A stretch of DNA of 64,000 bases, from contig NZ_JUHB01000001.1 in NCBI RefSeq assembly GCF_000799565.1, positions 1,240,001-1,304,000 of the forward strand, in the 5' to 3' direction. Position 1 is the stretch's first letter, and the number at the start of each line of letters is the position of its first letter. The notes beneath the pieces are model-generated. The model made no database searches. It was given only the letters and a program-made list of their open reading frames with translations, and was not told the DNA's origin. This DNA is from Cellulophaga sp. Hel_I_12. Its GTDB lineage: Bacteria > Bacteroidota > Bacteroidia > Flavobacteriales > Flavobacteriaceae. A program made the position numbers and the translations under genes. Below are positions 1-64,000 of this stretch, in pieces.

Positions 1-1
1 T

Positions 2-1921
2 AAAGAATATGATTTAGCTATCAATTTTACGGGAAATATTATCTCTATTTACAAGTTTATCCCGGAACCTATAGAACAGCCAGAAAAAGAAATTTTAGTT
101 CAGTTTGATCTTTTAAATAATCAGATTTCTCTTGATTTAAAAAATGACCCTTTAGAAAAAGTATTTCGCAAAATTATTGACATTTCAGGTCAGAATTTAC
201 TTTTTACTAGGCGCATGGAAAATTTACCATTAACTTTTTATGCAAAGAACGTTCCCTTCGAAAGTGCTCTTGAGAAATTAGCGGAACTAAATAATTTGAC
301 TTTCTCAAAATCAAGAGATGGTTTCTATTTATTTGATACATTTTATGATTCCGAAGATACAAATCAAGGAATCATTGTTAGAAATAATTCTTTTAGAGAT
401 AATCTAAACTATCAAGTTTTAGATACTATAAATAAGCTTTTAACTGTAGATTTTAATGGTACGTCAATAGAAAAAATAATCCAAGAGATAGGATATGATT
501 TGGGCTTAGACATCTATACCGCAACTCCTTTATCCCAGGCTGGGTTGGTTACGTTTAAAGCGAAAGAAATAAACTTCGATTCACTTTTAGAAAAAATTTT
601 CGAAAGTCAAAGGAGCGCGACTTTGGATAGTAGCCCAAACAAAATTGATAATAATAACCCTTCCCAAGGTCGTTCACAAAATGGAATTCAAAATATAACA
701 GAGATAAATAGCTTTACCTATAAAAAAGAAAATGATATTTATTTTTTTGGAACCACAAATCAACTAAGCGTACGAAATATAGAGGTGATACCAATGATGC
801 ATAGATCTATTGAACTGCTTGGGGATCCAACTTCATATACAGGTAGTAATAGAACCGCAGGAAGAACTAACTCCGGCAGCGTTAATTTTGTGGGTGGTAA
901 TAATTTGCAGGGAGGATTTCAAAACAATCAAAACTTCAATAATCAAGGGTTCAATACCAATGTTGGAGGAAATTCTAATTCGCGAAGAATCAATACGGAA
1001 TCTAACTCTTTTGGATCATATGATAATGAAGTAGAAGCCTTAGTGAAGATATTACCTGATGACCTTATTTCTGAATTGGATATAAAAGTTGATTATGAAC
1101 TTAATAGTTTCTTGGTTAGCGGTCCAGCTGCAAATATAAATAGGTTCAAAAATTTCATAAAACAAATAGATAAACCTGTTCCTGTAATTCTTATTGAAGT
1201 TATGATCTTAGAAGTAAATAAATCCTCAACGGTAGAAACAGGAATTAGTTGGGGAATTGGAGACGAACCAACAAAAACTCAAGGTTCAGTTTTCCCTACG
1301 ACAGATATTACTTTTGGTGCTGAAACGATTAATAAGGTAATTGGTGGTTTTGATGGGTTTGGTTCCTTTAACGTTGGTAAGCTTATACCCGACTTTTTTG
1401 CAACAATTAAAGCAATGGAACAAAATGGAAATATAAAGATTCGTTCAACACCTAAACTTTCTACTTTAAATGGTCATAGAGCCAGATTATCTATTGGTGA
1501 AACCACCTATTATGTAGTGACAAATCAAAATTTCTTTGGTTCTCAAATCCCAACCTCTACCGAAATACGAAATTATCAACCAATAGATGCGGAATTAGCC
1601 ATTAGCATAAAGCCTTTAGTGTCGGGAAATGGACAAGTTACTCTAGATATAAATGTTTTGCAATCAGATTTTAGTGGAGAAAGAATTGAAAACGATGCAC
1701 CTCCTGGATTAACTTCGAGAGAGTTTAGTTCTATAATTCGTGTGCAGAATCAAGACATGGTTATTCTTGGTGGCTTAGAAGAAAAAATTAAAAATGATAG
1801 TGGCAATGGTGTTCCTTTTTTAGCTAGAGTTCCTTTAATAAAATGGCTGTTCAGTAGCAGAAAAAGAGAGGATTCCAAAAAAAAATTAACTATTTTAATT
1901 AAACCCACAGTTATCTACTAA
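2..1921 (+). CDS. Secretin (type II secretion / type IV pilus outer-membrane channel), 5' end outside window
   Basis: The frame is open from base 2, well before the first ATG at 215, and the residues upstream of that ATG fit the same domain, so the true start lies left of the window; 639 residues are visible. Two STN/N-domain-like modules (roughly residues 45-115 and 140-200) are followed by a Gly/Asn-rich linker, an N3-like module and a C-terminal secretin core. The core ends with the typical ILGGLEE, GVPFLARVPLIKWLF and LTILIKPTVIY blocks. Secretins form the outer-membrane gate of type II secretion and type IV pilus machines. The stop codon overlaps the ATG of the next gene (TAATG), so translation is probably coupled. 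Family call is firm; T2SS versus pilus cannot be decided here. Confidence 0.9.
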   Translation, partial: KEYDLAINFTGNIISIYKFIPEPIEQPEKEILVQFDLLNNQISLDLKNDPLEKVFRKIIDISGQNLLFTRRMENLPLTFYAKNVPFESALEKLAELNNLTFSKSRDGFYLFDTFYDSEDTNQGIIVRNNSFRDNLNYQVLDTINKLLTVDFNGTSIEKIIQEIGYDLGLDIYTATPLSQAGLVTFKAKEINFDSLLEKIFESQRSATLDSSPNKIDNNNPSQGRSQNGIQNITEINSFTYKKENDIYFFGTTNQLSVRNIEVIPMMHRSIELLGDPTSYTGSNRTAGRTNSGSVNFVGGNNLQGGFQNNQNFNNQGFNTNVGGNSNSRRINTESNSFGSYDNEVEALVKILPDDLISELDIKVDYELNSFLVSGPAANINRFKNFIKQIDKPVPVILIEVMILEVNKSSTVETGISWGIGDEPTKTQGSVFPTTDITFGAETINKVIGGFDGFGSFNVGKLIPDFFATIKAMEQNGNIKIRSTPKLSTLNGHRARLSIGETTYYVVTNQNFFGSQIPTSTEIRNYQPIDAELAISIKPLVSGNGQVTLDINVLQSDFSGERIENDAPPGLTSREFSSIIRVQNQDMVILGGLEEKIKNDSGNGVPFLARVPLIKWLFSSRKREDSKKKLTILIKPTVIY

Positions 1922-3138
1922 TGCTTCAATCTCTACTTAATTTTATAAATGAAGGAAATCTTTATTATGGTTTAGAAATAGTTGAACACAATACGAAGAT
2001 AACTTTTCACTTATCCGAAATAAAACGAAAAAGAGGAGAATTATTAATACGTAAAACATTCTCAGATTCCAATTTAATCAAACTAGTCGAAATAATAAAA
2101 AAAAACTCTCCCGTAATTTTAACTCTTAACACGTCTGATATTGTTACTAAAATCACTCCCTCTGGTCGATTGCAAAATACTGAAGTTATCGTTCATGATC
2201 AATTTCCAAATTTAGATTTTAGCTCTTTTTATTACTCATTATTTCAAAATAATGGATCAACTCTAGTATCCATAGTAAAAAAAGACAAAATATCAGCCTA
2301 TCTTGATGAACTTTCTAGTCTAAAAATTAATCTTTTTAAGATAGTTTTAGGAGTTTCTGAAATTCAAGTGATTGTACCCTATTTAAATACTGAAACACTA
2401 CATATTTCTAATTGTGAATTATTTTTAGAGAACCAAGTTTTAAAAAAAATTACTTCATTTGGTTCTGAAAGAATTTTAGAACAATCTAAATATGAGATAA
2501 ACAATCTGACCATAGGATCAAATTTCATTTTGGGATTTTCAAGTGTATTAAATTATATATCAAAGGATTATAAGGCTGAATCCAATTTTGATGATAAGCA
2601 GTCATTTTTGATGACAGAGTTTAAATCCAATCGAATGTTTGATTTGTTATTAAAAACTTCTTTAGTCTGCATACTTGTGGTTTTATTATTCAATTTCTTC
2701 GTGTTCAGTCATTATTTTGAAGAAAATAATGCTTTAAAAACAATGGCATCATTTAATACCGATAATAAAAAAGTACTAATTGAATTAAAAGAAAAAGTAG
2801 CAAATGGGGAAGAAAGAGTTGAAACAATGCTATCTACTTCAAATTCAAAATCATCATTCTTTTTAGATCAAATAGCATTGACAATTCCCAATTCAATGAG
2901 TTTATCTGAAATAAAATATCAACCCCTCTCAAAACCAGTAAGGGATTCTAAAGCAATTGAAATTAACAAGAATATTATTATCATATCAGGAAACTCAAAA
3001 AACTCTAAGGACTTTTCTAAATGGATTCAATTAATTGAATCATTAGAATGGATAAAACAAGCTCAAATTTTAGAGTATGACTACGAGAATAATTATAGTT
3101 CTATTTTTTCAATTAAAATAGACATGGATGAAAACTAA
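1921..3138 (+). CDS. GspL/PilM-PilN-like inner-membrane assembly protein
   Basis: 405 residues. The cytoplasmic part (about 1-240) begins with YYGLEIVEHNTKITF, which resembles a degenerate actin-like (PilM/GspL) first strand. A single hydrophobic segment follows at about 242-266, then a charged coiled-coil-like stretch and a small C-terminal alpha/beta domain, as in PilN or the periplasmic part of GspL. This corresponds to PilM and PilN in one chain, the GspL layout. Position supports the call: the start codon overlaps the secretin stop and the 3' end overlaps the next gene by 11 bp, a tight operon. The gene is strongly AT-rich. Such proteins link the cytoplasmic ATPase to the envelope part of the machine. 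Assignment rests on architecture and context, not on strong motifs. Confidence 0.7.
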   Translation: MLQSLLNFINEGNLYYGLEIVEHNTKITFHLSEIKRKRGELLIRKTFSDSNLIKLVEIIKKNSPVILTLNTSDIVTKITPSGRLQNTEVIVHDQFPNLDFSSFYYSLFQNNGSTLVSIVKKDKISAYLDELSSLKINLFKIVLGVSEIQVIVPYLNTETLHISNCELFLENQVLKKITSFGSERILEQSKYEINNLTIGSNFILGFSSVLNYISKDYKAESNFDDKQSFLMTEFKSNRMFDLLLKTSLVCILVVLLFNFFVFSHYFEENNALKTMASFNTDNKKVLIELKEKVANGEERVETMLSTSNSKSSFFLDQIALTIPNSMSLSEIKYQPLSKPVRDSKAIEINKNIIIISGNSKNSKDFSKWIQLIESLEWIKQAQILEYDYENNYSSIFSIKIDMDEN

Positions 3139-3640
3139 TAATAAATTAACCTTATTAATCTTAAGTATATTAATAGCTTTATTTGTCTGTTACAATTTTG
3201 CAATTAAAAATACAATACAACTCCATAAAGAGCATAATAAATTATTAAAAGAAGTTGTATTTTTTAATAATATCTCTGATGAACTTGCTTTACTAAATAG
3301 AAGAAAAAGATACAATGATTCAATTTTATTGGAAATGAATCTTGAAAATACCTCAATAGAGAATAATCTATTAAGAATCTTAAATATAGAAGCTAGCAAA
3401 AATAGTCTTGATATTATTGATTTTAATACTCCACATATTTACATAGATAACAATGGAGAGGTTTATACCTACAACTTTACGCTTCAAGGCGGTTTTATAG
3501 ATATAATTTCTACATTACATCAATTGGAATTAAATGGAAATTTTGGAGAAGTAGCTCATGTTAATTTATTAAAAAAGAAAAATTTCAAAACAAATAAAGA
3601 CTATTTAATTGCTACAGTTTTTATTCAGAATTTTAAATAG
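3128..3640 (+). CDS. GspM/PilO-like inner-membrane protein
   Basis: 170 residues. A short cytoplasmic start (MKTNNK) is followed by one transmembrane helix (about 7-26), a coiled-coil-like region (about 30-75) and a C-terminal alpha/beta domain (about 85-170), the classic PilO/GspM layout. The ATG lies inside the last codons of the upstream GspL-like gene (11-bp overlap). In known systems this protein pairs with the GspL/PilN partner to form the inner-membrane platform. No catalytic residues are expected. Sequence identity within this family is always low, so the call depends on gene order and topology. The gene is markedly AT-rich, and the operon seems to end after it. Confidence 0.65.
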   Translation: MKTNNKLTLLILSILIALFVCYNFAIKNTIQLHKEHNKLLKEVVFFNNISDELALLNRRKRYNDSILLEMNLENTSIENNLLRILNIEASKNSLDIIDFNTPHIYIDNNGEVYTYNFTLQGGFIDIISTLHQLELNGNFGEVAHVNLLKKKNFKTNKDYLIATVFIQNFK

Positions 3641-3708
3641 AAATTATGTAAGTTCAAATTATTAAAAGAAATTTAAATTCTTGACTTAAAAAGAAATAGC
3701 ATAAACTA

Positions 3709-3749
3709 GGAGTGGAAAATTTGGATAAGCTTTATTCCACTACCTTTTT
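3709..3749 (+). terminator. Probable intrinsic terminator of the secretin operon
   Basis: AGTGGAA (3711-3717) can pair with TTCCACT (3735-3741), extended by GG/CC across two unpaired bases. A run of five T follows at 3745-3749. It lies 70 bp after the GspM-like stop codon. The loop is long (17 nt), so strength is uncertain. Confidence 0.5.
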
Positions 3750-3906
3750 GATAAACAAACCAAAGGATTTTAAATTGTAGTTCTTAGGTATTATTGTATA
3801 GTAATTTAATGAAGATACTACGTTACTCATTTATAAAAGCTAAAAAACAAAACAAACAACATTTTTGGACTGGATTTTAGACAAGAAAAATAATTTAGTA
3901 CAAATA

Positions 3907-5157
3907 CTAATAACTTACACTAGTTTCTATGCTTTCCTTACCATTTAACTTTATGCGTAAAGCTTGCATATCTAATGAAACTTTTTGCTCAATCACTTTT
4001 GCGTAAATCTGGGTTGTTGAAAGTTTTGTATGTCCTAACATTTTTGAAACGGTTTCTATAGGCACACCGTTTGAAAGGGTAACAGTAGTTGCGAAAGTAT
4101 GTCGCGCCGCATGAAAGGTCAATTTTTTGTTTATTTTCAGAATTAAGGCTATTTCCTTCAAGTATTTATTTATTTTTTGATTTGAAAATACCGGTAGTAA
4201 TTTTTCTTTCTGGCCTTCAAGGCCTTGGTCATATTTTTTCAAGATTTCAAGAGCCTTATCTAAAATCGGAATTTTTACAGTTTCATCATTCTTTTCCCTT
4301 TTCGTGAAAATCCAATAATTACCGTCAATGCCTCGTGCAATGTGATTGTTGTCAAGCAGTTTTACATCTATGTAGGATAAGCCTGTATAACAAGAAAAAA
4401 GGAAAACATCCCTCGTATTTTGATGAATATCTTTTGAAAGCTTCCCAGATTCCAGAATTTCAAGTTCCGATTGGGATAAAAGAACTCGCTGATGTTTTGC
4501 GAACTTCAGCGAGAATCTTACGAAAGGGTCTTTATGTATCCATTCCAATCGAAGTGCCAAATTCATCATTTTTTTTAGTCGTTCCAAGTGCTTCATAACA
4601 CCATTATTTCTCAAGGGTTGAGAACTATTAATAGATTTTCCGTTGCGTAAAAACTGTTCAAAATCAATGATGAATTTATAAGATAGTTGTTTTAAATAAA
4701 CATCATTAGTCTTTAGTTTATTCTTTAAATATCGTTTTATATATCGTTCCGTAGTGAAATAGTTCTTTAGGGTTCCTGGCTTTAAAACTGAAACCATATT
4801 TATATTATGATAAGACACCAACTGAAGTAATGTTTTGTGCTGTTCATCTTCTCCAAGGTATCTAGCTTTAATGGATTGCGCCGTAATGTAAATAGAATCA
4901 CCTAAAAGTTGTTTGTGACAAGTTAATAAATCAGAATAGACTTGGTCTAAATATAAATTCAACGCCTTACCCTCCGATGTTCGTAAAGTTGTCCTTTTTG
5001 AGCGATTATCCCAATAGGTAACCGATGTGAATCGTTTTAAACTGATTTCAGCACGTTTTCCTTCAACGGTTACACGTGCATAAATAGGTGCAAAATCATC
5101 TTTTGCTTTGGCAATACTAGGCCAAAAATGAATTGAAAAAGTCTTCGAAGTCTGCAT
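3907..5157 (-). CDS. Tyrosine site-specific recombinase (CTnDOT-like integrase)
   Basis: 416 residues with an N-terminal arm-binding region (about 1-100), a SAM-like core-binding domain (about 115-215) and a C-terminal catalytic domain. The HxxR box is HAARH (H349, R352); the later His is in MLGH (H376) and the nucleophile is Y385 in TQIYAKV. At the place of the first conserved Arg the sequence reads TGLSYIDV, with Ser instead of Arg. This is the known peculiarity of IntDOT of Bacteroides CTnDOT, so the enzyme need not be dead. It is full length and unbroken. Its start codon faces tRNA-Pro 226 bp away across a repeat-rich stretch, the usual arrangement at one end of an integrated element. No excisionase or mobilisation gene is visible beside it. 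Confidence 0.9.
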   Translation of the reverse strand: MQTSKTFSIHFWPSIAKAKDDFAPIYARVTVEGKRAEISLKRFTSVTYWDNRSKRTTLRTSEGKALNLYLDQVYSDLLTCHKQLLGDSIYITAQSIKARYLGEDEQHKTLLQLVSYHNINMVSVLKPGTLKNYFTTERYIKRYLKNKLKTNDVYLKQLSYKFIIDFEQFLRNGKSINSSQPLRNNGVMKHLERLKKMMNLALRLEWIHKDPFVRFSLKFAKHQRVLLSQSELEILESGKLSKDIHQNTRDVFLFSCYTGLSYIDVKLLDNNHIARGIDGNYWIFTKREKNDETVKIPILDKALEILKKYDQGLEGQKEKLLPVFSNQKINKYLKEIALILKINKKLTFHAARHTFATTVTLSNGVPIETVSKMLGHTKLSTTQIYAKVIEQKVSLDMQALRIKLNGKESIETSVSY

Positions 5158-5250
5158 AAACTCTTGCTTTAAGTTAATATGATTTGTTTTTCGAAAGTCA
5201 AATCGATACGAAAGCCAAGTTTATTGAAATATAAATGTAGTGAAAATTCT

Positions 5251-5280
5251 GGTAACAAATTAGGTAACCGAATAGGTAAC
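5251..5280. repeat. Three GGTAAC iterons with exact 12-bp period
   Basis: GGTAAC occurs at 5251-5256, 5263-5268 and 5275-5280, each start 12 bp from the last. The array sits between the integrase start codon and the tRNA gene. Short phased direct repeats in this position are typical of arm-type recombinase or accessory-protein sites. The repeats are seen directly; their function is inferred. Confidence 0.55.
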
Positions 5281-5297
5281 CTTTGATATGATATTAA

Positions 5298-5353
5298 AGC
5301 TAATTATATGAAATCAAAAAAAATTAAAACCCTTGATTTTCATACAATTAGCT
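5298..5353. repeat. Long imperfect inverted repeat between integrase and tRNA-Pro
   Basis: The arm 5298-5317 (beginning AGCTAATT) is the reverse complement of 5333-5353 (ending AATTAGCT) apart from one mismatch and one extra base. The spacer is 15 bp and A-rich. No T-run follows it in the orientation of either neighbouring gene, so it is not an obvious terminator. Its location suggests part of an attachment-site complex. Confidence 0.55.
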
Positions 5354-5360
5354 ATTTTTT

Positions 5361-5376
5361 GGTATCTATTGATACC
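5361..5376. repeat. Perfect inverted repeat GGTATC-TATT-GATACC next to tRNA-Pro
   Basis: A 6-4-6 perfect inverted repeat whose edge lies 7 bases from the tRNA discriminator base. Core-type sites of tyrosine recombinases are short inverted repeats at the crossover, so this is a candidate. Crossover within the tRNA 3' end itself is equally possible. Confidence 0.45.
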
Positions 5377-5383
5377 TTAATTG

Positions 5384-5457
5384 TCGGGATGACAGGATTT
5401 GAACCTGCGACCCCTCGACCCCCAGCCGAGTGCGCTACCGGACTGCGCTACATCCCG
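5384..5457 (-). tRNA. tRNA-Pro (anticodon GGG)
   Basis: Read on the minus strand, the gene starts CGGGATG at 5457 and ends CATCCCG plus discriminator A at 5384. The seven acceptor pairs are perfect. The D-arm region holds GTAGCGCAG and GGTAGCGC. The anticodon arm is CTCGG-CTGGGGG-TCGAG, giving anticodon GGG (reads CCC). The T-arm contains GGTTCAAATCC. CCA is not encoded (CAA follows). The 3' end points at the integrase, so it is a plausible integration site. The first 11 bases of the gene are repeated 107 bp away in the tandem duplication. Confidence 0.96.
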
Positions 5458-5660
5458 AAATGTATTTAGCAACACCAAGTTGCCTATTTTTAATAGTTTC
5501 TCAAAAGTACTTAGGCTTACTGTAGTGCAGTTTATCCTGAGCGCCGTCGAAGGGCTACATCCCGAAATGTATTTAGCAACACTAAGTTGCCTATTTTTAA
5601 TAGTTTCTCAAAAGTACCTAGGCTTACTGTAGTGCAGTTTATCCTGAGCGCCGTCGAAGG
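5447..5660. repeat. 107-bp tandem duplication starting inside tRNA-Pro
   Basis: Copy 1 is 5447-5553 and copy 2 is 5554-5660, followed by four more matching bases. Only two differences are visible (CACCAAG/CACTAAG and GTACTTAGG/GTACCTAGG). The unit begins with the last 11 plus-strand bases of tRNA-Pro (its 5' end), so copy 2 carries a useless fragment of the tRNA. Each unit ends with TTTATCCTGAGCGCCGTCG, which resembles a small dispersed palindrome-like element found in many bacterial genomes. The rest of the gene-free stretch, 5661-5844, shows nothing recognisable. Confidence 0.93.
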
Positions 5661-5844
5661 GCTATAGCCCTAAAAATCATAATCGACGCCAAATATACAA
5701 TTAACCGTTTGTAACTAGCAAGTTTTTTATAGCTCAAATACGACAAAATTTTAACCTCATAAAAGTCATTGTAAAGAAGTTTCGATACATTCATTGACCA
5801 ATTAATCAATAAAAACTATATTAGACGACTAATAAGATGCTTTC

Positions 5845-6489
5845 ATGAGATTTTTGACTTTAATACTTAGTATTTGCTCCCTTAGCGTATGGTCGCAAAA
5901 AAATCCATATTTTAAAAATGAAGTCTCAAGCATTACCAAGAAGTATGAAACGGTATGGAATGCCGATCGTGACGCTATTGTTTTTACGGGTAGCTCTAGC
6001 ATCAAAATGTGGAATAACATTCCTGAATTATTCCCTGACAAGCAAATTATCAATACGGGGTTTGGTGGTTCCCAAGCCATAGATTTATTGGGCTATACCG
6101 ACGAATTGATTTTAAATTACCAACCTAAAAAGGTTTTTATTTACGAGGGTGATAACGATATATCAGCAAAAAAAAAGCCAAAAGAAATCATTAAAACGCT
6201 TGAACAGATCATAGCGAAAATCAAAAATCAAAATAAGGCGACTAGCATTATCATCATTTCAGCCAAACCTAGCATTTCGCGCTATCATCTAAAGAATAAA
6301 TACCTACGACTCAACCGAAAAATGAATCGGCTTTGCAAAAAAGATCCGGTACTAGAATTTGCTAATGTTTGGGATATTATGTTTGAAAAAAGAAAATTAA
6401 AGGCTGGGCTTTTTTTATCGGACGGTTTACATATGAATGCTAATGGTTACCAACTTTGGCATAGTGTACTAAAAAATCATATCAATTAA
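5845..6489 (+). CDS. Secreted SGNH/GDSL-family hydrolase
   Basis: 214 residues with a signal peptide (about 1-18, ending VWSQ). All four SGNH blocks are visible: the nucleophile in FTGSSSIKMW (Ser near 50), the block II Gly in NTGFGGSQ, block III YEGDNDI, and block V SDGLHMNANGY carrying the Asp/His pair. Enzymes of this family are esterases or acylhydrolases that remove acetyl or acyl groups from sugars, peptidoglycan or lipids. Its stop is 6 bp before the GH20 hexosaminidase start, so the two are probably cotranscribed. A role in deacetylating amino-sugar polymers is plausible but inferred only from the neighbour. Substrate unknown. Confidence 0.88.
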   Translation: MRFLTLILSICSLSVWSQKNPYFKNEVSSITKKYETVWNADRDAIVFTGSSSIKMWNNIPELFPDKQIINTGFGGSQAIDLLGYTDELILNYQPKKVFIYEGDNDISAKKKPKEIIKTLEQIIAKIKNQNKATSIIIISAKPSISRYHLKNKYLRLNRKMNRLCKKDPVLEFANVWDIMFEKRKLKAGLFLSDGLHMNANGYQLWHSVLKNHIN

Positions 6490-6495
6490 TTCACA

Positions 6496-8082
6496 ATGAA
6501 AAAAAAACACTTTTTTGGCATTCTTATATTCATGCTCACGGTATTGAGCATCTCATGTGGTGAAAATAAGAAAAAGCTAGTTCTAAATTTTCCCAAAACT
6601 AATCTAGCTGAAGAAGCTCTAATTCCAAAACCATCGAGCATAATCGCTACGAATTCTGCTTTTGGCTTAGACAAAAATACGGTGATTTATACCTCTCAAA
6701 CCTCTCAAGATTTTGTAGACTTGGGTCACTTTTTATCGGATAAAATTGCAGAGAAAATACAATTAACTATTCCCGTAAATGCCAGCCCTTCAGAAACGGT
6801 AGAACGTATGATTTACATCAACCAATCTGACAGCTTAGATTTAAAAACCAACGAATCATACCAATTGTACATCACCAAAGATTCTATTATCATCAATTCA
6901 AAAAATGCTGAGGGTGCATTTCGAGGGGTTCAAACCTTGCGTCAAATCATTCCTTCACATAGTAATGACAGCATCACTTCGCATAAAATGTGGTTAATCC
7001 CAACGGGTAAAATTAGCGATAGCCCTAATTTTGAATACCGAGGGGCCATGCTCGATGTAGCGCGTCATTTTTTTACCGTACATGAGGTGAAGAAGTATAT
7101 TGACCTTTTGGCTTATTACAAAATAAATTACTTGCATTTACACCTATCAGACGATCAAGGCTGGCGTATTGAAATAAAATCATGGCCAAAATTAACTGAA
7201 GTATCCGGAAAAACAGAAGTTGGTGGTGGTGAAGGAGGTTTTTACACACAAGAAGATTACTCATCAATTGTTCATTATGCCGCTAAACATCATATGACTA
7301 TTGTTCCTGAAATAGATATGCCAGGGCATACGAATGCTGCATCTGTAGCCTACCCGTTTTTAAATGGTAATGGTAAAGCCCTGCAACCCTATATAGGAAT
7401 GCGTGTTGGTTTTAGCACTTTTGACACTAGAAAAGACAATACTTATTCCTTTATAGATGATGTGATTAGAGAAATAGCAGCGATTACTCCTGGCCCTTAT
7501 TTTCATATCGGAGGTGATGAAAGTCATGTAACTAAAAAAAATGATTACATCTATTTCGTCAATAAAGTTGAAAAAATAGTTCAAAAGCACGGAAAAAAAA
7601 TGATTGGTTGGGATGAAATTGCACAAGCCGATATAAATTCAAACGCCATTACACAATTTTGGGGAAAAGAAGCCAATGCCATTAAAGGCGCTGAAAAGGG
7701 ATCTAAAATTTTAATGTCACCGGCTAAAAAAGCCTATTTAGATATGCAATATAATAGCCTTTCTAAGCACGGTTTGCATTGGGCTGCTTATATCCCTGTG
7801 GATAGCGCTTATATTTGGTCTGTCGAAAAATTTTTGAAAGATCTGCCAAAAGAAAATATTTTAGGCATAGAAGCACCGCTTTGGTCTGAAACTATTACCA
7901 CTATGCAGGAGTTAGAATATTTGGCTTTTCCTAGAGTCATTGGGTATGCAGAATTAGGCTGGACAAAAGATGAACATAGAAATTGGGAGGAGTATAAAGT
8001 AAGACTTGCTAAGCAAGCCCCATATTTAGAAATGATGAAAGTGAACTATTATCCATCAGAATTAATAGACTGGAAGCCCTAA
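6496..8082 (+). CDS. Beta-N-acetylhexosaminidase, glycoside hydrolase family 20 (lipoprotein)
   Basis: 528 residues. A lipobox (LSISCGE) near residue 21 indicates a lipoprotein facing the periplasm or the surface. An N-terminal GH20b-type domain (about 50-165) precedes the TIM barrel. The catalytic Asp-Glu pair is in HIGGDESH (D341, E342), with HLHLSDDQGW and EAPLWSET as further family blocks. The enzyme removes terminal GlcNAc or GalNAc from chitin-type oligosaccharides, glycans or muropeptides by substrate-assisted catalysis. It follows the SGNH gene by 6 bp and precedes a lactonase-type gene by 31 bp, all on the same strand. Length is normal for the family. Confidence 0.95.
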   Translation: MKKKHFFGILIFMLTVLSISCGENKKKLVLNFPKTNLAEEALIPKPSSIIATNSAFGLDKNTVIYTSQTSQDFVDLGHFLSDKIAEKIQLTIPVNASPSETVERMIYINQSDSLDLKTNESYQLYITKDSIIINSKNAEGAFRGVQTLRQIIPSHSNDSITSHKMWLIPTGKISDSPNFEYRGAMLDVARHFFTVHEVKKYIDLLAYYKINYLHLHLSDDQGWRIEIKSWPKLTEVSGKTEVGGGEGGFYTQEDYSSIVHYAAKHHMTIVPEIDMPGHTNAASVAYPFLNGNGKALQPYIGMRVGFSTFDTRKDNTYSFIDDVIREIAAITPGPYFHIGGDESHVTKKNDYIYFVNKVEKIVQKHGKKMIGWDEIAQADINSNAITQFWGKEANAIKGAEKGSKILMSPAKKAYLDMQYNSLSKHGLHWAAYIPVDSAYIWSVEKFLKDLPKENILGIEAPLWSETITTMQELEYLAFPRVIGYAELGWTKDEHRNWEEYKVRLAKQAPYLEMMKVNYYPSELIDWKP

Positions 8083-8113
8083 ACTTTTAATAAAAAACCT
8101 TAGCACTTTACTT

Positions 8114-9259
8114 ATGAAAATCCTTAGTAGTTTAATGTTATTCGCTGTACTGTTTGGTTGTAAATTAGAAAAAAAAATGGAACAAAAAACCCTTGAAACA
8201 TCTCCAAAAACAACAAAGGATCAAACTTTTTACGTAGGTACGTATACCCAAGAAGAGAGCAAAGGTATTTATAAGTATGGCTTATCAGATACAGGGGTAT
8301 TAAGAAAAATAGGTTTAGTAGCCACCACTGAAAACCCCTCTTTTTTAGCCCTTAGTCATGATCAGAAGTATTTGGTTGCCGTAAACGAGGTGGCCGAAGA
8401 AAATGGTGGGTTTGTAACCTCCTATGCGATTAAAAATGACAGTTTAATTTTTATAAATAAATCGTTATCGGGTGGTGAAAACCCGTGTTTTGTTGGTATT
8501 TCTAAAAATGGAAGTGTTTTAGTCGCTAATTATAGTAGTGGTACTGTTGGACTTTTAAAATTAGAAGACGATGGGACTTTAAGCGAATTATTAGACATAC
8601 AACAACATACAGGAAAAGGCATTACCGAAAGACAAGAAGCACCTCATGCGCATTCGGCGTGGTTTGAAAAAAATAGCGAACAAAAAATTATTGCCGTAGA
8701 CTTGGGCAGCAATGAATTGTGGTTTTCTGAAATAGACCCATCCAGCAACAGCTTTTTACCCACTAGCCAAAAATTAGCCATGGCTGCTGGAGCAGGCCCA
8801 AGACATTTAGCTTTTCATCCTTATGAAAATAGTATGTATGTTTTAAATGAATTAGACAATAGCATTACACTTGTAAAAAAAATTGAGGACACTTACACCA
8901 ACACAAGCACCACAAGTACGATACCCAACGATTTTAGTGGCTTTTCCAAAGCCGCTGATATCCACGTTTCTAAAGATGGTAAATTTTTATATGCTTCGAA
9001 CAGAGGGCATGATAGTTTAGCTATTTTTAGTATTAATCCTAAAGATGGCTCTTTACTATTGGTAGGGTTTGAACATACCAAGATTAAAACCCCGCGTAAT
9101 TTTTCTTTATCGCCTGACAACAAATTTTTAATTGTCGCAAACCAAGATGCGAATACCATCATTGCTTTTTCACGAGATTCCAATACCGGCTTGTTGCGCT
9201 TTGTATCTGAAATACAGGCGCCGACTCCTGTTTGCATCCTGTTTACAGAACAATCATAA
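8114..9259 (+). CDS. Lactonase-family beta-propeller lipoprotein (6-phosphogluconolactonase-like)
   Basis: 381 residues with a lipobox (LFGCKLE) near residue 16. The mature part starts FYVGTYTQEESKGIY and shows repeated blades (YLVAVNEV, HAHSAWF, GPRHLAFHP, KFLYASNRG), as in the seven-bladed lactonase family of YbhE/Pgl. Cytoplasmic members hydrolyse 6-phosphogluconolactone; lipoprotein members of Bacteroidota probably act on other sugar lactones outside the cytoplasm. Position behind the SGNH and GH20 genes fits a role in sugar catabolism. Pathway membership is inferred and the natural substrate is unknown. Confidence 0.85.
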   Translation: MKILSSLMLFAVLFGCKLEKKMEQKTLETSPKTTKDQTFYVGTYTQEESKGIYKYGLSDTGVLRKIGLVATTENPSFLALSHDQKYLVAVNEVAEENGGFVTSYAIKNDSLIFINKSLSGGENPCFVGISKNGSVLVANYSSGTVGLLKLEDDGTLSELLDIQQHTGKGITERQEAPHAHSAWFEKNSEQKIIAVDLGSNELWFSEIDPSSNSFLPTSQKLAMAAGAGPRHLAFHPYENSMYVLNELDNSITLVKKIEDTYTNTSTTSTIPNDFSGFSKAADIHVSKDGKFLYASNRGHDSLAIFSINPKDGSLLLVGFEHTKIKTPRNFSLSPDNKFLIVANQDANTIIAFSRDSNTGLLRFVSEIQAPTPVCILFTEQS

Positions 9260-9318
9260 ATCAAAATACTTCCTTAAGCTTTCATAAGAAAAAGGCTAGG
9301 CGCATGTTTTCTAAGCGC

Positions 9319-9353
9319 AAAAAAAAACAAGAACTATGTTGCCATAGCTCTTG
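9319..9353 (-). terminator. Intrinsic terminator for the amidohydrolase gene
   Basis: On the minus strand a stem of 11 pairs with one mismatch (9343-9353 with 9328-9338, loop of 4) is followed by a run of T (plus-strand A run 9319-9327). It lies 30 bp beyond the stop codon of the minus-strand gene. Confidence 0.8.
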
Positions 9354-9382
9354 CCTTTACACATATCATAAAAATATTCTTA

Positions 9383-12300
9383 TTACTTTTTAATTCCAGG
9401 TAAACCTGTAGGTTTTTTAGTCTGCCAATAAAATGTTTCTGCCTTTTTTTCCAAAGGCCAAACCTCATCTAAGGAGTTAGCTTCATAAATTCTTCCGTTT
9501 TTAATCACATAATGCACAGAATTACTATTGCGAATATCGTCTAAAGGATTTTTATCTAAAACTACCATGTCTGCCAACTTCCCTACTTCAAGACTTCCTA
9601 GATCACCATCCAAACCAAGGGCTTCAGCGCCTAATATGGTGGCTTGTTTAAGGGCATCAATGGTTTTCATTCCACCACTTGCGTTAGACCATAATTCCCA
9701 ATGGTATCCCAAGCCTTGTAATTGCCCGTGACTCCCTATGCCTGCCAAGCCCCCAGCTTCAATTAAATCTTTCATGAATTCTGCATGCTTTTTAAAAACA
9801 TGTTCTTCATCCATAAACCATCCTGGTCTACGTCTTGATTTTTGCGCTAATTCTTCGTAAGGCGTGAAGTATTGTATTTTTTCATCGCCCCATACATCCT
9901 CTCTTGAATAGTAGTAATTTTCAGCCCATGGCCCTCCATAGGAAACCAATAAGGTAGGTGTTACCGCCATTTTAGATTGAGCAACAGTTTTTATGACATC
10001 TTCATATAAAGGATATATAGGAAAGCTATGTTCATGACCAGGGTATCCATCTAATAACTGTGTCATATTTAATTTAAAATCTAATCCTCCTTCAGTGGTT
10101 GGCATTAGCTTTAATTCTTTTGCAGCCATAATAACCCATTGCCTTTGTTGCCTGTTACCTACCAAGTACATTTTAATACTCTTCGTATTGTAATATTCAC
10201 TATACTGTTTTAAAACTTCCTTGGCGTGTTCTAAACTTTCAATTTTGTATCCCCAAAATCCAACACCAGGTCCGGTACTATAAATACGAGGCCCATCAAT
10301 CATACCCGCCTCTACCATATCAGAATACGTTAAAACATCGGTAGTTCCTGTTTGTGGGTCTCTGGTTGTTGTAACACCATAAGCCAGATTTGCTGCATAC
10401 GACCAAACTTGATCTTTGTGTATTTCAAAGTTTGGTCTCAAATGTGCGTGGGTATCAATAAAACCTGGCACTATAGTTTTACCCGTGACATCGATAATTT
10501 TAGCGCCTTTCGGAACATTTATAGTTTCAGCGTTTCCTATTGCTGTGATTCGATTATTTTCAATAAGAATGGCCCCATTTTCAAGAATCTCATTCCCCTT
10601 CATAGTGATTATCCTTCCACCTTTCAATACCACGGTACCTTGAGGTGTATCTTTGGTATAGTTTACCTTGATCTTAAACTCTTCGGCTTCAAACTTTGGA
10701 TCTTTCTTTTGATCGTTTTCATCTTTTTTATCAGTTTTAGTGCTATCTGAAGGTTTTTCTAGGCCTTTTAACTCTTTTTCTTTCTTTTTTGCTGTGGCTA
10801 CACTGTCTTTAAATATTTTACCAGCTTCAAGACTATAGCTAAAATGACTCGCACCTAATGACCAATGCACTTTTTTACTATCTGAAGACCAAGTAGGAAA
10901 TTCGCCCCCTAAAACAGTTAATTTTAAAGCAGGAAATGCCGCTGACTCAGGTTTTGCTAATGAAATAGTAGGCGTTTTACCATATCGAGGAATCACTACT
11001 TCATAAATATCATTGTTAATTTTAGCTAAGGCTGATTTTCCATCGGGTGAAATACGAATTTCAGATGGTCTTGAGGCCGTATTGTTTTCCATCCACCCTG
11101 CTTCTGCAGTAGGCATTGATGAAGGCATATACCCAGTGGCATCATCATGATCTTTCCCAAAAATATCTTGAGAGCCATAGGTTTCAATACCCGTTAATTT
11201 TAAATGTTCTTTCTCATCCGTACCATCCCAACGGATAGATAAGAGTACATCATTTTTACTCAAATAAATGCGATCATCAACTTTTGTAAAGTGAGGTTTT
11301 TCGCGATTTTTTGTTTTATCGATCATTTCAATAGCACCACCATCAGAAGATATCCAAACCAAATCTTCCTGAGCTCTCCCTGGTAGACCGCCAAGAGCAT
11401 CCTCATAGGTTTGCGCTGTTCCTTTGTGAAAAGCGATTCGATTACTTTTATAGGACCATTCTGGGTAGGTATAAATACCTGCTTCTTGGGTTAATTGAAT
11501 AGGTTTTGGACGCCCGTCTATATTAATTTTATACAAGTGACCACCTCCTTGTTTCCAAGTCGTAAAAACCAAAAATTTACCATCGGGTGACCACGAAGGT
11601 TGCGCTTCCGTAAATTCATTGGTCGTCACACGCTTTGGTGTACCTGTTGGTAAATCCATTGTGTATAACCGATTTAAGGCAGTAAACGCTAATTTTTTGC
11701 CGTCTGGAGAGGGTTTAGCGTCGCGTATTTGAGTGACCAAGGCTTCTTTGGTATCTTCAATAGGATATTTAAAGGCCAATCTTGGTCCTAAATCAAGAGC
11801 GACATTTGCGGTAAAGGGAATCTCGGTCGCGGTATTTGAACTTATCGAAATAGAATAAATTTTACCGCCATAGGAAGCTATTACATTTTTACTATCAGGG
11901 GTAAATGACATGGCGGGTAGTACGCCCAAAGGAGCAATCGACTCTTGTTCGTCGCGTTGCACGGGATAGGCCAACCATTTTTCATCACCAGTTTTTAGAT
12001 TGCGAATTATCAGTCCCGTTTGGTCTTCAAAACGACTGCCGTAAACCAACCAGCTACCATCAGGAGATGGCGTAGGCGTAAAAGCAGAACCATAACGCGA
12101 TGTAATTACAGCCATATCAGCATCTTCCATGTCATAGGTGCCAATTTGGTATTGAGGTAATTGTGCGTTGTAGTTCCAAGAACCCTCACGCTGAGAAAAA
12201 TATAGTAATTTACCATCAGCACTAAATGCAGGATCTATAGCCTTTATTGATTTTGGCTCTCCAAAAAGTTCAGTACCAGTACCGCTATCTTTGCTGTACA

Positions 12301-12805
12301 TATGCAATTTAATATTTCTTCTCCCTTTTCCACCTACAATATATGCACCGTCAGGTGTCCATTCAGCTGAGAAAAAATTATGTTTAGAATCTTTTGTAAT
12401 TTGTTTGTCTTTTTTTGTTGCCAAGTCCATGGTCCAAATATTATCAGACCCACTTTTGTCAGAAATAAATAAGAGTGATTTTCCATCAGGACTGAACCTA
12501 GGGTGTACATCGTATGCCAAACCCTTGGTTAATTGTGATGCCGTTCCACCTGCTATAGGTATGGAGTAAATATCTCCCATTAAGTCAAAAACAATAGTTT
12601 GACCATCAGGACTAACATCTAAAGAAATCCAAGTTCCTTTTTGAGTGGTAAAAGAAATTTTTCGTTCTGGTTCAAGGGGTAATTCTTTGGTTGCCATTTT
12701 AAGGGAGTCGTTTTTAGACTGCGCTTCTTGCGCCAGAATAAAAAAACTACTGAAGTTTACGATCAAAAAAAGCAATACAAAATGAAGCTTGGTATATTTT
12801 TTCAT
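9383..12805 (-). CDS. Secreted TolB-type propeller-amidohydrolase fusion protein
   Basis: 1140 residues with a signal peptide (about 1-25). Residues about 45-690 contain many WD40/TolB-like blades carrying SPDGK-type motifs. A charged Lys/Glu/Asp-rich linker (about 690-735) follows, then an amidohydrolase domain. The latter opens VVLKGGRIITMKGNEILENG and has the metal-binding HAH of FIDTHAHLRP, GVTTTRDP, a later His in GHEHSFP, and the C-terminal LEVGKLADMVVLDKNP block. These very large periplasmic proteins are common in Bacteroidota; by family they are metal-dependent hydrolases of cyclic amides or peptides, but the substrate is not known. It is monocistronic, with a clear terminator. Confidence 0.88.
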   Translation of the reverse strand: MKKYTKLHFVLLFLIVNFSSFFILAQEAQSKNDSLKMATKELPLEPERKISFTTQKGTWISLDVSPDGQTIVFDLMGDIYSIPIAGGTASQLTKGLAYDVHPRFSPDGKSLLFISDKSGSDNIWTMDLATKKDKQITKDSKHNFFSAEWTPDGAYIVGGKGRRNIKLHMYSKDSGTGTELFGEPKSIKAIDPAFSADGKLLYFSQREGSWNYNAQLPQYQIGTYDMEDADMAVITSRYGSAFTPTPSPDGSWLVYGSRFEDQTGLIIRNLKTGDEKWLAYPVQRDEQESIAPLGVLPAMSFTPDSKNVIASYGGKIYSISISSNTATEIPFTANVALDLGPRLAFKYPIEDTKEALVTQIRDAKPSPDGKKLAFTALNRLYTMDLPTGTPKRVTTNEFTEAQPSWSPDGKFLVFTTWKQGGGHLYKINIDGRPKPIQLTQEAGIYTYPEWSYKSNRIAFHKGTAQTYEDALGGLPGRAQEDLVWISSDGGAIEMIDKTKNREKPHFTKVDDRIYLSKNDVLLSIRWDGTDEKEHLKLTGIETYGSQDIFGKDHDDATGYMPSSMPTAEAGWMENNTASRPSEIRISPDGKSALAKINNDIYEVVIPRYGKTPTISLAKPESAAFPALKLTVLGGEFPTWSSDSKKVHWSLGASHFSYSLEAGKIFKDSVATAKKKEKELKGLEKPSDSTKTDKKDENDQKKDPKFEAEEFKIKVNYTKDTPQGTVVLKGGRIITMKGNEILENGAILIENNRITAIGNAETINVPKGAKIIDVTGKTIVPGFIDTHAHLRPNFEIHKDQVWSYAANLAYGVTTTRDPQTGTTDVLTYSDMVEAGMIDGPRIYSTGPGVGFWGYKIESLEHAKEVLKQYSEYYNTKSIKMYLVGNRQQRQWVIMAAKELKLMPTTEGGLDFKLNMTQLLDGYPGHEHSFPIYPLYEDVIKTVAQSKMAVTPTLLVSYGGPWAENYYYSREDVWGDEKIQYFTPYEELAQKSRRRPGWFMDEEHVFKKHAEFMKDLIEAGGLAGIGSHGQLQGLGYHWELWSNASGGMKTIDALKQATILGAEALGLDGDLGSLEVGKLADMVVLDKNPLDDIRNSNSVHYVIKNGRIYEANSLDEVWPLEKKAETFYWQTKKPTGLPGIKK

Positions 12806-13091
12806 ATGAATCTCGTTAGGATTAGTTTGGTGGTTTTAAATATAGGCATATTTATGGAGAAAATACAAAGTAAAAGTCCTCCAAAAAACAAACGTTTTAG
12901 CTACTGTACCAAGTATTTTAGTATTTCCCTTGTTATGGCTGCCATTTTTAAACCATTTGTATAGAGCACAGCATCCCCTAAAAAAATCACAACTTACAAG
13001 CTAACATTGACCAAAATTTATAGTTTTTTAAAGTTAAGGTCACGGACCTTGAATAAAAACCAATTGATTAGCCTATAGCTGATTCTAAAAA

Positions 13092-14192
13092 TCAGAAGTA
13101 CAATTTAAATTCAGTCCCTTTGTTGATTTCACTTGACACTTCGATAAAACCTCCGTTGTTCTGGAGTATGGTATTGGCCATGTACAAGCCCACTCCTAAT
13201 CCTTCAACATGGGTATGCATTCGTTTAAAGAGCCCAAATATTTTATCTGGTGTTACATTACCATCAAAACCAATTCCATTATCTGTTATAGTAAGCAGCT
13301 TTTTATTGTCGACCAGCGCTGTTTTAATGCTAATAATTGGCGTCCTTTTTGGATGGCGATATTTTATGGCATTTGAAATGAAGTTGTGTAAAACGCTTTC
13401 AAAATGAATAGGGTCATAAACTATGGTATCCCATTCCTTGAAGTCCTCCTTAAAAACTGCACCAGATTTCATGATTTCATGGGTGTGTAGCACTTTTATT
13501 TTATCCAACACCTCTGAAATATGCAGCTCTTGCTTTTGATGTTCTGAGTGCGATTTTAAAGCTATTATTTGACTTAAGGCATGCAATTTATCGGTCATGA
13601 CCTTCGTGACTAATTTAACTTTTTCAAATAAAAACATGCCTGCCTCTGAAATTGCATTTTCACTAATCAATAAACTATGCAAGCCATATAAGTTGGCTAA
13701 AGGTGCTTTTAAATCGTGTGCCGTTATAAAGGATAATTCTTCTAATTCTTGATTCCTTTTTTTTAGACTTTGATTTAGGTGTACTAATTCAAGTTGTTTT
13801 TCATGCAAGTCATCAATCTTTTGTGTCAACTGGGTGATGTCTATTGCAGTGATTCCAATGCCTTCATTTAATTTGAAAATTTTAATTGAAAATTGAAAAA
13901 AATCCTCATCAATCGTGCATGGAATTTGTTTTAAACTGATGGAAATACCAGTCTGAATGACCTTCATCAAAGAATGATAATAATCTGTATCTGCCAAATT
14001 TGGAAATACCTCTAGCAAATGTTTGCCCGGCAAATTGTCTCTTTTCGTTTTTATACTAGATGCCGCTGCTTGATTAACAGCTACAAAGTATAAATCTTTA
14101 TCTAGAATTACACATGGAGAAAAGGCGGCCTCAAAAAAGGCATCTCCTAAGTTGTTGTTTTCTGTGGTTGTGGTCAAGTCCATATTTTGCAT
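13092..14192 (-). CDS. PAS-domain sensor histidine kinase, orphan
   Basis: 366 residues and no transmembrane helix, so cytoplasmic. A PAS domain (about 15-125) is followed by a coiled coil (about 125-152) and a HisKA domain with the H-box AHDLKAPL (phospho-acceptor H159). The HATPase domain shows N box HNFISNAIKYRH (270-280), G1 DNGIGF (304-309) and G2 GLGVGL (331-336). The stop codon follows directly after EFKLYF, so there is no receiver domain. No response regulator gene lies nearby, making the partner unknown. The PAS probably senses a soluble ligand or redox state, which is inferred. A second ATG at codon 4 is an equally possible start. Confidence 0.92.
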   Translation of the reverse strand: MQNMDLTTTTENNNLGDAFFEAAFSPCVILDKDLYFVAVNQAAASSIKTKRDNLPGKHLLEVFPNLADTDYYHSLMKVIQTGISISLKQIPCTIDEDFFQFSIKIFKLNEGIGITAIDITQLTQKIDDLHEKQLELVHLNQSLKKRNQELEELSFITAHDLKAPLANLYGLHSLLISENAISEAGMFLFEKVKLVTKVMTDKLHALSQIIALKSHSEHQKQELHISEVLDKIKVLHTHEIMKSGAVFKEDFKEWDTIVYDPIHFESVLHNFISNAIKYRHPKRTPIISIKTALVDNKKLLTITDNGIGFDGNVTPDKIFGLFKRMHTHVEGLGVGLYMANTILQNNGGFIEVSSEINKGTEFKLYF

Positions 14193-14336
14193 GTTTTGAA
14201 TTGGGATTAAAACATAATTATGGCACTAAATTCTATTATTTAACACTATATTTCTTACAATTATATATAAATAAACCTATAGTGTAGGTGAATGGAAGTT
14301 AGGTGTCGACCAATCAAAAAGTGAATGCTTTGCTAT

Positions 14337-14375
14337 AAAAAAAGGCACGACATATATCGCGATATATGTCGTGCC
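14337..14375 (-). terminator. Perfect 32-bp palindrome forming a strong terminator
   Basis: Positions 14344-14375 are a perfect 16+16 palindrome (GGCACGAC at one end, GTCGTGCC at the other, centre TCGCGA). Seven A precede it on the plus strand (14337-14343), giving a T run on the minus strand. It lies 25 bp beyond the DUF5606 stop and should end the ruvX-def-DUF5606 transcript. The absence of a true loop is unusual. Confidence 0.85.
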
Positions 14376-14400
14376 CAATTCTTATAAAAAAATAAGCAGG

Positions 14401-14835
14401 TTACTTTTCGGCTGCCGTAGTATCGGTAGCTTCTTCATCTTCTTTTTTAGAAAAATCTGTTATTCCCTGCTCATGAAGCATATTATACCACTGAATCACT
14501 TTTTTGATATCGCTGGCATACACTCTTTCCTCGTCATAATTAGGTAAAATTTCAAAGAAGTACTCTTCTAATTTCAACTTATCATCTTTATGACTTATGG
14601 GTGTTTTTTCTCCATTTTCCTTTTCCTGTATTTTTAAAAACACTTCCCGTAAGGGTATTTCTTCGTCTAAGGTATAAATAGCTATTTCAGAGAGCACACT
14701 TACATTATTCTTAAAACTCACTGTTATTTTTTTACCGTCAAGTAAAGATTCTGCTACAAAACCAGCTCTAGTTTGTGTCAATAATTTGAATAGGCCTGGT
14801 TTTCCCCCTATGGATAAAATTTTATCTAAAATCAT
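14401..14835 (-). CDS. DUF5606 family protein
   Basis: 144 residues. The start MILDKILSIGGKPGLFKLL is characteristic of a small conserved family restricted to Bacteroidota, and I recognise it as DUF5606. The visible design is a small N-terminal domain (about 1-60) that looks beta-rich, a helical middle and an acidic low-complexity tail. There are no signal peptide and no catalytic motifs. It is the last gene of a three-gene unit with def and ruvX; this order recurs in relatives, hinting at a link to translation or RNA metabolism, but no function is established. A strong terminator follows. Confidence 0.82.
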   Translation of the reverse strand: MILDKILSIGGKPGLFKLLTQTRAGFVAESLLDGKKITVSFKNNVSVLSEIAIYTLDEEIPLREVFLKIQEKENGEKTPISHKDDKLKLEEYFFEILPNYDEERVYASDIKKVIQWYNMLHEQGITDFSKKEDEEATDTTAAEK

Positions 14836-14889
14836 TTCTTTTTAATTTCTGGACAAATATTAGAATTTTAAATGTATAAAAAAACTAGA

Positions 14890-15480
14890 TTACCTACCTT
14901 TTTTCACATCCGGAAATCGCATGCGGTAATCTACATTTATTTTTCCTTTTGAAATATTGCTTAACCTGTTTTTAATCAATCTCTTTTTTAGGCTAGATAA
15001 TTTATCTGTAAATAAGATTCCCTCAATATGATCATATTCATGTTGAATGACACGTGCTAATAGGCCATCAAAAGTTTCACGCTTTTTAGTAAAGTTTTCA
15101 TCCTCATAAGAAATTGTAATTTTACTGTTACGTTTTACATCTTCTCGAACATCAGGGATACTCAAGCAGCCTTCATTAAAAATCCATTCTTCTCCGGTCT
15201 CTTCTTCAATTTCAGCATTAACAAATACCCTTTTAAAACCATTTAGTGCTTTTTGTTCTGCTTCTGTTAGCTCTTCATCATCTGCAAAAGGCGAAGTGTC
15301 AATGACAAATAAACGAATTGGCAAGCCTATTTGAGGGGCGGCTAAACCCACGCCACTGGCATTGTACATGGTCTCCCACATATTCTCAATTAACGCATCG
15401 AGATTAGGATACTCTTTGGTGATGTTGTCGCCTACTTTCCTTAAGACCGTATCTCCGTAAGCTATAATAGGTAAAATCAT
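14890..15480 (-). CDS. def: Peptide deformylase
   Basis: 196 residues with all three deformylase motifs: GVGLAAPQ (43-50), EGCLS (103-107, metal ligand Cys105) and QHEYDH (146-151, His147, Glu148, His151). The enzyme removes the formyl group from the N-terminal Met of nascent proteins in the cytoplasm, using Fe2+ or a similar metal. It is slightly longer than the E. coli enzyme because of an acidic insertion near 65-80. Its start lies 3 bp after the ruvX stop and the DUF5606 gene follows after 54 bp, so the three form one operon. Confidence 0.97.
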   Translation of the reverse strand: MILPIIAYGDTVLRKVGDNITKEYPNLDALIENMWETMYNASGVGLAAPQIGLPIRLFVIDTSPFADDEELTEAEQKALNGFKRVFVNAEIEEETGEEWIFNEGCLSIPDVREDVKRNSKITISYEDENFTKKRETFDGLLARVIQHEYDHIEGILFTDKLSSLKKRLIKNRLSNISKGKINVDYRMRFPDVKKGR

Positions 15481-15483
15481 TTT

Positions 15484-15894
15484 TTAATTTCTATTTAAAT
15501 AGGCTTGTAAAATAATGGTAGCACTAATCTCGTCGACTAGGGCTTTATTCTGCCGTTGTTTTTTATTTAAACCACTATCAATCATGGTCTGGAAAGCCAT
15601 TTTTGAAGTAAAACGTTCATCTTGACGCTCTACGGGTATCTTTGGAAATGTAGCTGTGAGTTTTTTTAAAAAAGGAATAATTAAGGCCTCCGACTCTGAT
15701 GGCTCATTATTCATTTGTTTTGGCTCCCCAACCACTATCTTAACTACATTTTCTTTTTCTATATATTTTTTTAAAAACACAATTAACTCTTTCGTAGGTA
15801 CTGTTGTTAAGCCTGATGCTATCAGTTGTAATTCATCGGTAATGGCTACGCCTGTCCGAACTTTCCCAAAATCTAAAGCAACAACCCTACCCAT
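15484..15894 (-). CDS. ruvX: Holliday junction resolvase-like YqgF/RuvX
   Basis: 136 residues with the RNase H-like fold start VALDFGKVRTGVAITD (Asp8 as the first acidic residue), VGEPKQMN and DERFTSKMA in the middle, and DEISATIILQAYL at the end, which are the conserved blocks of YqgF/RuvX. Family roles are pre-16S rRNA 5'-end processing and possibly Holliday-junction resolution. It is the first gene of the ruvX-def-DUF5606 operon and is divergent from dapD across 104 bp. A -7 promoter element lies only about 14 bp before its ATG, implying a very short leader. Confidence 0.93.
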   Translation of the reverse strand: MGRVVALDFGKVRTGVAITDELQLIASGLTTVPTKELIVFLKKYIEKENVVKIVVGEPKQMNNEPSESEALIIPFLKKLTATFPKIPVERQDERFTSKMAFQTMIDSGLNKKQRQNKALVDEISATIILQAYLNRN

Positions 15895-15908
15895 GCATTA
15901 TTTTTTTG

Positions 15909-15916
15909 CAAAAATA
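15909..15916 (-). promoter_or_regulatory. -7 element (TATTTTTG) of the ruvX-def-DUF5606 operon
   Basis: Minus-strand TATTTTTG matches the Bacteroidota consensus TAnnTTTG. The start codon is 14 bp away, so the transcript leader would be under about 10 nt. No good -33 TTTG is visible. Confidence 0.5.
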
Positions 15917-15969
15917 AAGCTTAATTTGTTATATTAATACTTATGTGTCATTAATTAGCCGTTGAATAG

Positions 15970-15977
15970 TATATTTG
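15970..15977 (+). promoter_or_regulatory. -7 element (TATATTTG) of dapD
   Basis: TATATTTG fits TAnnTTTG and lies 21 bp before the dapD ATG. It is divergent from the ruvX promoter. No clear -33 element at the expected distance. Confidence 0.5.
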
Positions 15978-15998
15978 AGGAAAATTTTAGCTTAAAAA

Positions 15999-16814
15999 AT
16001 GACCGAATTACAACAAAAAATAGAAAAAGCTTGGGATAACCGAGATTTACTAAATGACTCGAAAACGCAAGAGGCCATCCGCGCTGTGATTGCCTTATTA
16101 GATGACGGAAAATTGCGATGTGCCGAACCTACTGCGAGTGGTTGGCAGATCAACGAATGGGTTAAAAAAGCAGTAGTCTTGTATTTCCCCATCCAAAAAA
16201 TGGAAACCTTAGAAGCTGGTATTTTTGAATACCACGATAAAATGCCCTTAAAAAGAGGCTATAAGGAAAAAGGAATTCGAGTAGTACCAGGTGCCACCGC
16301 AAGGCATGGTGCTTACATTTCTGCTGGTACTATTTTAATGCCTAGCTATGTCAACATTGGTGCTTACGTAGATGAAGGTACTATGGTAGATACTTGGGCA
16401 ACGGTGGGTAGTTGTGCACAAATTGGCAAAAACGTACATCTTAGTGGCGGCGTTGGCATTGGCGGTGTTTTAGAACCTTTACAAGCAGCACCTGTAATTA
16501 TTGAAGACAATGTTTTTTTAGGCTCTAGATGTATTGTCGTGGAAGGCGTTCGTGTAGAAACAGAAGCCGTGCTAGGCGCAAATGTAGTCCTGACTGCATC
16601 AACAAAAATTATTGATGTAACGGGTGAAGTTCCAGTGGAAAGAAAAGGCTTAGTTCCCGCAAGATCTGTAGTCATACCAGGTAGCTACACAAAAAAATTC
16701 CCCGCTGGCGATTATCAAGTACCTTGTGCATTAATTATAGGAACTCGTAAAGAAAGCACCAATAAAAAAACTTCATTAAACGATGCGCTTAGGGAATACA
16801 ATGTAGCGGTTTAA
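15999..16814 (+). CDS. dapD: 2,3,4,5-tetrahydropyridine-2,6-dicarboxylate N-succinyltransferase
   Basis: 271 residues, normal for DapD. An alpha-helical N-terminus (about 1-100) containing RCAEPTASGWQINEWVK is followed by the left-handed parallel beta-helix of hexapeptide repeats (about 105-230), with GARHGAYI-like turns, GGVGIGGVLEPLQAAPVIIEDN and GSRCIVVEGV. The enzyme transfers succinyl from succinyl-CoA to tetrahydrodipicolinate in the succinylase branch of lysine/meso-diaminopimelate synthesis. It stands alone with its own promoter and terminator. lysA, which acts at the end of the same pathway, is at 39035 in this window but is not linked. Confidence 0.96.
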   Translation: MTELQQKIEKAWDNRDLLNDSKTQEAIRAVIALLDDGKLRCAEPTASGWQINEWVKKAVVLYFPIQKMETLEAGIFEYHDKMPLKRGYKEKGIRVVPGATARHGAYISAGTILMPSYVNIGAYVDEGTMVDTWATVGSCAQIGKNVHLSGGVGIGGVLEPLQAAPVIIEDNVFLGSRCIVVEGVRVETEAVLGANVVLTASTKIIDVTGEVPVERKGLVPARSVVIPGSYTKKFPAGDYQVPCALIIGTRKESTNKKTSLNDALREYNVAV

Positions 16815-16831
16815 AATTTTATAAGACCTAA

Positions 16832-16874
16832 AAATCTGCTATCATGCATTTTGTTTGGTAGCAGATTTTTTTAT
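16832..16874 (+). terminator. Intrinsic terminator of dapD
   Basis: AATCTGCTA (16833-16841) pairs with TAGCAGATT (16859-16867), extended by two more pairs including one wobble, and is followed by a T run. It lies 18 bp after the dapD stop. Confidence 0.85.
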
Positions 16875-16970
16875 TTATTCACCCAATTCCTATAAACTCC
16901 CTCCTATTTTTTTTAGCTTTGTTCACAAGCTAAAAGTGCTTTTAGGGCAATATAAAAAATACAATCCAAA

Positions 16971-17657
16971 ATGAAAATCGTAATTCTCGCCGCAGGTATG
17001 GGTTCAAGACTCGGAAATCCTTTTCCAAAACCACTAACACCTTTAGTGAATGACAAAAGTATTATGCAAACTCAGATGGAGAATTTAACACAGTATTTTG
17101 CCATCGATGATGTTTATACCGTAGTTGGGTTTAAAAAAGATTTAATCATGGAGCGCTTTCCTGAGGTGAGCTATATTTATAATCCTTTCTTTGACAGCAC
17201 CAACACCTCAAAAAGCTTATTAAAAGCACTTAATAAATTTAAGGACAAATCGGTTTTATGGTTGAATGGTGATGTGGTCTTTGACGCTAAACTTTTTGAA
17301 GTTTTAAATCCTTATATGAAGCAAAAACAATCTTTTGTAGCGGTAAACACCAGCAAGGTAGCGGATGAAGAAGTAAAATATACCTTAAAAGATGGCTTTA
17401 TTGATGAACTTTCAAAATCAGTAGAAAATGGCCTAGGAGAAGCCGTGGGTATTAATTATATCGCTTCAAAGGATATCAAGCAATTTATTAAGCGTCTAGA
17501 AGAATGTGACGATAATGATTATTTTGAACGTGGCCTTGAAATTGCCATTCGTAAAGATAATTTAAAAGTTGCTGCTGTTGATATTTCGGCCTACAATTGT
17601 ATGGAGGTTGACTTTAAAGAAGACTTAGAAAATGCCAACAAATTACTTCGTCAATGA
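16971..17657 (+). CDS. Nucleotidyltransferase, LicC-like (probable CTP-dependent sugar/polyol/choline-phosphate cytidylyltransferase)
   Basis: 228 residues. The N-terminus MKIVILAAGMGSRLGNPF followed by PKPLTPL is the NTP-transferase signature with the catalytic Lys. WLNGDVVFD carries the metal-binding Asp, and a second acidic cluster is in NCMEVDFKEDLE near the C-terminus. Size and sequence resemble LicC-type phosphocholine cytidylyltransferases, but CDP-glycerol-, CDP-ribitol- or sugar-nucleotide-forming relatives look alike. The gene overlaps the next one by four bases (ATGA), so translation is coupled to a TagF-like transferase. The likely job, inferred from this, is supplying a CDP-activated donor for that enzyme. 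Confidence 0.78.
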   Translation: MKIVILAAGMGSRLGNPFPKPLTPLVNDKSIMQTQMENLTQYFAIDDVYTVVGFKKDLIMERFPEVSYIYNPFFDSTNTSKSLLKALNKFKDKSVLWLNGDVVFDAKLFEVLNPYMKQKQSFVAVNTSKVADEEVKYTLKDGFIDELSKSVENGLGEAVGINYIASKDIKQFIKRLEECDDNDYFERGLEIAIRKDNLKVAAVDISAYNCMEVDFKEDLENANKLLRQ

Positions 17658-19483
17658 AAGTGATTCTCTTTTGTCAGAATACCTATGCCTTCGGAATTTT
17701 AGCTCCGATTAAAGCTGTTTTAGAGGAAGAGAATCATTCTTACATTTGGTATATTCAACCTAAACTAATCGCTAGTTTTCCCTTCAAAAATGAACTATTT
17801 ACAACGAGTATTCTTGATGTACAGCTTTTTAAAAGTGATGTAATTTTTGTTCCTGGCAACGAAGTTCCGTATTATCTAAGAGGATTAAAAGTTCAAGTTT
17901 TTCACGGTTTTGCAGGTGAAAAAAAAGGACATTTTAGAATTCGCCATTATTTTGATTTATACCTGACACAAGGCCCTTTTTTTACCCATAAGTTTAATGA
18001 ACTTAAGGCTAAATTTAAAGATTTTGAAGTCATTGAAACAGGTTGGCCTAAGCTAGATATTTATTATCAAAATGATTTGGACTATACTGAAAAAAGAGCC
18101 CATCTACTCGACAGTCATAAGGCCAAAAACATTCTTCTTTATGCACCTACTTTTTCACCAAGCCTAACTTCAGCGCCGTACTTACTTGATGAAATTGAAG
18201 CTTTAGCACAACGAGAAGATTATTTTATCTTGCTAAAGTTTCATCCTTTAATGCATGCTAAATGGATCGACGTTTACAAAACCTTAGCGGCAAAATATCC
18301 GCAGGTCCAATTTGTTACAGACCCTAATATAGTTCCTTACTTACAGCTAGCTGATCTTTTAATCACGGATACTTCTTCTGTCATTTATGAATTTTTACTC
18401 CTAGATAAACCCGTCATCACTTTTAAAAATATCTCCAAAGAAATAAAATGGGAGAACAGTCTCCACTATACTAATTTGGGGCCATTAGTGGATAAAACGC
18501 TACAGCACGATGAATACGCCGCGGCCAGATTAAAAATCAATAATGCCTACCACCCGTATACCGATGGTAAATCTGCAGAACGCATGGTGCACGCGGTACA
18601 GCACTACATTTCGGAAAACGGAGTTCCAGAAGGCCGAAAATTATCCTATCTAAGACGAAAAAAAATACATAAAATTTTTGGTAAACCCATTCAACATCCT
18701 TTTAACGGCAATAAAAAAGTAAAAATATCTGCTGCCGTCATTACCTTTAATGAAGACGAACATATTTATCCCCTATTAGAAAACCTGCAATTTGCAGATG
18801 AAATCATCATCGTAGATTCGTTCAGTACCGATGGTTCTATTGAAAAAATAAAAGAGTTTAAAAATATTAAGCTGATTCAAAGACCTTTTGTAAATTTCAC
18901 AGATCAAAAGCAATTTGCCTTAGACCAATGTGCTCATAATTGGGTGGTCTTGATAGATGCTGATGAACGCCTGACGGATGGCTTAAAAAACGAAGTTTTA
19001 AAAACAGTACATTCTGATCAGCCAAAAGCTGCCGCCTACTTTTTTAAAAGAACCTTTATGTTCAAAAATGAAAAAATGCGCTTTTCAGGCACGCAATCAG
19101 ACAAAAACTATCGCTTATTTCAAAAATCAAAAGTACATTTTGACACTTCAAAAACAGTCCATGAAACTTTAGTTGTCCATGGAGATTCTGCCGTTCTATC
19201 GCATAAACTAATACATTTTTCCTATAAGAATTACGAAGATTTTAAAGCAAAAAGGTTGAAATATACCCACATGCAAGCCAAAGAGTTATTGGCTAAAAAC
19301 AAGAAGCCCACCCTACTCCACTTTCTCTTTAAACCCGCGTTCCGTTTTATAAAACACTATATTATTCAATTGGGCTTTTTAGACGGTAAAAAAGGACTTA
19401 TTTTAAGTTATTTAATGGCATTGGGTATTTATAATCGTTATGCCGTACTGAAGAGACTTCAAAAAAAAACTGATTTAAAATAG
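17654..19483 (+). CDS. Bifunctional TagF-like polyol-phosphate transferase fused to a WaaE-like GT2 glycosyltransferase
   Basis: 609 residues. The N-terminal half (about 1-335) resembles the CDP-glycerol:glycerophosphate transferase fold: VFHGFAGEKKGHFRIRHYF, LLYAPTFSPSL, LKFHPLMHAKW and, near residue 238, TDTSSVIYEFLLLDKPVITF. The C-terminal half begins near 354 with VKISAAVITFNEDEHI and is a GT2 domain with EIIIVDSFSTDGS and the DxD-like IDADERL near 434. It matches the WaaE/KdtX type that adds a sugar to lipopolysaccharide core. Both halves look intact. The ATG overlaps the stop of the cytidylyltransferase gene by four bases, and the 3' end overlaps a convergent GT2 gene by 9 bp. Probable role: decorating a surface glycan or lipid. 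The acceptor is unknown. Confidence 0.8.
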   Translation: MKVILFCQNTYAFGILAPIKAVLEEENHSYIWYIQPKLIASFPFKNELFTTSILDVQLFKSDVIFVPGNEVPYYLRGLKVQVFHGFAGEKKGHFRIRHYFDLYLTQGPFFTHKFNELKAKFKDFEVIETGWPKLDIYYQNDLDYTEKRAHLLDSHKAKNILLYAPTFSPSLTSAPYLLDEIEALAQREDYFILLKFHPLMHAKWIDVYKTLAAKYPQVQFVTDPNIVPYLQLADLLITDTSSVIYEFLLLDKPVITFKNISKEIKWENSLHYTNLGPLVDKTLQHDEYAAARLKINNAYHPYTDGKSAERMVHAVQHYISENGVPEGRKLSYLRRKKIHKIFGKPIQHPFNGNKKVKISAAVITFNEDEHIYPLLENLQFADEIIIVDSFSTDGSIEKIKEFKNIKLIQRPFVNFTDQKQFALDQCAHNWVVLIDADERLTDGLKNEVLKTVHSDQPKAAAYFFKRTFMFKNEKMRFSGTQSDKNYRLFQKSKVHFDTSKTVHETLVVHGDSAVLSHKLIHFSYKNYEDFKAKRLKYTHMQAKELLAKNKKPTLLHFLFKPAFRFIKHYIIQLGFLDGKKGLILSYLMALGIYNRYAVLKRLQKKTDLK

Positions 19484-20245
19484 CAATTGCTTTTTTACTG
19501 TTTTGTACTGCTCGTTCGTCTTTATATATTTTAGACCTAGGTAGTACGTAGATAAAAATGCCCAATAAAAACCTTCCTTTCCATTTAAAAAGTTGAGTTC
19601 TAAAATATACTTTTTAAAGAATTCATATTTTACTCTGATAAAAATAAAAAGCAAAGGGTGTTTCTTGTTTTTAAGATACTCACCTTCTGCATAAATCGTT
19701 GCGTAGCTATTCAATTTTTCTATATAGGTATCTAAAGAACGTGTTTTAAAATGTAAAAAATTATTTTTTAGTTTTCCTTTATTTCCGTTTAAAACAATAC
19801 TTGCGTTTACTTTTTTCCCATCAAAACTCCCTAGTTCCTTTTTAAATAGGCGTAAAAAGCATTGTTTACTTTCAGGACCATAGTTGAAAACCTTATCTAA
19901 AAAAACTTGTTTTCGTTTTATATAATAACCATCGGCATTTGGCGTAGCTTTTAAAAGTTCTTGTATTTCTTCAATTAAGGCTTCGGTTAAAATTTCATCG
20001 GCATCAATACTTAACACCCAATTATTTTTCGTCTGTTCTAATGCGAATTGTTTTTGTGTACCTAAACCATCGAAGTCTTTGTGAAAAATTTGAGCTCCGT
20101 ATTTTTCACAAATGGCTAGTGTTGCATCCGTACTTCCCGAATCTACCACTACAATTTCATCTGCCCACCATAAAGATTTTAAACATTTTTCAATGATGCG
20201 CTCTTCATTAAAAGTAATAATAAAAACAGATAATTTATTTCTCAT
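19475..20245 (-). CDS. Glycosyltransferase family 2, WaaE/KdtX-like
   Basis: 256 residues from the ATG at 20245 (MRNKLSVFIITFNEE). An upstream TTG start at 20272 adds only nine unconserved residues, so I reject it. The GT2 domain shows FIITFNEERII, EIVVVDSGSTDAT, GTQKQFALEQ and the DxD-like SIDADEIL. Relatives transfer glucose or a similar sugar onto lipopolysaccharide inner core. It is recognisably related to the C-terminal half of the neighbouring fusion protein, reading toward it with a 9-bp overlap of the 3' ends. This looks like an old duplication in a surface-polysaccharide locus. No membrane anchor is clear. Confidence 0.88.
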   Translation of the reverse strand: MRNKLSVFIITFNEERIIEKCLKSLWWADEIVVVDSGSTDATLAICEKYGAQIFHKDFDGLGTQKQFALEQTKNNWVLSIDADEILTEALIEEIQELLKATPNADGYYIKRKQVFLDKVFNYGPESKQCFLRLFKKELGSFDGKKVNASIVLNGNKGKLKNNFLHFKTRSLDTYIEKLNSYATIYAEGEYLKNKKHPLLFIFIRVKYEFFKKYILELNFLNGKEGFYWAFLSTYYLGLKYIKTNEQYKTVKKQLLF

Positions 20246-20497
20246 GGCGCATTTTAAATAGTCGTGCAACAAATAACACTTAATGAAAGTTGTAATACCT
20301 CTTAATTGTATAACAGAAATTAGGTGAAAATAGTATGCGGTACTTTATAGTGCTGGTTTAATCGCTCATCATACAGAGCTACTAAAAAGTAATGTTCTAT
20401 TTTTGAAGGCGCAGAAGAGTTTAGCCTAAATAATAGTCTTATGATTCGCTATACCTAGCAAATAGGGGTAGAGTTTTCAATATTTTAAAAATAGCAT

Positions 20498-21058
20498 ATG
20501 CAAGAAGAGATAAACAAATGCATTGAAGTTCTCCGTCAAGGTGGTTTAATTGTGTACCCTACGGATACCCTTTGGGGCATTGGCTGCGATGCAACAAATG
20601 AAGCTGCTGTTGCCAAAGTTTTTGCCTTAAAAAAACGTGAACTATCAAAAAAAATGAGCTGCCTTGTTGCCAATGATTTTATGCTCGAAAAGCATGTGAA
20701 GCAAGTTCCTGAGCTGGCTTATGATCTCATAGATTTAGCGACAAAACCCACCACCATTGTATATGACCAACCTATGGGCATCGCTAAAAATTTAGTTTCA
20801 GCAAATCAAACTATAGCCATTCGAGTAGCGTCTGATAAGTTTTGTCAGTATTTAATAGCAAAGTTCAAAAGACCCATTGTGGCAACATCAGCAAACCTCA
20901 GCGGAACTCCAGCGCCTAGAAATTTCAAAGAAATTAGTGCTGCTATTTTAAAAGGTGTAGACTATGTGGTAAATTTGCCCGAAGAAATGAATTTAGCAAC
21001 ACCATCATCTATAATTCAACTAAAGAATGACGGAACTGTAAAAATCATCCGAGAATAG
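20498..21058 (+). CDS. tsaC: L-threonylcarbamoyladenylate synthase
   Basis: 186 residues of the YrdC/Sua5 fold. Visible blocks are [34 protein letters not shown] and [15 protein letters not shown]. It makes threonylcarbamoyl-AMP from Thr, bicarbonate and ATP, the first step of t6A modification at position 37 of ANN-decoding tRNAs. It is the short TsaC form without the extra Sua5 domain. The CCA-adding enzyme gene begins 4 bp after its stop, so two tRNA-maturation genes share an operon. Confidence 0.93.
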
Positions 21059-21062
21059 TACC

Positions 21063-22481
21063 ATGCATATAGATCATAAGAAAGCCTTAGAAAATCCTAT
21101 TTTTTCAATTGTGTCAGTCGCCGCCAAAGAGCTTGACATTGATGCATATGTCATTGGTGGTTTTGTTCGCGATTTTTTATTAAAAAATAAGGTAGCTAAA
21201 GATATCGATATTGTTGCTATTGGCAGTGGCATTGCTTTGGCCAAAAAAGTAGCCGCTAAACTAAAAGGGAAACCAGAGGTTTCTGTTTTTAAAAATTTTG
21301 GTACCGCTATGGTAAAATATGGCGATATTGAGCTAGAATTTGTAGGGGCTAGAAAAGAAAGTTACCATGAAAATAGTCGTAAGCCTGTTGTTGAGGATGG
21401 GTCTTTAGATGACGATCAAAAAAGAAGAGATTTTACCATAAACGCGCTAGCCATATCTTTAAACGAAGCCAATTACGGTGAATTATTAGATCCATTTGAT
21501 GGAGTAAAAGATTTAAAAGATAAAATAATCCGCACACCTTTAGCACCAGGAATCACCTATTCTGATGATCCTTTACGCATGATGCGAGCCATTCGATTTG
21601 CGACACAACTTAACTTTACAATTTACACGGCTTCACTAGAAGCCATAACAGCACACAAAGAACGCATCAAAATAATTTCAAAAGAGCGGATTGTTGATGA
21701 ATTACATAAAATTCTGGCAAGTGAAAAACCATCTCTCGGTTTGGCGCTACTTCACAAAACAGAATTATTAGCCTATATACTTCCGGAATTAACCGCCTTG
21801 CAAGGCATTGAAGAAATAGAAGGACAGCGCCATAAAGATAACTTCTGGCATACCCTAGAAGTCGTTGATAATATCGCAAAACATACCGACAATCTCTGGC
21901 TGCGCTGGGCTGCACTTTTACATGATATAGGCAAAGCACCGACCAAGCGTTTTGATAAAAAAATTGGTTGGACATTCCATGGGCACGAGTTTTTAGGATC
22001 AAAAATGGTTTATAAGCTCTTTAAAAGACTTAGAATGCCTTTAAATGAAAAAATGAAGTTTGTTCAAAAAATGGTCATGATGAGTTCTCGGCCTATCGCA
22101 ATTTCAGAGGATATTGCGACCGATTCTGCCGTTCGTAGACTTGTTTTTGATGCAGGAGAACATATCGACGATTTAATGACCCTTTGCGAAGCTGATATCA
22201 CCACAAAAAATCCTAAAAAGCAGAAGAAATACAAGAATAACTTTACACTCGTTCGCCAAAAGATTGTAGAGGTCGAAGAACGAGATCACATACGAAATTT
22301 TCAACCTCCAGTTACTGGTGAGGAAATCATGAAAACATTCAACTTAAAACCTTCCAAAGAAGTGGGTGTTCTAAAAGAAGCGATCAAAGAAGCGATTTTA
22401 GAGGGCGAAATTCCTAATGAATACGAGGCCGCTAAAAAATTTATGTTTGCTAAAGCTAAAAAAATGAAAATCCTAAGCTAG
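21063..22481 (+). CDS. cca: CCA tRNA nucleotidyltransferase with HD domain
   Basis: 472 residues. The class II nucleotidyltransferase head shows [12 protein letters not shown] and the metal-binding DIDIVAIG, then [11 protein letters not shown] and [16 protein letters not shown]. The C-terminal half carries an HD phosphohydrolase domain ([23 protein letters not shown]). The enzyme adds or repairs the 3' CCA of tRNAs. This matters here because the visible tRNA-Pro does not encode CCA. It follows tsaC by 4 bp. Length is usual for the HD-containing Bacteroidota type. Confidence 0.94.
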
Positions 22482-22563
22482 TGATTTAGAAGTGTTGCTA
22501 AAAAATTCTTTATTTTCTTTTAATCTTAACAAGCTCAATTTTCATTTCTAGACTAAAGTGTAG

Positions 22564-22571
22564 TAATTTTG
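22564..22571 (+). promoter_or_regulatory. -7 element (TAATTTTG) of the heme A synthase gene
   Basis: TAATTTTG fits TAnnTTTG and ends 15 bp before the ATG at 22587, giving a very short leader. No -33 TTG is obvious. Confidence 0.5.
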
Positions 22572-22586
22572 CAATTCAATTTTTAC

Positions 22587-23624
22587 ATGATGCACAAACA
22601 CTTTAGAAAAATAGCAAAAATATCCTTAATTCTCGTTTATTTAGTCATCATAGCAGGTGCTTTTGTAAGAATGACAGGCAGTGGAATGGGCTGCCCTGAT
22701 TGGCCAAAATGTTTCGGATATTACATTCCACCTACCGAAGAATCAGCTTTAACATGGGATGCTGGTAAAGAGTTTAAAAAAGGACAACTGATTATATTCG
22801 AGAAATCCCTAAAAAGCGCTAAAAGCGACTTTACAACAGCTGAAAGCTATAACGAAAAGAACTGGGAGAATTATACGAAACACGATTACGCTATTTTTAA
22901 TGTTTGGCACACCTGGATAGAGTATATTAACCGGCTTTTAGGGGCTTTAGCTGGCTTAGCCACACTAATTCTTGCGGTTATATCCTTTAGTTATTGGAAA
23001 AAAAGCAAACGCATTACCCTATTGTCATGGTTCGTTGTTTTTGGAATGGGCTTTCAGGCCTGGTTAGGAGCTACCGTGGTTTATTCGCTTTTAGCCCCTT
23101 ATAGAATAACATTGCATATGCTTATGGCCTTGGTCATCGTCGCTGTGCTCTTCTATTTAATCTATTATACCTCTACGCTACGAGTAACAAACAGTGGAAA
23201 TCGCAAACTCGCCGTCTTGTTTTCAGTAGCCTTAGTCTTTACACTTATTCAGGTAGTTTTAGGAACTCAAGTTCGAGAATTTGTAGACCTCCAATCAGAT
23301 ATTTATGGCAGTCAAGCCAAAAACCAATGGTTAGCCAACCCCACCTTGCAATTTTATATACACCGTTCGTTTTCAGCGGTGGTTTTGGCACTGAATCTTT
23401 ATATTATTTTTTTAATTGCAAAGCTCAAAGTAGGATTTCGAAAAATTAAATGGGTGATCTATTTGTTAGTGCTTGAAATTATATCAGGTATAGCCATGTA
23501 TTATATTGATTTTCCGTTCGGTAGCCAAACCTTGCATTTGGTTGTTGCGGCCTTGCTATTTGGAGTGCAATTCTATTTACTTTTAGAAGCTTTAAAATGG
23601 ACAAAAAGTCCTAAAACTTTGTAA
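22587..23624 (+). CDS. ctaA: Heme A synthase (COX15/CtaA family)
   Basis: 345 residues from ATG 22587 (MMHKHFRKIAKI). The frame also allows a TTG at 22569, but that overlaps the promoter -7 element, so the ATG is preferred; the second ATG at 22590 is possible. About eight membrane helices are visible. The motif GAFVRMTGSGMGCPDWPKC is diagnostic of COX15, and the His ligands appear in HTWIEYINRLLG, ITLHMLMAL, YIHRSF and LHLVVAA. The enzyme converts heme O to heme A for aa3-type cytochrome oxidase in the cytoplasmic membrane. No oxidase genes lie nearby. Confidence 0.94.
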   Translation: MMHKHFRKIAKISLILVYLVIIAGAFVRMTGSGMGCPDWPKCFGYYIPPTEESALTWDAGKEFKKGQLIIFEKSLKSAKSDFTTAESYNEKNWENYTKHDYAIFNVWHTWIEYINRLLGALAGLATLILAVISFSYWKKSKRITLLSWFVVFGMGFQAWLGATVVYSLLAPYRITLHMLMALVIVAVLFYLIYYTSTLRVTNSGNRKLAVLFSVALVFTLIQVVLGTQVREFVDLQSDIYGSQAKNQWLANPTLQFYIHRSFSAVVLALNLYIIFLIAKLKVGFRKIKWVIYLLVLEIISGIAMYYIDFPFGSQTLHLVVAALLFGVQFYLLLEALKWTKSPKTL

Positions 23625-23629
23625 CTTTG
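23622..23629 (+). promoter_or_regulatory. -7 element (TAACTTTG) before the pRiA4b ORF-3-like gene
   Basis: TAACTTTG matches TAnnTTTG and overlaps the stop codon of ctaA; the next ATG is 23 bp further. It suggests the small downstream gene has its own promoter. Confidence 0.5.
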
Positions 23630-23652
23630 CGGCTACTTTTAAAATCGAGGTA

Positions 23653-24147
23653 ATGATTTACAAAATCCGTATAATTTTAGATGCAGAAGAAGATATCTTT
23701 AGAGATATTGAAATTGAAGCGAGCAGCTCATTAGAAGATTTTCATAATGCAATTACACAAGCATTTGGGTTTTTAGGAAACGAAATGGCATCATTTTACA
23801 CCTGTGATGAAGAATGGAATCAAGACGAAGAAATTGCCTTGCATGACATTAACGATACTAACTCAGAGCTGCGTTTAATGAATGAAACATTTTTAGAAGA
23901 TATTATCACTAAAAACAATCCTAAGTTAATTTATGTCTATGATTTTTTCAGCATGTGGACGTTCTTTGTGGAATTAGCTGATATTGTGGATAAAGAAGAT
24001 GGCAATACCTATCCTAACATATTATTTAGTTTTGGAGATTTACCCGATTCCCCACCAGAAAAAAAGTTCGAAGCAGATCCTACATTCGATTTTGACGATA
24101 CTTTTGATAGTTACGATGATTTAGATTTTGATGAAAATTGGAATTAA
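23653..24147 (+). CDS. Plasmid pRiA4b ORF-3-like protein
   Basis: 164 residues. The N-terminal part (MIYKIRIILDAEEDIFRDIEI, then SLEDFHNAITQAFGF) and the later KLIYVYDFFSMWTFFVELADI are the pattern of the pRiA4b ORF-3 family, small soluble proteins of unknown function first noted on an Agrobacterium plasmid. The C-terminal 30 residues are a highly acidic Asp/Glu/Phe tail. It lies 28 bp after heme A synthase on the same strand but appears to have its own -7 element. No mobile-element genes surround it here, so it looks like a settled chromosomal gene. Function unknown. Confidence 0.8.
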   Translation: MIYKIRIILDAEEDIFRDIEIEASSSLEDFHNAITQAFGFLGNEMASFYTCDEEWNQDEEIALHDINDTNSELRLMNETFLEDIITKNNPKLIYVYDFFSMWTFFVELADIVDKEDGNTYPNILFSFGDLPDSPPEKKFEADPTFDFDDTFDSYDDLDFDENWN

Positions 24148-24346
24148 ACTTGTTTAACATGGCAAATACCAAGTGTTAGGACCAACAATTATATAGGATG
24201 CGTTCCAACACCAAGCAGCCATAGGGACTTGAACAAAACAAAATCCAATTAAAAAACCTACTGTTACCCTTTTAGGCTTTTTAAACTTTTAAACGATACA
24301 CCCATAGATTTCTGCCAGTGCGGAGATAAAAATTAAATAACAATCA

Positions 24347-25405
24347 ATGATCAATTTATACGCTACCCAAATAGATAGCATATCGCTACATCGCGTTGGG
24401 AATAAAAATAAAAATGAGACTATTTTTTTATCAGAAACACCGCATAGCCTCAATGATGAAACTACGGGTTTATTAAAGGAATATTTTTTTAAACCTTTTC
24501 GCGAAAAGGAAGAAAACTATTTTCATTTTGCTAATGAGGTCGATGTTGAATTCAACGAAATGTTTAAAATAGTGTCCACTATTTTTAATGATCCTGATAG
24601 TATTCATGCAAACTCAAAGAAAATAGCGTCTTATTTATATGAACAGTCTAACCACCCCCACATTAAAAGTGGCGAAGTTTATGTAGCTTATTTAACCGGA
24701 CTATTGTTAGATAATGTAAAAGTCAATGCTGTTGGTATCTTTAAGAGTGAGTTGAAACACGATTTTATTCAATTTGAAGAAAAAGGAAGCAATTTAGACA
24801 TCATTATTCAGCAAGGCATTAATATCAATAAATTAGATAAAGGCTGTTTAATTTTTGACACTAATAAGGAAGAAGGCTTCAAAATTTTATCGGTAGACAG
24901 CAACCGGTATGATACCAAGTATTGGCTTGAAGATTTTTTAGGAGTGACACCACTATCTGATGACAACTTTAAGACTAAAAATTATTTAAAATTTTGTCAA
25001 AATTTCGCTAAAGATGTTGTTTTACCTGCAGAAGACAAACAACAAGAAGTTTTGTTTATGAACCGAGCCGTAAACCATTTTGCAAAAAACGATTCTTTTG
25101 AAGAAACTAATTTCTTGAATGAAGTGATGGAAAACCCCGCACTAATTCCCGAATTTAAGCACTACAAAGTAGAAAAAGGCCCTAAATACAGTGTTGAAGA
25201 TGTTTCTAGTTTTGATATTGCCAATAAGGCCGTTTCTGATGCCCGAAAAAAGATAAAAAATGTAATACATCTAGATACCCATATCCAAATTAAGTTAGAT
25301 TTTATAAATCCAGAATCTGCGGAAAAGTTCGTAGAAAAAGGATGGGATGAAGAAAAACAAATGTATTACTATTTGGTGTATTTCAACAAAGAGCAGAAAA
25401 GTTAA
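24347..25405 (+). CDS. NdpA-like nucleoid-associated protein
   Basis: 352 residues. The start MINLYATQIDSISLHRVGNK, then PHSLNDETTGLLKEYFFKPF and SGEVYVAYLTGLLLDNVKVNAVGIFK, fits the 37-kDa nucleoid-associated (NdpA/YejK) family. These are soluble proteins found bound to the nucleoid; their biochemical role is poorly defined. In Bacteroidota they occur both in the core genome and next to defence genes. Here the flanks are ctaA/pRiA4b and an unnamed kinase-like gene. It converges on the latter with only 4 bp between stops. The 199-bp leader region 24148-24346 shows no clear signal. Confidence 0.83.
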   Translation: MINLYATQIDSISLHRVGNKNKNETIFLSETPHSLNDETTGLLKEYFFKPFREKEENYFHFANEVDVEFNEMFKIVSTIFNDPDSIHANSKKIASYLYEQSNHPHIKSGEVYVAYLTGLLLDNVKVNAVGIFKSELKHDFIQFEEKGSNLDIIIQQGININKLDKGCLIFDTNKEEGFKILSVDSNRYDTKYWLEDFLGVTPLSDDNFKTKNYLKFCQNFAKDVVLPAEDKQQEVLFMNRAVNHFAKNDSFEETNFLNEVMENPALIPEFKHYKVEKGPKYSVEDVSSFDIANKAVSDARKKIKNVIHLDTHIQIKLDFINPESAEKFVEKGWDEEKQMYYYLVYFNKEQKS

Positions 25406-25409
25406 GGAT

Positions 25410-26492
25410 TTACAACTTAATTTTTCGTTCTAAAATTTGTTTCATACTTACGTCTTCATAATTACGTTTTACAAAATCAAGGGCGAGGTTTAATACTTCG
25501 CCCATTTTTGTGCAATTTTTAAAATTCACATCATGGGTGAGCTCGTATATTTGAAATTTTAATAATTCAACGTTTTCAGGCGTTGAAATTTCATCCACTA
25601 GGCAAGCTTTCAGCAACCTTTTTATTCTATTTCCTGAACTTTTTATACGTTTTGCTACAATAGAACGTTCCTCTAATTTATACTGATCTATCGATTTTAA
25701 CTGTAGTTTAGAGCGAACCAGTTCTACCATCTGATAATTTTCTTTAAAAAATTGAGGTCGATATACCTTTAACTTGCCCTCAAAACACTGCTGATCAAAA
25801 TCGATAGCTCTTATTCGGTACACGACATGATCAAAATCATGTACGGGCACTATAACGTAATTATAGGCACGCATATCACCCAATAATCGAATCATGCATC
25901 GTTCATTGAACTTTACAAATTCTTTAGCCAATTGCGCTTTTTCAGATTCTGGACAATTGGGCAAGATTTCTTTTATAAAAACATCTCCTGGAATGCCCGC
26001 TATATGCTCTTCAATTAAAGTGTTTTTATAGACTAAAAAGTTAAGGTTATACGGCGATAACATATGCTCTAATTCTAAACCATAAATACGTGAAGCATCG
26101 GTTTTTTTGATGTAGAAATAGGTGAAGTTGTCGTTTAGAATATTTCTAACTTTGATACGGAAAGGTTTAGAATTACCAAAGGTGCAAAAATCGACAGCAT
26201 CAATATTGAGGTATTTAAAAATATCATCTCCTCCATCAGATAGTAAAATAGAATATACTTTTTTTAAACTTAAATCTATTTCTATACGATCATACTCTGA
26301 ATAATATACGCGTACCCACAAGCTGTCTTCGTCATTTGAATCGTAGACAACCACAGAACCTGAAAACCTAAGCAAATCTTCATAAAAAATAGGTATTTCT
26401 ATGGTTCTGTTATAGTGATTCAAATAACTATTTAATTTTTGACTTACAGGGTATGCCGGCTTTTTTTTCGACATTAATCTTTCTTCGGACAT
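25410..26492 (-). CDS. Unnamed protein with kinase-like catalytic signature
   Basis: 360 residues; I do not recognise a named family. Residues 125-235 show a possible kinase core: YFYIKK (K129/K130) as candidate ATP Lys, LELEHML (E140/E142) as candidate helix-C Glu, and a hinge-like EEHIAGIPGD (161-170). GDMRAYNYVIV follows, with D206 and N211 spaced exactly as in a kinase catalytic loop, then IRAIDFDQ with D231-F-D like a DFG motif. The spacing of 25 residues between the two Asp residues suits aminoglycoside-phosphotransferase/HipA-type folds. The first 120 residues look beta-rich and the last 100 helical. No signal peptide. It converges on the NdpA-like gene. Kinase activity is inference only. 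Confidence 0.5.
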   Translation of the reverse strand: MSEERLMSKKKPAYPVSQKLNSYLNHYNRTIEIPIFYEDLLRFSGSVVVYDSNDEDSLWVRVYYSEYDRIEIDLSLKKVYSILLSDGGDDIFKYLNIDAVDFCTFGNSKPFRIKVRNILNDNFTYFYIKKTDASRIYGLELEHMLSPYNLNFLVYKNTLIEEHIAGIPGDVFIKEILPNCPESEKAQLAKEFVKFNERCMIRLLGDMRAYNYVIVPVHDFDHVVYRIRAIDFDQQCFEGKLKVYRPQFFKENYQMVELVRSKLQLKSIDQYKLEERSIVAKRIKSSGNRIKRLLKACLVDEISTPENVELLKFQIYELTHDVNFKNCTKMGEVLNLALDFVKRNYEDVSMKQILERKIKL

Positions 26493-26973
26493 ATTCAGAA
26501 TGCTATATATAGGTAATTCTTAAAGTTATCATTAAATTCAAGAATCACAAGAGTTTACTTAAAAAATATCGTAATAAGTATCATTGATTTTAAGCCTCTT
26601 CTCTATTTGAATCAACCTTATAGCTTCAATTCACTACATAGCCTAACTACTTCACAACAAAGAATTGTTTCTGACATCAAGTACCTGTTATTTTACAGGG
26701 TAATTTCTTTTTTCTAAAATACCAAAACATTTTCAGATCAAGTGGTATTAAATTTAGGCCCCAAATCTGTCATTACAAACCGAAGAATAACCTACAGAGT
26801 AAATCAAAACTAAGGACTTCGTGTATAGCATTCAAATATCATTTCTGAAAACTCCATAGGTTCAAAGAAAAATTTCTACTAAATTTCTGAAACTAATAAA
26901 TTGTTTTTTATTGTTTAGTGTAACAATTAAGGCTATTCATCGTCTTACCTTAACAACCTAAAACCCTTTCTCT
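26493..26973. other. 481-bp gene-free region
   Basis: AT-rich divergent spacer between the kinase-like gene (minus) and the ABC transporter operon (plus). I see no ORF, tRNA or clear TAnnTTTG promoter. The inverted hexamers ATTGTT (26899 region) and AACAAT (about 26923) about 60 bp upstream of the ABC gene are the only faint symmetry. Confidence 0.5.
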
Positions 26974-27876
26974 TTGGAAACGATACTTACCGTAAATAAG
27001 CTCACGAAAAAATTTGGTGCTCTGACCGCTGTAAACGATTTGTCGTTTACTATTGAAAAAGGCAATGTTTATGGTATTTTAGGGCCCAACGGCAGCGGTA
27101 AATCCACCACTTTAGGTATTGTTTTAAATGTAGTCAACGAAACATCGGGAAACTTCAGTTGGTTTGATGGGAATACCACAACACATGATGCTCTGAAGAA
27201 AGTAGGAGCTATCATAGAAAGACCTAATTTTTATCCGTATATGACGGCAGTCCAGAATTTAAAATTGGTCTGTAAAATAAAAGAAGTTTCAGAAACTAAA
27301 ATTGAAGAAAAATTAGAAATCGTTGGACTACTAGATCGTAAAAATAGTAAGTTTTCTACCTATTCTTTAGGTATGAAACAACGCTTAGCCATTGCTTCTG
27401 CCCTACTCAATGATCCTGAAATTTTAATTTTAGATGAACCTACGAACGGATTAGACCCTCAAGGAATTCATCAAATCAGAGAAATCATATTAAAAATAGC
27501 CTCTCAAGGTACTACCATACTTTTAGCATCACATTTATTGGATGAAGTAGAAAAAGTATGTAGCCATGTTGTGATTCTTAGAAATGGCAAAAAATTATAT
27601 TCAGGTAGCGTGGATACCATGTTAGCGAGTCATGGTTTTTTTGAGTTAAGGGCAAAGAAAGAAAAGGAATTACTCGATTTCTTAAAAGAAAACAAGAGTT
27701 TTAGTGAGGTTAAAATTCATGATGGCCTTATTACAGCTATTTTAAAGGAAGAAATTAATCCTGAGGAATTAAATAAATTGCTTTTTGATAAAGGGATTAT
27801 ACTTTCGCATTTATCGAAAAGAAGAGCAAGCTTAGAAGAGCAATTTCTAAGTTTAACAAAAAATACCAGAAACTAA
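26974..27876 (+). CDS. ABC transporter ATP-binding protein (TTG start)
   Basis: 300 residues. Walker A GPNGSGKST (about 37-45), signature YSLGMKQRLAIASALL and Walker B ILILDEPTNGLDP, followed by the His-switch in LLASHLLDEV, are all present. The frame has no ATG or GTG near the conserved start; TTG at 26974 gives METILTVNKLTKKFG, which fits family alignments, so TTG initiation is likely. The accessory C-terminal domain (about 220-300) is typical of ABC-2 type exporters. The permease gene starts 29 bp downstream. Substrate cannot be read from sequence; lipids, drugs or peptides are all possible. Confidence 0.9.
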   Translation: METILTVNKLTKKFGALTAVNDLSFTIEKGNVYGILGPNGSGKSTTLGIVLNVVNETSGNFSWFDGNTTTHDALKKVGAIIERPNFYPYMTAVQNLKLVCKIKEVSETKIEEKLEIVGLLDRKNSKFSTYSLGMKQRLAIASALLNDPEILILDEPTNGLDPQGIHQIREIILKIASQGTTILLASHLLDEVEKVCSHVVILRNGKKLYSGSVDTMLASHGFFELRAKKEKELLDFLKENKSFSEVKIHDGLITAILKEEINPEELNKLLFDKGIILSHLSKRRASLEEQFLSLTKNTRN

Positions 27877-27905
27877 GGTATTCCAAAAAACCAAAAACTC
27901 TTTAA

Positions 27906-28739
27906 ATGAAACGTTTACTGCAAATAGAATTGATTAAACTTTGGAACAACAGAGCTAGTAAAGTTTTAATTATATCGTACTTTTTTCTTTTAACCACTAT
28001 AGCCCTGGTTGCTGCCATAAAATTTGATTTTGGACCTATTCAATTTCATTTAGCAGACCAAGGGATTTTTAATTTTCCATACATCTGGCATTTTAATACC
28101 TTTATTACTGCATTTTTTAAGCTCTTCTTAGCAATTGTTATCGTTTCGATGATGGCCAACGAGTATAGCAATAAAACCATCAAACAAAACTTGATTGACG
28201 GACTATCAAAAAAAGAATTTATTCTCTCTAAATTCTTAACCGTCGTAAGTTTATCGTTAATATCTACTGTTTTTGTTTTTTTAGTATCACTTATTCTAGG
28301 GTTTATTTATTCTGATTTTATGGAATTTTCCATTATTGTATCGGATTTAGAATTTTTAGTGGCCTTCTTTGTAAAACTAATGGGTTTCTTTTCTTTTTGC
28401 TTGTTTTTGGGCATTTTAGTAAAAAGATCGGCCTTTGCTCTTGGTTTTCTAATCTTATGGCAAATTCTTGAAGGTTTTGTGCGAGGCATGATACGCTGGA
28501 AATTATTTGATGGCGAAACTACCGATACCATCATGAGCTTTTTTCCATTGAACGCCATGTTTAATTTGATTAAAGAGCCCTTTTCAAGACTTAAAGCAGT
28601 ACAAGCAGCTTCTCAGCAAATGGGAGTGAAATTAAAACTCAACTATGGCGTACACTGGTACGAGATTGTCATTGTTCTCGCTTGGACGGCTATTTTCATT
28701 TATTTATCTTATGCATTATTAAAGAAAAGAGATTTGTAG
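27906..28739 (+). CDS. ABC-2 type permease
   Basis: 277 residues with six membrane segments: about 20-38, 62-84, 110-133, 148-172, 174-195 and 252-272. The N-terminal MKRLLQIELIKLWNNRASK and NEYSNKTIKQNLIDGLSKKEFI after the second helix are typical of ABC-2 permeases. It pairs with the ATP-binding protein just upstream to form a dimeric exporter in the cytoplasmic membrane. A 7-5-7 hairpin at 28746-28764 follows the stop but lacks a T run, so termination there is doubtful. Confidence 0.88.
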   Translation: MKRLLQIELIKLWNNRASKVLIISYFFLLTTIALVAAIKFDFGPIQFHLADQGIFNFPYIWHFNTFITAFFKLFLAIVIVSMMANEYSNKTIKQNLIDGLSKKEFILSKFLTVVSLSLISTVFVFLVSLILGFIYSDFMEFSIIVSDLEFLVAFFVKLMGFFSFCLFLGILVKRSAFALGFLILWQILEGFVRGMIRWKLFDGETTDTIMSFFPLNAMFNLIKEPFSRLKAVQAASQQMGVKLKLNYGVHWYEIVIVLAWTAIFIYLSYALLKKRDL

Positions 28740-28852
28740 TATCTTGTAGCGTTCGAGAAACGCTATGAAATGACGAAAAAAAAAGAAATAAAATTTCTCA
28801 ATATATCTATTGACCCTATCTATCTGTTCGCTAATCAAAGGAAAAGCAACAG

Positions 28853-31561
28853 ATGAAAAAGCAATACTATCTATTCTTTATTGCCTTATTTCTTGTGAGT
28901 ACCATAGTAGCACAAGGAGAAACAGCAAATTGGTATTTTGGGGAAAATGCGGGTATTCGGTTTAATCCGGATGGCAGTGTTACCCCACTTAGCGACGGTA
29001 ACCTCAATACTGTTGAAGGATGCACCTCCATCTCGGATAGTAATGGTCAACTTTTAGCGTACACGGATGGTATTACAGTTTATAATAAAAACCACCAGAT
29101 TGTTCAAAATGGAACGGGGCTTTATGGAGATCCTTCGAGCACACAATCGGCCATTATGGTACCGCAACCAGAAAACCCTAATCTCTATTATATTTTCACC
29201 GTGGATACTTCCGTAGGCGATAATGATCCTGATTATGGTCTCAACTACTCCATTTTAGATATATCATCAAACAATGGGGAAGGTGCGATTATTCGAAAAA
29301 ATAGTAATCTCTTACAAGATACTTCTGAAAAAATTACAGGTGTCATCAAAGATTGTTTTGAGAAATCTATTTGGGTGATAACCCTAGCTGGAGAAAATGA
29401 AACCGACCCATTTTATAATACCTATTATTGTTATGAAGTTAATAGTAATGGTATTGTAACAACCCCTATTAAAAATACCTTTCCTAATTTATTTATTGCT
29501 GACGGAAGAGGCTATTTAAAATTATCTGCTGATGGCACTAAAATGGCAAGTGCCAATTCAAATGACGGTCTTTATGTATATGATTTTGATGCAGCGACTG
29601 GTATTTTATCTAATGAAACCTTCATTCAAAACCCTACGCAGAATCAGGTAGCCTATGGTGTTGAATTTTCGAGTAATAATCGTTTTTTATATTTAAACAG
29701 CCATGGCATTGGTAATAACAGTCAAAATAGTAGCGCCTCATTAATTCAATATGATATTACCGCAGCAGATATTGCTGCATCGGCCGTAGTTATCGACGAA
29801 CGTGAAGCCTTCCGTGGTGCATTACAAATGGCAGAAAATGGAAAAATTTATAGAACTAACCCAATTAGTTATTCGGAGGGTTTAGCATTTTTAAGTGTTA
29901 TTAATAATCCGGGTGAAAAAGGAGCCGCCGCAAATTACCAACACAATGCCGTTTCTTTACAGGGTAGAAATGCCACACAAGGACTTCCCCCGTTTATACA
30001 GTCTTTTTTTAATAAGACAGATTTGATCAAAAATCCGGATGGGACCACGAGTTCATCCTTGACTGTTTGCGAAAATAATGGTTTTATTTTAGAAGCAGAC
30101 AACTTTCCAGGCGCTGTGTACACTTGGGAAAAGGATGGCATCCCTATCGCTAATACCAACTATTTTCTTGAAATTAGTTCCGCAGCATTAACAGATGCTG
30201 GAAAATACAAGCTAGAAATTACACTCCCAGATCCTAAAGATTGTCCTATCATTGGTGAATCCACTATTGAGGTGAACCCAGTACCTCCTTCTGGGCTTCT
30301 TAGCCTTGTGCAATGCGATGCCGATGAAATAAACCCTTCTGATGGCATCACCACTATCAATTTACAACAGGCCTATTTATTTACAGCTAATGCCAATAGT
30401 TTTACATTTTTGTTTTATGAAAATGCCACAGCATTAGCCAACAATGATCCGATTTCTAATCCCGTTGAATATGTAAATACCACAGCATTTAACCAAACCA
30501 TCTACTATCAAGCAACAAGTGGTCTAGGATGCTCAACAAATGGTGAGGTAGCAATTAGAATCCAAGCCACTACGGTAGGTTTAAATGCTCAAAGTCCGTT
30601 TTATACCTGTGAAAGTAATCCAGATGATCCAAAAATAGAAGGTGTTTTCGACCTGGAACAAATTAAACAAACTAATTACCCTACTATTGACGCTACCTTT
30701 TATGCGAGTCTTGAAGATGTCGCTACAGAGCAAAATGCTATTTCTGGCAACTTTCTTACCGAATCTACCAGACTATATGTTCGTTTAGAAAATGCAAATG
30801 AATGTTTGGGTGTAGATGAAGTAGAATTCATTGTAAACCCAAGCCCTAAAATTGTATTTCCAGAAACCCATTATCTATGCACAGATGGCAATCCTCTTGT
30901 GGTCACCGCACCCTCAGGTTTTGACACCTATAGATGGTTGAGTACCAACGAAATTGAAATAGGAAACACACAGGAATTAACCATTGCAGAAGTTGGGGAT
31001 TATATTTTAGAATTAGGGTATACCTACAACACAGCAACAAATCCTGTGAATTGTACGAACCGAATGAATTTTGTCGTAAATCCATCTAACAAAGCGAGTA
31101 TCAGAAATATTGAGATTAAAGACATTTCTGATAATAACACCGTTGAAGTTTTTGTTACTGGTGACGGTGATTACGAATATTCTATGGATGGCAATACCTA
31201 CCAAGATACCCCCAAATTCTTTAATGTGCCTGCTGGTGTTCGTACTATATACATTCAAGATAAATTTGGATGCGGGATTAGGGAAGAAAAAATAGCCGTT
31301 ATTGGTTATCCAAAATTCTTTACGCCAAATGGAGATGGTTTCAATGATTTCTGGCAACTCATAGGTGTTGAAGAATTTCAACCGAATAGCGAAATTACTA
31401 TCTTCAACCGGTTTGGAAATTTAGTAGCCAGCATTACGCCAAACGATAAAGGCTGGGACGGAATTTCTAATGGCCAAACGCTGCCCGCTTCGGATTATTG
31501 GTTTAAAGTAAATTTAGAAGATGGTCGGGTTTTTAAAGGACATTTTGCACTCAAAAGGTAG
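28853..31561 (+). CDS. Large secreted protein with type B T9SS (CHU_C / gliding-motility-associated) C-terminal domain
   Basis: 902 residues with a signal peptide (about 1-20, VAQG). The N-terminal half has NWYFGENAGIRFNPDGSV and beta-propeller-like repeats. Ig-like modules lie at about 400-480 (GAVYTWEKDGIPIANTNYF), 590-660 and 680-740. The last 80 residues, from FFTPNGDGFNDFWQLIGVE through ITIFNRFGNLV to KGHFALKR, form the CHU_C domain that targets proteins to type IX secretion as type B cargo. Cell-surface display or release is therefore expected, usually needing a PorP/SprF-like partner, which is not encoded here. The specific function is unknown; an adhesin-like or matrix role is plausible. 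Confidence 0.9.
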   Translation: MKKQYYLFFIALFLVSTIVAQGETANWYFGENAGIRFNPDGSVTPLSDGNLNTVEGCTSISDSNGQLLAYTDGITVYNKNHQIVQNGTGLYGDPSSTQSAIMVPQPENPNLYYIFTVDTSVGDNDPDYGLNYSILDISSNNGEGAIIRKNSNLLQDTSEKITGVIKDCFEKSIWVITLAGENETDPFYNTYYCYEVNSNGIVTTPIKNTFPNLFIADGRGYLKLSADGTKMASANSNDGLYVYDFDAATGILSNETFIQNPTQNQVAYGVEFSSNNRFLYLNSHGIGNNSQNSSASLIQYDITAADIAASAVVIDEREAFRGALQMAENGKIYRTNPISYSEGLAFLSVINNPGEKGAAANYQHNAVSLQGRNATQGLPPFIQSFFNKTDLIKNPDGTTSSSLTVCENNGFILEADNFPGAVYTWEKDGIPIANTNYFLEISSAALTDAGKYKLEITLPDPKDCPIIGESTIEVNPVPPSGLLSLVQCDADEINPSDGITTINLQQAYLFTANANSFTFLFYENATALANNDPISNPVEYVNTTAFNQTIYYQATSGLGCSTNGEVAIRIQATTVGLNAQSPFYTCESNPDDPKIEGVFDLEQIKQTNYPTIDATFYASLEDVATEQNAISGNFLTESTRLYVRLENANECLGVDEVEFIVNPSPKIVFPETHYLCTDGNPLVVTAPSGFDTYRWLSTNEIEIGNTQELTIAEVGDYILELGYTYNTATNPVNCTNRMNFVVNPSNKASIRNIEIKDISDNNTVEVFVTGDGDYEYSMDGNTYQDTPKFFNVPAGVRTIYIQDKFGCGIREEKIAVIGYPKFFTPNGDGFNDFWQLIGVEEFQPNSEITIFNRFGNLVASITPNDKGWDGISNGQTLPASDYWFKVNLEDGRVFKGHFALKR

Positions 31562-31624
31562 GTTGAGTTAAATATTTAAGTCACAGTAGTATTTTTATTG
31601 TCATGCCTTTTGTAATTTTATAAA

Positions 31625-33613
31625 ATGAAATTTAAGGTAGTATCAGAATTCAAACCCACAGGTGATCAGCCCAATGCGATTAAGGAATTGGTGCATGGTA
31701 TAAACACCAAAGAAAAATACCAAACCCTCTTAGGTGTTACCGGTTCAGGTAAAACATTTACCGTGGCTAATGTGATTGAAGAAGTACAAAAACCCACCTT
31801 AGTATTAGCACACAACAAGACTTTAGCAGCACAATTATATTCTGAATTTAAACAGTTTTTTCCTGAAAATGCCGTTGAATATTTTGTGTCTTATTATGAC
31901 TACTACCAACCCGAGGCTTATATCCCTTCCTCAGGAATGTATATCGAAAAAGATTTATCGATTAATGAAGATATTGAAAAGCTACGCTTAAGCACGACAT
32001 CATCACTTTTATCAGGGCGAAGAGATGTGATTGTGGTCGCTTCTGTTTCCTGTTTATATGGTATTGGTAACCCTGTGGAGTTTCAAAAAAATGTTATTTC
32101 TATACACAAAGATCAAGTAATTTCAAGAACGAAATTCTTACACCAGTTAGTACAAAGTTTATATTCTAGAACTACGGCAGATTTTAGAAACGGAAATTTT
32201 CGCGTGAAAGGCGATGTGGTCGATGTTTTCCCGAGTTATGCTGATTATGCGTTTAGAATTCATTTTTTTGGGGATGAAATTGAAGAAATTGAAGCTTTTG
32301 ATCCTTTAAAAAATAAAAGCTTGGAAAGCTACGAGAATATCAACATATATCCAGCAAATATGTTTGTGACCTCTCCCGATATTCTACAAAATGCCATTCA
32401 CCAAATTCAAGATGATTTGGTAAAACAAATCGATTTTTTCAAGGAGGTTGGTAAGCCATTGGAAGCAAAACGCTTGGAAGAACGAACCAATTTTGATCTA
32501 GAAATGATTCGAGAATTAGGGTATTGTGCGGGTATTGAAAATTACTCACGGTATTTAGACGGACGTGAACCTGGCACAAGACCTTTTTGCCTTTTAGATT
32601 ATTTTCCTGATGATTATTTAATGGTCGTGGATGAAAGTCACGTGACCATTTCCCAAGTGCATGCCATGTACGGAGGTGATCGCTCTAGAAAAGAAAATTT
32701 AGTGGAATACGGATTTCGGTTACCGGCTGCAATGGACAACCGTCCGCTGAAATTTGAAGAGTTTGAAGCCTTACAAAATCAAGTAATTTATGTAAGTGCC
32801 ACCCCGGCGGATTACGAGCTACAGCTGAGTCAAGGTGTTTATGTAGAGCAAATTATACGTCCCACCGGACTTTTAGACCCTATTATTGAAGTGCGTCCAA
32901 GCCTAAATCAAATCGATGATTTGGTGGAAGAAATTCAGCAGCGTACTGAAAAGGACGAACGTACCTTGGTCACAACGCTTACCAAAAGAATGGCTGAGGA
33001 ATTAGCTAAATATTTAGACCGCATAAACATACGTTGCCGCTATATACATAGTGACGTAGATACTTTAGAAAGGGTTGAAATTATGCAAGATTTACGGAAA
33101 GGTATTTTTGATGTGCTCATCGGTGTAAATTTATTGCGAGAAGGATTAGATTTACCTGAAGTATCATTAGTAGCGATTTTAGATGCTGATAAGGAAGGTT
33201 TTTTAAGAAGCAACAGATCGCTAACGCAAACGGTTGGTAGAGCTGCTAGAAACCTGAATGGGAAAGCCATTATGTATGCTGACAAAATTACGAACAGCAT
33301 GCAAAACACGATGGATGAAACGAATTACCGGCGCGAAAAACAAATTGCGTATAATACCAAACACAATGTAGTGCCAAAAGCTTTGAATAAAAGTCTGGAT
33401 AACGTATTATCTAAAAATTCGGTCTCTACCTATCACTTTGAAAAAGAAGTAGCGCGAGCGGCTGAACCCGATTTGGAATATTTAACCAAGGAGCAAATTG
33501 AAAAATTGATTCGAGGTAAACGAAAAGATATGGAAAAAGCGGCCAAGGAATTAGACTTTATGCAAGCCGCTAAATTACGAGACGAAATAAAAATGTTACA
33601 AAGCCAAGAGTAA
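31625..33613 (+). CDS. uvrB: Excinuclease ABC subunit B
   Basis: 662 residues, normal length. Walker A is in GVTGSGKT, the damage-recognition beta-hairpin in YYDYYQPEAYIP, the helicase box DESH near 337, then YVSATPADYEL and the motif VI region QTVGRAARN. The C-terminal UVR domain (MEKAAKELDFMQAAKLRDEI) binds UvrC. UvrB loads onto damaged DNA with UvrA and recruits UvrC in nucleotide excision repair. uvrA and uvrC are not in this window. It is a single gene, 63 bp after the surface-protein gene. Confidence 0.98.
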   Translation: MKFKVVSEFKPTGDQPNAIKELVHGINTKEKYQTLLGVTGSGKTFTVANVIEEVQKPTLVLAHNKTLAAQLYSEFKQFFPENAVEYFVSYYDYYQPEAYIPSSGMYIEKDLSINEDIEKLRLSTTSSLLSGRRDVIVVASVSCLYGIGNPVEFQKNVISIHKDQVISRTKFLHQLVQSLYSRTTADFRNGNFRVKGDVVDVFPSYADYAFRIHFFGDEIEEIEAFDPLKNKSLESYENINIYPANMFVTSPDILQNAIHQIQDDLVKQIDFFKEVGKPLEAKRLEERTNFDLEMIRELGYCAGIENYSRYLDGREPGTRPFCLLDYFPDDYLMVVDESHVTISQVHAMYGGDRSRKENLVEYGFRLPAAMDNRPLKFEEFEALQNQVIYVSATPADYELQLSQGVYVEQIIRPTGLLDPIIEVRPSLNQIDDLVEEIQQRTEKDERTLVTTLTKRMAEELAKYLDRINIRCRYIHSDVDTLERVEIMQDLRKGIFDVLIGVNLLREGLDLPEVSLVAILDADKEGFLRSNRSLTQTVGRAARNLNGKAIMYADKITNSMQNTMDETNYRREKQIAYNTKHNVVPKALNKSLDNVLSKNSVSTYHFEKEVARAAEPDLEYLTKEQIEKLIRGKRKDMEKAAKELDFMQAAKLRDEIKMLQSQE

Positions 33614-33636
33614 AAAAGGGTTTGTAGAGTTTCTTG

Positions 33637-33657
33637 TTTAAGGTTTAAGGTTTAAAC
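33637..33657. repeat. Heptanucleotide repeat TTTAAGG
   Basis: Two perfect copies of TTTAAGG and a third variant (TTTAAAC) directly follow uvrB in an otherwise empty spacer. It is one of two 7-bp tandem repeat tracts in the window (the other is at 36570). Confidence 0.7.
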
Positions 33658-33783
33658 TTAGGTTTTTGGAATGTTGGATTGTTGTAGGAAACAATTTCGC
33701 TATATTTTAAACGTATAAACACATCAACTTTTTGAACTTGTTTCTATTACACGTTGCTTGCACACAATCAAAGAATAACCATT

Positions 33784-35313
33784 ATGAAAACATCCAAACT
33801 ATTTTACACTTTCCTCTGTGCCTTCTTCATTTTCAGCGGTAATGGTCATACCCAAAAATTATCAAAAACCAACATCTATGAGGCAGCGGAAGAGGCTTTC
33901 CCTACTGCTATTTTTGAATATATTTCGTTCTTAGAGATTCCCAATGATGGTCATTATCCAGATCAAATTGAAAGTAATTTACAAGCTTGTAAAACACTAT
34001 TTACGGATTTGGGTTTCGAAACCAAAACATTTATAAATAAAGGCATTCCTGTACTTTTTGCAGAAAAAAAATATCATAAAAAAGCAAAAACCGTCTTGTT
34101 TTATTTGCAAATTGATGGGCAGCCGGTAGATTCCGCGGCTTGGGATCAACCATCTCCTTTTAAACCAGTTTTAAAAGAAAAACAAAATGGCGAATGGAAA
34201 ATTATTGATATTACCACATTAAAAACGGATTACCATCCTGATTGGAGAATTTTCGCTCGCTCTTCATCAGACTCTAAGGGACCAGCGATGTCGCTAATAA
34301 GCGCCTTGCAAATACTACAAAAAAAAGCCATCAAGCCTGCTTTTAATGTGAAAGTGATTATGGATTTTCAAGAGGAAATGGGCTCGCCAACATTACCACA
34401 AGCCGTACGCGACAACAAAGAAGTTTTAGCAGCAGATATGCTATTTATTATGGATGGCACACGACACGTATCGAACTTACCCACATTAACCTACGGCGCT
34501 CGAGGTATCGCTACTGCTCAACTAAAAACCTTTGGTTCTTATGCTCCACTACACAGCGGGCAATACGGAAATTTTGCACCTAACCCAGTTTTTGAAACGG
34601 CTAGACTTATTGCGGGTTTAAAGGATGAAAACGGTCGCGTTACCTTACCCGGTTTTTATGACGGCATTTCATTAAGTGAAAAAGATAAAGAAGAAATAAA
34701 CAAGGTTCCCGAAAGCAAAGAAAGCATTTTAGTGCGAATTGGAACCTCAAAAGCTGATGCTGTGGGCGATACCTATCAAGAAGCCTTGCAATACCCATCC
34801 TTAAATATTCGTGGATTAAATGCCGCTTGGGTTGGTGACGAAGTAAGAACCATTATCCCTTCCGAAGTCATTACGGAAATAGACATGCGATTAGTACCCG
34901 AATCTGATGGAACAAAATTAATGGAATCTTTAAAAAAGTATATTTCTGATAGCGGTTATTATTTGGTAGATGCTATCCCAACAGCAGAAGAACGTAAACT
35001 TCACCCAAAATTAGCCTCGTTTACCTATAAATTGGGCTCAAAGCCTTTCCGAACGGCCATGGATTCCCCCATAGGACATTTTTTAAACAAAGCCATGGAA
35101 AAGGTTTTTGGCGAGCAAAGGGTCAATATGCGCACTACAGGTGGATCCCAACCCATGTCGCCCTTTATTACTACGCTAGATATACCGGCGGTTTCTATTA
35201 GAATTCCGAACCCAGATAACAATATTCATGCTCCCAATGAAAATTTAAGAATTGGAAATTTTTTGGAAGGAATTATCACTTGTTTAGCGATTTTAGACCA
35301 GCCTATAGACTAA
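33784..35313 (+). CDS. Exported M20/M25/M40-family metallopeptidase
   Basis: 509 residues from ATG 33784, which yields a good signal peptide (MKTSKLFYTFLCAFFIFSG). The upstream TTG at 33754 would add ten residues ahead of it and is rejected. M20 blocks visible: SSSDSKGPAM (bridging Asp), DFQEEMGSP (general-base and metal-binding Glu pair), LFIMDGT, a dimerisation-domain GLNAAWVGDEVRTIIPSE, and NIHAPNENL (late His). At the first metal site, usually HxD, the sequence reads YLQIDGQPV, so the expected His is Gln. The family cleaves dipeptides or removes acyl groups. Whether this enzyme is metal-dependent in the usual way is open. Periplasmic location expected. Confidence 0.85.
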   Translation: MKTSKLFYTFLCAFFIFSGNGHTQKLSKTNIYEAAEEAFPTAIFEYISFLEIPNDGHYPDQIESNLQACKTLFTDLGFETKTFINKGIPVLFAEKKYHKKAKTVLFYLQIDGQPVDSAAWDQPSPFKPVLKEKQNGEWKIIDITTLKTDYHPDWRIFARSSSDSKGPAMSLISALQILQKKAIKPAFNVKVIMDFQEEMGSPTLPQAVRDNKEVLAADMLFIMDGTRHVSNLPTLTYGARGIATAQLKTFGSYAPLHSGQYGNFAPNPVFETARLIAGLKDENGRVTLPGFYDGISLSEKDKEEINKVPESKESILVRIGTSKADAVGDTYQEALQYPSLNIRGLNAAWVGDEVRTIIPSEVITEIDMRLVPESDGTKLMESLKKYISDSGYYLVDAIPTAEERKLHPKLASFTYKLGSKPFRTAMDSPIGHFLNKAMEKVFGEQRVNMRTTGGSQPMSPFITTLDIPAVSIRIPNPDNNIHAPNENLRIGNFLEGIITCLAILDQPID

Positions 35314-35336
35314 TTAAAAGCTTGTTATTTTTTATA

Positions 35337-35369
35337 AAAAAAACGTCCTAATTATCACTAATTAAGACG
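35337..35369 (-). terminator. Intrinsic terminator downstream of hsp20
   Basis: On the minus strand a hairpin of 10 pairs with one mismatch (CGTC and TAATTA segments at 35344-35354 pairing with 35359-35369) is followed by a T run (plus-strand A run ending at 35343). A second hairpin with ATTGTGC/GCACAAT arms at 35408-35424 lies between it and the hsp20 stop. Confidence 0.65.
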
Positions 35370-35435
35370 CCTTCCATCAACCCAACTAAACTAACTATTA
35401 TGAAAATATTGTGCAAAGCACAATTTTGTAAACCC

Positions 35436-35876
35436 TTAGCTTAATTCGATCATTCGTTTAGCTTTAGGTAATGCTTCTTCTTTTTTTGGAAGTTTGAAAC
35501 TTAAAATTCCGTCTTCATAAGAAGCTTCAATTTTATCTGTATTAATGGTTTCTGGTAATGTAAAGGTTCTTTTAAAAGCTGAGAATGAAAACTCTCTCCG
35601 AGTATACTTTACATTTTCATTTTTGCCTTCACTACCTACTTCATTTTTTGTTTCGGTTGAAATGGCCAATACTTCATTATCAACCTCGATACTAAAATCT
35701 TCTTTTTTTCTTCCGGGTACGGCAAGTTCTAAATGATACTCTGTATCTGATTCTTTAATATTAACGGCAGGAAGCTTGCCATTGGCAACTTCAGCCCCAC
35801 CTAACCAATCAGGTTTCATTAATTCATTCATAAAAGCTGGGAACGAAACGGTGTTTTTATGTGCTATACTCATCAT
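35436..35876 (-). CDS. Hsp20/alpha-crystallin small heat-shock protein
   Basis: 146 residues. The alpha-crystallin domain (about 40-135) shows ESDTEYHLELAVPGRKKEDF, a Lys/Glu loop, REFSFSAFKRTFTLPETI and ASYEDGILSFKLPKKE, followed by a short C-terminal tail. It is an ATP-independent holdase that keeps unfolding proteins soluble. The ATG pair at the start allows either codon. Its 263-bp upstream region contains two copies of a 14-bp direct repeat spaced 32 bp apart, a candidate heat-shock control site. Confidence 0.95.
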   Translation of the reverse strand: MMSIAHKNTVSFPAFMNELMKPDWLGGAEVANGKLPAVNIKESDTEYHLELAVPGRKKEDFSIEVDNEVLAISTETKNEVGSEGKNENVKYTRREFSFSAFKRTFTLPETINTDKIEASYEDGILSFKLPKKEEALPKAKRMIELS

Positions 35877-35947
35877 TGTGATTTTTTAATTAAACATTTA
35901 TTTATTTGATTTTGTAAGAACAATTTACGTACCACCTAACAAAATGC

Positions 35948-35993
35948 GCCTTTTTGTCATTTTACACCTATAGACTACTGCCTTTTTGTCATT
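35948..35993 (-). promoter_or_regulatory. Paired direct repeat AATGACAAAAAGGC upstream of hsp20
   Basis: GCCTTTTTGTCATT occurs on the plus strand at 35948-35961 and 35980-35993, start to start 32 bp, about three DNA turns. Read toward hsp20 this is AATGACAAAAAGGC twice, 72-117 bp before the start codon. It does not match CIRCE or the sigma-54 consensus. Regulation is inferred from position and phasing. Confidence 0.5.
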
Positions 35994-36139
35994 CATTTTG
36001 CAAAGTGATACCATTTAATTTGCCGCAAAATTTTATTACAGCCTCTTCAAAATGTTCAAATCAACACATTTTTAAATTATAATAGGGTCATATGGATACA
36101 TTATTACATTTACACTACCTTGCAGAAAAATAATAACAG

Positions 36140-36553
36140 ATGACAAATAATGATGTTTTAAAGAAGTTACGAGTGGCTTTAATGTTACGAGATGATGAAA
36201 TTGTAGAGATTTTAACCTTGGTTGATTTTAAAATATCAAAAGCTGAATTAGGTGCTTTTTTTAGAAAAGAAGATCATCCCAATTACATGGAATGTGGCGA
36301 TCAAATTCTGAGAAATTTCTTAAACGGTTTGGTCATCCACTTTAGAGGCACTAAGGAAAATCCCAAAGACACCGATATAACCTTAGCTAAATTTAAAAAA
36401 ACGCCTACAGCGGCGAGTAAAAAATCCAATCCATCGGCTTCAAAAAAAATTGCACCCACTAAAAAAAGATACGATCCAGATTTTAAAGCCAAACAACAGA
36501 AAAAAGTGGATAAAAATGTGGTTCACGGAACATATAAGAATAAGAAGAAGTAA
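36140..36553 (+). CDS. DUF1456 family protein (YehS-like)
   Basis: 137 residues. Two short repeats characterise the family; the clear one is NNDVLKKLRVALMLRDDEI with FKISKAELGAFFRKEDHPNY, and the second is reflected in CGDQILRNFLNGLVIHFRG. The C-terminal third is Lys/Ser-rich and very basic, which could bind nucleic acid. The family is widespread, small and of unknown function. The gene stands alone, divergent from hsp20. No signal peptide or membrane segment. Confidence 0.88.
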   Translation: MTNNDVLKKLRVALMLRDDEIVEILTLVDFKISKAELGAFFRKEDHPNYMECGDQILRNFLNGLVIHFRGTKENPKDTDITLAKFKKTPTAASKKSNPSASKKIAPTKKRYDPDFKAKQQKKVDKNVVHGTYKNKKK

Positions 36554-36569
36554 GTTACAAGTCTTCATG

Positions 36570-36611
36570 TCGAAAGTCAAAAGTCAAAAGTCGAAAGTCG
36601 AAAGTCGAAAG
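36570..36611. repeat. Six tandem copies of heptamer TCRAAAG
   Basis: TCGAAAG, TCAAAAG, TCAAAAG, TCGAAAG, TCGAAAG, TCGAAAG in perfect 7-bp register, just after the DUF1456 gene. The 398-bp spacer 36554-36951 otherwise holds only the sucC terminator and, near its right end (36934-36946), an isolated inverted copy of the motif (TTGACTTTCGAC). Heptamer tracts can vary in copy number by slippage. Confidence 0.85.
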
Positions 36612-36873
36612 TTATTTAAAGATAGGTTCAGAAACCTTATAGTTCATAAGGCACATTTTGACCATACTTTATGAGCATATTATGTTTGGAAACAAAGGCC
36701 TTTCTGTCGTGACCTTTGTAGAAAATTTATGTGTGGTTATAAAGAAAACGATTAAAAAGTGATGACGTCTGGAATAAAAAAATTCTTGTACTACCAATAA
36801 AAATTAGCACAATAGGAACTATACCCTAATACTCCGATATATTTCACAAACCCTTACCTTCCAAATCCCAAAA

Positions 36874-36906
36874 CAAAAAAGAGCGCTGTTTTCGCAAACA
36901 GCACTC
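36874..36906 (-). terminator. Intrinsic terminator of sucC
   Basis: Stem GAG-x-GCTGTTT at 36881-36891 pairs with AAACAGC-x-CTC at 36896-36906 (loop TCGC, one mismatch). The minus strand continues into a T-rich run. It lies about 45 bp beyond the sucC stop. Confidence 0.8.
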
Positions 36907-36951
36907 TTATTATAAACTTTCAACATTGAATATTTGACTTTCGACAAATAC

Positions 36952-38142
36952 TTAAGCCAATACCGCTTTTACTTTGTCAGCTGCTTCTTGGAATTGCACG
37001 GCCGATTGTACATCTAATCCAGAATTATCGATCAATTCTTTAGCTACATCGGCGTTAGTACCTTGTAAACGTACAATAATAGGCACGTTTATGGTTCCCA
37101 TGTTTTTGTAAGCATCAATTACACCTTGCGCAACACGGTCACAACGAACAATACCACCAAAAATATTGATCAAGATTGCTTTTACAGCAGGGTCTTTTAA
37201 AATTAATTTAAAAGCGGCTTCTACACGAGCAGCGTCTGCTGTACCACCCACATCTAAAAAGTTAGCAGGTTCACCACCGGCCTGCTTAATTAAATCCATA
37301 GTAGCCATGGCTAAACCAGCTCCGTTCACCATACAACCTACGTTACCATCTAAATCCACATAGTTCAAACCTAAGGCTCTCGCTTCTACTTCAACAGGGT
37401 TTTCTTCACGTAAATCGCGCATTTCTGCATACTGCTTTCTTCTATATAGCGCATTGTCGTCGATAGATACTTTAGCATCCACTGCCATTATCTTATCATC
37501 CGAAGTTTTTAATACTGGATTAATTTCGAACATATTAGAATCACTTTCTTCGTAAGCTTTATATAAAGAGGCCACAAACTTGGTCATTTCTTTAAAGGCC
37601 ATACCCGACAAACCTAGGTTAAAAGCTATTTTACGAGCCTGAAAAGGCAATAATCCTGTTGCGGGATCTATCTCTTCTGTAAAAATCAAGTGTGGCGTAT
37701 GTTCTGCAACTTCTTCAATATCCATTCCACCTTCGGTAGAATACATAATCATATTTCTTCCTGTACCTCTGTTTAATAAAACAGACATATAGAACTCATT
37801 GGTCTCGCTTGCACCAGGATAATACACATCTTCAGCTACTAAAACTTGATGTACTTTTTTTCCTTCAGCAGAAGTCTGAGGTGTAATTAAATTCATCCCA
37901 ATGATTTGCCCAGCAATTTCTTCTACTTCTTTCAGGTTTTTAGCTAATTTAACGCCACCACCTTTACCACGGCCACCTGCATGAACTTGGGCTTTTATAA
38001 CGTGCCAACCAGTTCCTGTTTCTTCAGTTAATTGCTTTGCAGCTTCTACTGCTTCTTTGGCATTATGAGCGACGATACCACGTTGGATACGTACCCCAAA
38101 ACTTGCTAAAATTTCTTTTCCTTGATATTCGTGAAGATTCAT
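36952..38142 (-). CDS. sucC: Succinyl-CoA synthetase beta subunit (ADP-forming type)
   Basis: 396 residues, normal for the family. The ATP-grasp domain starts MNLHEYQGKEILASFGV and has AQVHAGGRGKGGGVKLAK. The CoA-ligase domain shows MVNGAGLAMATMD, ANFLDVGGTADAARVEAAF and NIFGGIVRCDRVAQG. With SucD it makes ATP or GTP from succinyl-CoA in the TCA cycle. sucD is not adjacent, which is common in Bacteroidota. It has its own terminator and a -7-like element upstream, so it is probably monocistronic. Confidence 0.97.
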   Translation of the reverse strand: MNLHEYQGKEILASFGVRIQRGIVAHNAKEAVEAAKQLTEETGTGWHVIKAQVHAGGRGKGGGVKLAKNLKEVEEIAGQIIGMNLITPQTSAEGKKVHQVLVAEDVYYPGASETNEFYMSVLLNRGTGRNMIMYSTEGGMDIEEVAEHTPHLIFTEEIDPATGLLPFQARKIAFNLGLSGMAFKEMTKFVASLYKAYEESDSNMFEINPVLKTSDDKIMAVDAKVSIDDNALYRRKQYAEMRDLREENPVEVEARALGLNYVDLDGNVGCMVNGAGLAMATMDLIKQAGGEPANFLDVGGTADAARVEAAFKLILKDPAVKAILINIFGGIVRCDRVAQGVIDAYKNMGTINVPIIVRLQGTNADVAKELIDNSGLDVQSAVQFQEAADKVKAVLA

Positions 38143-38170
38143 AAGTAAATCGTGTCTTTATTAATTGGCA

Positions 38171-38178
38171 CAAAAATA
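38171..38178 (-). promoter_or_regulatory. -7 element (TATTTTTG) of sucC
   Basis: Minus-strand TATTTTTG matches TAnnTTTG, 28 bp before the sucC ATG. The -33 element is unclear. Confidence 0.45.
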
Positions 38179-38245
38179 ACAAACCAATACTAATTACCCT
38201 AATGAATTAAAAAGTTGTTACATAAAAAAATAAGCAAATCTTACT

Positions 38246-38887
38246 TTAAATCTTAAAATTTTCAAAATTCAAAGGATCAAAATTTTTAAAATGCCCATTT
38301 AATTGAATTACCGCTTTCGTCCGGTTGACTTCCTTCAATACGCTGATCACTTGTTGCAGATGCTTTTGGATATACATAAGACGTTCACGTTCACTCGTAA
38401 TTTGTAAAAGTTCATATTCCTGAATTTTAGAGAGTCCTATTTTATGCGCTAAACTAAAACTATTGAAATTTTCGGAGACGATGGATTTCGATGAAATTTC
38501 CATTAAAAAATAAAGTGCTTCAATCGCTTCAATGACCTTTTCTTTTTCATCAAAAACATCATTATTTGTGTTTTCTAGAAAAATAACTTCTCCTCCAGCA
38601 TAAGGTTTCAAAGTCATGGTGGTATCAAAGCTTAACAACTTAAAAACCCTTTTCGCTGTACAAATTATATCCATTTCACCGCCAGGATACAGCTGATTAA
38701 TATCTTCGAGCTGCACCTCAACGCCATAATTCATAAGGGTATCTAGGTAGACGGGAATACCAAAATTCATCGCTTCATCCTTACAATCAAGTATTAGTTG
38801 ACGGTATCTCGTTTCAAAAATATGAAGAGGAATCTTTTCACCAGGAAAGAAAACGGACTGCAAAGGAAATAAAGGTAAGTACATCAT
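38246..38887 (-). CDS. LON substrate-binding-domain protein
   Basis: 213 residues. The start MMYLPLFPLQSVFFPGEKIP, then LHIFETRYRQLI, is the hallmark of the Lon N-terminal (LON/PUA-like) domain. There is no AAA+ ATPase or protease domain, so it is a stand-alone form. The second half is helical. Stand-alone LON proteins are common in Bacteroidota and other phyla; proposed roles include substrate recognition or regulation, none established here. It lies 103 bp upstream of sucC on the same strand, possibly independent. Confidence 0.88.
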   Translation of the reverse strand: MMYLPLFPLQSVFFPGEKIPLHIFETRYRQLILDCKDEAMNFGIPVYLDTLMNYGVEVQLEDINQLYPGGEMDIICTAKRVFKLLSFDTTMTLKPYAGGEVIFLENTNNDVFDEKEKVIEAIEALYFLMEISSKSIVSENFNSFSLAHKIGLSKIQEYELLQITSERERLMYIQKHLQQVISVLKEVNRTKAVIQLNGHFKNFDPLNFENFKI

Positions 38888-38958
38888 TTATTTTCTTTTA
38901 AAATTACAATTTGATTTTCTGTTGTCCAAAAAGAAAATGTTATAAATATAACAATTTG

Positions 38959-38989
38959 TTGTATTTTGATTATTTGTAGTTTAATTTTG
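38959..38989 (+). promoter_or_regulatory. Promoter of lysA (TTG-N20-TAATTTTG)
   Basis: TAATTTTG at 38982-38989 fits the -7 consensus, with TTG at 38959-38961 20 bp upstream as -33. The start codon is 45 bp downstream. Confidence 0.6.
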
Positions 38990-39034
38990 TTCAAAACCAA
39001 GAAGTAACCTAGATTTGCTTAAAATTATAGCCTA

Positions 39035-40276
39035 ATGACAAATACCGATTTATTGAACATTGCAAAAACGTATGGAGATCCTGTTTATGTCTATGATTCA
39101 GAAAAAATTATAGCTCAGTTTAACCGACTCACCAGTGCTTTTAGTGCTGTTAAAAAATTGCAATTGAACTATGCCGCTAAGGCCTTATCAAATATTACTA
39201 TTTTAAAATTAATGAATAGTTTAGGAAGCGGTTTAGATACGGTTTCTATTCAAGAAGTGCAATTGGGTTTATTAGCCGGTTTTAAACCTGAAGATATCAT
39301 TTTTACCCCAAATGGAGTTTCTTTGGAAGAAATAGAAGAAGCAGCTCAGCTCGGTGTTCGTATTAATATAGACAACCTTTCTGTTTTAGAGCAATTTGGA
39401 AGTAGAAACCCAAATGTTCCCGTTTGCATTCGAATTAATCCTCATGTTATGGCTGGAGGAAACTCAAATATTTCTGTTGGTCACATCGATTCTAAATTTG
39501 GGATTAGCATTCACCAAATACCTCATTTATTGCGCATTGTACAATTAACGAAGATGAATATTAATGGTATTCACATGCATACAGGAAGTGATATTTTAGA
39601 TATTGATGTCTTCCTTTATGCGTCTGAAATACTTTTTGAAACGGCAACAAACTTTAAAAATTTAGATTTTATAGATTTTGGAAGTGGATTTAAAGTGCCC
39701 TATAAAGACGGAGATATTGAAACCAATATTGAGGAATTAGGCAAAAAATTATCCGAAAAATTTAATGCTTTTTGTGCTTCCTACGGCAAGGAATTAACCC
39801 TTGCTTTTGAGCCCGGTAAGTTTTTAGTGAGCGAATCGGGATATTTTTTAGCCAAAGTTAATGTGGTTAAACAAACTACATCAACAGTTTTTGCAAGTAT
39901 TGATTCAGGATTTAACCATCTTATTCGCCCCATGCTTTACGGATCACACCACGGCATTGAAAATATTTCGAATCCACAGGGGAGAGAACGGTATTATTCT
40001 GTAGTAGGTTATATTTGCGAGACAGATACATTTGCAAGTAACCGTAGAATAAGTGAAATAACTGAAGGCGATATTTTGTCCTTTAAAAATGCTGGAGCCT
40101 ATTGTTTTACCATGGCAAGTAATTACAATAGTAGGTTTAGGCCACCAGAAGTTTTATGGCATAAGGGTGAAGCCGTTTTAATTCGTGAACGCGAAACTTT
40201 TGAAGATATTATTCATCACCAAGTTGATGTTAAAAATTTATTTAGCAAAAAAGAAAAAGTAGCAATTGCTAAATAA
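39035..40276 (+). CDS. lysA: Diaminopimelate decarboxylase
   Basis: 413 residues. Fold-type III PLP enzyme: the PLP Lys is K49 in NYAAKALSN, the substrate-binding HMHTGSDI and DFGSGFKVPYK follow, EPGKFLVSESGYF is the family motif, and the active-site Cys is in VGYICETDTFA. It converts meso-diaminopimelate to L-lysine, the last step of the pathway that also uses dapD. It has a good promoter and terminator and is a single-gene unit. The possibility of another group IV decarboxylase is low because the LysA motifs are intact. Confidence 0.95.
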   Translation: MTNTDLLNIAKTYGDPVYVYDSEKIIAQFNRLTSAFSAVKKLQLNYAAKALSNITILKLMNSLGSGLDTVSIQEVQLGLLAGFKPEDIIFTPNGVSLEEIEEAAQLGVRINIDNLSVLEQFGSRNPNVPVCIRINPHVMAGGNSNISVGHIDSKFGISIHQIPHLLRIVQLTKMNINGIHMHTGSDILDIDVFLYASEILFETATNFKNLDFIDFGSGFKVPYKDGDIETNIEELGKKLSEKFNAFCASYGKELTLAFEPGKFLVSESGYFLAKVNVVKQTTSTVFASIDSGFNHLIRPMLYGSHHGIENISNPQGRERYYSVVGYICETDTFASNRRISEITEGDILSFKNAGAYCFTMASNYNSRFRPPEVLWHKGEAVLIRERETFEDIIHHQVDVKNLFSKKEKVAIAK

Positions 40277-40297
40277 GTCAAAATACAATATAGTCAT

Positions 40298-40325
40298 AAA
40301 AAATCCTGTCTCGGCAGGATTTTTG
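40298..40325 (+). terminator. Intrinsic terminator of lysA
   Basis: AAAAATCCTG (40299-40308) pairs perfectly with CAGGATTTTT (40315-40324) over a 6-nt loop, 22 bp after the stop. It is self-complementary in A/T ends and could work in both directions. Confidence 0.8.
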
Positions 40326-40426
40326 CATTTTATAAATCATCGATTTTAAGAAAGCTTTAAAAATAAAAACAAGAATAAAACGTTATGTTTGTTACAGTTA
40401 TAAGACTAAACAAAAAAAGTAATCCC

Positions 40427-40960
40427 ATGAATACAATTTCAAATAAAATAATTTGCATCTCTTCTTTGTTGTTTCTTGTTTTTGGTTCCTTCGCAATACA
40501 AGCACAAGAAGTAACATGGCTTTCTTGGGCTGAAGCGGTAAAGCTTGCAGAAACTGACAAAAACCCAAAGAAAATTTTTGTTGATGTCTATACGGATTGG
40601 TGTGGCTGGTGCAAAAAAATGGATAAGGATACCTTCCAAAATCCTGAAGTTGCCAGCTATATGGAAAAGAACTTTTACATGGTAAAATTAGATGGTGAAG
40701 GCAAAGAACCTATTGAATTTAAAGGCAAAACTTTTAAATTTGTGGCTTCTGGAAGAAGTGGCTATCACGAGTTTGCTGCTGCTTTGATGCAAGGAAAATT
40801 AAGCTACCCAACCACTATTTTTTTAGATGAGAAATTGAATATGTTATCGCCAGTACCAGGCTATCAAAAGCCAGATGCTTTTTTACAAATCGCTACATAT
40901 TTTGGTGACGACATTCATAAACAAAAAAAATGGGATGAGTATGTAAATGCGAAGAAGTAA
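40427..40960 (+). CDS. Exported thioredoxin-fold protein
   Basis: 177 residues from ATG 40427, chosen because it gives a clean signal peptide (MNTISNKIICISSLLFLVFG, cleavage after IQAQ). An ATG at 40385 would place 14 extra residues before it. The thioredoxin fold shows DVYTDWCGWCKKMDKDTF with the CGWC redox pair, and the cis-Pro in LSYPTTIFLD. DUF255/SoxW-type relatives act as periplasmic thiol reductants or oxidases. No partner gene is adjacent. Periplasmic redox function is likely, the target unknown. Confidence 0.9.
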   Translation: MNTISNKIICISSLLFLVFGSFAIQAQEVTWLSWAEAVKLAETDKNPKKIFVDVYTDWCGWCKKMDKDTFQNPEVASYMEKNFYMVKLDGEGKEPIEFKGKTFKFVASGRSGYHEFAAALMQGKLSYPTTIFLDEKLNMLSPVPGYQKPDAFLQIATYFGDDIHKQKKWDEYVNAKK

Positions 40961-41022
40961 AAAACCTTCTTGATTTATATAAATAATGACTATCGATGGA
41001 TGGCTTTTTTTTTTACTTGTAA

Positions 41023-41838
41023 TTAATTCATTTTTTGTGTCCACTCCGTCCAAGAACCATCATAAACTGCTTTTTGATTTGATAATACTAGTTCGCTTGC
41101 CAAAAGAATAATACATGCTGTTAAGCCTGATCCACAACTGAATATCAAGGGTTGCTCTGCGTAAAGTTCTTTATCAAAAATTAAGGCCAAATCTGATGCC
41201 TTTTTAAACTTGCCATTCTCTAACACTGTTTCATAGGGAATATTTACAGAATTGGGGATATGACCACTTTTTAATTCCGCTCTTGGTTCAGGGGCTGTAC
41301 CCTTAAACCTGCCCTCCGAACGCGCATCGACCACCAAAGCTTTTTGTTCGTTAATGTTTGAAGTTATCATTTCAAAATCGACTACCAAAGCCTTTTTATA
41401 ATGAGCTTCAAAAGTACCCGGTGTAATTTTTTTAATATTATGTATTGCTTCTATTGGATATCCATTTGCGATCCAATCTGGTAGTCCACCATCTAAAACA
41501 GCTACATTGCTATGTCCCATCGCTTTGAACATCCACCAAACTCTGGGACTTGAATACACCCCTAAATTATCATAAATGATAAGTTTACTGGATGCATTAA
41601 TTCCTAACTTTCTACATGCTCTTTGAAAATCTTCAGGTTTAGGCAACATGTTTGGATAAGGACTCTTCTTATCTGAAAAATTATTTTTTAAATCGAAGAA
41701 ACGGGCCCCAGGAATACATTTGTCGGCGAATTTCGAAATTTCACCAGAAATAGGATCAGCTAAACTTGCATCCAAAATAAGTAGGTCTGGGTCATTTATA
41801 TGCTTATAAAGCCATTTAGAGGTTACAACAGGTTCCAT
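41023..41838 (-). CDS. Sulfurtransferase with two rhodanese domains (thiosulfate/3-mercaptopyruvate type)
   Basis: 271 residues from ATG 41838 (MEPVVTSKWL). The longer frame to 41898 runs back through the guaB terminator hairpin and is rejected. Domain 1 (about 5-120) is inactive-type. Domain 2 has VVDARSEGRFKG and the active-site loop FSCGSGLTACI with catalytic Cys. Loop CGSGLTA is of the SseA (3-mercaptopyruvate sulfurtransferase) type. The cytoplasmic enzyme moves sulfur to cyanide or thiols. Monocistronic or read through from guaB, which ends 67 bp upstream on the same strand. Confidence 0.9.
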   Translation of the reverse strand: MEPVVTSKWLYKHINDPDLLILDASLADPISGEISKFADKCIPGARFFDLKNNFSDKKSPYPNMLPKPEDFQRACRKLGINASSKLIIYDNLGVYSSPRVWWMFKAMGHSNVAVLDGGLPDWIANGYPIEAIHNIKKITPGTFEAHYKKALVVDFEMITSNINEQKALVVDARSEGRFKGTAPEPRAELKSGHIPNSVNIPYETVLENGKFKKASDLALIFDKELYAEQPLIFSCGSGLTACIILLASELVLSNQKAVYDGSWTEWTQKMN

Positions 41839-41861
41839 TCTTGCTTTTTTTAAATCTATTA

Positions 41862-41895
41862 AAAATAAAAAAAAGAGGCTAAAAAAGCCTCTTTT
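41862..41895 (-). terminator. Terminator of guaB
   Basis: AAAAGAGGC (41871-41879) and GCCTCTTTT (41887-41895) form a 9-bp stem with a 7-nt loop, followed on the minus strand by T-rich sequence. It lies 10 bp beyond the guaB stop and only 24 bp before the sulfurtransferase ATG. Confidence 0.85.
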
Positions 41896-41905
41896 CAATT
41901 ACCTA

Positions 41906-43378
41906 TTATCTGCTATAATTTGGTGATTCTTTGGTGATGGTTACATCGTGCGGATGACTTTCATTAATTCCGCTCGCGGTAATTTTTACAAACCTACCGG
42001 TTTCCTGCAAGGTAGAAATATCTTTTGCCCCGCAATAGCCCATACCCGCTTTGAGTCCGCCAATAAATTGATGAATGCTCTCGAACAAATCCCCTTTATA
42101 AGGAACACGACCTACAATACCTTCTGGCACAAGTTTCTTGATATCGTCTTCAACATCTTGAAAATATCGATCTTTAGAGCCTTGCTTCATGGCTTCTACA
42201 GAACCCATTCCACGATACGATTTAAACTTTCGCCCTTCATATATAATGGTTTCACCTGGAGATTCTTTTGTCCCTGCCAATAAGGAACCTAACATCACGG
42301 TATCTGCACCTGCTGCAATCGCTTTTGGAATATCTCCCGTATACCGGATTCCACCGTCTGCAATAACAGGAACACCGCTACCTTTTATAGCAGCAGCAAC
42401 TTCTAAAACAGCAGAGAATTGGGGGAAACCAACACCAGCAATAACTCTTGTGGTACAAATAGAACCTGGACCAATTCCGACTTTAACCGCATCAGCACCA
42501 GCAGCAACTAAATATTTGGCCGCTTCCCCGGTTGCAATATTGCCAACAATCACTTCTAAATCAGGAAATCTAGCTTTTACCTTCTTCAGTACCTCAACAA
42601 CCCCTCTCGTGTGTCCGTGTGCCGTATCGATTACGACAGCATCAACACCTGCATGGACTAGAGCTTCAGCACGTTCAACAGCATCTCCAGTGACTCCCAA
42701 AGCCGCTGCCACCCGCAAACGACCATACTGGTCTTTATTTGCCATCGGTTTTTGGGTAAGTTTTGTAATATCTCTAAAGGTGATTAAGCCTACCAATTTG
42801 TAATTTTTATCAACTACTGGTAGCTTTTCAATCTTATTTTCTTGTAGAATAACTTCGGCTTGTTCCAAGGATGTACCTTCACTTACCGTGACTAAATTTT
42901 CAGTAGTCATGACCTCTGAAAGTGGACGATCATTATTTTTTTCAAAGCGCAAATCTCTGTTGGTTACAATGCCGATTAATTTTCCATCAGCAGCAACAAT
43001 AGGAATTCCTCCTATGCCGTATTCTTTCATATTTGCCTTGGCATCGCCGACAAGAGCATCTAAAGGCAGCGTCACGGGGTCGATGATCATTCCACTTTCT
43101 GCTCTTTTTACTTTACGAACTTTCATGGCTTGCTGTTCGATGGACATGTTTTTATGTAAAACTCCAATTCCCCCTTCTTGCGCCATGGCAATGGCCATTT
43201 TAGATTCGGTTACAGTATCCATCGCAGCAGAAACTATAGGAACATTAATGGTTATATTTCGTGTAAATTTTGCCTGAATGTTGACTTCTCTTGGAAGTAC
43301 TTCAGAATAGGCTGGAACTAAAAGTACGTCATCGTACGTAAGACCTTCACCAACTATTTTATCAAGATGTGCTTGCAT
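41906..43378 (-). CDS. guaB: Inosine-5'-monophosphate dehydrogenase
   Basis: 490 residues. The TIM barrel opens [14 protein letters not shown] and is interrupted by a pair of CBS domains (about 95-205, [14 protein letters not shown] and KIEKLPVVD). The catalytic loop [12 protein letters not shown] carries the nucleophilic Cys, and [13 protein letters not shown] and [10 protein letters not shown] follow. It oxidises IMP to XMP with NAD+, the committed step of GTP synthesis. It is transcribed alone, divergent from a TonB receptor gene. Length and motifs are standard. Confidence 0.98.
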
Positions 43379-43401
43379 AGCAATTATGTATTAATTGCGT
43401 G

Positions 43402-43409
43402 CAAATATA
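43402..43409 (-). promoter_or_regulatory. -7 element (TATATTTG) of guaB
   Basis: Minus-strand TATATTTG fits TAnnTTTG and lies 24 bp before the guaB ATG. In the 325-bp divergent spacer 43379-43703 this, the receptor promoter and the operator-like palindrome at 43615 are the only signals I can see. Confidence 0.5.
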
Positions 43410-43614
43410 CTACATTTTCACAAGCTATTAAATGCTTTTTTTAAATACTAGTTAGCCATCTAATTCACGTAATTTTTAAGAACCCCTAAAAATATATAAT
43501 TCTAAAAACTAAAAAAATATGGTTATTCTAAGGTAGATTAAAATTTTACAAGAGCGCGTAAACCTCTAAAAACTTGGCAACCAATGGGATAAAATTAAAT
43601 TCGAAAAACTATTT

Positions 43615-43631
43615 TTATTTATTCTAAATAA
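43615..43631. promoter_or_regulatory. Operator-like palindrome TTATTTA-TTC-TAAATAA
   Basis: A perfect 7-3-7 inverted repeat ends 2 bp before the -33 element of the FecA-like receptor gene. An AT-rich palindrome touching the promoter of an iron-type receptor suggests a Fur-like or other metal repressor site, but it does not match the classic Fur box closely. Symmetry seen; regulator inferred. Confidence 0.5.
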
Positions 43632-43633
43632 GT

Positions 43634-43664
43634 TTTGATGATGTTGATTTCTGTCTTAAATTTG
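43634..43664 (+). promoter_or_regulatory. Promoter of the FecA-like receptor (TTTG-N19-TAAATTTG)
   Basis: TTTG at 43634-43637 and TAAATTTG at 43657-43664 are separated by 19 bp, an excellent match to the Bacteroidota -33/-7 consensus. The ATG at 43704 is 39 bp downstream. Confidence 0.75.
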
Positions 43665-43703
43665 CAGAAAAATTCAAATATTATTTTTAATAAGTCTAAA
43701 TAA

Positions 43704-45944
43704 ATGCATAATAAGATTCTTTTTTCCGTTTTTCTTTTTTTCACTATCGCATTTTTAAATGCCCAAAATAAAACAGCAGCAAAGGCGTCACAGGACAGTA
43801 CCGCTCAAATAATACAACTAAAAGAAGTAGTTTTATCTGCAAATACCATTTTGGGTAGTAAATTTCAAGCAAGAAACAGAACGGGTTCTGCCTACTACAT
43901 CTCACCAAAAGAGATAAAAAAGTTTAACTATACAGACATCAATCGTGTTTTACGAAGTGTTCCAGGAGTTACAATCTACGAAGAAGACGGTTTTGGTTTG
44001 CGACCTAATATAAGTTTAAGAGGTACCTCACCTGAGCGTAGTGCAAAAATTTCGCTAATGGAAGATGGTGTTTTAATTGCCCCTGCCCCTTATAGTGCGC
44101 CAGCTGCTTATTATTTCCCATCCGTGGCTCGAATGCATGCTGTTGAAATCTTAAAAGGAAGCAGTCAAGTGCAATACGGCCCTTTTACTACAGGTGGTGC
44201 AATTAATTTAATTTCTACACAGATCCCAACTACGTTCAACGCCAAAGTATCCGCAAATTATGGAAGTTTTAATAGCGGAAGATTACATGCTGCCATAGGC
44301 GAAAGCAAAGAAAAATTTGGGTATATGGTAGAATATTTAAATTTTAATTCAGACGGATTTAAAAATCTTGATGGCGGTGGAAATACTGGTTTTGATAAAA
44401 ATGAAGTAGTCGGAAAATTTAGAATAAATTCTGGAAAAGATGCAAAATTACCGCAATACCTTGAAGTAAAATTTCAATATGCTGATGAAGTTTCTGATGA
44501 AACGTACCTAGGGCTAACAGATGCCGATTTTGAAAGCACTCCGTTTCGGCGCTATGCGGGATCGCAAAATGACGAGATGACAGCAGATCATATCCAAATA
44601 ATGGCTACCCATAGTTTTAATTTTAACGATTACTTCAGCATTGCAACAACAGCCTATTACAATGGATTTAGCAGAAACTGGTATAAACTAGATAAGGTAG
44701 CTGTCAATGGGATTCAAGAAGGTATTTCTTCTATTCTAGAAAGTCCTTCAGAATTTTCTAGCTATTTTGATATTGTTAGTGGTAACGCCAATTCGGGCGA
44801 TGATGCTATTTTTGTAAAGGCCAATAACAGAAAATACATTTCAAAAGGAATTCAGACCAAGCTTGATTACCATTGGAATGGTGCAAACACCTATCATGAT
44901 ATTGAAGTGGGATTGCGTTATCACTATGATGAAGAAGATAGGTTTCAATGGATAGATGGTTATAACATAATGGCAGGCGAAATGAATTTAACCTCAGCAG
45001 GTACCCCTGGAACGGACGCCAATAGAATCAGTGACGCCAATGCTTTTGCTGCTTACACCTTGTATAAGCTAAAATATAAAAATCTTACCCTTACACCCGG
45101 TATACGCTACGAAAATATAAATTTAGGTAGAATAGATTTTGGAAAAACTGATGTATCACGATTAGGAACTAACCTATCTGAAAGAGAAAATTCAGTTGAA
45201 ATTCTAATCCCAGGCGTTGGTTTTAATTATAATTTCAATCAGGTTTCATTTTTTGGAGGTGTACACAAAGGCTTTTCGCCACCAACTAGTCAAGTTGATG
45301 AAAAAGCGGAAGAAAGTACAAATTTTGAATTGGGTTCTCGTTTTCAATTTAATGGTCTTTCTGGTGAGCTTGTTGGTTTTTATAATGATTATAGCAACCT
45401 TTTGGGTAGTGATCTTGCGGCTACAGGCGGAACAGGAAGTTTAGAGCAGTTCAATGCAGGAGAGGTTAATGTAAAAGGAATAGAGTTTCTCGTAAACTAT
45501 ACCTTCCTAAAAAATCATCCTAAATTTCGCTTACCACTAACATTTGCCTACACCTTTACAGATACGGAATTTTTAAATAACTTTGGAAGTGACGATGACC
45601 TTTGGGGCGAAGTTTCTGTTGGCGATGAATTACCGTACATTACAAAAAATCAATTTAACACCATGCTTTCGTTAGAACATTCCAAGTTCGAGCTTAATTT
45701 AAGTGGTCGTTTCAACGGAGAATTCCGTACAAAAGCAGGAACCGGTGCTATCCCATTAAACGAAAAAGTAGGTAGCAACTTTATTCTTGATTTTTCAGGA
45801 AAATACCGCGTTAATGATTATTTGGGCATCACCGGAAACATGATCAACCTATTGAATGAAACTTATGAAGTTTCTAGAGTGCCTTCTGGACTTCGACCCG
45901 GACATCCTTTTGGCGTTTATGCCGGCATAGAATTAAATTTCTAA
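43704..45944 (+). CDS. TonB-dependent receptor, FecA-like (probable iron-chelate uptake)
   Basis: 746 residues: signal peptide (about 1-20), a short TonB-box-like segment (IQLKEVVLSAN), a plug domain (about 50-170) with VLRSVPGVTIYEEDGFGLRPN and GSSQVQYGPFTTGGAINLIS, and a 22-strand-type barrel ending in FGVYAGIELNF. The plug resembles receptors for ferric dicitrate and similar siderophores. There is no N-terminal signalling domain and no adjacent SusD, so it is a plain transporter. Promoter and operator-like palindrome lie directly upstream. Iron as cargo is inferred from similarity. Confidence 0.87.
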   Translation: MHNKILFSVFLFFTIAFLNAQNKTAAKASQDSTAQIIQLKEVVLSANTILGSKFQARNRTGSAYYISPKEIKKFNYTDINRVLRSVPGVTIYEEDGFGLRPNISLRGTSPERSAKISLMEDGVLIAPAPYSAPAAYYFPSVARMHAVEILKGSSQVQYGPFTTGGAINLISTQIPTTFNAKVSANYGSFNSGRLHAAIGESKEKFGYMVEYLNFNSDGFKNLDGGGNTGFDKNEVVGKFRINSGKDAKLPQYLEVKFQYADEVSDETYLGLTDADFESTPFRRYAGSQNDEMTADHIQIMATHSFNFNDYFSIATTAYYNGFSRNWYKLDKVAVNGIQEGISSILESPSEFSSYFDIVSGNANSGDDAIFVKANNRKYISKGIQTKLDYHWNGANTYHDIEVGLRYHYDEEDRFQWIDGYNIMAGEMNLTSAGTPGTDANRISDANAFAAYTLYKLKYKNLTLTPGIRYENINLGRIDFGKTDVSRLGTNLSERENSVEILIPGVGFNYNFNQVSFFGGVHKGFSPPTSQVDEKAEESTNFELGSRFQFNGLSGELVGFYNDYSNLLGSDLAATGGTGSLEQFNAGEVNVKGIEFLVNYTFLKNHPKFRLPLTFAYTFTDTEFLNNFGSDDDLWGEVSVGDELPYITKNQFNTMLSLEHSKFELNLSGRFNGEFRTKAGTGAIPLNEKVGSNFILDFSGKYRVNDYLGITGNMINLLNETYEVSRVPSGLRPGHPFGVYAGIELNF

Positions 45945-45973
45945 ATTGTATCAGCTTAGAACAATTTTCACCT

Positions 45974-46005
45974 AAAAAAATTCCTCTATACTGGGGAATT
46001 TTTTA
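45974..46005. terminator. Bidirectional terminator between receptor and HMG-CoA lyase genes
   Basis: AAAAAATTCC (45975-45984) pairs with GGAATTTTTT (45995-46004) over a 10-nt loop. A and T runs on both sides let it serve the two convergent genes. Confidence 0.75.
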
Positions 46006-46006
46006 G

Positions 46007-46873
46007 TTAGTGATACGCTGAAAATAAGTGAGTAGCTTTATTATAGGCCGCCTCAAAAACCATCCAGTTTACATTGGTATCTGCCTTGGCAGTAGTGAAA
46101 TAAGACAACATTTTTTCTGTGGGCATATTACCAGTAAGCTCATCTTTTGCCATTGGGCACCCCCCAAAACCTTGCACCGCACCATCAAACCTGCGGCATC
46201 CTGCTTGATAAGCTGCATCTACTTTTTCGTGCCATTTTGTTGGCGTCGTGTGCAAGTGTGCACCAAATTCTATCTTTGGATATTTTGGAATTAAATTAGA
46301 AAATAAATAATGAATATCCTCCGGAGTTGAATTTCCCACCGTATCTGATAAAGAGAGAATTTCAACTCCCATAGCCGCTAATTTCTCGGTCCACTCCCCT
46401 ACTATTTCCACATTCCAAGGATCACCATAAGGATTACCAAAACCCATAGAAATATAGGTAACTACCTTTTTATTGTTTTGATGCGCAAGGGCCAAAATTT
46501 CTTTTAAAATAGCTATAGATTCTGCAATAGTTTTATGGGTATTTCGCATCTGAAAATTCTCAGAAATAGAAAATGGATACCCTAAATAATCTATTTTTTC
46601 CTCTTTTACAGCGTCTTGCGCCCCTCGAATATTGGCTACTATCGCTAATAATTTACTTTGAGATTTCGACATATCTAACTGAGCCAAAACCTCAGAGGTA
46701 TCTACCATTTGTGGAATAGCTTTAGCAGACACAAAGCTACCTACATCGATGGTGTCAAAGCCACAACCTACTAAAGATTGAATGTATTTTACTTTTTCAT
46801 CCGTAGGAATAAAGGCCTTAATACCCTGCATCGCATCTCTTGGACATTCTATTATTTTAACTTTCTCAGGCAT
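46007..46873 (-). CDS. Hydroxymethylglutaryl-CoA lyase
   Basis: 288 residues of the HMGL/DRE-TIM family. IIECPRDAMQGIKAFIPT carries the RDAMQG variant of the RDGLQ motif, GSFVSAKAIPQMVDT and SLSDTVGNSTPED follow, AHLHTTPTKWHEKVDAA holds the metal-binding His pair, and GFGGCPMAKDELTGN the catalytic Cys. It splits HMG-CoA into acetoacetate and acetyl-CoA in leucine degradation. No other leucine pathway genes are adjacent. Ends at a shared bidirectional terminator. Confidence 0.92.
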   Translation of the reverse strand: MPEKVKIIECPRDAMQGIKAFIPTDEKVKYIQSLVGCGFDTIDVGSFVSAKAIPQMVDTSEVLAQLDMSKSQSKLLAIVANIRGAQDAVKEEKIDYLGYPFSISENFQMRNTHKTIAESIAILKEILALAHQNNKKVVTYISMGFGNPYGDPWNVEIVGEWTEKLAAMGVEILSLSDTVGNSTPEDIHYLFSNLIPKYPKIEFGAHLHTTPTKWHEKVDAAYQAGCRRFDGAVQGFGGCPMAKDELTGNMPTEKMLSYFTTAKADTNVNWMVFEAAYNKATHLFSAYH

Positions 46874-46893
46874 TCATTTTTTATTCTCGATTT

Positions 46894-46901
46894 CAAAATT
46901 A
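46894..46901 (-). promoter_or_regulatory. -7 element (TAATTTTG) of the HMG-CoA lyase gene
   Basis: Minus-strand TAATTTTG matches TAnnTTTG, 21 bp before the ATG at 46873. No clear -33. Confidence 0.45.
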
Positions 46902-47001
46902 CCATTATTTATTTGAAAGCCCTTAATGAGTTTTAAATAAAAAAAGGATACCTCCAAAAAGGAAGATGACCGCTAATACCTTATTAAAAATTACATTGAT
47001 C

Positions 47002-47640
47002 CTAAAAGAACACCAAATAAATAGCAATGGCAACAAAAACAAAAATTTGAAGCCATTTGAGCAGCAATCCAAGCTTGCGTGATTCTTTTAAATATTTTCC
47101 TAAAAAACCTGACAATACAGCGATAGTACCAAATATTAAAAATGACACTGCTATAAATATAAAACCTAATACATAAAATTGAATAACTGTACTTAACGCA
47201 TCACTAAAAAGAAATCCTGGAAAAAATGCCAAAAAGAAAATGGTCACTTTCGGGTTTAAAACATTCATGATAAAGCCTTGTTTAAAAAGTTGAAGGAGGC
47301 TTTTATCTTCAATACCTTGAGCATTCAGTTGAATTTCAGACGGACTCCTAAAAACTTGATATGCTAAATACAATAAGTACCCCGCCCCAAACAGTTTTAT
47401 AAATTGAAAAATTGTTTCATTTTCTTTAATTAAAACAGAGACTCCAAAGGCTAATAAAGTGGTATGTATTAAGCAACCTGTCATAAGACCTGCCACCGTT
47501 GCCAAACCCTTCTTTTTACCATTGACCATACTTTGGGTTAGTACAAAAATATTATCTGGACCTGGCGCTATGGCCAATGTCGCGGTGGCCAATACAAAAG
47601 CGTAAAGAATTTGATAGTTCAATGGAATTATAGTATACAT
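47002..47640 (-). CDS. LysE/RhtB-family amino-acid exporter
   Basis: 212 residues with about six membrane helices. The family signature APGPDNIFVLTQSMVNGKKKG is in the first loop, followed by AGLMTGCLIHTTLLAFGVSVL and GAGYLLYLAYQVFRS. FIMNVLNPKVTIFFLAFFPGF in the middle is typical. Members export amino acids or homoserine lactones through the cytoplasmic membrane; the cargo here is unknown. It stands alone, divergent from the Dabb gene across 77 bp. Confidence 0.92.
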   Translation of the reverse strand: MYTIIPLNYQILYAFVLATATLAIAPGPDNIFVLTQSMVNGKKKGLATVAGLMTGCLIHTTLLAFGVSVLIKENETIFQFIKLFGAGYLLYLAYQVFRSPSEIQLNAQGIEDKSLLQLFKQGFIMNVLNPKVTIFFLAFFPGFLFSDALSTVIQFYVLGFIFIAVSFLIFGTIAVLSGFLGKYLKESRKLGLLLKWLQIFVFVAIAIYLVFF

Positions 47641-47717
47641 TAGAAAATCCTAAAGATAGCATAAAGCTGTGGTAATTTATTATCTCTATATTTACTTAAA
47701 TTTAAAAACTTCATCTA

Positions 47718-48128
47718 ATGACATTAAAAATTACATTGCTTTCTTTATTTTTGACTTTGACAACTTATAGCACCTTACAAGCTCAATCAGAAGTTATACA
47801 GGAAGAAAAAGTCATGAAAAATACAGGTTTATTAAGGCATGTGGTATTATTTCAGTTCAAAAAAGGTACATCTTCTGAAAAAATCAAAGAAATAGAAGCG
47901 GCGTTTCACGAACTACCTAGCAAAATTTCTGAGATTTATAGCTACGAATGGGGTTTAAATAACAGTCCTGAAAATTTGAATAAAAATTTTACGCACTGTT
48001 TTTTCTTAACTTTTCAAAGTGAAGCTGATAGAGCCACTTACCTACCGCACCCTGACCATAAAGCTTTTGGAGCGCTATTAACACCATTTTTAGAAGATGT
48101 GTTGGTCGTTGATTATTGGGTGAAGTAA
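47718..48128 (+). CDS. Dabb-domain (stress-responsive alpha/beta barrel) protein, exported
   Basis: 136 residues with a signal peptide (about 1-23, TLQAQ). The Dabb domain begins LLRHVVLFQFKKGTSSEKI, continues SYEWGLNNSPENLNKNFTH and ends PHPDHKAFGALLTPFLEDVLV. Dabb domains form dimeric alpha/beta barrels and often bind small aromatic or lipid-like compounds; most are cytoplasmic, so export is notable though seen in other Bacteroidota. It converges on pyrD with 7 bp between stop codons. Function unknown. Confidence 0.87.
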   Translation: MTLKITLLSLFLTLTTYSTLQAQSEVIQEEKVMKNTGLLRHVVLFQFKKGTSSEKIKEIEAAFHELPSKISEIYSYEWGLNNSPENLNKNFTHCFFLTFQSEADRATYLPHPDHKAFGALLTPFLEDVLVVDYWVK

Positions 48129-48135
48129 GGATTTT

Positions 48136-49179
48136 TTAAGACTTTGTTCTGTTCAATATTGCTTTGTTGATTTTCTTTACCAAAGAAGGACCTTCATAAA
48201 TAAAACCCGTCCACAACTGAATTAAATCTGCGCCTGCATCTAATTTCTCTAAGGCATCTTCAGGAGAGTTTATACCGCCCACACCGATGATCGGAAATGC
48301 TTTGTTACTTTTTTCAGCTAAAAACCGAATTACTTCTGTGCTGCGATCACGCAAGGGAAGCCCACTTAACCCTCCATTTTCCTCTAACAACAGCTGATGC
48401 GATTTTAAGTCTTTTCTACTAATCGTCGTGTTTGTGGCTATAATCCCATCAATTTTGGTCGTAGCGACAATGGCAATGATATCTAGCAATTGATTATCCG
48501 TTAAATCAGGTGCTATTTTTAATAAGATTGGTTTTTCTTTATCTGCCTTTTTGATGGCCAATTTTGTGTTTTGAAGTTTTAATTGATTTAACAAGGCCGT
48601 TAATGGCTCCTTATCTTGCAATTCCCTTAGACCAGGCGTGTTTGGAGAACTAACATTAACTACGAAATAATCGACATAGTCGAATAAGGCATCAAAACAC
48701 AATACATAATCTAAAGTCGCCTTATCATTAGGTGTTACTTTGTTTTTACCAATATTACCCCCAATAAGTACACGATGTTTTTTTTTCAATTCTTCAACAG
48801 CTTCAAGTACTCCTAAATTATTAAAGCCCATTCGGTTAATAATGGCCTTATCGGCCTCTAATCTAAAAAGTCTTTTTTTTGGATTACCCTCTTGAGGTTT
48901 TGGTGTAAGCGTTCCTATTTCGATAAAGCCGAAGCCAAAATCAGATAATTCATTAAATAACTGGGCATTTTTATCAAAACCAGCAGCTAAACCAACAGGA
49001 TTTTTAAAGGTGATACCGAATAGCGTACGCTCTAACCTTTTATCTTCAATAACATAAATTGCCCTGAATAACTTGGAAAAACCAATTTTCCCAAAGAGGC
49101 GAATCATCGAAAACGAAAAATGATGTACTTTTTCTGGATCAAATAAAAAAAATATAGGCCGAAGTAAAAACTTGTACAT
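48136..49179 (-). CDS. pyrD: Dihydroorotate dehydrogenase (quinone)
   Basis: 347 residues from ATG 49179. A TTG at 49188 adds only MKS and is rejected. The N-terminal membrane-associating helix ([20 protein letters not shown]) marks the class 2, quinone-linked enzyme. The FMN barrel shows [37 protein letters not shown] with the catalytic Ser, and [20 protein letters not shown]. It oxidises dihydroorotate to orotate in pyrimidine synthesis at the inner membrane. A -7 element just upstream gives it its own short-leader promoter. Confidence 0.96.
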
Positions 49180-49196
49180 GCTCTTCAAAATTTAAG

Positions 49197-49204
49197 CAAA
49201 AATA
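49197..49204 (-). promoter_or_regulatory. -7 element (TATTTTTG) of pyrD
   Basis: Minus-strand TATTTTTG fits TAnnTTTG, 17 bp before the chosen ATG, so the leader would be only about 10-12 nt. It overlaps the region where a longer N-terminus would lie, supporting the ATG at 49179. Confidence 0.5.
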
Positions 49205-49264
49205 CAAACTAGCTTAGGGGAAGTTTGCGAATCTCCTACTTTTTTATCAACAGAAAAGTAAACT

Positions 49265-49678
49265 TTATTCCTGCAATTTAACAATCGGCGTTCTATTTGC
49301 CTTAGTACATAGTAAAAGATAGCGTTCGTACTGCTTTTCATTAAATAATGAAATCAGCTTTTGGTCGTAGGCTATGGTGAGACTAAACATTTGATCTTCG
49401 AGATCTTTGTGTTTTTTAGCGAATACCATCAACTCGTCAGGATTGCTTTGCGGGTGGTTTTTTATCAGTTCTTGTACTTGCTCTTGCAATACAGCAATCT
49501 CTTGATTCAAAATCAATTTAGAGGCATCTAAAGCAACAATCTGATCTTCATTTAGTTGGAAAACTTGTTTTATTTGATCTGAATTTTCACTCCCAACATT
49601 CAAAATACACATTTGTGCCACAGACATAAACGGCATGCATGAAATTATCAAGAAAAAAAGTATAGGTTTAAAATTCAT
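49265..49678 (-). CDS. Small exported helical protein, possibly Spy/CpxP-like
   Basis: 137 residues with a signal peptide (about 1-21, MSVAQ). The mature part is almost wholly helical, with QIKQVFQLNEDQIVALDASK, a long heptad-like region and KLISLFNEKQYERYLLL near the end. The LNEDQ and LFNEKQYERY segments resemble the pattern of small periplasmic Spy/CpxP-type chaperones and other LTxxQ proteins, but no motif is exact. I do not recognise a named family. It lies between pyrD and a TonB transducer gene, same strand, probably separate. Confidence 0.6.
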   Translation of the reverse strand: MNFKPILFFLIISCMPFMSVAQMCILNVGSENSDQIKQVFQLNEDQIVALDASKLILNQEIAVLQEQVQELIKNHPQSNPDELMVFAKKHKDLEDQMFSLTIAYDQKLISLFNEKQYERYLLLCTKANRTPIVKLQE

Positions 49679-49752
49679 TCTGAGGATTTTTTAAAAAAAG
49701 TAAAACTAAAATATAAACGTAATTTTAGGTAAAAAGTATATATGCTACATGG

Positions 49753-49790
49753 TAAAAAAGTAAAAGGCCACCCGAAAGGTAGCCTTTTAC
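49753..49790 (-). terminator. Intrinsic terminator of the ECF/FecR/TonB cassette
   Basis: GTAAAAGGC-x-ACC (49760-49772) pairs with GGT-x-GCCTTTTAC (49778-49790) around a CGAAA loop; the minus strand continues into six T. It lies 17 bp after the stop of the TonB transducer gene. Confidence 0.85.
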
Positions 49791-49807
49791 AAGATTTAAA
49801 ATTTAAT

Positions 49808-52800
49808 TTATTTCAAGGTAAAGTTTATTCTTGCGAATAAAAATCTACCGCCAATACCAAACTGTTGTGCTCTTCTTGACCAATCAAAGCGTCCGTCACT
49901 TCTATTACCAAATGCGGCTTCAGCTCTATCAGGATAAACATCCAGTAAATTATTTGCTCCAATAGTAAAGGTTAAAGCATCTGTTGCCTTATACCCTACA
50001 GATAAATCTGTCACAATCTTAGAACTAAAAACTTGCTGGTTGGCAATGGTAGTGGTAGCCTCAGTAACTTCACCAAAAAATACATTTCTCAAAAAGAATA
50101 CCATTTTATCAGAAGTTAAACTATTCGATAAATTTACTTTCGTTCTTGGAACTGCTTCTTCGAGATACACTCTACTATCTTCAGGAAAATAAGTACCCAC
50201 TAAACCTGCATCTCGCAACACCTGAGAGGCATTAATATTACCTACTTTTCTGGTTTGCGAAAAAGTACTGGCTAAATCAGATTTTAAATTCCAGTTAGCA
50301 CCTAAACTTGCTTTATGAGTAATGACAAGATCTAATCCTTTCGATTCAGTATCAATAGCATTTGCAAAAAATGAAGCTGCTGTTGCATTTGCCTGGCGTA
50401 ATAAGTTATCTAATTCAGTTCCTGTTCCTGGTCCACTAAATTGCCCTGTGTAAACTACGCGATCATCGATCTTCACAAAATACCCATCAACAGTCACGGT
50501 CAAATTTGCATCTGGAATTTTTGCTGTAAACCCTAAACTTACACTACTCGATGTTTCTTCTTTTAGTTCTGGAATTCCTAATAGTTTTGCCGCTCTGCTA
50601 TCATTAGCAAACGTGCCCACTTCTTGTGGATCTCCATTTTGATCAAAAATTGTGGACGTAGAGTTAAAGTTAATTTGATGTAAGGATGGTGCTCTAAAAC
50701 CCGTATTTACGGCGCCACGAATGTTCACATTATCTGTTACTTTATACCTTGAAGCTAGTTTAAAATTAATCGTAGAACCAAAATCACTATAATCTTCAAA
50801 GCGCGTAGCAAAACTGACTAAAAATCGATCAGTAAAATCGGCTTCAACATCAAAATATGCACCTACACTACTGCGTCCTCTTGATAATTCGTTTTTAGGA
50901 CCAAAGCCTGGAAAAACCTGAGATCCTCCTGGTCTTCCCGCCCCGAAGAAATCTTGAGCAGGCGTTTGTGATGCTAAGGTAATTAATTGCCCTGCATTCG
51001 TGTATTGGCCATAAGAGGCTTCCTCTCCAGCTACAATATCATAATTCTCTACCCTATATTCCGCTCCAAAAGCTACGTTTAACCCAGATAGTGCGTCATC
51101 AAAAAACTGAGTTACATCTAAATTCGTGGTATTTTGGGCAAAAGAGAACCCACCGGCATCAAAAAAGGTAGGAGACGAATTTTGTAAAGATGCATTTATC
51201 GTATTACCAATAGTGTATAAAAAGGAGTTTTTACCATAGGTATTACTAAAGTCAACACTCCAATCTCCTATCATTCCTTTAATACCTACCGATAAAGATT
51301 TATCTTTAATCGTTGAATTAATTTCAGGTAAAAATCCGTTTATATAAGCAGGAGTATAGGTTCTACTTTGGTTTGGAAGCCTATAAAAACCCGCTGAATT
51401 ACCTGTTCTTGAACTAATCCCAGCGAAAGAATACAATTCTGTCCCGTTCTGATCTAAAGGCATCGAGAAGTTGGCAAACAAACGACCACCTCTTAAAGCA
51501 GATTGTCCCACACGCATGTTGTAATCACTTCGTTCCTGACCTCTAGCGGCTAATTCTGCTGTTGTGTTGTCAGCACCTAATAAGGTTCTTAAATCGGCTT
51601 GACTTGTGGCGCCATTTCGGTTTATACCTGCTAGATCAGTATATTGTATTACATCTGCCATATCACCATCTAATAATTGAGAAATATCATACCCATCGGC
51701 ATTAGCGACACGCTCAACGGTGTTATACAAATTAAAAATACTTCCTTCCCACTCATTCATTCTACTGTAATCTTGACGTACATCAAAATCACCTGAGAAA
51801 TTTATAAAACCTCCATTATCACCAATTGGCAGCCCATAACTTGCGGCAACGTTAGTTGTAGCCCCGTCAACGCCACCTGTTTGGCCGTTTGCATTTTCGG
51901 TGAAATTAGCACCAGTAGTTACCGTAGCTGTTAATTCGTTTACGCTTTTATTTAATATGATGTTAATAACACCTGCAATGGCATCTGAACCATACTGAGC
52001 AGCAGCACCGTCTCTTAATACTTCAATACGCTGAATTGCTGCAGCTGGTATGGCATTTAAATCGGTACCTACACTACCTCTACCAAAAGTTCCATTTACA
52101 TTTATCAATGAAGAAGTATGCCTTCTTTTTCCATTAATTAAGACCAATACTTGATCTGGTCCTAAACCTCTTAATGACGCAGGGTCAATGTGATCCGTAC
52201 CATCAGAAATTGTTTGAGTATTAGAAGTAAACGAAGGTGCTACGTAGTTAAGTATTTGGTTCAAATTTACCTGTGGTGCCACACTATTTAATTCCTTCAT
52301 GTCGATAACATCAACAGGTACGGTGCTTTCTGTAGCTGTTCTGTTTGGGTTACGAGACCCTACAATAATCACCTCGGATAAAGCTAGACCAGAGGAAAGT
52401 CTAATGGTCATATTGCTATTGTTCACCGTGATATTTTTACTTTCAAAACCAATATAAGAAACCACCAAAACATCACCAATAGCGGCGTCTATACTGAAAT
52501 TACCATCAAAGTCTGTAGTACTACCAACTGTTGTTCCTTTTTTTACAATAGAAGCACCAGGTAATGGAGTGCCATCTTCATCTACAACCTTACCCGTAAT
52601 TTGTTGTTGTGTTTTAAGCGCTATTTCAACTAGTTTGGGCGCAGCAGTCGTAAAAGACATTACTTTTTTTAAGGGTAAACGTTCGTCTTTTTTGTGATAC
52701 ACTACGTAATAGCTATTGCCCAAATACTCGAAATCAAAACCTGTCTTTTCTTCAAGTTTATTCAAAATTGCATCTAACTGAGCATATTGGTATTCTGACG

Positions 52801-52999
52801 GATTTAGTGTAGAACGCGTCAATAAGTCTGTATTATACGTAAAAAATACCTTATGTTTATCTCCAATTTCTTTTAGAAAATCAGACAAATAAACTGTTTT
52901 TGTCTCCTTAGCCAAAGAAGTGCTGTTTGCAGCACTACTCTGCAGCATTCCTATACATAAAAACAGGAATAACGTTGTTTTTAAAATTTGTTTTTTCAT
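49808..52999 (-). CDS. TonB-dependent transducer with N-terminal STN-like signalling domain
   Basis: 1063 residues. Signal peptide (about 1-24), then an STN-like domain (about 36-105, YLSDFLKEIGDKHKVFFTY to NSYYVVYHK), a carboxypeptidase-regulatory-like domain (about 133-205, ITGKVVDEDGTPLPGASIVKK), the plug (about 225-350, GLGPDQVLVLINGKRRHTSS, VLRDGAAAQYGSDAIAGVIN) and a large barrel. The STN domain contacts a FecR anti-sigma factor in known cell-surface signalling systems; the two genes upstream encode exactly such a FecR and an ECF sigma. There is no SusD gene. The barrel is of the type common in Bacteroidota and Xanthomonas; the ligand is unknown. Confidence 0.92.
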   Translation of the reverse strand: MKKQILKTTLFLFLCIGMLQSSAANSTSLAKETKTVYLSDFLKEIGDKHKVFFTYNTDLLTRSTLNPSEYQYAQLDAILNKLEEKTGFDFEYLGNSYYVVYHKKDERLPLKKVMSFTTAAPKLVEIALKTQQQITGKVVDEDGTPLPGASIVKKGTTVGSTTDFDGNFSIDAAIGDVLVVSYIGFESKNITVNNSNMTIRLSSGLALSEVIIVGSRNPNRTATESTVPVDVIDMKELNSVAPQVNLNQILNYVAPSFTSNTQTISDGTDHIDPASLRGLGPDQVLVLINGKRRHTSSLINVNGTFGRGSVGTDLNAIPAAAIQRIEVLRDGAAAQYGSDAIAGVINIILNKSVNELTATVTTGANFTENANGQTGGVDGATTNVAASYGLPIGDNGGFINFSGDFDVRQDYSRMNEWEGSIFNLYNTVERVANADGYDISQLLDGDMADVIQYTDLAGINRNGATSQADLRTLLGADNTTAELAARGQERSDYNMRVGQSALRGGRLFANFSMPLDQNGTELYSFAGISSRTGNSAGFYRLPNQSRTYTPAYINGFLPEINSTIKDKSLSVGIKGMIGDWSVDFSNTYGKNSFLYTIGNTINASLQNSSPTFFDAGGFSFAQNTTNLDVTQFFDDALSGLNVAFGAEYRVENYDIVAGEEASYGQYTNAGQLITLASQTPAQDFFGAGRPGGSQVFPGFGPKNELSRGRSSVGAYFDVEADFTDRFLVSFATRFEDYSDFGSTINFKLASRYKVTDNVNIRGAVNTGFRAPSLHQINFNSTSTIFDQNGDPQEVGTFANDSRAAKLLGIPELKEETSSSVSLGFTAKIPDANLTVTVDGYFVKIDDRVVYTGQFSGPGTGTELDNLLRQANATAASFFANAIDTESKGLDLVITHKASLGANWNLKSDLASTFSQTRKVGNINASQVLRDAGLVGTYFPEDSRVYLEEAVPRTKVNLSNSLTSDKMVFFLRNVFFGEVTEATTTIANQQVFSSKIVTDLSVGYKATDALTFTIGANNLLDVYPDRAEAAFGNRSDGRFDWSRRAQQFGIGGRFLFARINFTLK

Positions 53000-53026
53000 T
53001 ATAGTTTTTGTTTTAGTTAGTATTCA

Positions 53027-54016
53027 TTAGTTAATTATTAGTTTATCAGTTGTTATTTTAATATCAACCCCAACAGATTTTTGAATTGCTGATAGACAAA
53101 TGGCTAAATTTTCATTAGGGATTCCTCCGGAGATAAGTAATGATTTTGATTCCGTATTTTTAAACTCAGAGGGTATTCCATAGGTGTTTTCAATATATTT
53201 CATTACCTCTATAAGGGGCATATTATTAAATATATAGGTGTCGTTTTTCCATGTGGCGTATTTTAAAGATGTATTAATTTTCTCATGAGTCATTTGTTTT
53301 TCAGAAAAGGAAACTAATTCTCCAGGAATCATTTTTTTGTTCTCTCCACTTTTAAAGACCAATTGAATAGACCCTTCATCCAACAAAACGTCGGTTTTTT
53401 TATCTCTAGCTCTTACATTAAAATGCGTACCGTAAACTTCAACTTTTAAATTTTCGGTTTGAACCCAAAATTTAGCTTTCGTAGCGGGTATTGCCTTCAC
53501 CTTAAAATAAGCTTCACCTTCTAAATAAACAGCCCTCGGGAAATTTTTTTCATAGCTTATTTCAGAATTACCATTCAGAATAACAGAAGTACCATCGGCT
53601 AATTTTAAATCTAAGGTTTCTCCAAAACCAGTTTTATATACTACCTGATTATCCCTAAAAAAAATAATAGTCAAAAATAATATACCAACAGCCGCAATAG
53701 AAGCTAGTGAAAATTGTAATCTTTTGATTCTAGCTTTATCCTGGTATATTTTTAACTTTGAATTTTTGACCAAATGAATTTTTTCTAATACTTGACTCAA
53801 CCTTTCATTAACATAGTCTTCATAGATAAGGTTCTTATCAAAAGAAATTCCCAATAAAATTGATTTAGCCATGTATACCAATTTTAGTTTGTCAGGATTA
53901 TTTTTCACCCAGGCATCCCAAAAAACAATATCGTTTTTATTTGTCTTTTGCACCCAATTCTCAAAAGAAGCGTCATTCAAAAGCTTTTCTAAAAAAATAT
54001 CGTTTTCCTCTTTCAT
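53027..54016 (-). CDS. FecR-family anti-sigma factor with C-terminal DUF4974
   Basis: 329 residues from ATG 54016. A TTG at 54034 adds six residues and is rejected. The cytoplasmic sigma-binding part (about 1-95) has the FWDAWVKNNPDK motif. One membrane helix lies at about 101-120. The periplasmic FecR domain (about 125-225) shows GFGETLDLKLADGTSVILNG and VYGTHFNVRARD. The C-terminal DUF4974/STN-like part (about 255-329) includes YIFNNMPLIEVMKYIENTY. It should hold the neighbouring ECF sigma until the TonB transducer signals ligand binding. It lies 27 bp upstream of the transducer gene and 86 bp after the sigma gene. Confidence 0.94.
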   Translation of the reverse strand: MKEENDIFLEKLLNDASFENWVQKTNKNDIVFWDAWVKNNPDKLKLVYMAKSILLGISFDKNLIYEDYVNERLSQVLEKIHLVKNSKLKIYQDKARIKRLQFSLASIAAVGILFLTIIFFRDNQVVYKTGFGETLDLKLADGTSVILNGNSEISYEKNFPRAVYLEGEAYFKVKAIPATKAKFWVQTENLKVEVYGTHFNVRARDKKTDVLLDEGSIQLVFKSGENKKMIPGELVSFSEKQMTHEKINTSLKYATWKNDTYIFNNMPLIEVMKYIENTYGIPSEFKNTESKSLLISGGIPNENLAICLSAIQKSVGVDIKITTDKLIIN

Positions 54017-54102
54017 AACCAGATCACAAGCCAAAAAAATAGCTCTCTACTTATAAAGAGAAGATCGTATTTGTTTTATACCCTATTTTTTTTAAGAAAA
54101 TT

Positions 54103-54681
54103 TTAAGTTTTTTTTAAAATAGCACGAATGGTTTCGTCTTCAACATTAGCTCTAAGTTTTATGAAAGCCTTTTGAAGCATGTTTAAAACACTCTGATAAC
54201 TAATTTGCATCACTTCTGCAATTTCAGTTGTTTTTAAGTTGCTATAATATTTTAAGTAAACCACTTCCTTTTGGCGGGTAGATAGCTTGTTAAGTAGCAA
54301 AGAAAGAGTGTCTTTTTGAATTGAAGTAAATTCTCTTTGAACTGTTAATTCTTCTTGAGAAAACTGAAATTTTTTAATCCTTTCATACGGATTTTTAAGC
54401 GCGACAATTTTTCTTTTCTCTTTTAGTCTTTTCAAGATTGCTCTTCTAAACGATATAAATAAATAAGACTTTATATGATTCACCTCCCCTAAACTTTCAC
54501 GATGTTCGTAGAGATATATAAAAAAATCTTGCAAACAATCTTCGGTAAAATCAATATCATTAGAGATTTTTAAACCATAATTATGCAAAAACGGATAATA
54601 TTCTTTAAATATCAAAGAAAACATATTCAAATCGCCTTGAACAAACAAAAACCATGTTGATTTTTCAGGCGAAATATTCAT
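54103..54681 (-). CDS. ECF-type RNA polymerase sigma factor
   Basis: 192 residues. Region 2 (about 15-90) has FSLIFKEYYPFLHNYG, TEDCLQDFFIYLYEH and KSYLFISFRRAILKRL. Region 4 (about 130-185) has LSTRQKEVVYLKYYSNLKTTEIAEV with a helix-turn-helix. This is the FecI-like class usual in Bacteroidota. It should direct transcription of the FecR-transducer genes and perhaps itself once released from FecR. First gene of the three-gene cassette, with a TAnnTTTG element 23 bp upstream. Confidence 0.95.
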   Translation of the reverse strand: MNISPEKSTWFLFVQGDLNMFSLIFKEYYPFLHNYGLKISNDIDFTEDCLQDFFIYLYEHRESLGEVNHIKSYLFISFRRAILKRLKEKRKIVALKNPYERIKKFQFSQEELTVQREFTSIQKDTLSLLLNKLSTRQKEVVYLKYYSNLKTTEIAEVMQISYQSVLNMLQKAFIKLRANVEDETIRAILKKT

Positions 54682-54703
54682 TTATTTAAGTTTGAGGTCC
54701 TCT

Positions 54704-54711
54704 CAAATATA
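54704..54711 (-). promoter_or_regulatory. -7 element (TATATTTG) of the ECF sigma gene
   Basis: Minus-strand TATATTTG fits the housekeeping -7 consensus, so basal expression of the cassette is probably by the primary sigma factor. A possible TTTG lies only 13 bp upstream, closer than usual. Confidence 0.5.
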
Positions 54712-54839
54712 CCTTTTTTTTTAACAAAAACCTATAACCCTTTGATTATCAATTACAATATTATAATTCTACAAAGGAACATAATCGATGAAATAAGCCT
54801 TTATAAAATGACCAAATCGTACTTTTATAAAAAAAAAGA

Positions 54840-56066
54840 ATGCAACACATCATAGACCGATTTTTAAGCTATGTAACTATAGACACCCAAAGCGATGCAA
54901 GCTCAAAAACGACACCTAGTACCAAAAAGCAATGGGTTTTAGCACATGCCTTAGTCACCGAATTAAAAGCTATTGGCATGCAAGATGTTACGATCGACGA
55001 GTACGCCTATATCATGGCGACACTGCCCAGTAATACCGATAAAAATGTCCCTGCCATAGGTTTTATTTCTCATTTTGATACCTCTCCTGACTTTTCGGGC
55101 GCAAACGTTAAGCCTCAAATTATTAAAAATTACGATGGAAAAGATATCGTATTGAACAAAGATGAAAACATAATTTTATCTCCTGATTATTTTGAAGATT
55201 TATTGTTATATAAAGGTCAAACAATAATTACAACAGACGGCACAAGCCTTTTAGGCGCAGATGACAAGGCTGGGATAACTGAGATTATTACGGCTATGGA
55301 GTATTTAATTCAGCATCCTGAAATAAAACACGGACCCGTAAGGGTAGGTTTTACACCTGATGAAGAAATAGGGAGAGGGGCCCACAAATTTGATGTTAAA
55401 AAATTTGGTGTATCCTGGGCTTACACTATGGATGGGAGCCAAATAGGTGAATTAGAATACGAGAATTTTAACGCCGCAAGCGCAGAAATAACGATAAAGG
55501 GCAAAAGTGTACACCCTGGATATGCCAAAAATAAAATGGTAAGTGCCATCACTATTGCCCATGAATTTATAGCCTTACTACCAAGAGATCAAGTCCCTGA
55601 AAAAACATCAGGAAGGGAGGGTTTTTTTCATGTGCATCATATTTCAGGATCCATCGAAACTTCAAAAATAAAACTCATAATAAGAGATCACGATCAGGAA
55701 GAGTTTAAGCAGCGTAAGGAACTTTTACAAAAAATAACAACGAATTTAAATGCTGCTCATGGTGGCGCAATTGATATCCGTATCGAAGACCAATATTTTA
55801 ATATGCGTGAAAAAATAGAACCCGTTTTTCATATCGTAGACATCGCTAAAGAAGCTATGGAACTATTAAATATCACCCCAATTATAAAACCTATTCGTGG
55901 TGGAACCGATGGTTCGCAACTTAGTTTTATGGGTCTACCTTGCCCTAATATTTTTGCAGGTGGCCATAATTTTCACGGAAAATATGAATATGTTCCGGTT
56001 GAAAGTATGCAAAGTGCTATCGCTGTAATTATCAAAATTTGTGAGCTTACCGCGCAGAAAGCCTAA
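54840..56066 (+). CDS. pepT: Peptidase T (tripeptidase)
   Basis: 408 residues, full length. M20B motifs are intact: [11 protein letters not shown] (metal His/Asp), [12 protein letters not shown] (bridging Asp), [14 protein letters not shown] (Glu pair), [19 protein letters not shown], a dimerisation domain with HPGYAKNKM, and [19 protein letters not shown] with [10 protein letters not shown] at the end. The cytoplasmic zinc enzyme cleaves the N-terminal residue from tripeptides. In contrast to the M20 protein at 33784, the first metal His is present here. Single gene with a strong terminator. Confidence 0.97.
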
Positions 56067-56106
56067 ATGCTAACAATTATATTTCAAAGCAAAAATGATT
56101 GACAAT

Positions 56107-56139
56107 AAAAAAGCACCTTAATGTTAAGGTGCTTTTTTT
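56107..56139. terminator. Bidirectional terminator between pepT and yajC
   Basis: AAAAAAGCACCTTAA pairs perfectly with its inverted copy around a 2-nt centre (56107-56138). A/T runs on both ends serve both convergent genes. Confidence 0.9.
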
Positions 56140-56160
56140 ATTTTAAATAATACATCAGTA

Positions 56161-56457
56161 TTACTTTTTTTCAATAACTGCTGGTGCATTTAATTTTGAA
56201 CTCATTTCCATGGAAAGTGCTGAGCGTTCATATTTTAATTTTCCTGCCATTGTTTCAATAATACAAGAATCATCTTTTTCGCTTAGCTCTACAATTTTTC
56301 CGTGCAGGCCACTTTTAGTAACAACTTTATCTCCTTTTTTTAATTCCGCACTAAACTTTTTTTCCTGTTTTTGGCGTTTTCGTTGGGGTGCCAACATAAA
56401 GAAGTAAAAAACTATAAATATGGCAATTAAAGGTAAAAATGGATATTTTTCTAACAT
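56161..56457 (-). CDS. yajC: Preprotein translocase subunit YajC
   Basis: 98 residues. One N-terminal membrane helix (about 5-21) followed by MLAPQRKRQKQEKKFSAEL, KKGDKVVTKSGLHGKIVEL and a C-terminal beta-rich part; this is the YajC pattern. YajC associates with SecDF in the inner membrane and helps protein export. It is the last gene of a nusB-DUF1573-yajC unit, starting 9 bp after the DUF1573 stop. Confidence 0.93.
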   Translation of the reverse strand: MLEKYPFLPLIAIFIVFYFFMLAPQRKRQKQEKKFSAELKKGDKVVTKSGLHGKIVELSEKDDSCIIETMAGKLKYERSALSMEMSSKLNAPAVIEKK

Positions 56458-56466
56458 TATTTTTTA

Positions 56467-56943
56467 TTAAGATTGTTTTAATGGACCTGCGGGCATTGCA
56501 TTTGCAGGTGTTACAAATGCTTTGATGGTAAGTTGCTCTGTACCTTTTGCCGTGTTCGCCGTAACGGTAACAATTTTAGAAACAGCATTGGCGCCTGCAC
56601 CATTGAATTTTACTAATAATTCTCCTGATTCTCCTGGAGATATTGGCTCCTTTGGAACTTCAGGAACGGTACAACCACAAGTACTCGTCGCAGAAGTGAT
56701 AACTAAAGGGGCATTACCAGTATTAGTGAATTTGAATAAGGTTTCTTGCGCTTGGTTCGCTCCAATAGTTCCAAAATCGTGTTCCGTTTTATCGAAACTC
56801 ATCACAGGAATTTTCTTCGCATCAGCATCTCTTTGCTCTGCGACTTGAACGTTTGAATTAATAATTTTACTAGTAGCATCTTCTTTACACGATACTAATG
56901 CAACAACTAATAAAAGATTTAAGGTGATTACTATTTTTTTCAT
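56467..56943 (-). CDS. DUF1573-domain lipoprotein
   Basis: 158 residues. A lipobox (LVSCKE, Cys near 19) predicts a lipoprotein. The DUF1573 domain (about 50-150) has FDKTEHDFGTIGANQAQE, FKFTNTGNAPLVI and SATSTCGCTVPEVPKEPISPG, an Ig-like fold related to ASPM/SPD-2/hydin modules. The role in Bacteroidota is unknown; it recurs next to nusB and yajC in this group. Gaps are 43 bp to nusB and 9 bp to yajC, same strand. Has its own -7-like TATTTTTG at 56971-56978. Confidence 0.9.
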   Translation of the reverse strand: MKKIVITLNLLLVVALVSCKEDATSKIINSNVQVAEQRDADAKKIPVMSFDKTEHDFGTIGANQAQETLFKFTNTGNAPLVITSATSTCGCTVPEVPKEPISPGESGELLVKFNGAGANAVSKIVTVTANTAKGTEQLTIKAFVTPANAMPAGPLKQS

Positions 56944-56986
56944 AAACGTTTAAAGTTTTATAATTTCTGACAAAAATAAACAATAT

Positions 56987-57934
56987 TTACAATAAGCCTC
57001 TTCCTAATTTATTAAGTTTTCCTTCTTTTTGATACTCTTTAACTAGTTTATCTAAAATTCCATTAATAAACGTGCTGCTTTTTGGTGTACTATATTCTTT
57101 TGCTAGCTCCAAATATTCATTCATGGTGACGCGCTCTGGAATTGATGGAAAATGTAATAATTCGGTGATGGCCATTTTTAATAGTATGGCATCTATATCT
57201 GCAATTCTGTCTTTATCCCAATTGGGCGTTTTTACTTCAATTTCTTTCACTAATGCCTCATTATTGAGTAAGGTTTTCGTCAATAACTTGTTAGCAAAAA
57301 CAATATCATCTTGATCCTTTACCAATTCTGGTAAAAAATAAGAGGCTAAGGCATTGGGCTTTACTTTCTTAAATAACTTTAAAATAAAGGTATTTACAAG
57401 CGGAATATCATCTACCCAAGTTAGTTTATCGTCCTCAAAATAATCATAGATTTTATCGTTGGGAGCAATGATGTTTTTGTAGAGATCCACAATTAATTGC
57501 TTGTCTTCATCAAAGTTTGAACCCTTTTTGTTCATGTATACTTTGTAGAAATCACTTTGTATAATCTCCTTGTATAAAAGTTTAACGTACTCATCGTTTA
57601 AATACCAATTATCTAGCTTTCTTCGTTCTAATTCGGCTTTAAATGGCGCATTGTCAGCAATTAGCTTTAGAAACTCATTATTGATAAATTTTTCCTTGTC
57701 CAGATAATTATCTGTCGTGGAAGTAAGGTAGGTATTCGAAGATAGTTTTACTTGATCTTTGGCTAAGGCATGTATTTCTTTCACCAAACTGAGCATTAAT
57801 AAGTATAATGCATAGGTGTTTTCTATACTGAACTTTAAAAACTTCTGTTGTTTTTCTAAAGAATCATCATTAGAACGTGTTAATGCGTACACACTTTGCA
57901 TTACTTTTACTCGCACGTGCCTTCTTGTTAGCAT
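56987..57934 (-). CDS. nusB: Transcription antitermination factor NusB (long Bacteroidota form)
   Basis: 315 residues, about twice the size of E. coli NusB. The start MLTRRHVRVKVMQSVYAL matches NusB, and the helical C-terminal domain (about 180-300) ends with DAILLKMAITELLHFPSIPERVTMNEYLELAKEYSTPKSSTFINGILDKL, the diagnostic NusB block. The middle (about 50-180) is an extra helical insert typical of Bacteroidota. NusB with NusE forms the rRNA antitermination complex. First gene of the unit with DUF1573 and yajC. Confidence 0.93.
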   Translation of the reverse strand: MLTRRHVRVKVMQSVYALTRSNDDSLEKQQKFLKFSIENTYALYLLMLSLVKEIHALAKDQVKLSSNTYLTSTTDNYLDKEKFINNEFLKLIADNAPFKAELERRKLDNWYLNDEYVKLLYKEIIQSDFYKVYMNKKGSNFDEDKQLIVDLYKNIIAPNDKIYDYFEDDKLTWVDDIPLVNTFILKLFKKVKPNALASYFLPELVKDQDDIVFANKLLTKTLLNNEALVKEIEVKTPNWDKDRIADIDAILLKMAITELLHFPSIPERVTMNEYLELAKEYSTPKSSTFINGILDKLVKEYQKEGKLNKLGRGLL

Positions 57935-57969
57935 TATAAAGAACTTATTTTTAGTTAAACTTAAAGGCG

Positions 57970-57977
57970 CAAAAATA
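57970..57977 (-). promoter_or_regulatory. -7 element (TATTTTTG) of the nusB unit
   Basis: Minus-strand TATTTTTG fits TAnnTTTG, 35 bp before the nusB ATG. Confidence 0.45.
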
Positions 57978-58033
57978 GGATTATATTTTTAAAATCACCT
58001 ATGCTTTTAGGATATCTTATTTGTATTATTCCG

Positions 58034-58062
58034 TTTGGTTTTAGTACAAACTGTTATCTTTG
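58034..58062 (+). promoter_or_regulatory. Promoter of the ABC exporter (TTTG-N17-TATCTTTG)
   Basis: TTTG at 58034-58037 and TATCTTTG at 58055-58062 are 17 bp apart, close to the Bacteroidota consensus. The ATG at 58104 is 41 bp downstream. Divergent from nusB. Confidence 0.65.
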
Positions 58063-58103
58063 TCGAATTGTCTGTAAAAAGGATGTTACTACAATTATAA
58101 GGT

Positions 58104-59858
58104 ATGAAGGAATTAAAATATATCAATAAATATTTCAAAAAATATGGTATACAATTATTGTTAGGATTATTTATTACCATTATTGCCAGAGTATTTTCAT
58201 TGGTTACCCCTTCTTATGTAAAAAAATCGATTCAGGTTGTCGAAGATTATGGCAGTGATATCATTGCTAAACCAGAAGCTAAGGAACTTTTATTAGAAAA
58301 TATTTTAATCATTGTTGGAACAGCACTTTTAGCGGCTCTTTTTACGTTTTTAATGCGGCAAACAATTATTAAAGTATCAAGATATATTGAGTACGATTTA
58401 AAAAATGAAGTTTTTGATCACTATTTACTTCTAAATCTAAATTTTTATAAAAAAAATAGAACAGGTGATTTAATGAATCGCATTAGTGAAGACGTAGGTG
58501 AAGTTCGAAATTATGCTGGCCCTGCCTTAATGTATGGTATAAACACCGTGACACTTTTTGCCTGTATTATACCCATTATGTTTATAAACGCTCCAGTTCT
58601 AGCGGCCTATACCTTAATTCCTTTGCCTATTTTATCTGTTTTAATTTATAAAATAAGTAAGGTTATTCACCAGCGTAGTACCATAGTTCAGCAATTTTTA
58701 TCAAAATTATCAACCTTTACTCAAGAATCATTTTCAGGTATTTCTGTTATTAAGGCCTATGGCTTAGAGGGTAAAATAAACCAAGAATTAACTGATTTAG
58801 CCAATGAGGGCAAAACCAAAAGTATGGATTTGGCTAGGGTAAATGCCTGGTTCTTCCCGTTAATGGTTTTATTAATTGGTATCAGTAATATTTTTGTGAT
58901 TTATATTGGTGGTAATCAATACATCAATGGAGAAATAGACTCTATAGGTGTTATTGCAGAATTTGTTATTTACGTCAATATGTTAACCTGGCCTGTAGCT
59001 GTTATCGGTTGGTTGACCTCTATAGTGCAAAGGGCAGAGGCATCTCAAAAAAGAATAAATGAATTTTTAAGTATCGTTCCAAGCATAAAAAATGAAGCGC
59101 TTCAACCAACACCAATTCAGGGGAAGATTGAGTTTAAAAATGTAAGTTTTACTTATGAAGACACTGAGATAACAGCCTTAAAAAATATTTCGTTCGTCAT
59201 TGAAAAAGGAGAAACTGTGGCTTTTATTGGAAAAACAGGCTCTGGAAAATCAACTATTTTAGATTTAGTGGCTCGTTTGTATGATGTTAGCGCTGGAGAA
59301 ATTTTAATCGATGATGTACCTATTAAAAAACTAAATCTCAACAGCCTCAGAAATGAAATAGGAACGGTACCGCAAGATGCCTTTCTTTTTTCAGAGTCGA
59401 TAAAAAATAATATTAAATTCGGCAAAGAAGAGGCTACTGATGATGAAGTTATTGCTGTTGCGAAGCAAGCTGTAGTTCATAAAAATATTATGGACTTCAG
59501 TAAACAATATGAAACTGTTCTTGGAGAAAGAGGCATTACCTTAAGTGGGGGTCAAAAACAACGCGTTTCTATAGCAAGAGCCCTCATAAAAGACCCAAAA
59601 ATTTATTTGTTTGATGATTGTCTTTCAGCGGTCGATACAGAGACAGAAGAAAAAATATTAAACAATCTAAAAAATGCTTCTACCAATAGAACTACCTTAA
59701 TTGTGAGTCATAGAGTATCTTCGGCAAAAAATGCAGATAAAATTATTATTTTGAAAGAAGGCGCTTTATTACAACAAGGATCACATAATGCCCTTATGGA
59801 CGTTGAAGGGTATTATAGAGAATTATATAATGACCAACTACTCGACAAAGAAAACTAA
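58104..59858 (+). CDS. ABC exporter, fused membrane and ATPase domains (MsbA-like)
   Basis: 584 residues. Six membrane helices lie in the first 310 residues, with the ABC_membrane coupling region NRTGDLMNRISEDVGEVRNY. The ATPase domain shows FIGKTGSGKSTILDLVARLYD (Walker A), the Q-loop GTVPQDAFLFSESIKNNI, signature LSGGQKQRVSIARAL, Walker B IYLFDDCLSAVD, and the switch His in IVSHRVSS. It works as a homodimer in the inner membrane. Homologues move lipids or drugs; an MsbA-type lipid A flippase role is possible but not provable here. Monocistronic, with a weak terminator. Confidence 0.92.
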   Translation: MKELKYINKYFKKYGIQLLLGLFITIIARVFSLVTPSYVKKSIQVVEDYGSDIIAKPEAKELLLENILIIVGTALLAALFTFLMRQTIIKVSRYIEYDLKNEVFDHYLLLNLNFYKKNRTGDLMNRISEDVGEVRNYAGPALMYGINTVTLFACIIPIMFINAPVLAAYTLIPLPILSVLIYKISKVIHQRSTIVQQFLSKLSTFTQESFSGISVIKAYGLEGKINQELTDLANEGKTKSMDLARVNAWFFPLMVLLIGISNIFVIYIGGNQYINGEIDSIGVIAEFVIYVNMLTWPVAVIGWLTSIVQRAEASQKRINEFLSIVPSIKNEALQPTPIQGKIEFKNVSFTYEDTEITALKNISFVIEKGETVAFIGKTGSGKSTILDLVARLYDVSAGEILIDDVPIKKLNLNSLRNEIGTVPQDAFLFSESIKNNIKFGKEEATDDEVIAVAKQAVVHKNIMDFSKQYETVLGERGITLSGGQKQRVSIARALIKDPKIYLFDDCLSAVDTETEEKILNNLKNASTNRTTLIVSHRVSSAKNADKIIILKEGALLQQGSHNALMDVEGYYRELYNDQLLDKEN

Positions 59859-59860
59859 AA

Positions 59861-59890
59861 AAATCTTGTCAGATTAGCTTTTTTTTTCCA
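59861..59890 (+). terminator. Weak terminator of the ABC exporter gene
   Basis: AATCT (59864-59868) and AGATT (59873-59877) form a 5-bp stem followed, after three bases, by nine T. Confidence 0.5.
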
Positions 59891-59934
59891 CTTTTGACAT
59901 TATAGAAAATCAATAACACTATACGATTATAAAT

Positions 59935-60303
59935 ATGGCAGATAGAGACGCAATGGATCAAGAGGAAATTTATTCGAAAGTATTGAGAGCAGGTAGAAGA
60001 ACTTATTTTTTTGATGTTAGAAGTACAAAAGCAGGAGATTACTACTTAACCGTAACCGAAAGCAAAAAATTTACACATGACGATGGTTCTTTTCATTACA
60101 AAAAACATAAAATTTATCTCTACAAAGAAGATTTTTCTGCTTTTAAAGAAAATTTAGATGAAATGATGGAGTACATCATTAACGAAAAAGGGCAAGAAGT
60201 AATTTCAGAGCGTCATCAAAAAGATTTTAAAAAAGAAGATGAGGATACGATTACCGAAAATTCCCCGGATAGCTTTACCGATGTAAATTTTGATGATATT
60301 TAA
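59935..60303 (+). CDS. DUF3276 / PUR-family nucleic-acid-binding protein
   Basis: 122 residues. The core EIYSKVLRAGRRTYFFDVRSTKAGDYYLTVTESKK and KHKIYLYKEDFSAFKENLDEM matches the bacterial PUR (Pur-alpha-like, DUF3276) family, with the acidic tail common in Bacteroidota. Structures of bacterial PUR proteins show dimers that bind DNA/RNA. The physiological role is not known. Cytoplasmic, monocistronic, followed by a clear terminator. Confidence 0.9.
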   Translation: MADRDAMDQEEIYSKVLRAGRRTYFFDVRSTKAGDYYLTVTESKKFTHDDGSFHYKKHKIYLYKEDFSAFKENLDEMMEYIINEKGQEVISERHQKDFKKEDEDTITENSPDSFTDVNFDDI

Positions 60304-60322
60304 TATATTTAAATGATGTAAG

Positions 60323-60355
60323 AACGATTCTTTTCAAAAAGGGTCGTTTTTTATT
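60323..60355 (+). terminator. Intrinsic terminator of the PUR-family gene
   Basis: AACGATTC (60323-60330) pairs with GGGTCGTT (60341-60348) using two G-T wobbles, then a T run; 19 bp after the stop. Confidence 0.75.
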
Positions 60356-60381
60356 TTACAGTATTCTAAAACCAAATAATT

Positions 60382-62901
60382 ATGAAAAAAATACTACTCA
60401 CGCTAGTTACACTTATCTGCACAGTTGCACAGGCCCAAGAAAAAATAAGTTTAGAGTACTACTTACCGCAAAATGTAAGTTACAACCAGGAGATTCCTAA
60501 GCCCTCTGAAATCATCGGACATGAGGTAGGTGAATGGCACGTAACGCACGATAAATTAGTTTACTATATGCAAGCATTAGCCAAGGCAAGTGATCGCATT
60601 AGCCTTGAGGATCGTGGTAAGACTTTTGAAGATCGTCCTTTACTATTACTTACGATTACCGCTCCAAAAAATCATCAAAACATAGCTGACATTCAACAAA
60701 ATCACCATGCCATCACCACTAGTGAAGGAAGTAATGCAGATGTCAGCAGCATTCCAATCGTTGTTTACCAAGGTTTTTCTATCCATGGTAATGAACCAAG
60801 TGGGGCAAACGCCGGTTTAGCTTATGCTTATTATTTAGCAGCAGCTCAAGGTCCTGAAATTGAAAAATTACTAGAAGAAACGGTTATTTTAATGGATCCA
60901 TCGTTTAACCCTGACGGCTTACAACGTTTTGCCTATTGGGCTAACATGCACCGAAGTGACAATTTAAACCCCGATGGAAACGATAGAGAATACCGCGAAG
61001 TTTGGCCAGGCGGACGCACCAATCATTATTGGTTCGATATGAATAGAGATTGGCTACCTGTTCAATTGCCAGAAAGCAGAGCTCGCATTGAAACTTTTCA
61101 TAAGTGGATGCCTAATATTTTAACTGATCATCATGAAATGGGGACGAACTCTAGCTTCTTTTTTCAGCCAGGAGAACCCAATAGAGTGCATCCACTAACA
61201 CCAAAAATAAACCAAGAACTTACAGCCGAAATAGGTACATTCCACTCTAAAGCCTTAGATAAAATTGGTTCTCTATATTATTCTGAAGAAGATTATGATG
61301 ATTACTATTACGGTAAGGGCTCTACCTTTCCTGATGTTAATGGAGGTATAGGTATTTTATTTGAACAAGCGAGTTCTCGTGGTCATATTCAAGAAAGTGA
61401 CAACGGAATTATAACCTTTCCTTTTACGATACGCAACCAATTTACAACTGCGGTTTCTACCATTGAAGCTGCACAAGCGATGCGGGTTAAAATATTAAAA
61501 TACCAACAGCAGTTTTTTAAAGATGCTGCTAATGAAGCCTTAAAAAGCAAAAATAACGCGATAATTTTCGGAGATCGCAAAGATGCTGCAAAAGCTTGGC
61601 ATTTAGCAGAAATACTAGAACGTCAAAAAATAAAATTCCACTCTCTGGCTAATGATGCTACTATTAATGGCAAAAATTTTAAGAAAGAAAATAGTTATGT
61701 AATTCCATTAAACCAAAGAAACCAAAGACTAGTAAAAGCGATGTTCGAAAAAAGAACCACATTTACGGACAGTCTTTTTTATGATATTTCGGCTTGGACA
61801 TTTCCCCTAGCCTTTGATGTGGATTATGAAGAAGTAAACTCCTTAAGTAATGCAGGGAGTGAAATTACGAAATTAGCTCCCTTGAAAGGTTCTATTGGCC
61901 CTAAAGCAAATTACGCATACTTGTTTGAATGGCACGAATATTACTCCCCAAAAGCATTAAATGCCATTTTAAATAAGGGTATTCGTGTTAAAGTTGGTAA
62001 AACACCTTTTAGTGTGGAAGGTAAGTCTTATGACTATGGTACTATTATGATTCCTGTTCAGAATCAAGATTTAGATGCCACTGAGCTTCATACCTTTTTA
62101 GCGACGGTAGCACAAGAAAGTGCCATTGAGATTGTTTCGGTAGGTACTGGGCACACTGTTGGTATTGATTTAGGTAGTAATGAATTTAAAACAATCAAAA
62201 AACAAGAAGTAGCTATCTTGGTAGGTAATGGTATCACGTCTTACGATGCCGGAGAAATATGGCATTTATTTGACCAACGTTATGATATAAAGCTCACAAA
62301 ATTAGATGCTGATTACTTCAGCAGGACTGATTTAGATCGGTATACGGCGATTATTATGCCAAACACCAATAGTGGCTTAGATAAATCTGGTACTGAAAAA
62401 TTAAAAACCTGGGTGCGAAATGGCGGTAATTTAATTGGGTATAGAGGTACAACAAATTGGTTAGAAAAAAATGAATTTATAAAACTGAAGTTTAAAAATG
62501 ATACGCTTGTAGCCAAAAACATCAGTTACGAACAAAGAGAAAAATTTTCAGGTGCACAAGTAACCGGTGGTGCTATTTTTGACACCAAAATCGATAGATC
62601 GCATCCTATAAATTTCGGTTATAAAAACAATCATTTAGCCTTATTTCGAAATACCAATATCTTTATAGAGCCCAATAAAAATAGTTACAACAACCCTATT
62701 CAATACACCAATAACCCCCTATTAAGTGGGTATATTTCTGAAGAAAAATTAAAATTGCTTAAAAATAGTGTCCCATTTCAGGTCCAAGGTTCTGGAAGTG
62801 GAAATGTGATCATATTCACAGACAACACCAACTTTAGAGCTTTTTGGTACGGTACCAATAAATTATTAATGAATGCTATTTTCTTTGGAGATTTGATGTA
62901 G
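60382..62901 (+). CDS. Secreted M14-family zinc carboxypeptidase with C-terminal extension
   Basis: 839 residues with a signal peptide (about 1-19, VAQAQE). The M14 domain (about 45-370) holds the zinc ligands in QGFSIHGNEPSGANAGLA (His and Glu) and DHHEMGTNSSFFFQPGEPN (third-His region), then ILFEQASSRG in the catalytic area. The remaining 450 residues include an alpha/beta region (about 590-690, IVSVGTGHTVGIDLGSNE, WVRNGGNLIGYRGT) like a glutamine-amidotransferase fold, with no catalytic triad evident. Bacteroidota carry this large two-part type widely. It likely trims peptides in the periplasm. Single gene, terminator follows. Confidence 0.9.
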   Translation: MKKILLTLVTLICTVAQAQEKISLEYYLPQNVSYNQEIPKPSEIIGHEVGEWHVTHDKLVYYMQALAKASDRISLEDRGKTFEDRPLLLLTITAPKNHQNIADIQQNHHAITTSEGSNADVSSIPIVVYQGFSIHGNEPSGANAGLAYAYYLAAAQGPEIEKLLEETVILMDPSFNPDGLQRFAYWANMHRSDNLNPDGNDREYREVWPGGRTNHYWFDMNRDWLPVQLPESRARIETFHKWMPNILTDHHEMGTNSSFFFQPGEPNRVHPLTPKINQELTAEIGTFHSKALDKIGSLYYSEEDYDDYYYGKGSTFPDVNGGIGILFEQASSRGHIQESDNGIITFPFTIRNQFTTAVSTIEAAQAMRVKILKYQQQFFKDAANEALKSKNNAIIFGDRKDAAKAWHLAEILERQKIKFHSLANDATINGKNFKKENSYVIPLNQRNQRLVKAMFEKRTTFTDSLFYDISAWTFPLAFDVDYEEVNSLSNAGSEITKLAPLKGSIGPKANYAYLFEWHEYYSPKALNAILNKGIRVKVGKTPFSVEGKSYDYGTIMIPVQNQDLDATELHTFLATVAQESAIEIVSVGTGHTVGIDLGSNEFKTIKKQEVAILVGNGITSYDAGEIWHLFDQRYDIKLTKLDADYFSRTDLDRYTAIIMPNTNSGLDKSGTEKLKTWVRNGGNLIGYRGTTNWLEKNEFIKLKFKNDTLVAKNISYEQREKFSGAQVTGGAIFDTKIDRSHPINFGYKNNHLALFRNTNIFIEPNKNSYNNPIQYTNNPLLSGYISEEKLKLLKNSVPFQVQGSGSGNVIIFTDNTNFRAFWYGTNKLLMNAIFFGDLM

Positions 62902-62924
62902 TAGTTTAAAAAGTTGATGACTTA

Positions 62925-62967
62925 TAAAAAAGGAAGTACATAGTAAATGTGCTTCCTGTTTTTTTTT
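62925..62967. terminator. Bidirectional terminator between M14 and PlsC-like genes
   Basis: GGAAGTACA (62932-62940) and TGTGCTTCC (62948-62956) form a 9-bp stem with one mismatch. A run precedes, T run (62959-62967) follows; the T run overlaps the stop codon of the convergent acyltransferase gene. Confidence 0.75.
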
Positions 62968-64000
62968 AGCTAAATTTGGTATAGGTCAAATTACCTAAAA
63001 ACAAAGCGATACTTATCATAAGTGCTATAGGTATATCCCAAAAAAATATTCCTAAAACTAGTATGCATAGGTAATAAAAAGGATAAGCAATTACTGAGAA
63101 AGCAAATCGCATGGTACTAATAAATTCTTGTTCTTTAATTTTTGGTTTAATAAACCTTCTCCACGAGAACACCATTGGAAAATTAAACAGCAAGAAAATA
63201 AATTTACTAAAAAAGTCAAACCAACCTTGACTACTTTTGATCTCTGGTATTTTTGTGCTTTCTGTGATAGGAATTAAACTCTTATTGATATTCTCAGGAA
63301 CTAAATAATCAGCTCCTAACAGTTCTAATTTTTCAATAATGGCATCGTAGTCCTTTTCACTTTCAATATGCGTTGTTAATGTTTTTAATTGCTCATGAAC
63401 TAATTTTATAAAAATATCTTTAGAACGAACCACATCTTGAGCATTATATACGTCTTGTACTCGAATAGGCTCACCATAAAATACGGCTACCTTATCTGGA
63501 AAATTTGCTCCGTTTTTATAGTTTAAACCAATAGGTACTATATAAATATCTAAATCCGGAAATTTTTCTAAACTAGATAAAATAATTCTGGTAAACCCTT
63601 TGCTTAGTGGCCTAACCCTCCTTTTTAAATTGTGATTCCCCTCAGGAAATAGTACAATTGCTTCGCTCTTCGCTAGGAGTTCTGTGCAAATGTAAAACGT
63701 TTGTTCATTATTTTTTAGGGATTTGATTCCATCTCTAATTCTGTAAATAGGAATCATTTTAAAAAAAGTAAAAATCGATTTTAGTATTTTATTTTTAAAC
63801 ACACTGGCACGTGTCAAAAAAAAAGGACTTCGGCCACAAGCGGTGCCAATTAAAATAGTATCTAAAAAAGCATTCTGATGGTTTGATAAAAACAAAACAG
63901 GTTTATTTCTAGGTACATTTTCAATTCCGCGAACTACTATTTGACCAAAATAAAGGTGCAACAAGCCTTTAACAACTGCTCTAACTATTTTATAAATTAA
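62966..64000 (-). CDS. PlsC-like lysophospholipid acyltransferase, 5' end outside window
   Basis: The frame stays open to base 64000 without an ATG; the TTG at 63964 sits inside conserved sequence (upstream reads IYKIVRAVVKGLLHLYFGQ), so the start lies right of the window. At least 344 residues are visible. The acyltransferase core shows FLSNHQNAFLDTILI (the catalytic His/Asp motif, with five rather than four residues between), FPEGNHNLKRRVRPLSKGF, and YGEPIRVQDV. Two C-terminal membrane segments follow (about 265-285 and 300-330). It probably transfers an acyl chain to lysophosphatidate or an ornithine/other lysolipid at the inner membrane. Substrate uncertain. Confidence 0.87.
   Translation of the reverse strand, partial: LIYKIVRAVVKGLLHLYFGQIVVRGIENVPRNKPVLFLSNHQNAFLDTILIGTACGRSPFFLTRASVFKNKILKSIFTFFKMIPIYRIRDGIKSLKNNEQTFYICTELLAKSEAIVLFPEGNHNLKRRVRPLSKGFTRIILSSLEKFPDLDIYIVPIGLNYKNGANFPDKVAVFYGEPIRVQDVYNAQDVVRSKDIFIKLVHEQLKTLTTHIESEKDYDAIIEKLELLGADYLVPENINKSLIPITESTKIPEIKSSQGWFDFFSKFIFLLFNFPMVFSWRRFIKPKIKEQEFISTMRFAFSVIAYPFYYLCILVLGIFFWDIPIALMISIALFLGNLTYTKFS

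Follow-up and report, generated by a model that had tools for sequence, protein, structure and literature searches.

Three genes for a machine resembling a type II secretion system (T2SS) occupy the left edge of the window, the 64,000-nucleotide stretch of the Cellulophaga sp. Hel_I_12 genome analysed here, and only an integrase lies between them and a tRNA-Pro gene. The locus raises the question of whether a secretion machine has been carried to this site by an inserting element, as the initial annotation proposed, and what such a machine might export. Genomic islands that target tRNA genes have a tyrosine integrase at the tRNA 3' end and an att repeat, accrete in tandem and hold alternative cargo. 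The first gene encodes a GspD/PilQ-type secretin (2..1921, + strand; Pfam Secretin E 6e-38), truncated at its 5' end by the window edge and 739 aa long when complete (genome 1239702-1241921). It is followed by a GspL-like protein of 405 aa (1921..3138, +), recognised by its predicted fold, with Pfam PilN just under cut-off, and by a GspM-like protein of 170 aa (3128..3640, +), assigned from its position and its conservation beside GspL. These three genes stand where they had been placed, as does the full-length tyrosine recombinase (416 aa; 3907..5157, -; Arm-DNA-bind_5, Phage_int_SAM_5, Phage_integrase) at the 3' end of tRNA-Pro(GGG) (5383..5457, -), the integration target. We consider it probable that the three genes form the right end of a site-specific 37.9-kb island that spreads an RHS-export machine.

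The window starts inside this integrative element (genome 1207467-1245382), which is limited by a 13-bp direct repeat copying the tRNA-Pro(GGG) 3' end. attR is the tRNA end itself (5383..5395, +) and attL is an exact 13-bp copy at genome 1207467, 32.5 kb left of the window, in direct orientation and at a spacing of 37,916 bp. The leftward course of the element and the presence of such a repeat, both anticipated in the initial annotation, are supported by this copy 37.9 kb from the tRNA, and gspE/F/G-type genes are present inside the repeats. A scan of 46 kb for an att copy nearer than this on the GspF side gave two words with three mismatches each, neither adjoining GspF. It is extremely improbable that the repeat is a coincidence and the island an accident of gene order. 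Short words do recur by chance, as 22 of 4000 random 13-mers (GC at least 50%) have an exact copy within 60 kb leftward, and 102 of 4000 have one within 45 kb in the relative G063, but the repeat lies at the exact tRNA 3' end in four genomes, the signature left of attL matches the end of another element, and homology between two relatives, G062 and G108, ends at the repeat, which refutes chance in practice.

The same layout is found in three relatives (Allomuricauda/Flagellimonas/Muricauda), in which GspF through the integrase is enclosed by tRNA-Pro repeats of 17 bp (G062), 15 bp (G064) and 13 bp (G063), spaced 42.8, 29.9 and 36.0 kb apart, respectively. The comparison bears on a second explanation, that the T2SS-like cluster is an old chromosomal resident and the integrase and tRNA repeat belong to a different element that landed alongside. 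One point in its favour is that attL and GspF are 9.4 kb apart in the window's element, with other genes, including IS110 pieces, in between. The three relatives differ in this respect, their far repeat lying only 210-1340 bp beyond GspF, so that repeat and integrase closely enclose the machine. Comparison of sites between sister genomes, which had been suggested for the locus, revealed an alternatively occupied site for the G062 element: the left flank of G108 is homologous to that of G062 up to and through the same 13-bp repeat and then continues into other cargo, after which come tRNA-Pro and the same right flank as in G062. Residence beside an unrelated element is largely refuted for G062 by these flanks, and the secretin is missing from 16 of 17 congeneric genomes. 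Its distribution is patchy: one of the 17 has it (G007), as do 37 of 198 further genomes that represent the family at one per genus.

Other loci favour old residence. Flanks of up to 10 kb were surveyed for the best 80 of 473 loci; tRNA-Pro lies within 6 kb in six of these 80, and in only seven was a close integrase detected in the 8 kb following GspM, with a model built from those same integrases, an eighth (L159) being distant. The cluster is away from tRNA-Pro in most of these loci and in G007; in G007, the sole congener with the machine, and in G034-G036 neither tRNA-Pro nor a close integrase was seen beside the machine in the annotated stretch. The integrases are also not specific to the machine, all three tRNA-Pro genes examined in the source genome having such integrases. 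Taken with the enclosing repeats and the occupied site, we regard the old-resident explanation as improbable. The initial annotation had counted a cluster at the same place without an integrase in sister strains as evidence against a mobile element, and two loci from other genera, L090 and L124 (the latter in G065), come close to this, with the machine beside tRNA-Pro and no integrase; we read them as cases of integrase loss. G060 likewise has the machine at tRNA-Pro; it lacks an integrase, and 40 kb of sequence contain no second repeat copy. Jejuia was uninformative: its T2SS contig breaks off within RHS, and the second repeat copy is on another contig that shows no T2SS gene in 20 kb.

None of the congeners inspected offered an empty counterpart that matches the window's own site exactly, and the left-flank gene is missing from all 17. 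The surroundings of the right-flank gene were inspected in nine of them: tRNA-Pro adjoins it in G001, G005, G010 and G014, where the left side is unrelated, there is no tRNA-Pro there in G004, G007, G011 and G017, and in G013 it is at a contig edge. Distant secretins also occur in five plasmid records, two of which were inspected; these records could be fragments of assemblies and were not counted towards transfer.

The window's integrase shares 56-67% identity with seven integrases encoded near this operon in relatives, and at most 36% with phage-record integrases (ten listed of eleven). The machine-adjacent integrases do not form one clade, as the tree has three changes and 42 of 500 shuffles gave a value as low. 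Two AGGTAAC repeats at the right end (5262..5280, +), a motif picked after the ends were seen, are putative arm-type sites; they lie 121 and 109 bp inside the right end, and two counterparts are found 74 and 86 bp in from the left end. The ends of G062, G063 and G064 have another motif in common, at 77 and 116 bp. In a weak control, in none of four elements did the 9-mers common to both ends outnumber the highest value obtained from 200 random stretches. To the left of attL, a 281-bp stretch that includes the 13-bp repeat shares 79% identity with the integrase-side end of the G061 element, the part of that element covered by the comparison, as the G061 contig begins inside RHS. The same stretch contains a 21-codon integrase remnant, and these two features mark the DNA adjoining attL as the degraded end of a related element that came earlier, pointing to tandem insertion.

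With a GC content of 0.329, the window's element ranks second lowest among 267 overlapping 38-kb windows (304 kb). The AT-richness remarked on in the initial annotation therefore holds here; as a mark of mobility it was rejected, the elements of three relatives having a GC content about that of their flanks or above. A search for mobilisation genes, as had been suggested, was negative: Pfam recognised no relaxase, mobilisation or conjugation family in 30 of the 33 element ORFs of at least 70 aa, the other three, of 71-85 aa, being outside the scan. Self-transfer is therefore not supported, and passage from one cell to another would depend on a helper, a phage or transformation. The gene nicknames FadL, SoxC, GDSL, HEX20, OmpH, metal efflux and MORN are readings of the sequence starts.

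The machine is encoded in two blocks that flank giant RHS/YD-repeat genes, one with GspF, pseudopilin candidates and a GspC/PilP-like protein and the other ordered GspG-O-E-D-L-M. Its components mark it as a predicted T2SS-like envelope apparatus related to type IVa pili, and a secretin, PilB/GspE-like ATPase, GspF, pseudopilin and GspL/PilM-like platform are shared with the type IVa pilus/T2SS branch of the type IV filament superfamily, as far as the available part of its description goes (PMC6668835). The secretin, the ATPase and the platform protein GspF score above Pfam cut-offs, GspG and one minor pilin are sub-threshold or nearly so, and O, M, K, I and C are assigned from position and homology among relatives only. 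The NCBIfam T2SS equivalog cut-offs are missed by GspD (153.9 against 351.35 bits), GspE (486.1 against 630.25) and GspG (34.9 against 88.85), which sets the system apart from that branch. The model of the GspL-like protein (pLDDT 81.7) has the cytoplasmic domain of GspL (4pht/1yf5) as its top PDB matches, followed by PilM (5eoy); a PDB sequence search with this protein gave no significant match. The 170-aa GspM-like protein has no family match and no significant PDB match, and a BLAST relative of it occurs in all 80 of the best 80 of 473 loci.

These scores leave room for a third explanation, in which the apparatus would serve as a pilus or in DNA uptake, and the RHS giants would be neighbours on the island that leave the cell otherwise, for example by the type IX secretion system (T9SS). 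The ATPase has a slightly better score against PilB than against GspE, the pilin is nearest to a PilA model, the secretin profile has PilQ as its top PDB match, and a published tree, in the part available, groups Bacteroidetes 'T2SS' with type IVa pili (PMC6668835). A separate protein encoded by the element carries a T9SS sorting domain, and in other families of the order there are genomes with DUF6443 but no secretin (G038, G039, G040 and G053). On the other side, the secretin has higher bit scores to GspD than to PilQ models, under both NCBIfam cut-offs, and a scan of four RHS/YD giants revealed no T9SS sorting domain. The source genome has one T2SSE ATPase over cut-off, a second match of 20.2 bits being below it; therefore no PilT, the retraction ATPase, is present over cut-off, another difference from the type IVa pilus branch. 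The machine and the giants are also inherited together. Among the 198 other family genomes 37 have the secretin, 30 have DUF6443-RHS giants and 28 have both, DUF6443 thus being present in 28 of 37 secretin-bearing genomes and 2 of 161 others (Fisher p 5e-24, uncorrected for kinship). YD/RHS genes lie inside the fetched flank (up to 10 kb) in 66 of the best 80 of 473 loci. We therefore judge a pilus or DNA-uptake apparatus unlikely, while giving it real weight.

Under the preferred reading, an island carrying an RHS-export machine, a phage-type tyrosine integrase would have inserted the element at the tRNA-Pro(GGG) 3' end, attR restoring the tRNA end, and might also permit excision. The machine would most likely push the RHS giants, or proteins encased by them, through its own secretin. 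The element would in this way spread a module for export or antagonism that is complete in itself, and the giants may be toxic. There are other mobile elements that carry a type VI secretion system. A broader proposal, given slightly less than even odds, is that a family of tRNA-Pro-targeting elements has been built round a dedicated RHS-giant export machine, with machine, substrate, probable immunity and integrase moving between flavobacteria as one unit of about 30-43 kb. Because machine and probable giant exports would form one block in inserting DNA adjacent to a tRNA, they could be gained or lost as a unit. The island gives a natural comparison of presence and absence, and suggests how an entire secretion machine could be acquired in one step, a route open to testing. 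Compared with other tRNA-targeted islands, it shares the place of the integrase, the att repeat at the tRNA end, tandem accretion and alternative cargo, and differs in carrying an envelope export machine together with the giants that are its probable substrates, and in having no recognised relaxase.

A cluster of about 35 kb specific to CC-ST10 of F. psychrophilum, encoding a T2S system and ABC-toxin-like proteins, has already been described (PMC5808330). In the available part of that description it resembles the present element in its two oppositely transcribed T2S blocks, its clone specificity and its exported proteins with ABC-toxin domains, for which an RHS-repeat reference is cited; the same part gives no integrase, att repeat, named target tRNA, empty site or link to another genus. 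The putative T2SS of Cytophaga hutchinsonii (chu_3191-3202) likewise has divergent Bacteroidota D, E, F, G and O proteins with PilN/M/O/P-like candidates for L, M and C, and its mutants are defective in cellulose use (PMC5553014); it differs in that the words RHS, horizontal and mobile do not occur in that paper. In the part of the literature available, what Bacteroidota T2SS-like systems export has not been settled, and the statistical and physical linkage to DUF6443-RHS giants, in an element with defined ends, provides a named substrate candidate. Rhs_assc_core is present in the window's element. Between pairs of RHS proteins the core region was related in 6 of 6 and the tip in 0 of 6; an overly strict motif caught the core in 4 of 13 proteins.

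The left edge of the window holds, as the initial annotation stated, genes for a secretin, for proteins resembling GspL and GspM, for a full-length tyrosine integrase and for tRNA-Pro(GGG). The predicted model of the GspL-like protein (mean pLDDT 81.7) matched the cytoplasmic domain of GspL best in the PDB, with PilM next; the GspM-like protein has no family match and owes its provisional name to its position and conservation next to GspL. The window covers positions 1240001-1304000 of a single-contig genome (4.03 Mb), and the 240 kb to its left were included. The direct repeat of the tRNA 3' end predicted there was recovered as an exact 13-bp copy in direct orientation at genome position 1207467, 37,916 bp from the tRNA copy. 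As a control, 4000 random 13-mers (GC at least 50%) were matched against the 60 kb to their left, and 22 recurred there exactly. We consider it likely that this 37.9-kb element is a site-specific integrative island at tRNA-Pro, carrying a T2SS-like machine and the giant RHS proteins it probably exports.

Rightwards from the left repeat (attL), 9.4 kb of other genes precede GspF, beginning with an HTH regulator and continuing with hypothetical genes, IS110 transposase pieces, a cNMP-binding regulator and, last, a NUDIX gene. GspF starts the first machine block, on the minus strand, followed there by a pair of short pilin-like proteins (the first or second marked by a sub-threshold N-methylation match, its partner by homology only), a GspK candidate (424 aa) and a protein resembling GspC/PilP. 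Still on the minus strand come a protein whose fibronectin-type matches stay sub-threshold, a lipoprotein-like protein, a PKD protein that bears a T9SS type B sorting domain, a DUF6443/RHS-core protein (1811 aa), a lipocalin-like protein and a YD/RHS protein (1121 aa). The second block, on the plus strand, begins with a response regulator and contains GspG, GspO, GspE, GspD, GspL and GspM in that order. Beyond this block lies the integrase. The gspE, gspF and gspG-type genes sought beyond the window lie within the element; the letters K, I, J, C, O and M are tentative, assigned from gene position and size and from homology to the relatives' genes. Mobilisation genes, also looked for, did not appear, as a Pfam scan gave no relaxase or conjugation family in 30 of the 33 element ORFs of at least 70 aa. 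The AT-richness noted for the left-edge genes extends to the whole element (GC 0.329, ranking second from the bottom among 267 overlapping 38-kb windows across 304 kb). It is not general, since in three Allomuricauda/Flagellimonas/Muricauda relatives (G062, G063 and G064) the element shows no clear AT excess over its own flanks.

Site-specific recombination between the core at the tRNA end and the element's attP would insert the element and restore the tRNA, and subsequent elements would stack next to the resident one. The motif AGGTAAC is present in two copies near each end of the element, at 74 and 86 bp from the left one and at 121 and 109 bp from the right one; a fifth copy lies elsewhere in the element. 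In G062 and G064, ACCGAACTC is found exactly twice in the element, 77 bp from its left end and 116 bp from its right end; G063 has the shorter ACCGAA at the same offsets (77 and 116 bp), yet 9 copies in total. These motifs, chosen post hoc from the ends, may be integrase arm-type sites; in a blind count, none of the four elements shared more 9-mers between its ends than the highest value among 200 random stretches. A 281-bp stretch adjoining 1207467 on the left, counting the repeat, shows 79% identity to the integrase-side end of another relative's element (G061) and holds a 21-codon integrase remnant, which indicates that the element was inserted in tandem beside an older, decayed one.

Searching the GTDB genome collection with the secretin yielded 473 relatives, of which the best 80 were fetched as loci; we take these to be Flavobacteriaceae, by name or genus, apart from L105 (Bacteroidetes bacterium) and L115 (Cytophaga sp. 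FL35). In these best 80, the genes G-O-E-D-L-M form one run, with E, D, L and M in all, G in 78 and O in 77. Six loci (L131, L141, L145, L146, L150 and L153) have 1-3 additional ORFs between GspE and GspD, an insertion point inside the operon. Within 8 kb past GspM, seven loci (L091, L093, L094, L101, L115, L123 and L139) have a close integrase and L159 has a distant one; six (L090, L093, L094, L123, L124 and L139) have a tRNA-Pro within 6 kb. In 71 of the 80, the sequence extends 6 kb or more past GspM. Longer flanks were fetched for six of the genomes bearing tRNA-Pro or integrase. The tRNA 3'-end repeat recurs 42.8 kb (G062), 29.9 kb (G064) and 36.0 kb (G063, where the target is tRNA-Pro(TGG)) away, 210-1340 bp past GspF, so that the repeats enclose machine, giants and integrase. 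G061 shows a tandem arrangement: its second repeat is 13.7 kb before tRNA-Pro, and a distinct block of other genes fills the interval. G060 lacks an integrase as well as any second repeat within 40 kb, and the G066 locus is interrupted by contig ends.

Several observations speak against an island. Most of the 80 loci have no integrase of this type visibly alongside, and no tRNA-Pro or close integrase was found beside the machine in the annotated sequence, in part limited by contig ends, of the only congener with the machine (G007) or of G034-G036. The machine-adjacent integrases are not one clade (3 changes in a 14-sequence tree, with 42 of 500 shuffles as low). Two relatives (L090 and L124) have the machine at tRNA-Pro without an integrase, which comes close to a refuting condition of the initial proposal and may reflect integrase loss.

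Comparison of occupied sites favours the island. The left-flank gene of G062 has orthologues 71-82% identical in G063, G089, G108, G088, G092 and G102, and 33-40 kb towards the tRNA side were fetched for the last five. The homology of G108 to G062 (76% identity over 367 columns) reaches the 13-bp repeat and includes it, after which the two diverge; the G108 tRNA-Pro lies 30.4 kb beyond the repeat, beside the same giant right-flank gene (95% identity over 1750 aa). The slot between (L215-L216) contains other genes; one encodes a protein of 4135 aa, and another is a shortened integrase-like gene whose 361-aa product shares 63% identity over 326 aa with the G062 integrase. With flanks and repeat homologous and cargo different, the machine-bearing segment of G062 is an insert. 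The G102 slot holds 19.5 kb of other genes, its left side lacking the repeat; no tRNA-Pro was seen in the fetched stretches of G088, G089 and G092, and no Gsp-type gene was labelled in any of the five stretches. The empty-site comparison proposed initially yielded alternative occupancy for G062, but no empty allele of the window's own site. Among nine congeners opened, four (G001, G005, G010 and G014) have the window's right flank beside tRNA-Pro: G001 and G010 carry integrases 45-49% identical with other cargo at it, and G005 and G014 have no integrase there. Elsewhere in the window's own genome, two tRNA-Pro(TGG) and one tRNA-Lys each have a same-family integrase on the 3' side, 47-51% identical (L021:8028-9612, L022:12401-13891 and L023:11630-13180). 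A 107-bp tandem duplication (window 5447-5660, 105/107 identical) takes in the first 11 bases at the 5' end of tRNA-Pro and extends upstream.

The secretin was found in 1 of 17 congeners, 3 of 19 other family genomes and 2 of 23 genomes from other families of the order. DUF6443, which marks the RHS giants, occurred in exactly the four secretin-bearing genomes of those 36 family genomes; outside the family, G038, G039, G040 and G053 have it without the secretin. A wider draw of 198 other family genomes, one per genus and partly overlapping the first (cut-offs E 1e-30 for secretin, 1e-10 for DUF6443), gave secretin in 37, DUF6443 in 30, both in 28, secretin alone in 9 and DUF6443 alone in 2 (G219 and G234), a co-occurrence with Fisher p 5e-24, uncorrected for kinship. 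Close secretins show the link more strongly (24/27 with DUF6443) than divergent ones do (4/10). The two genes lie 6.0-26.5 kb apart in 14 genomes, including the window's own, hand-picked from among those with both on one contig, and 66 of the 80 loci have YD/RHS genes in the available flank; in L093, one of the other 14, they lie further left. From position and co-inheritance, the giants are probably the machine's exported cargo. RHS shells are known to encase toxic C-termini, and export, toxicity and cell-to-cell transfer may all apply here. With one assembly ATPase and no PilT scoring above the cut-off, the machine is more in keeping with a pseudopilus piston than with a retracting pilus.

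The accessible text of PMC5808330 describes a clone-specific cluster of about 35 kb in F. psychrophilum that, like the element, has T2S genes in two opposite blocks, together with ABC-toxin-like proteins, so a T2SS with such giants on a variable island is not new. Excerpts of PMC5553014 report a machine in C. hutchinsonii related to that of the element, and those of PMC6668835 group the so-called T2SS of Bacteroidetes with T4aP. No description of an integrative-element family with this machine was found in the portions available of the open-licence literature. Two Flavobacterium records labelled 'plasmid', which may be excised forms, true plasmids or assembly pieces, also contain a T2SS-like operon: a circular one of 26.9 kb with a tyrosine recombinase (L184, NZ_CP109997.1) and a linear one of 11.3 kb with an RHS-core gene (L183, NZ_CP091287.1).
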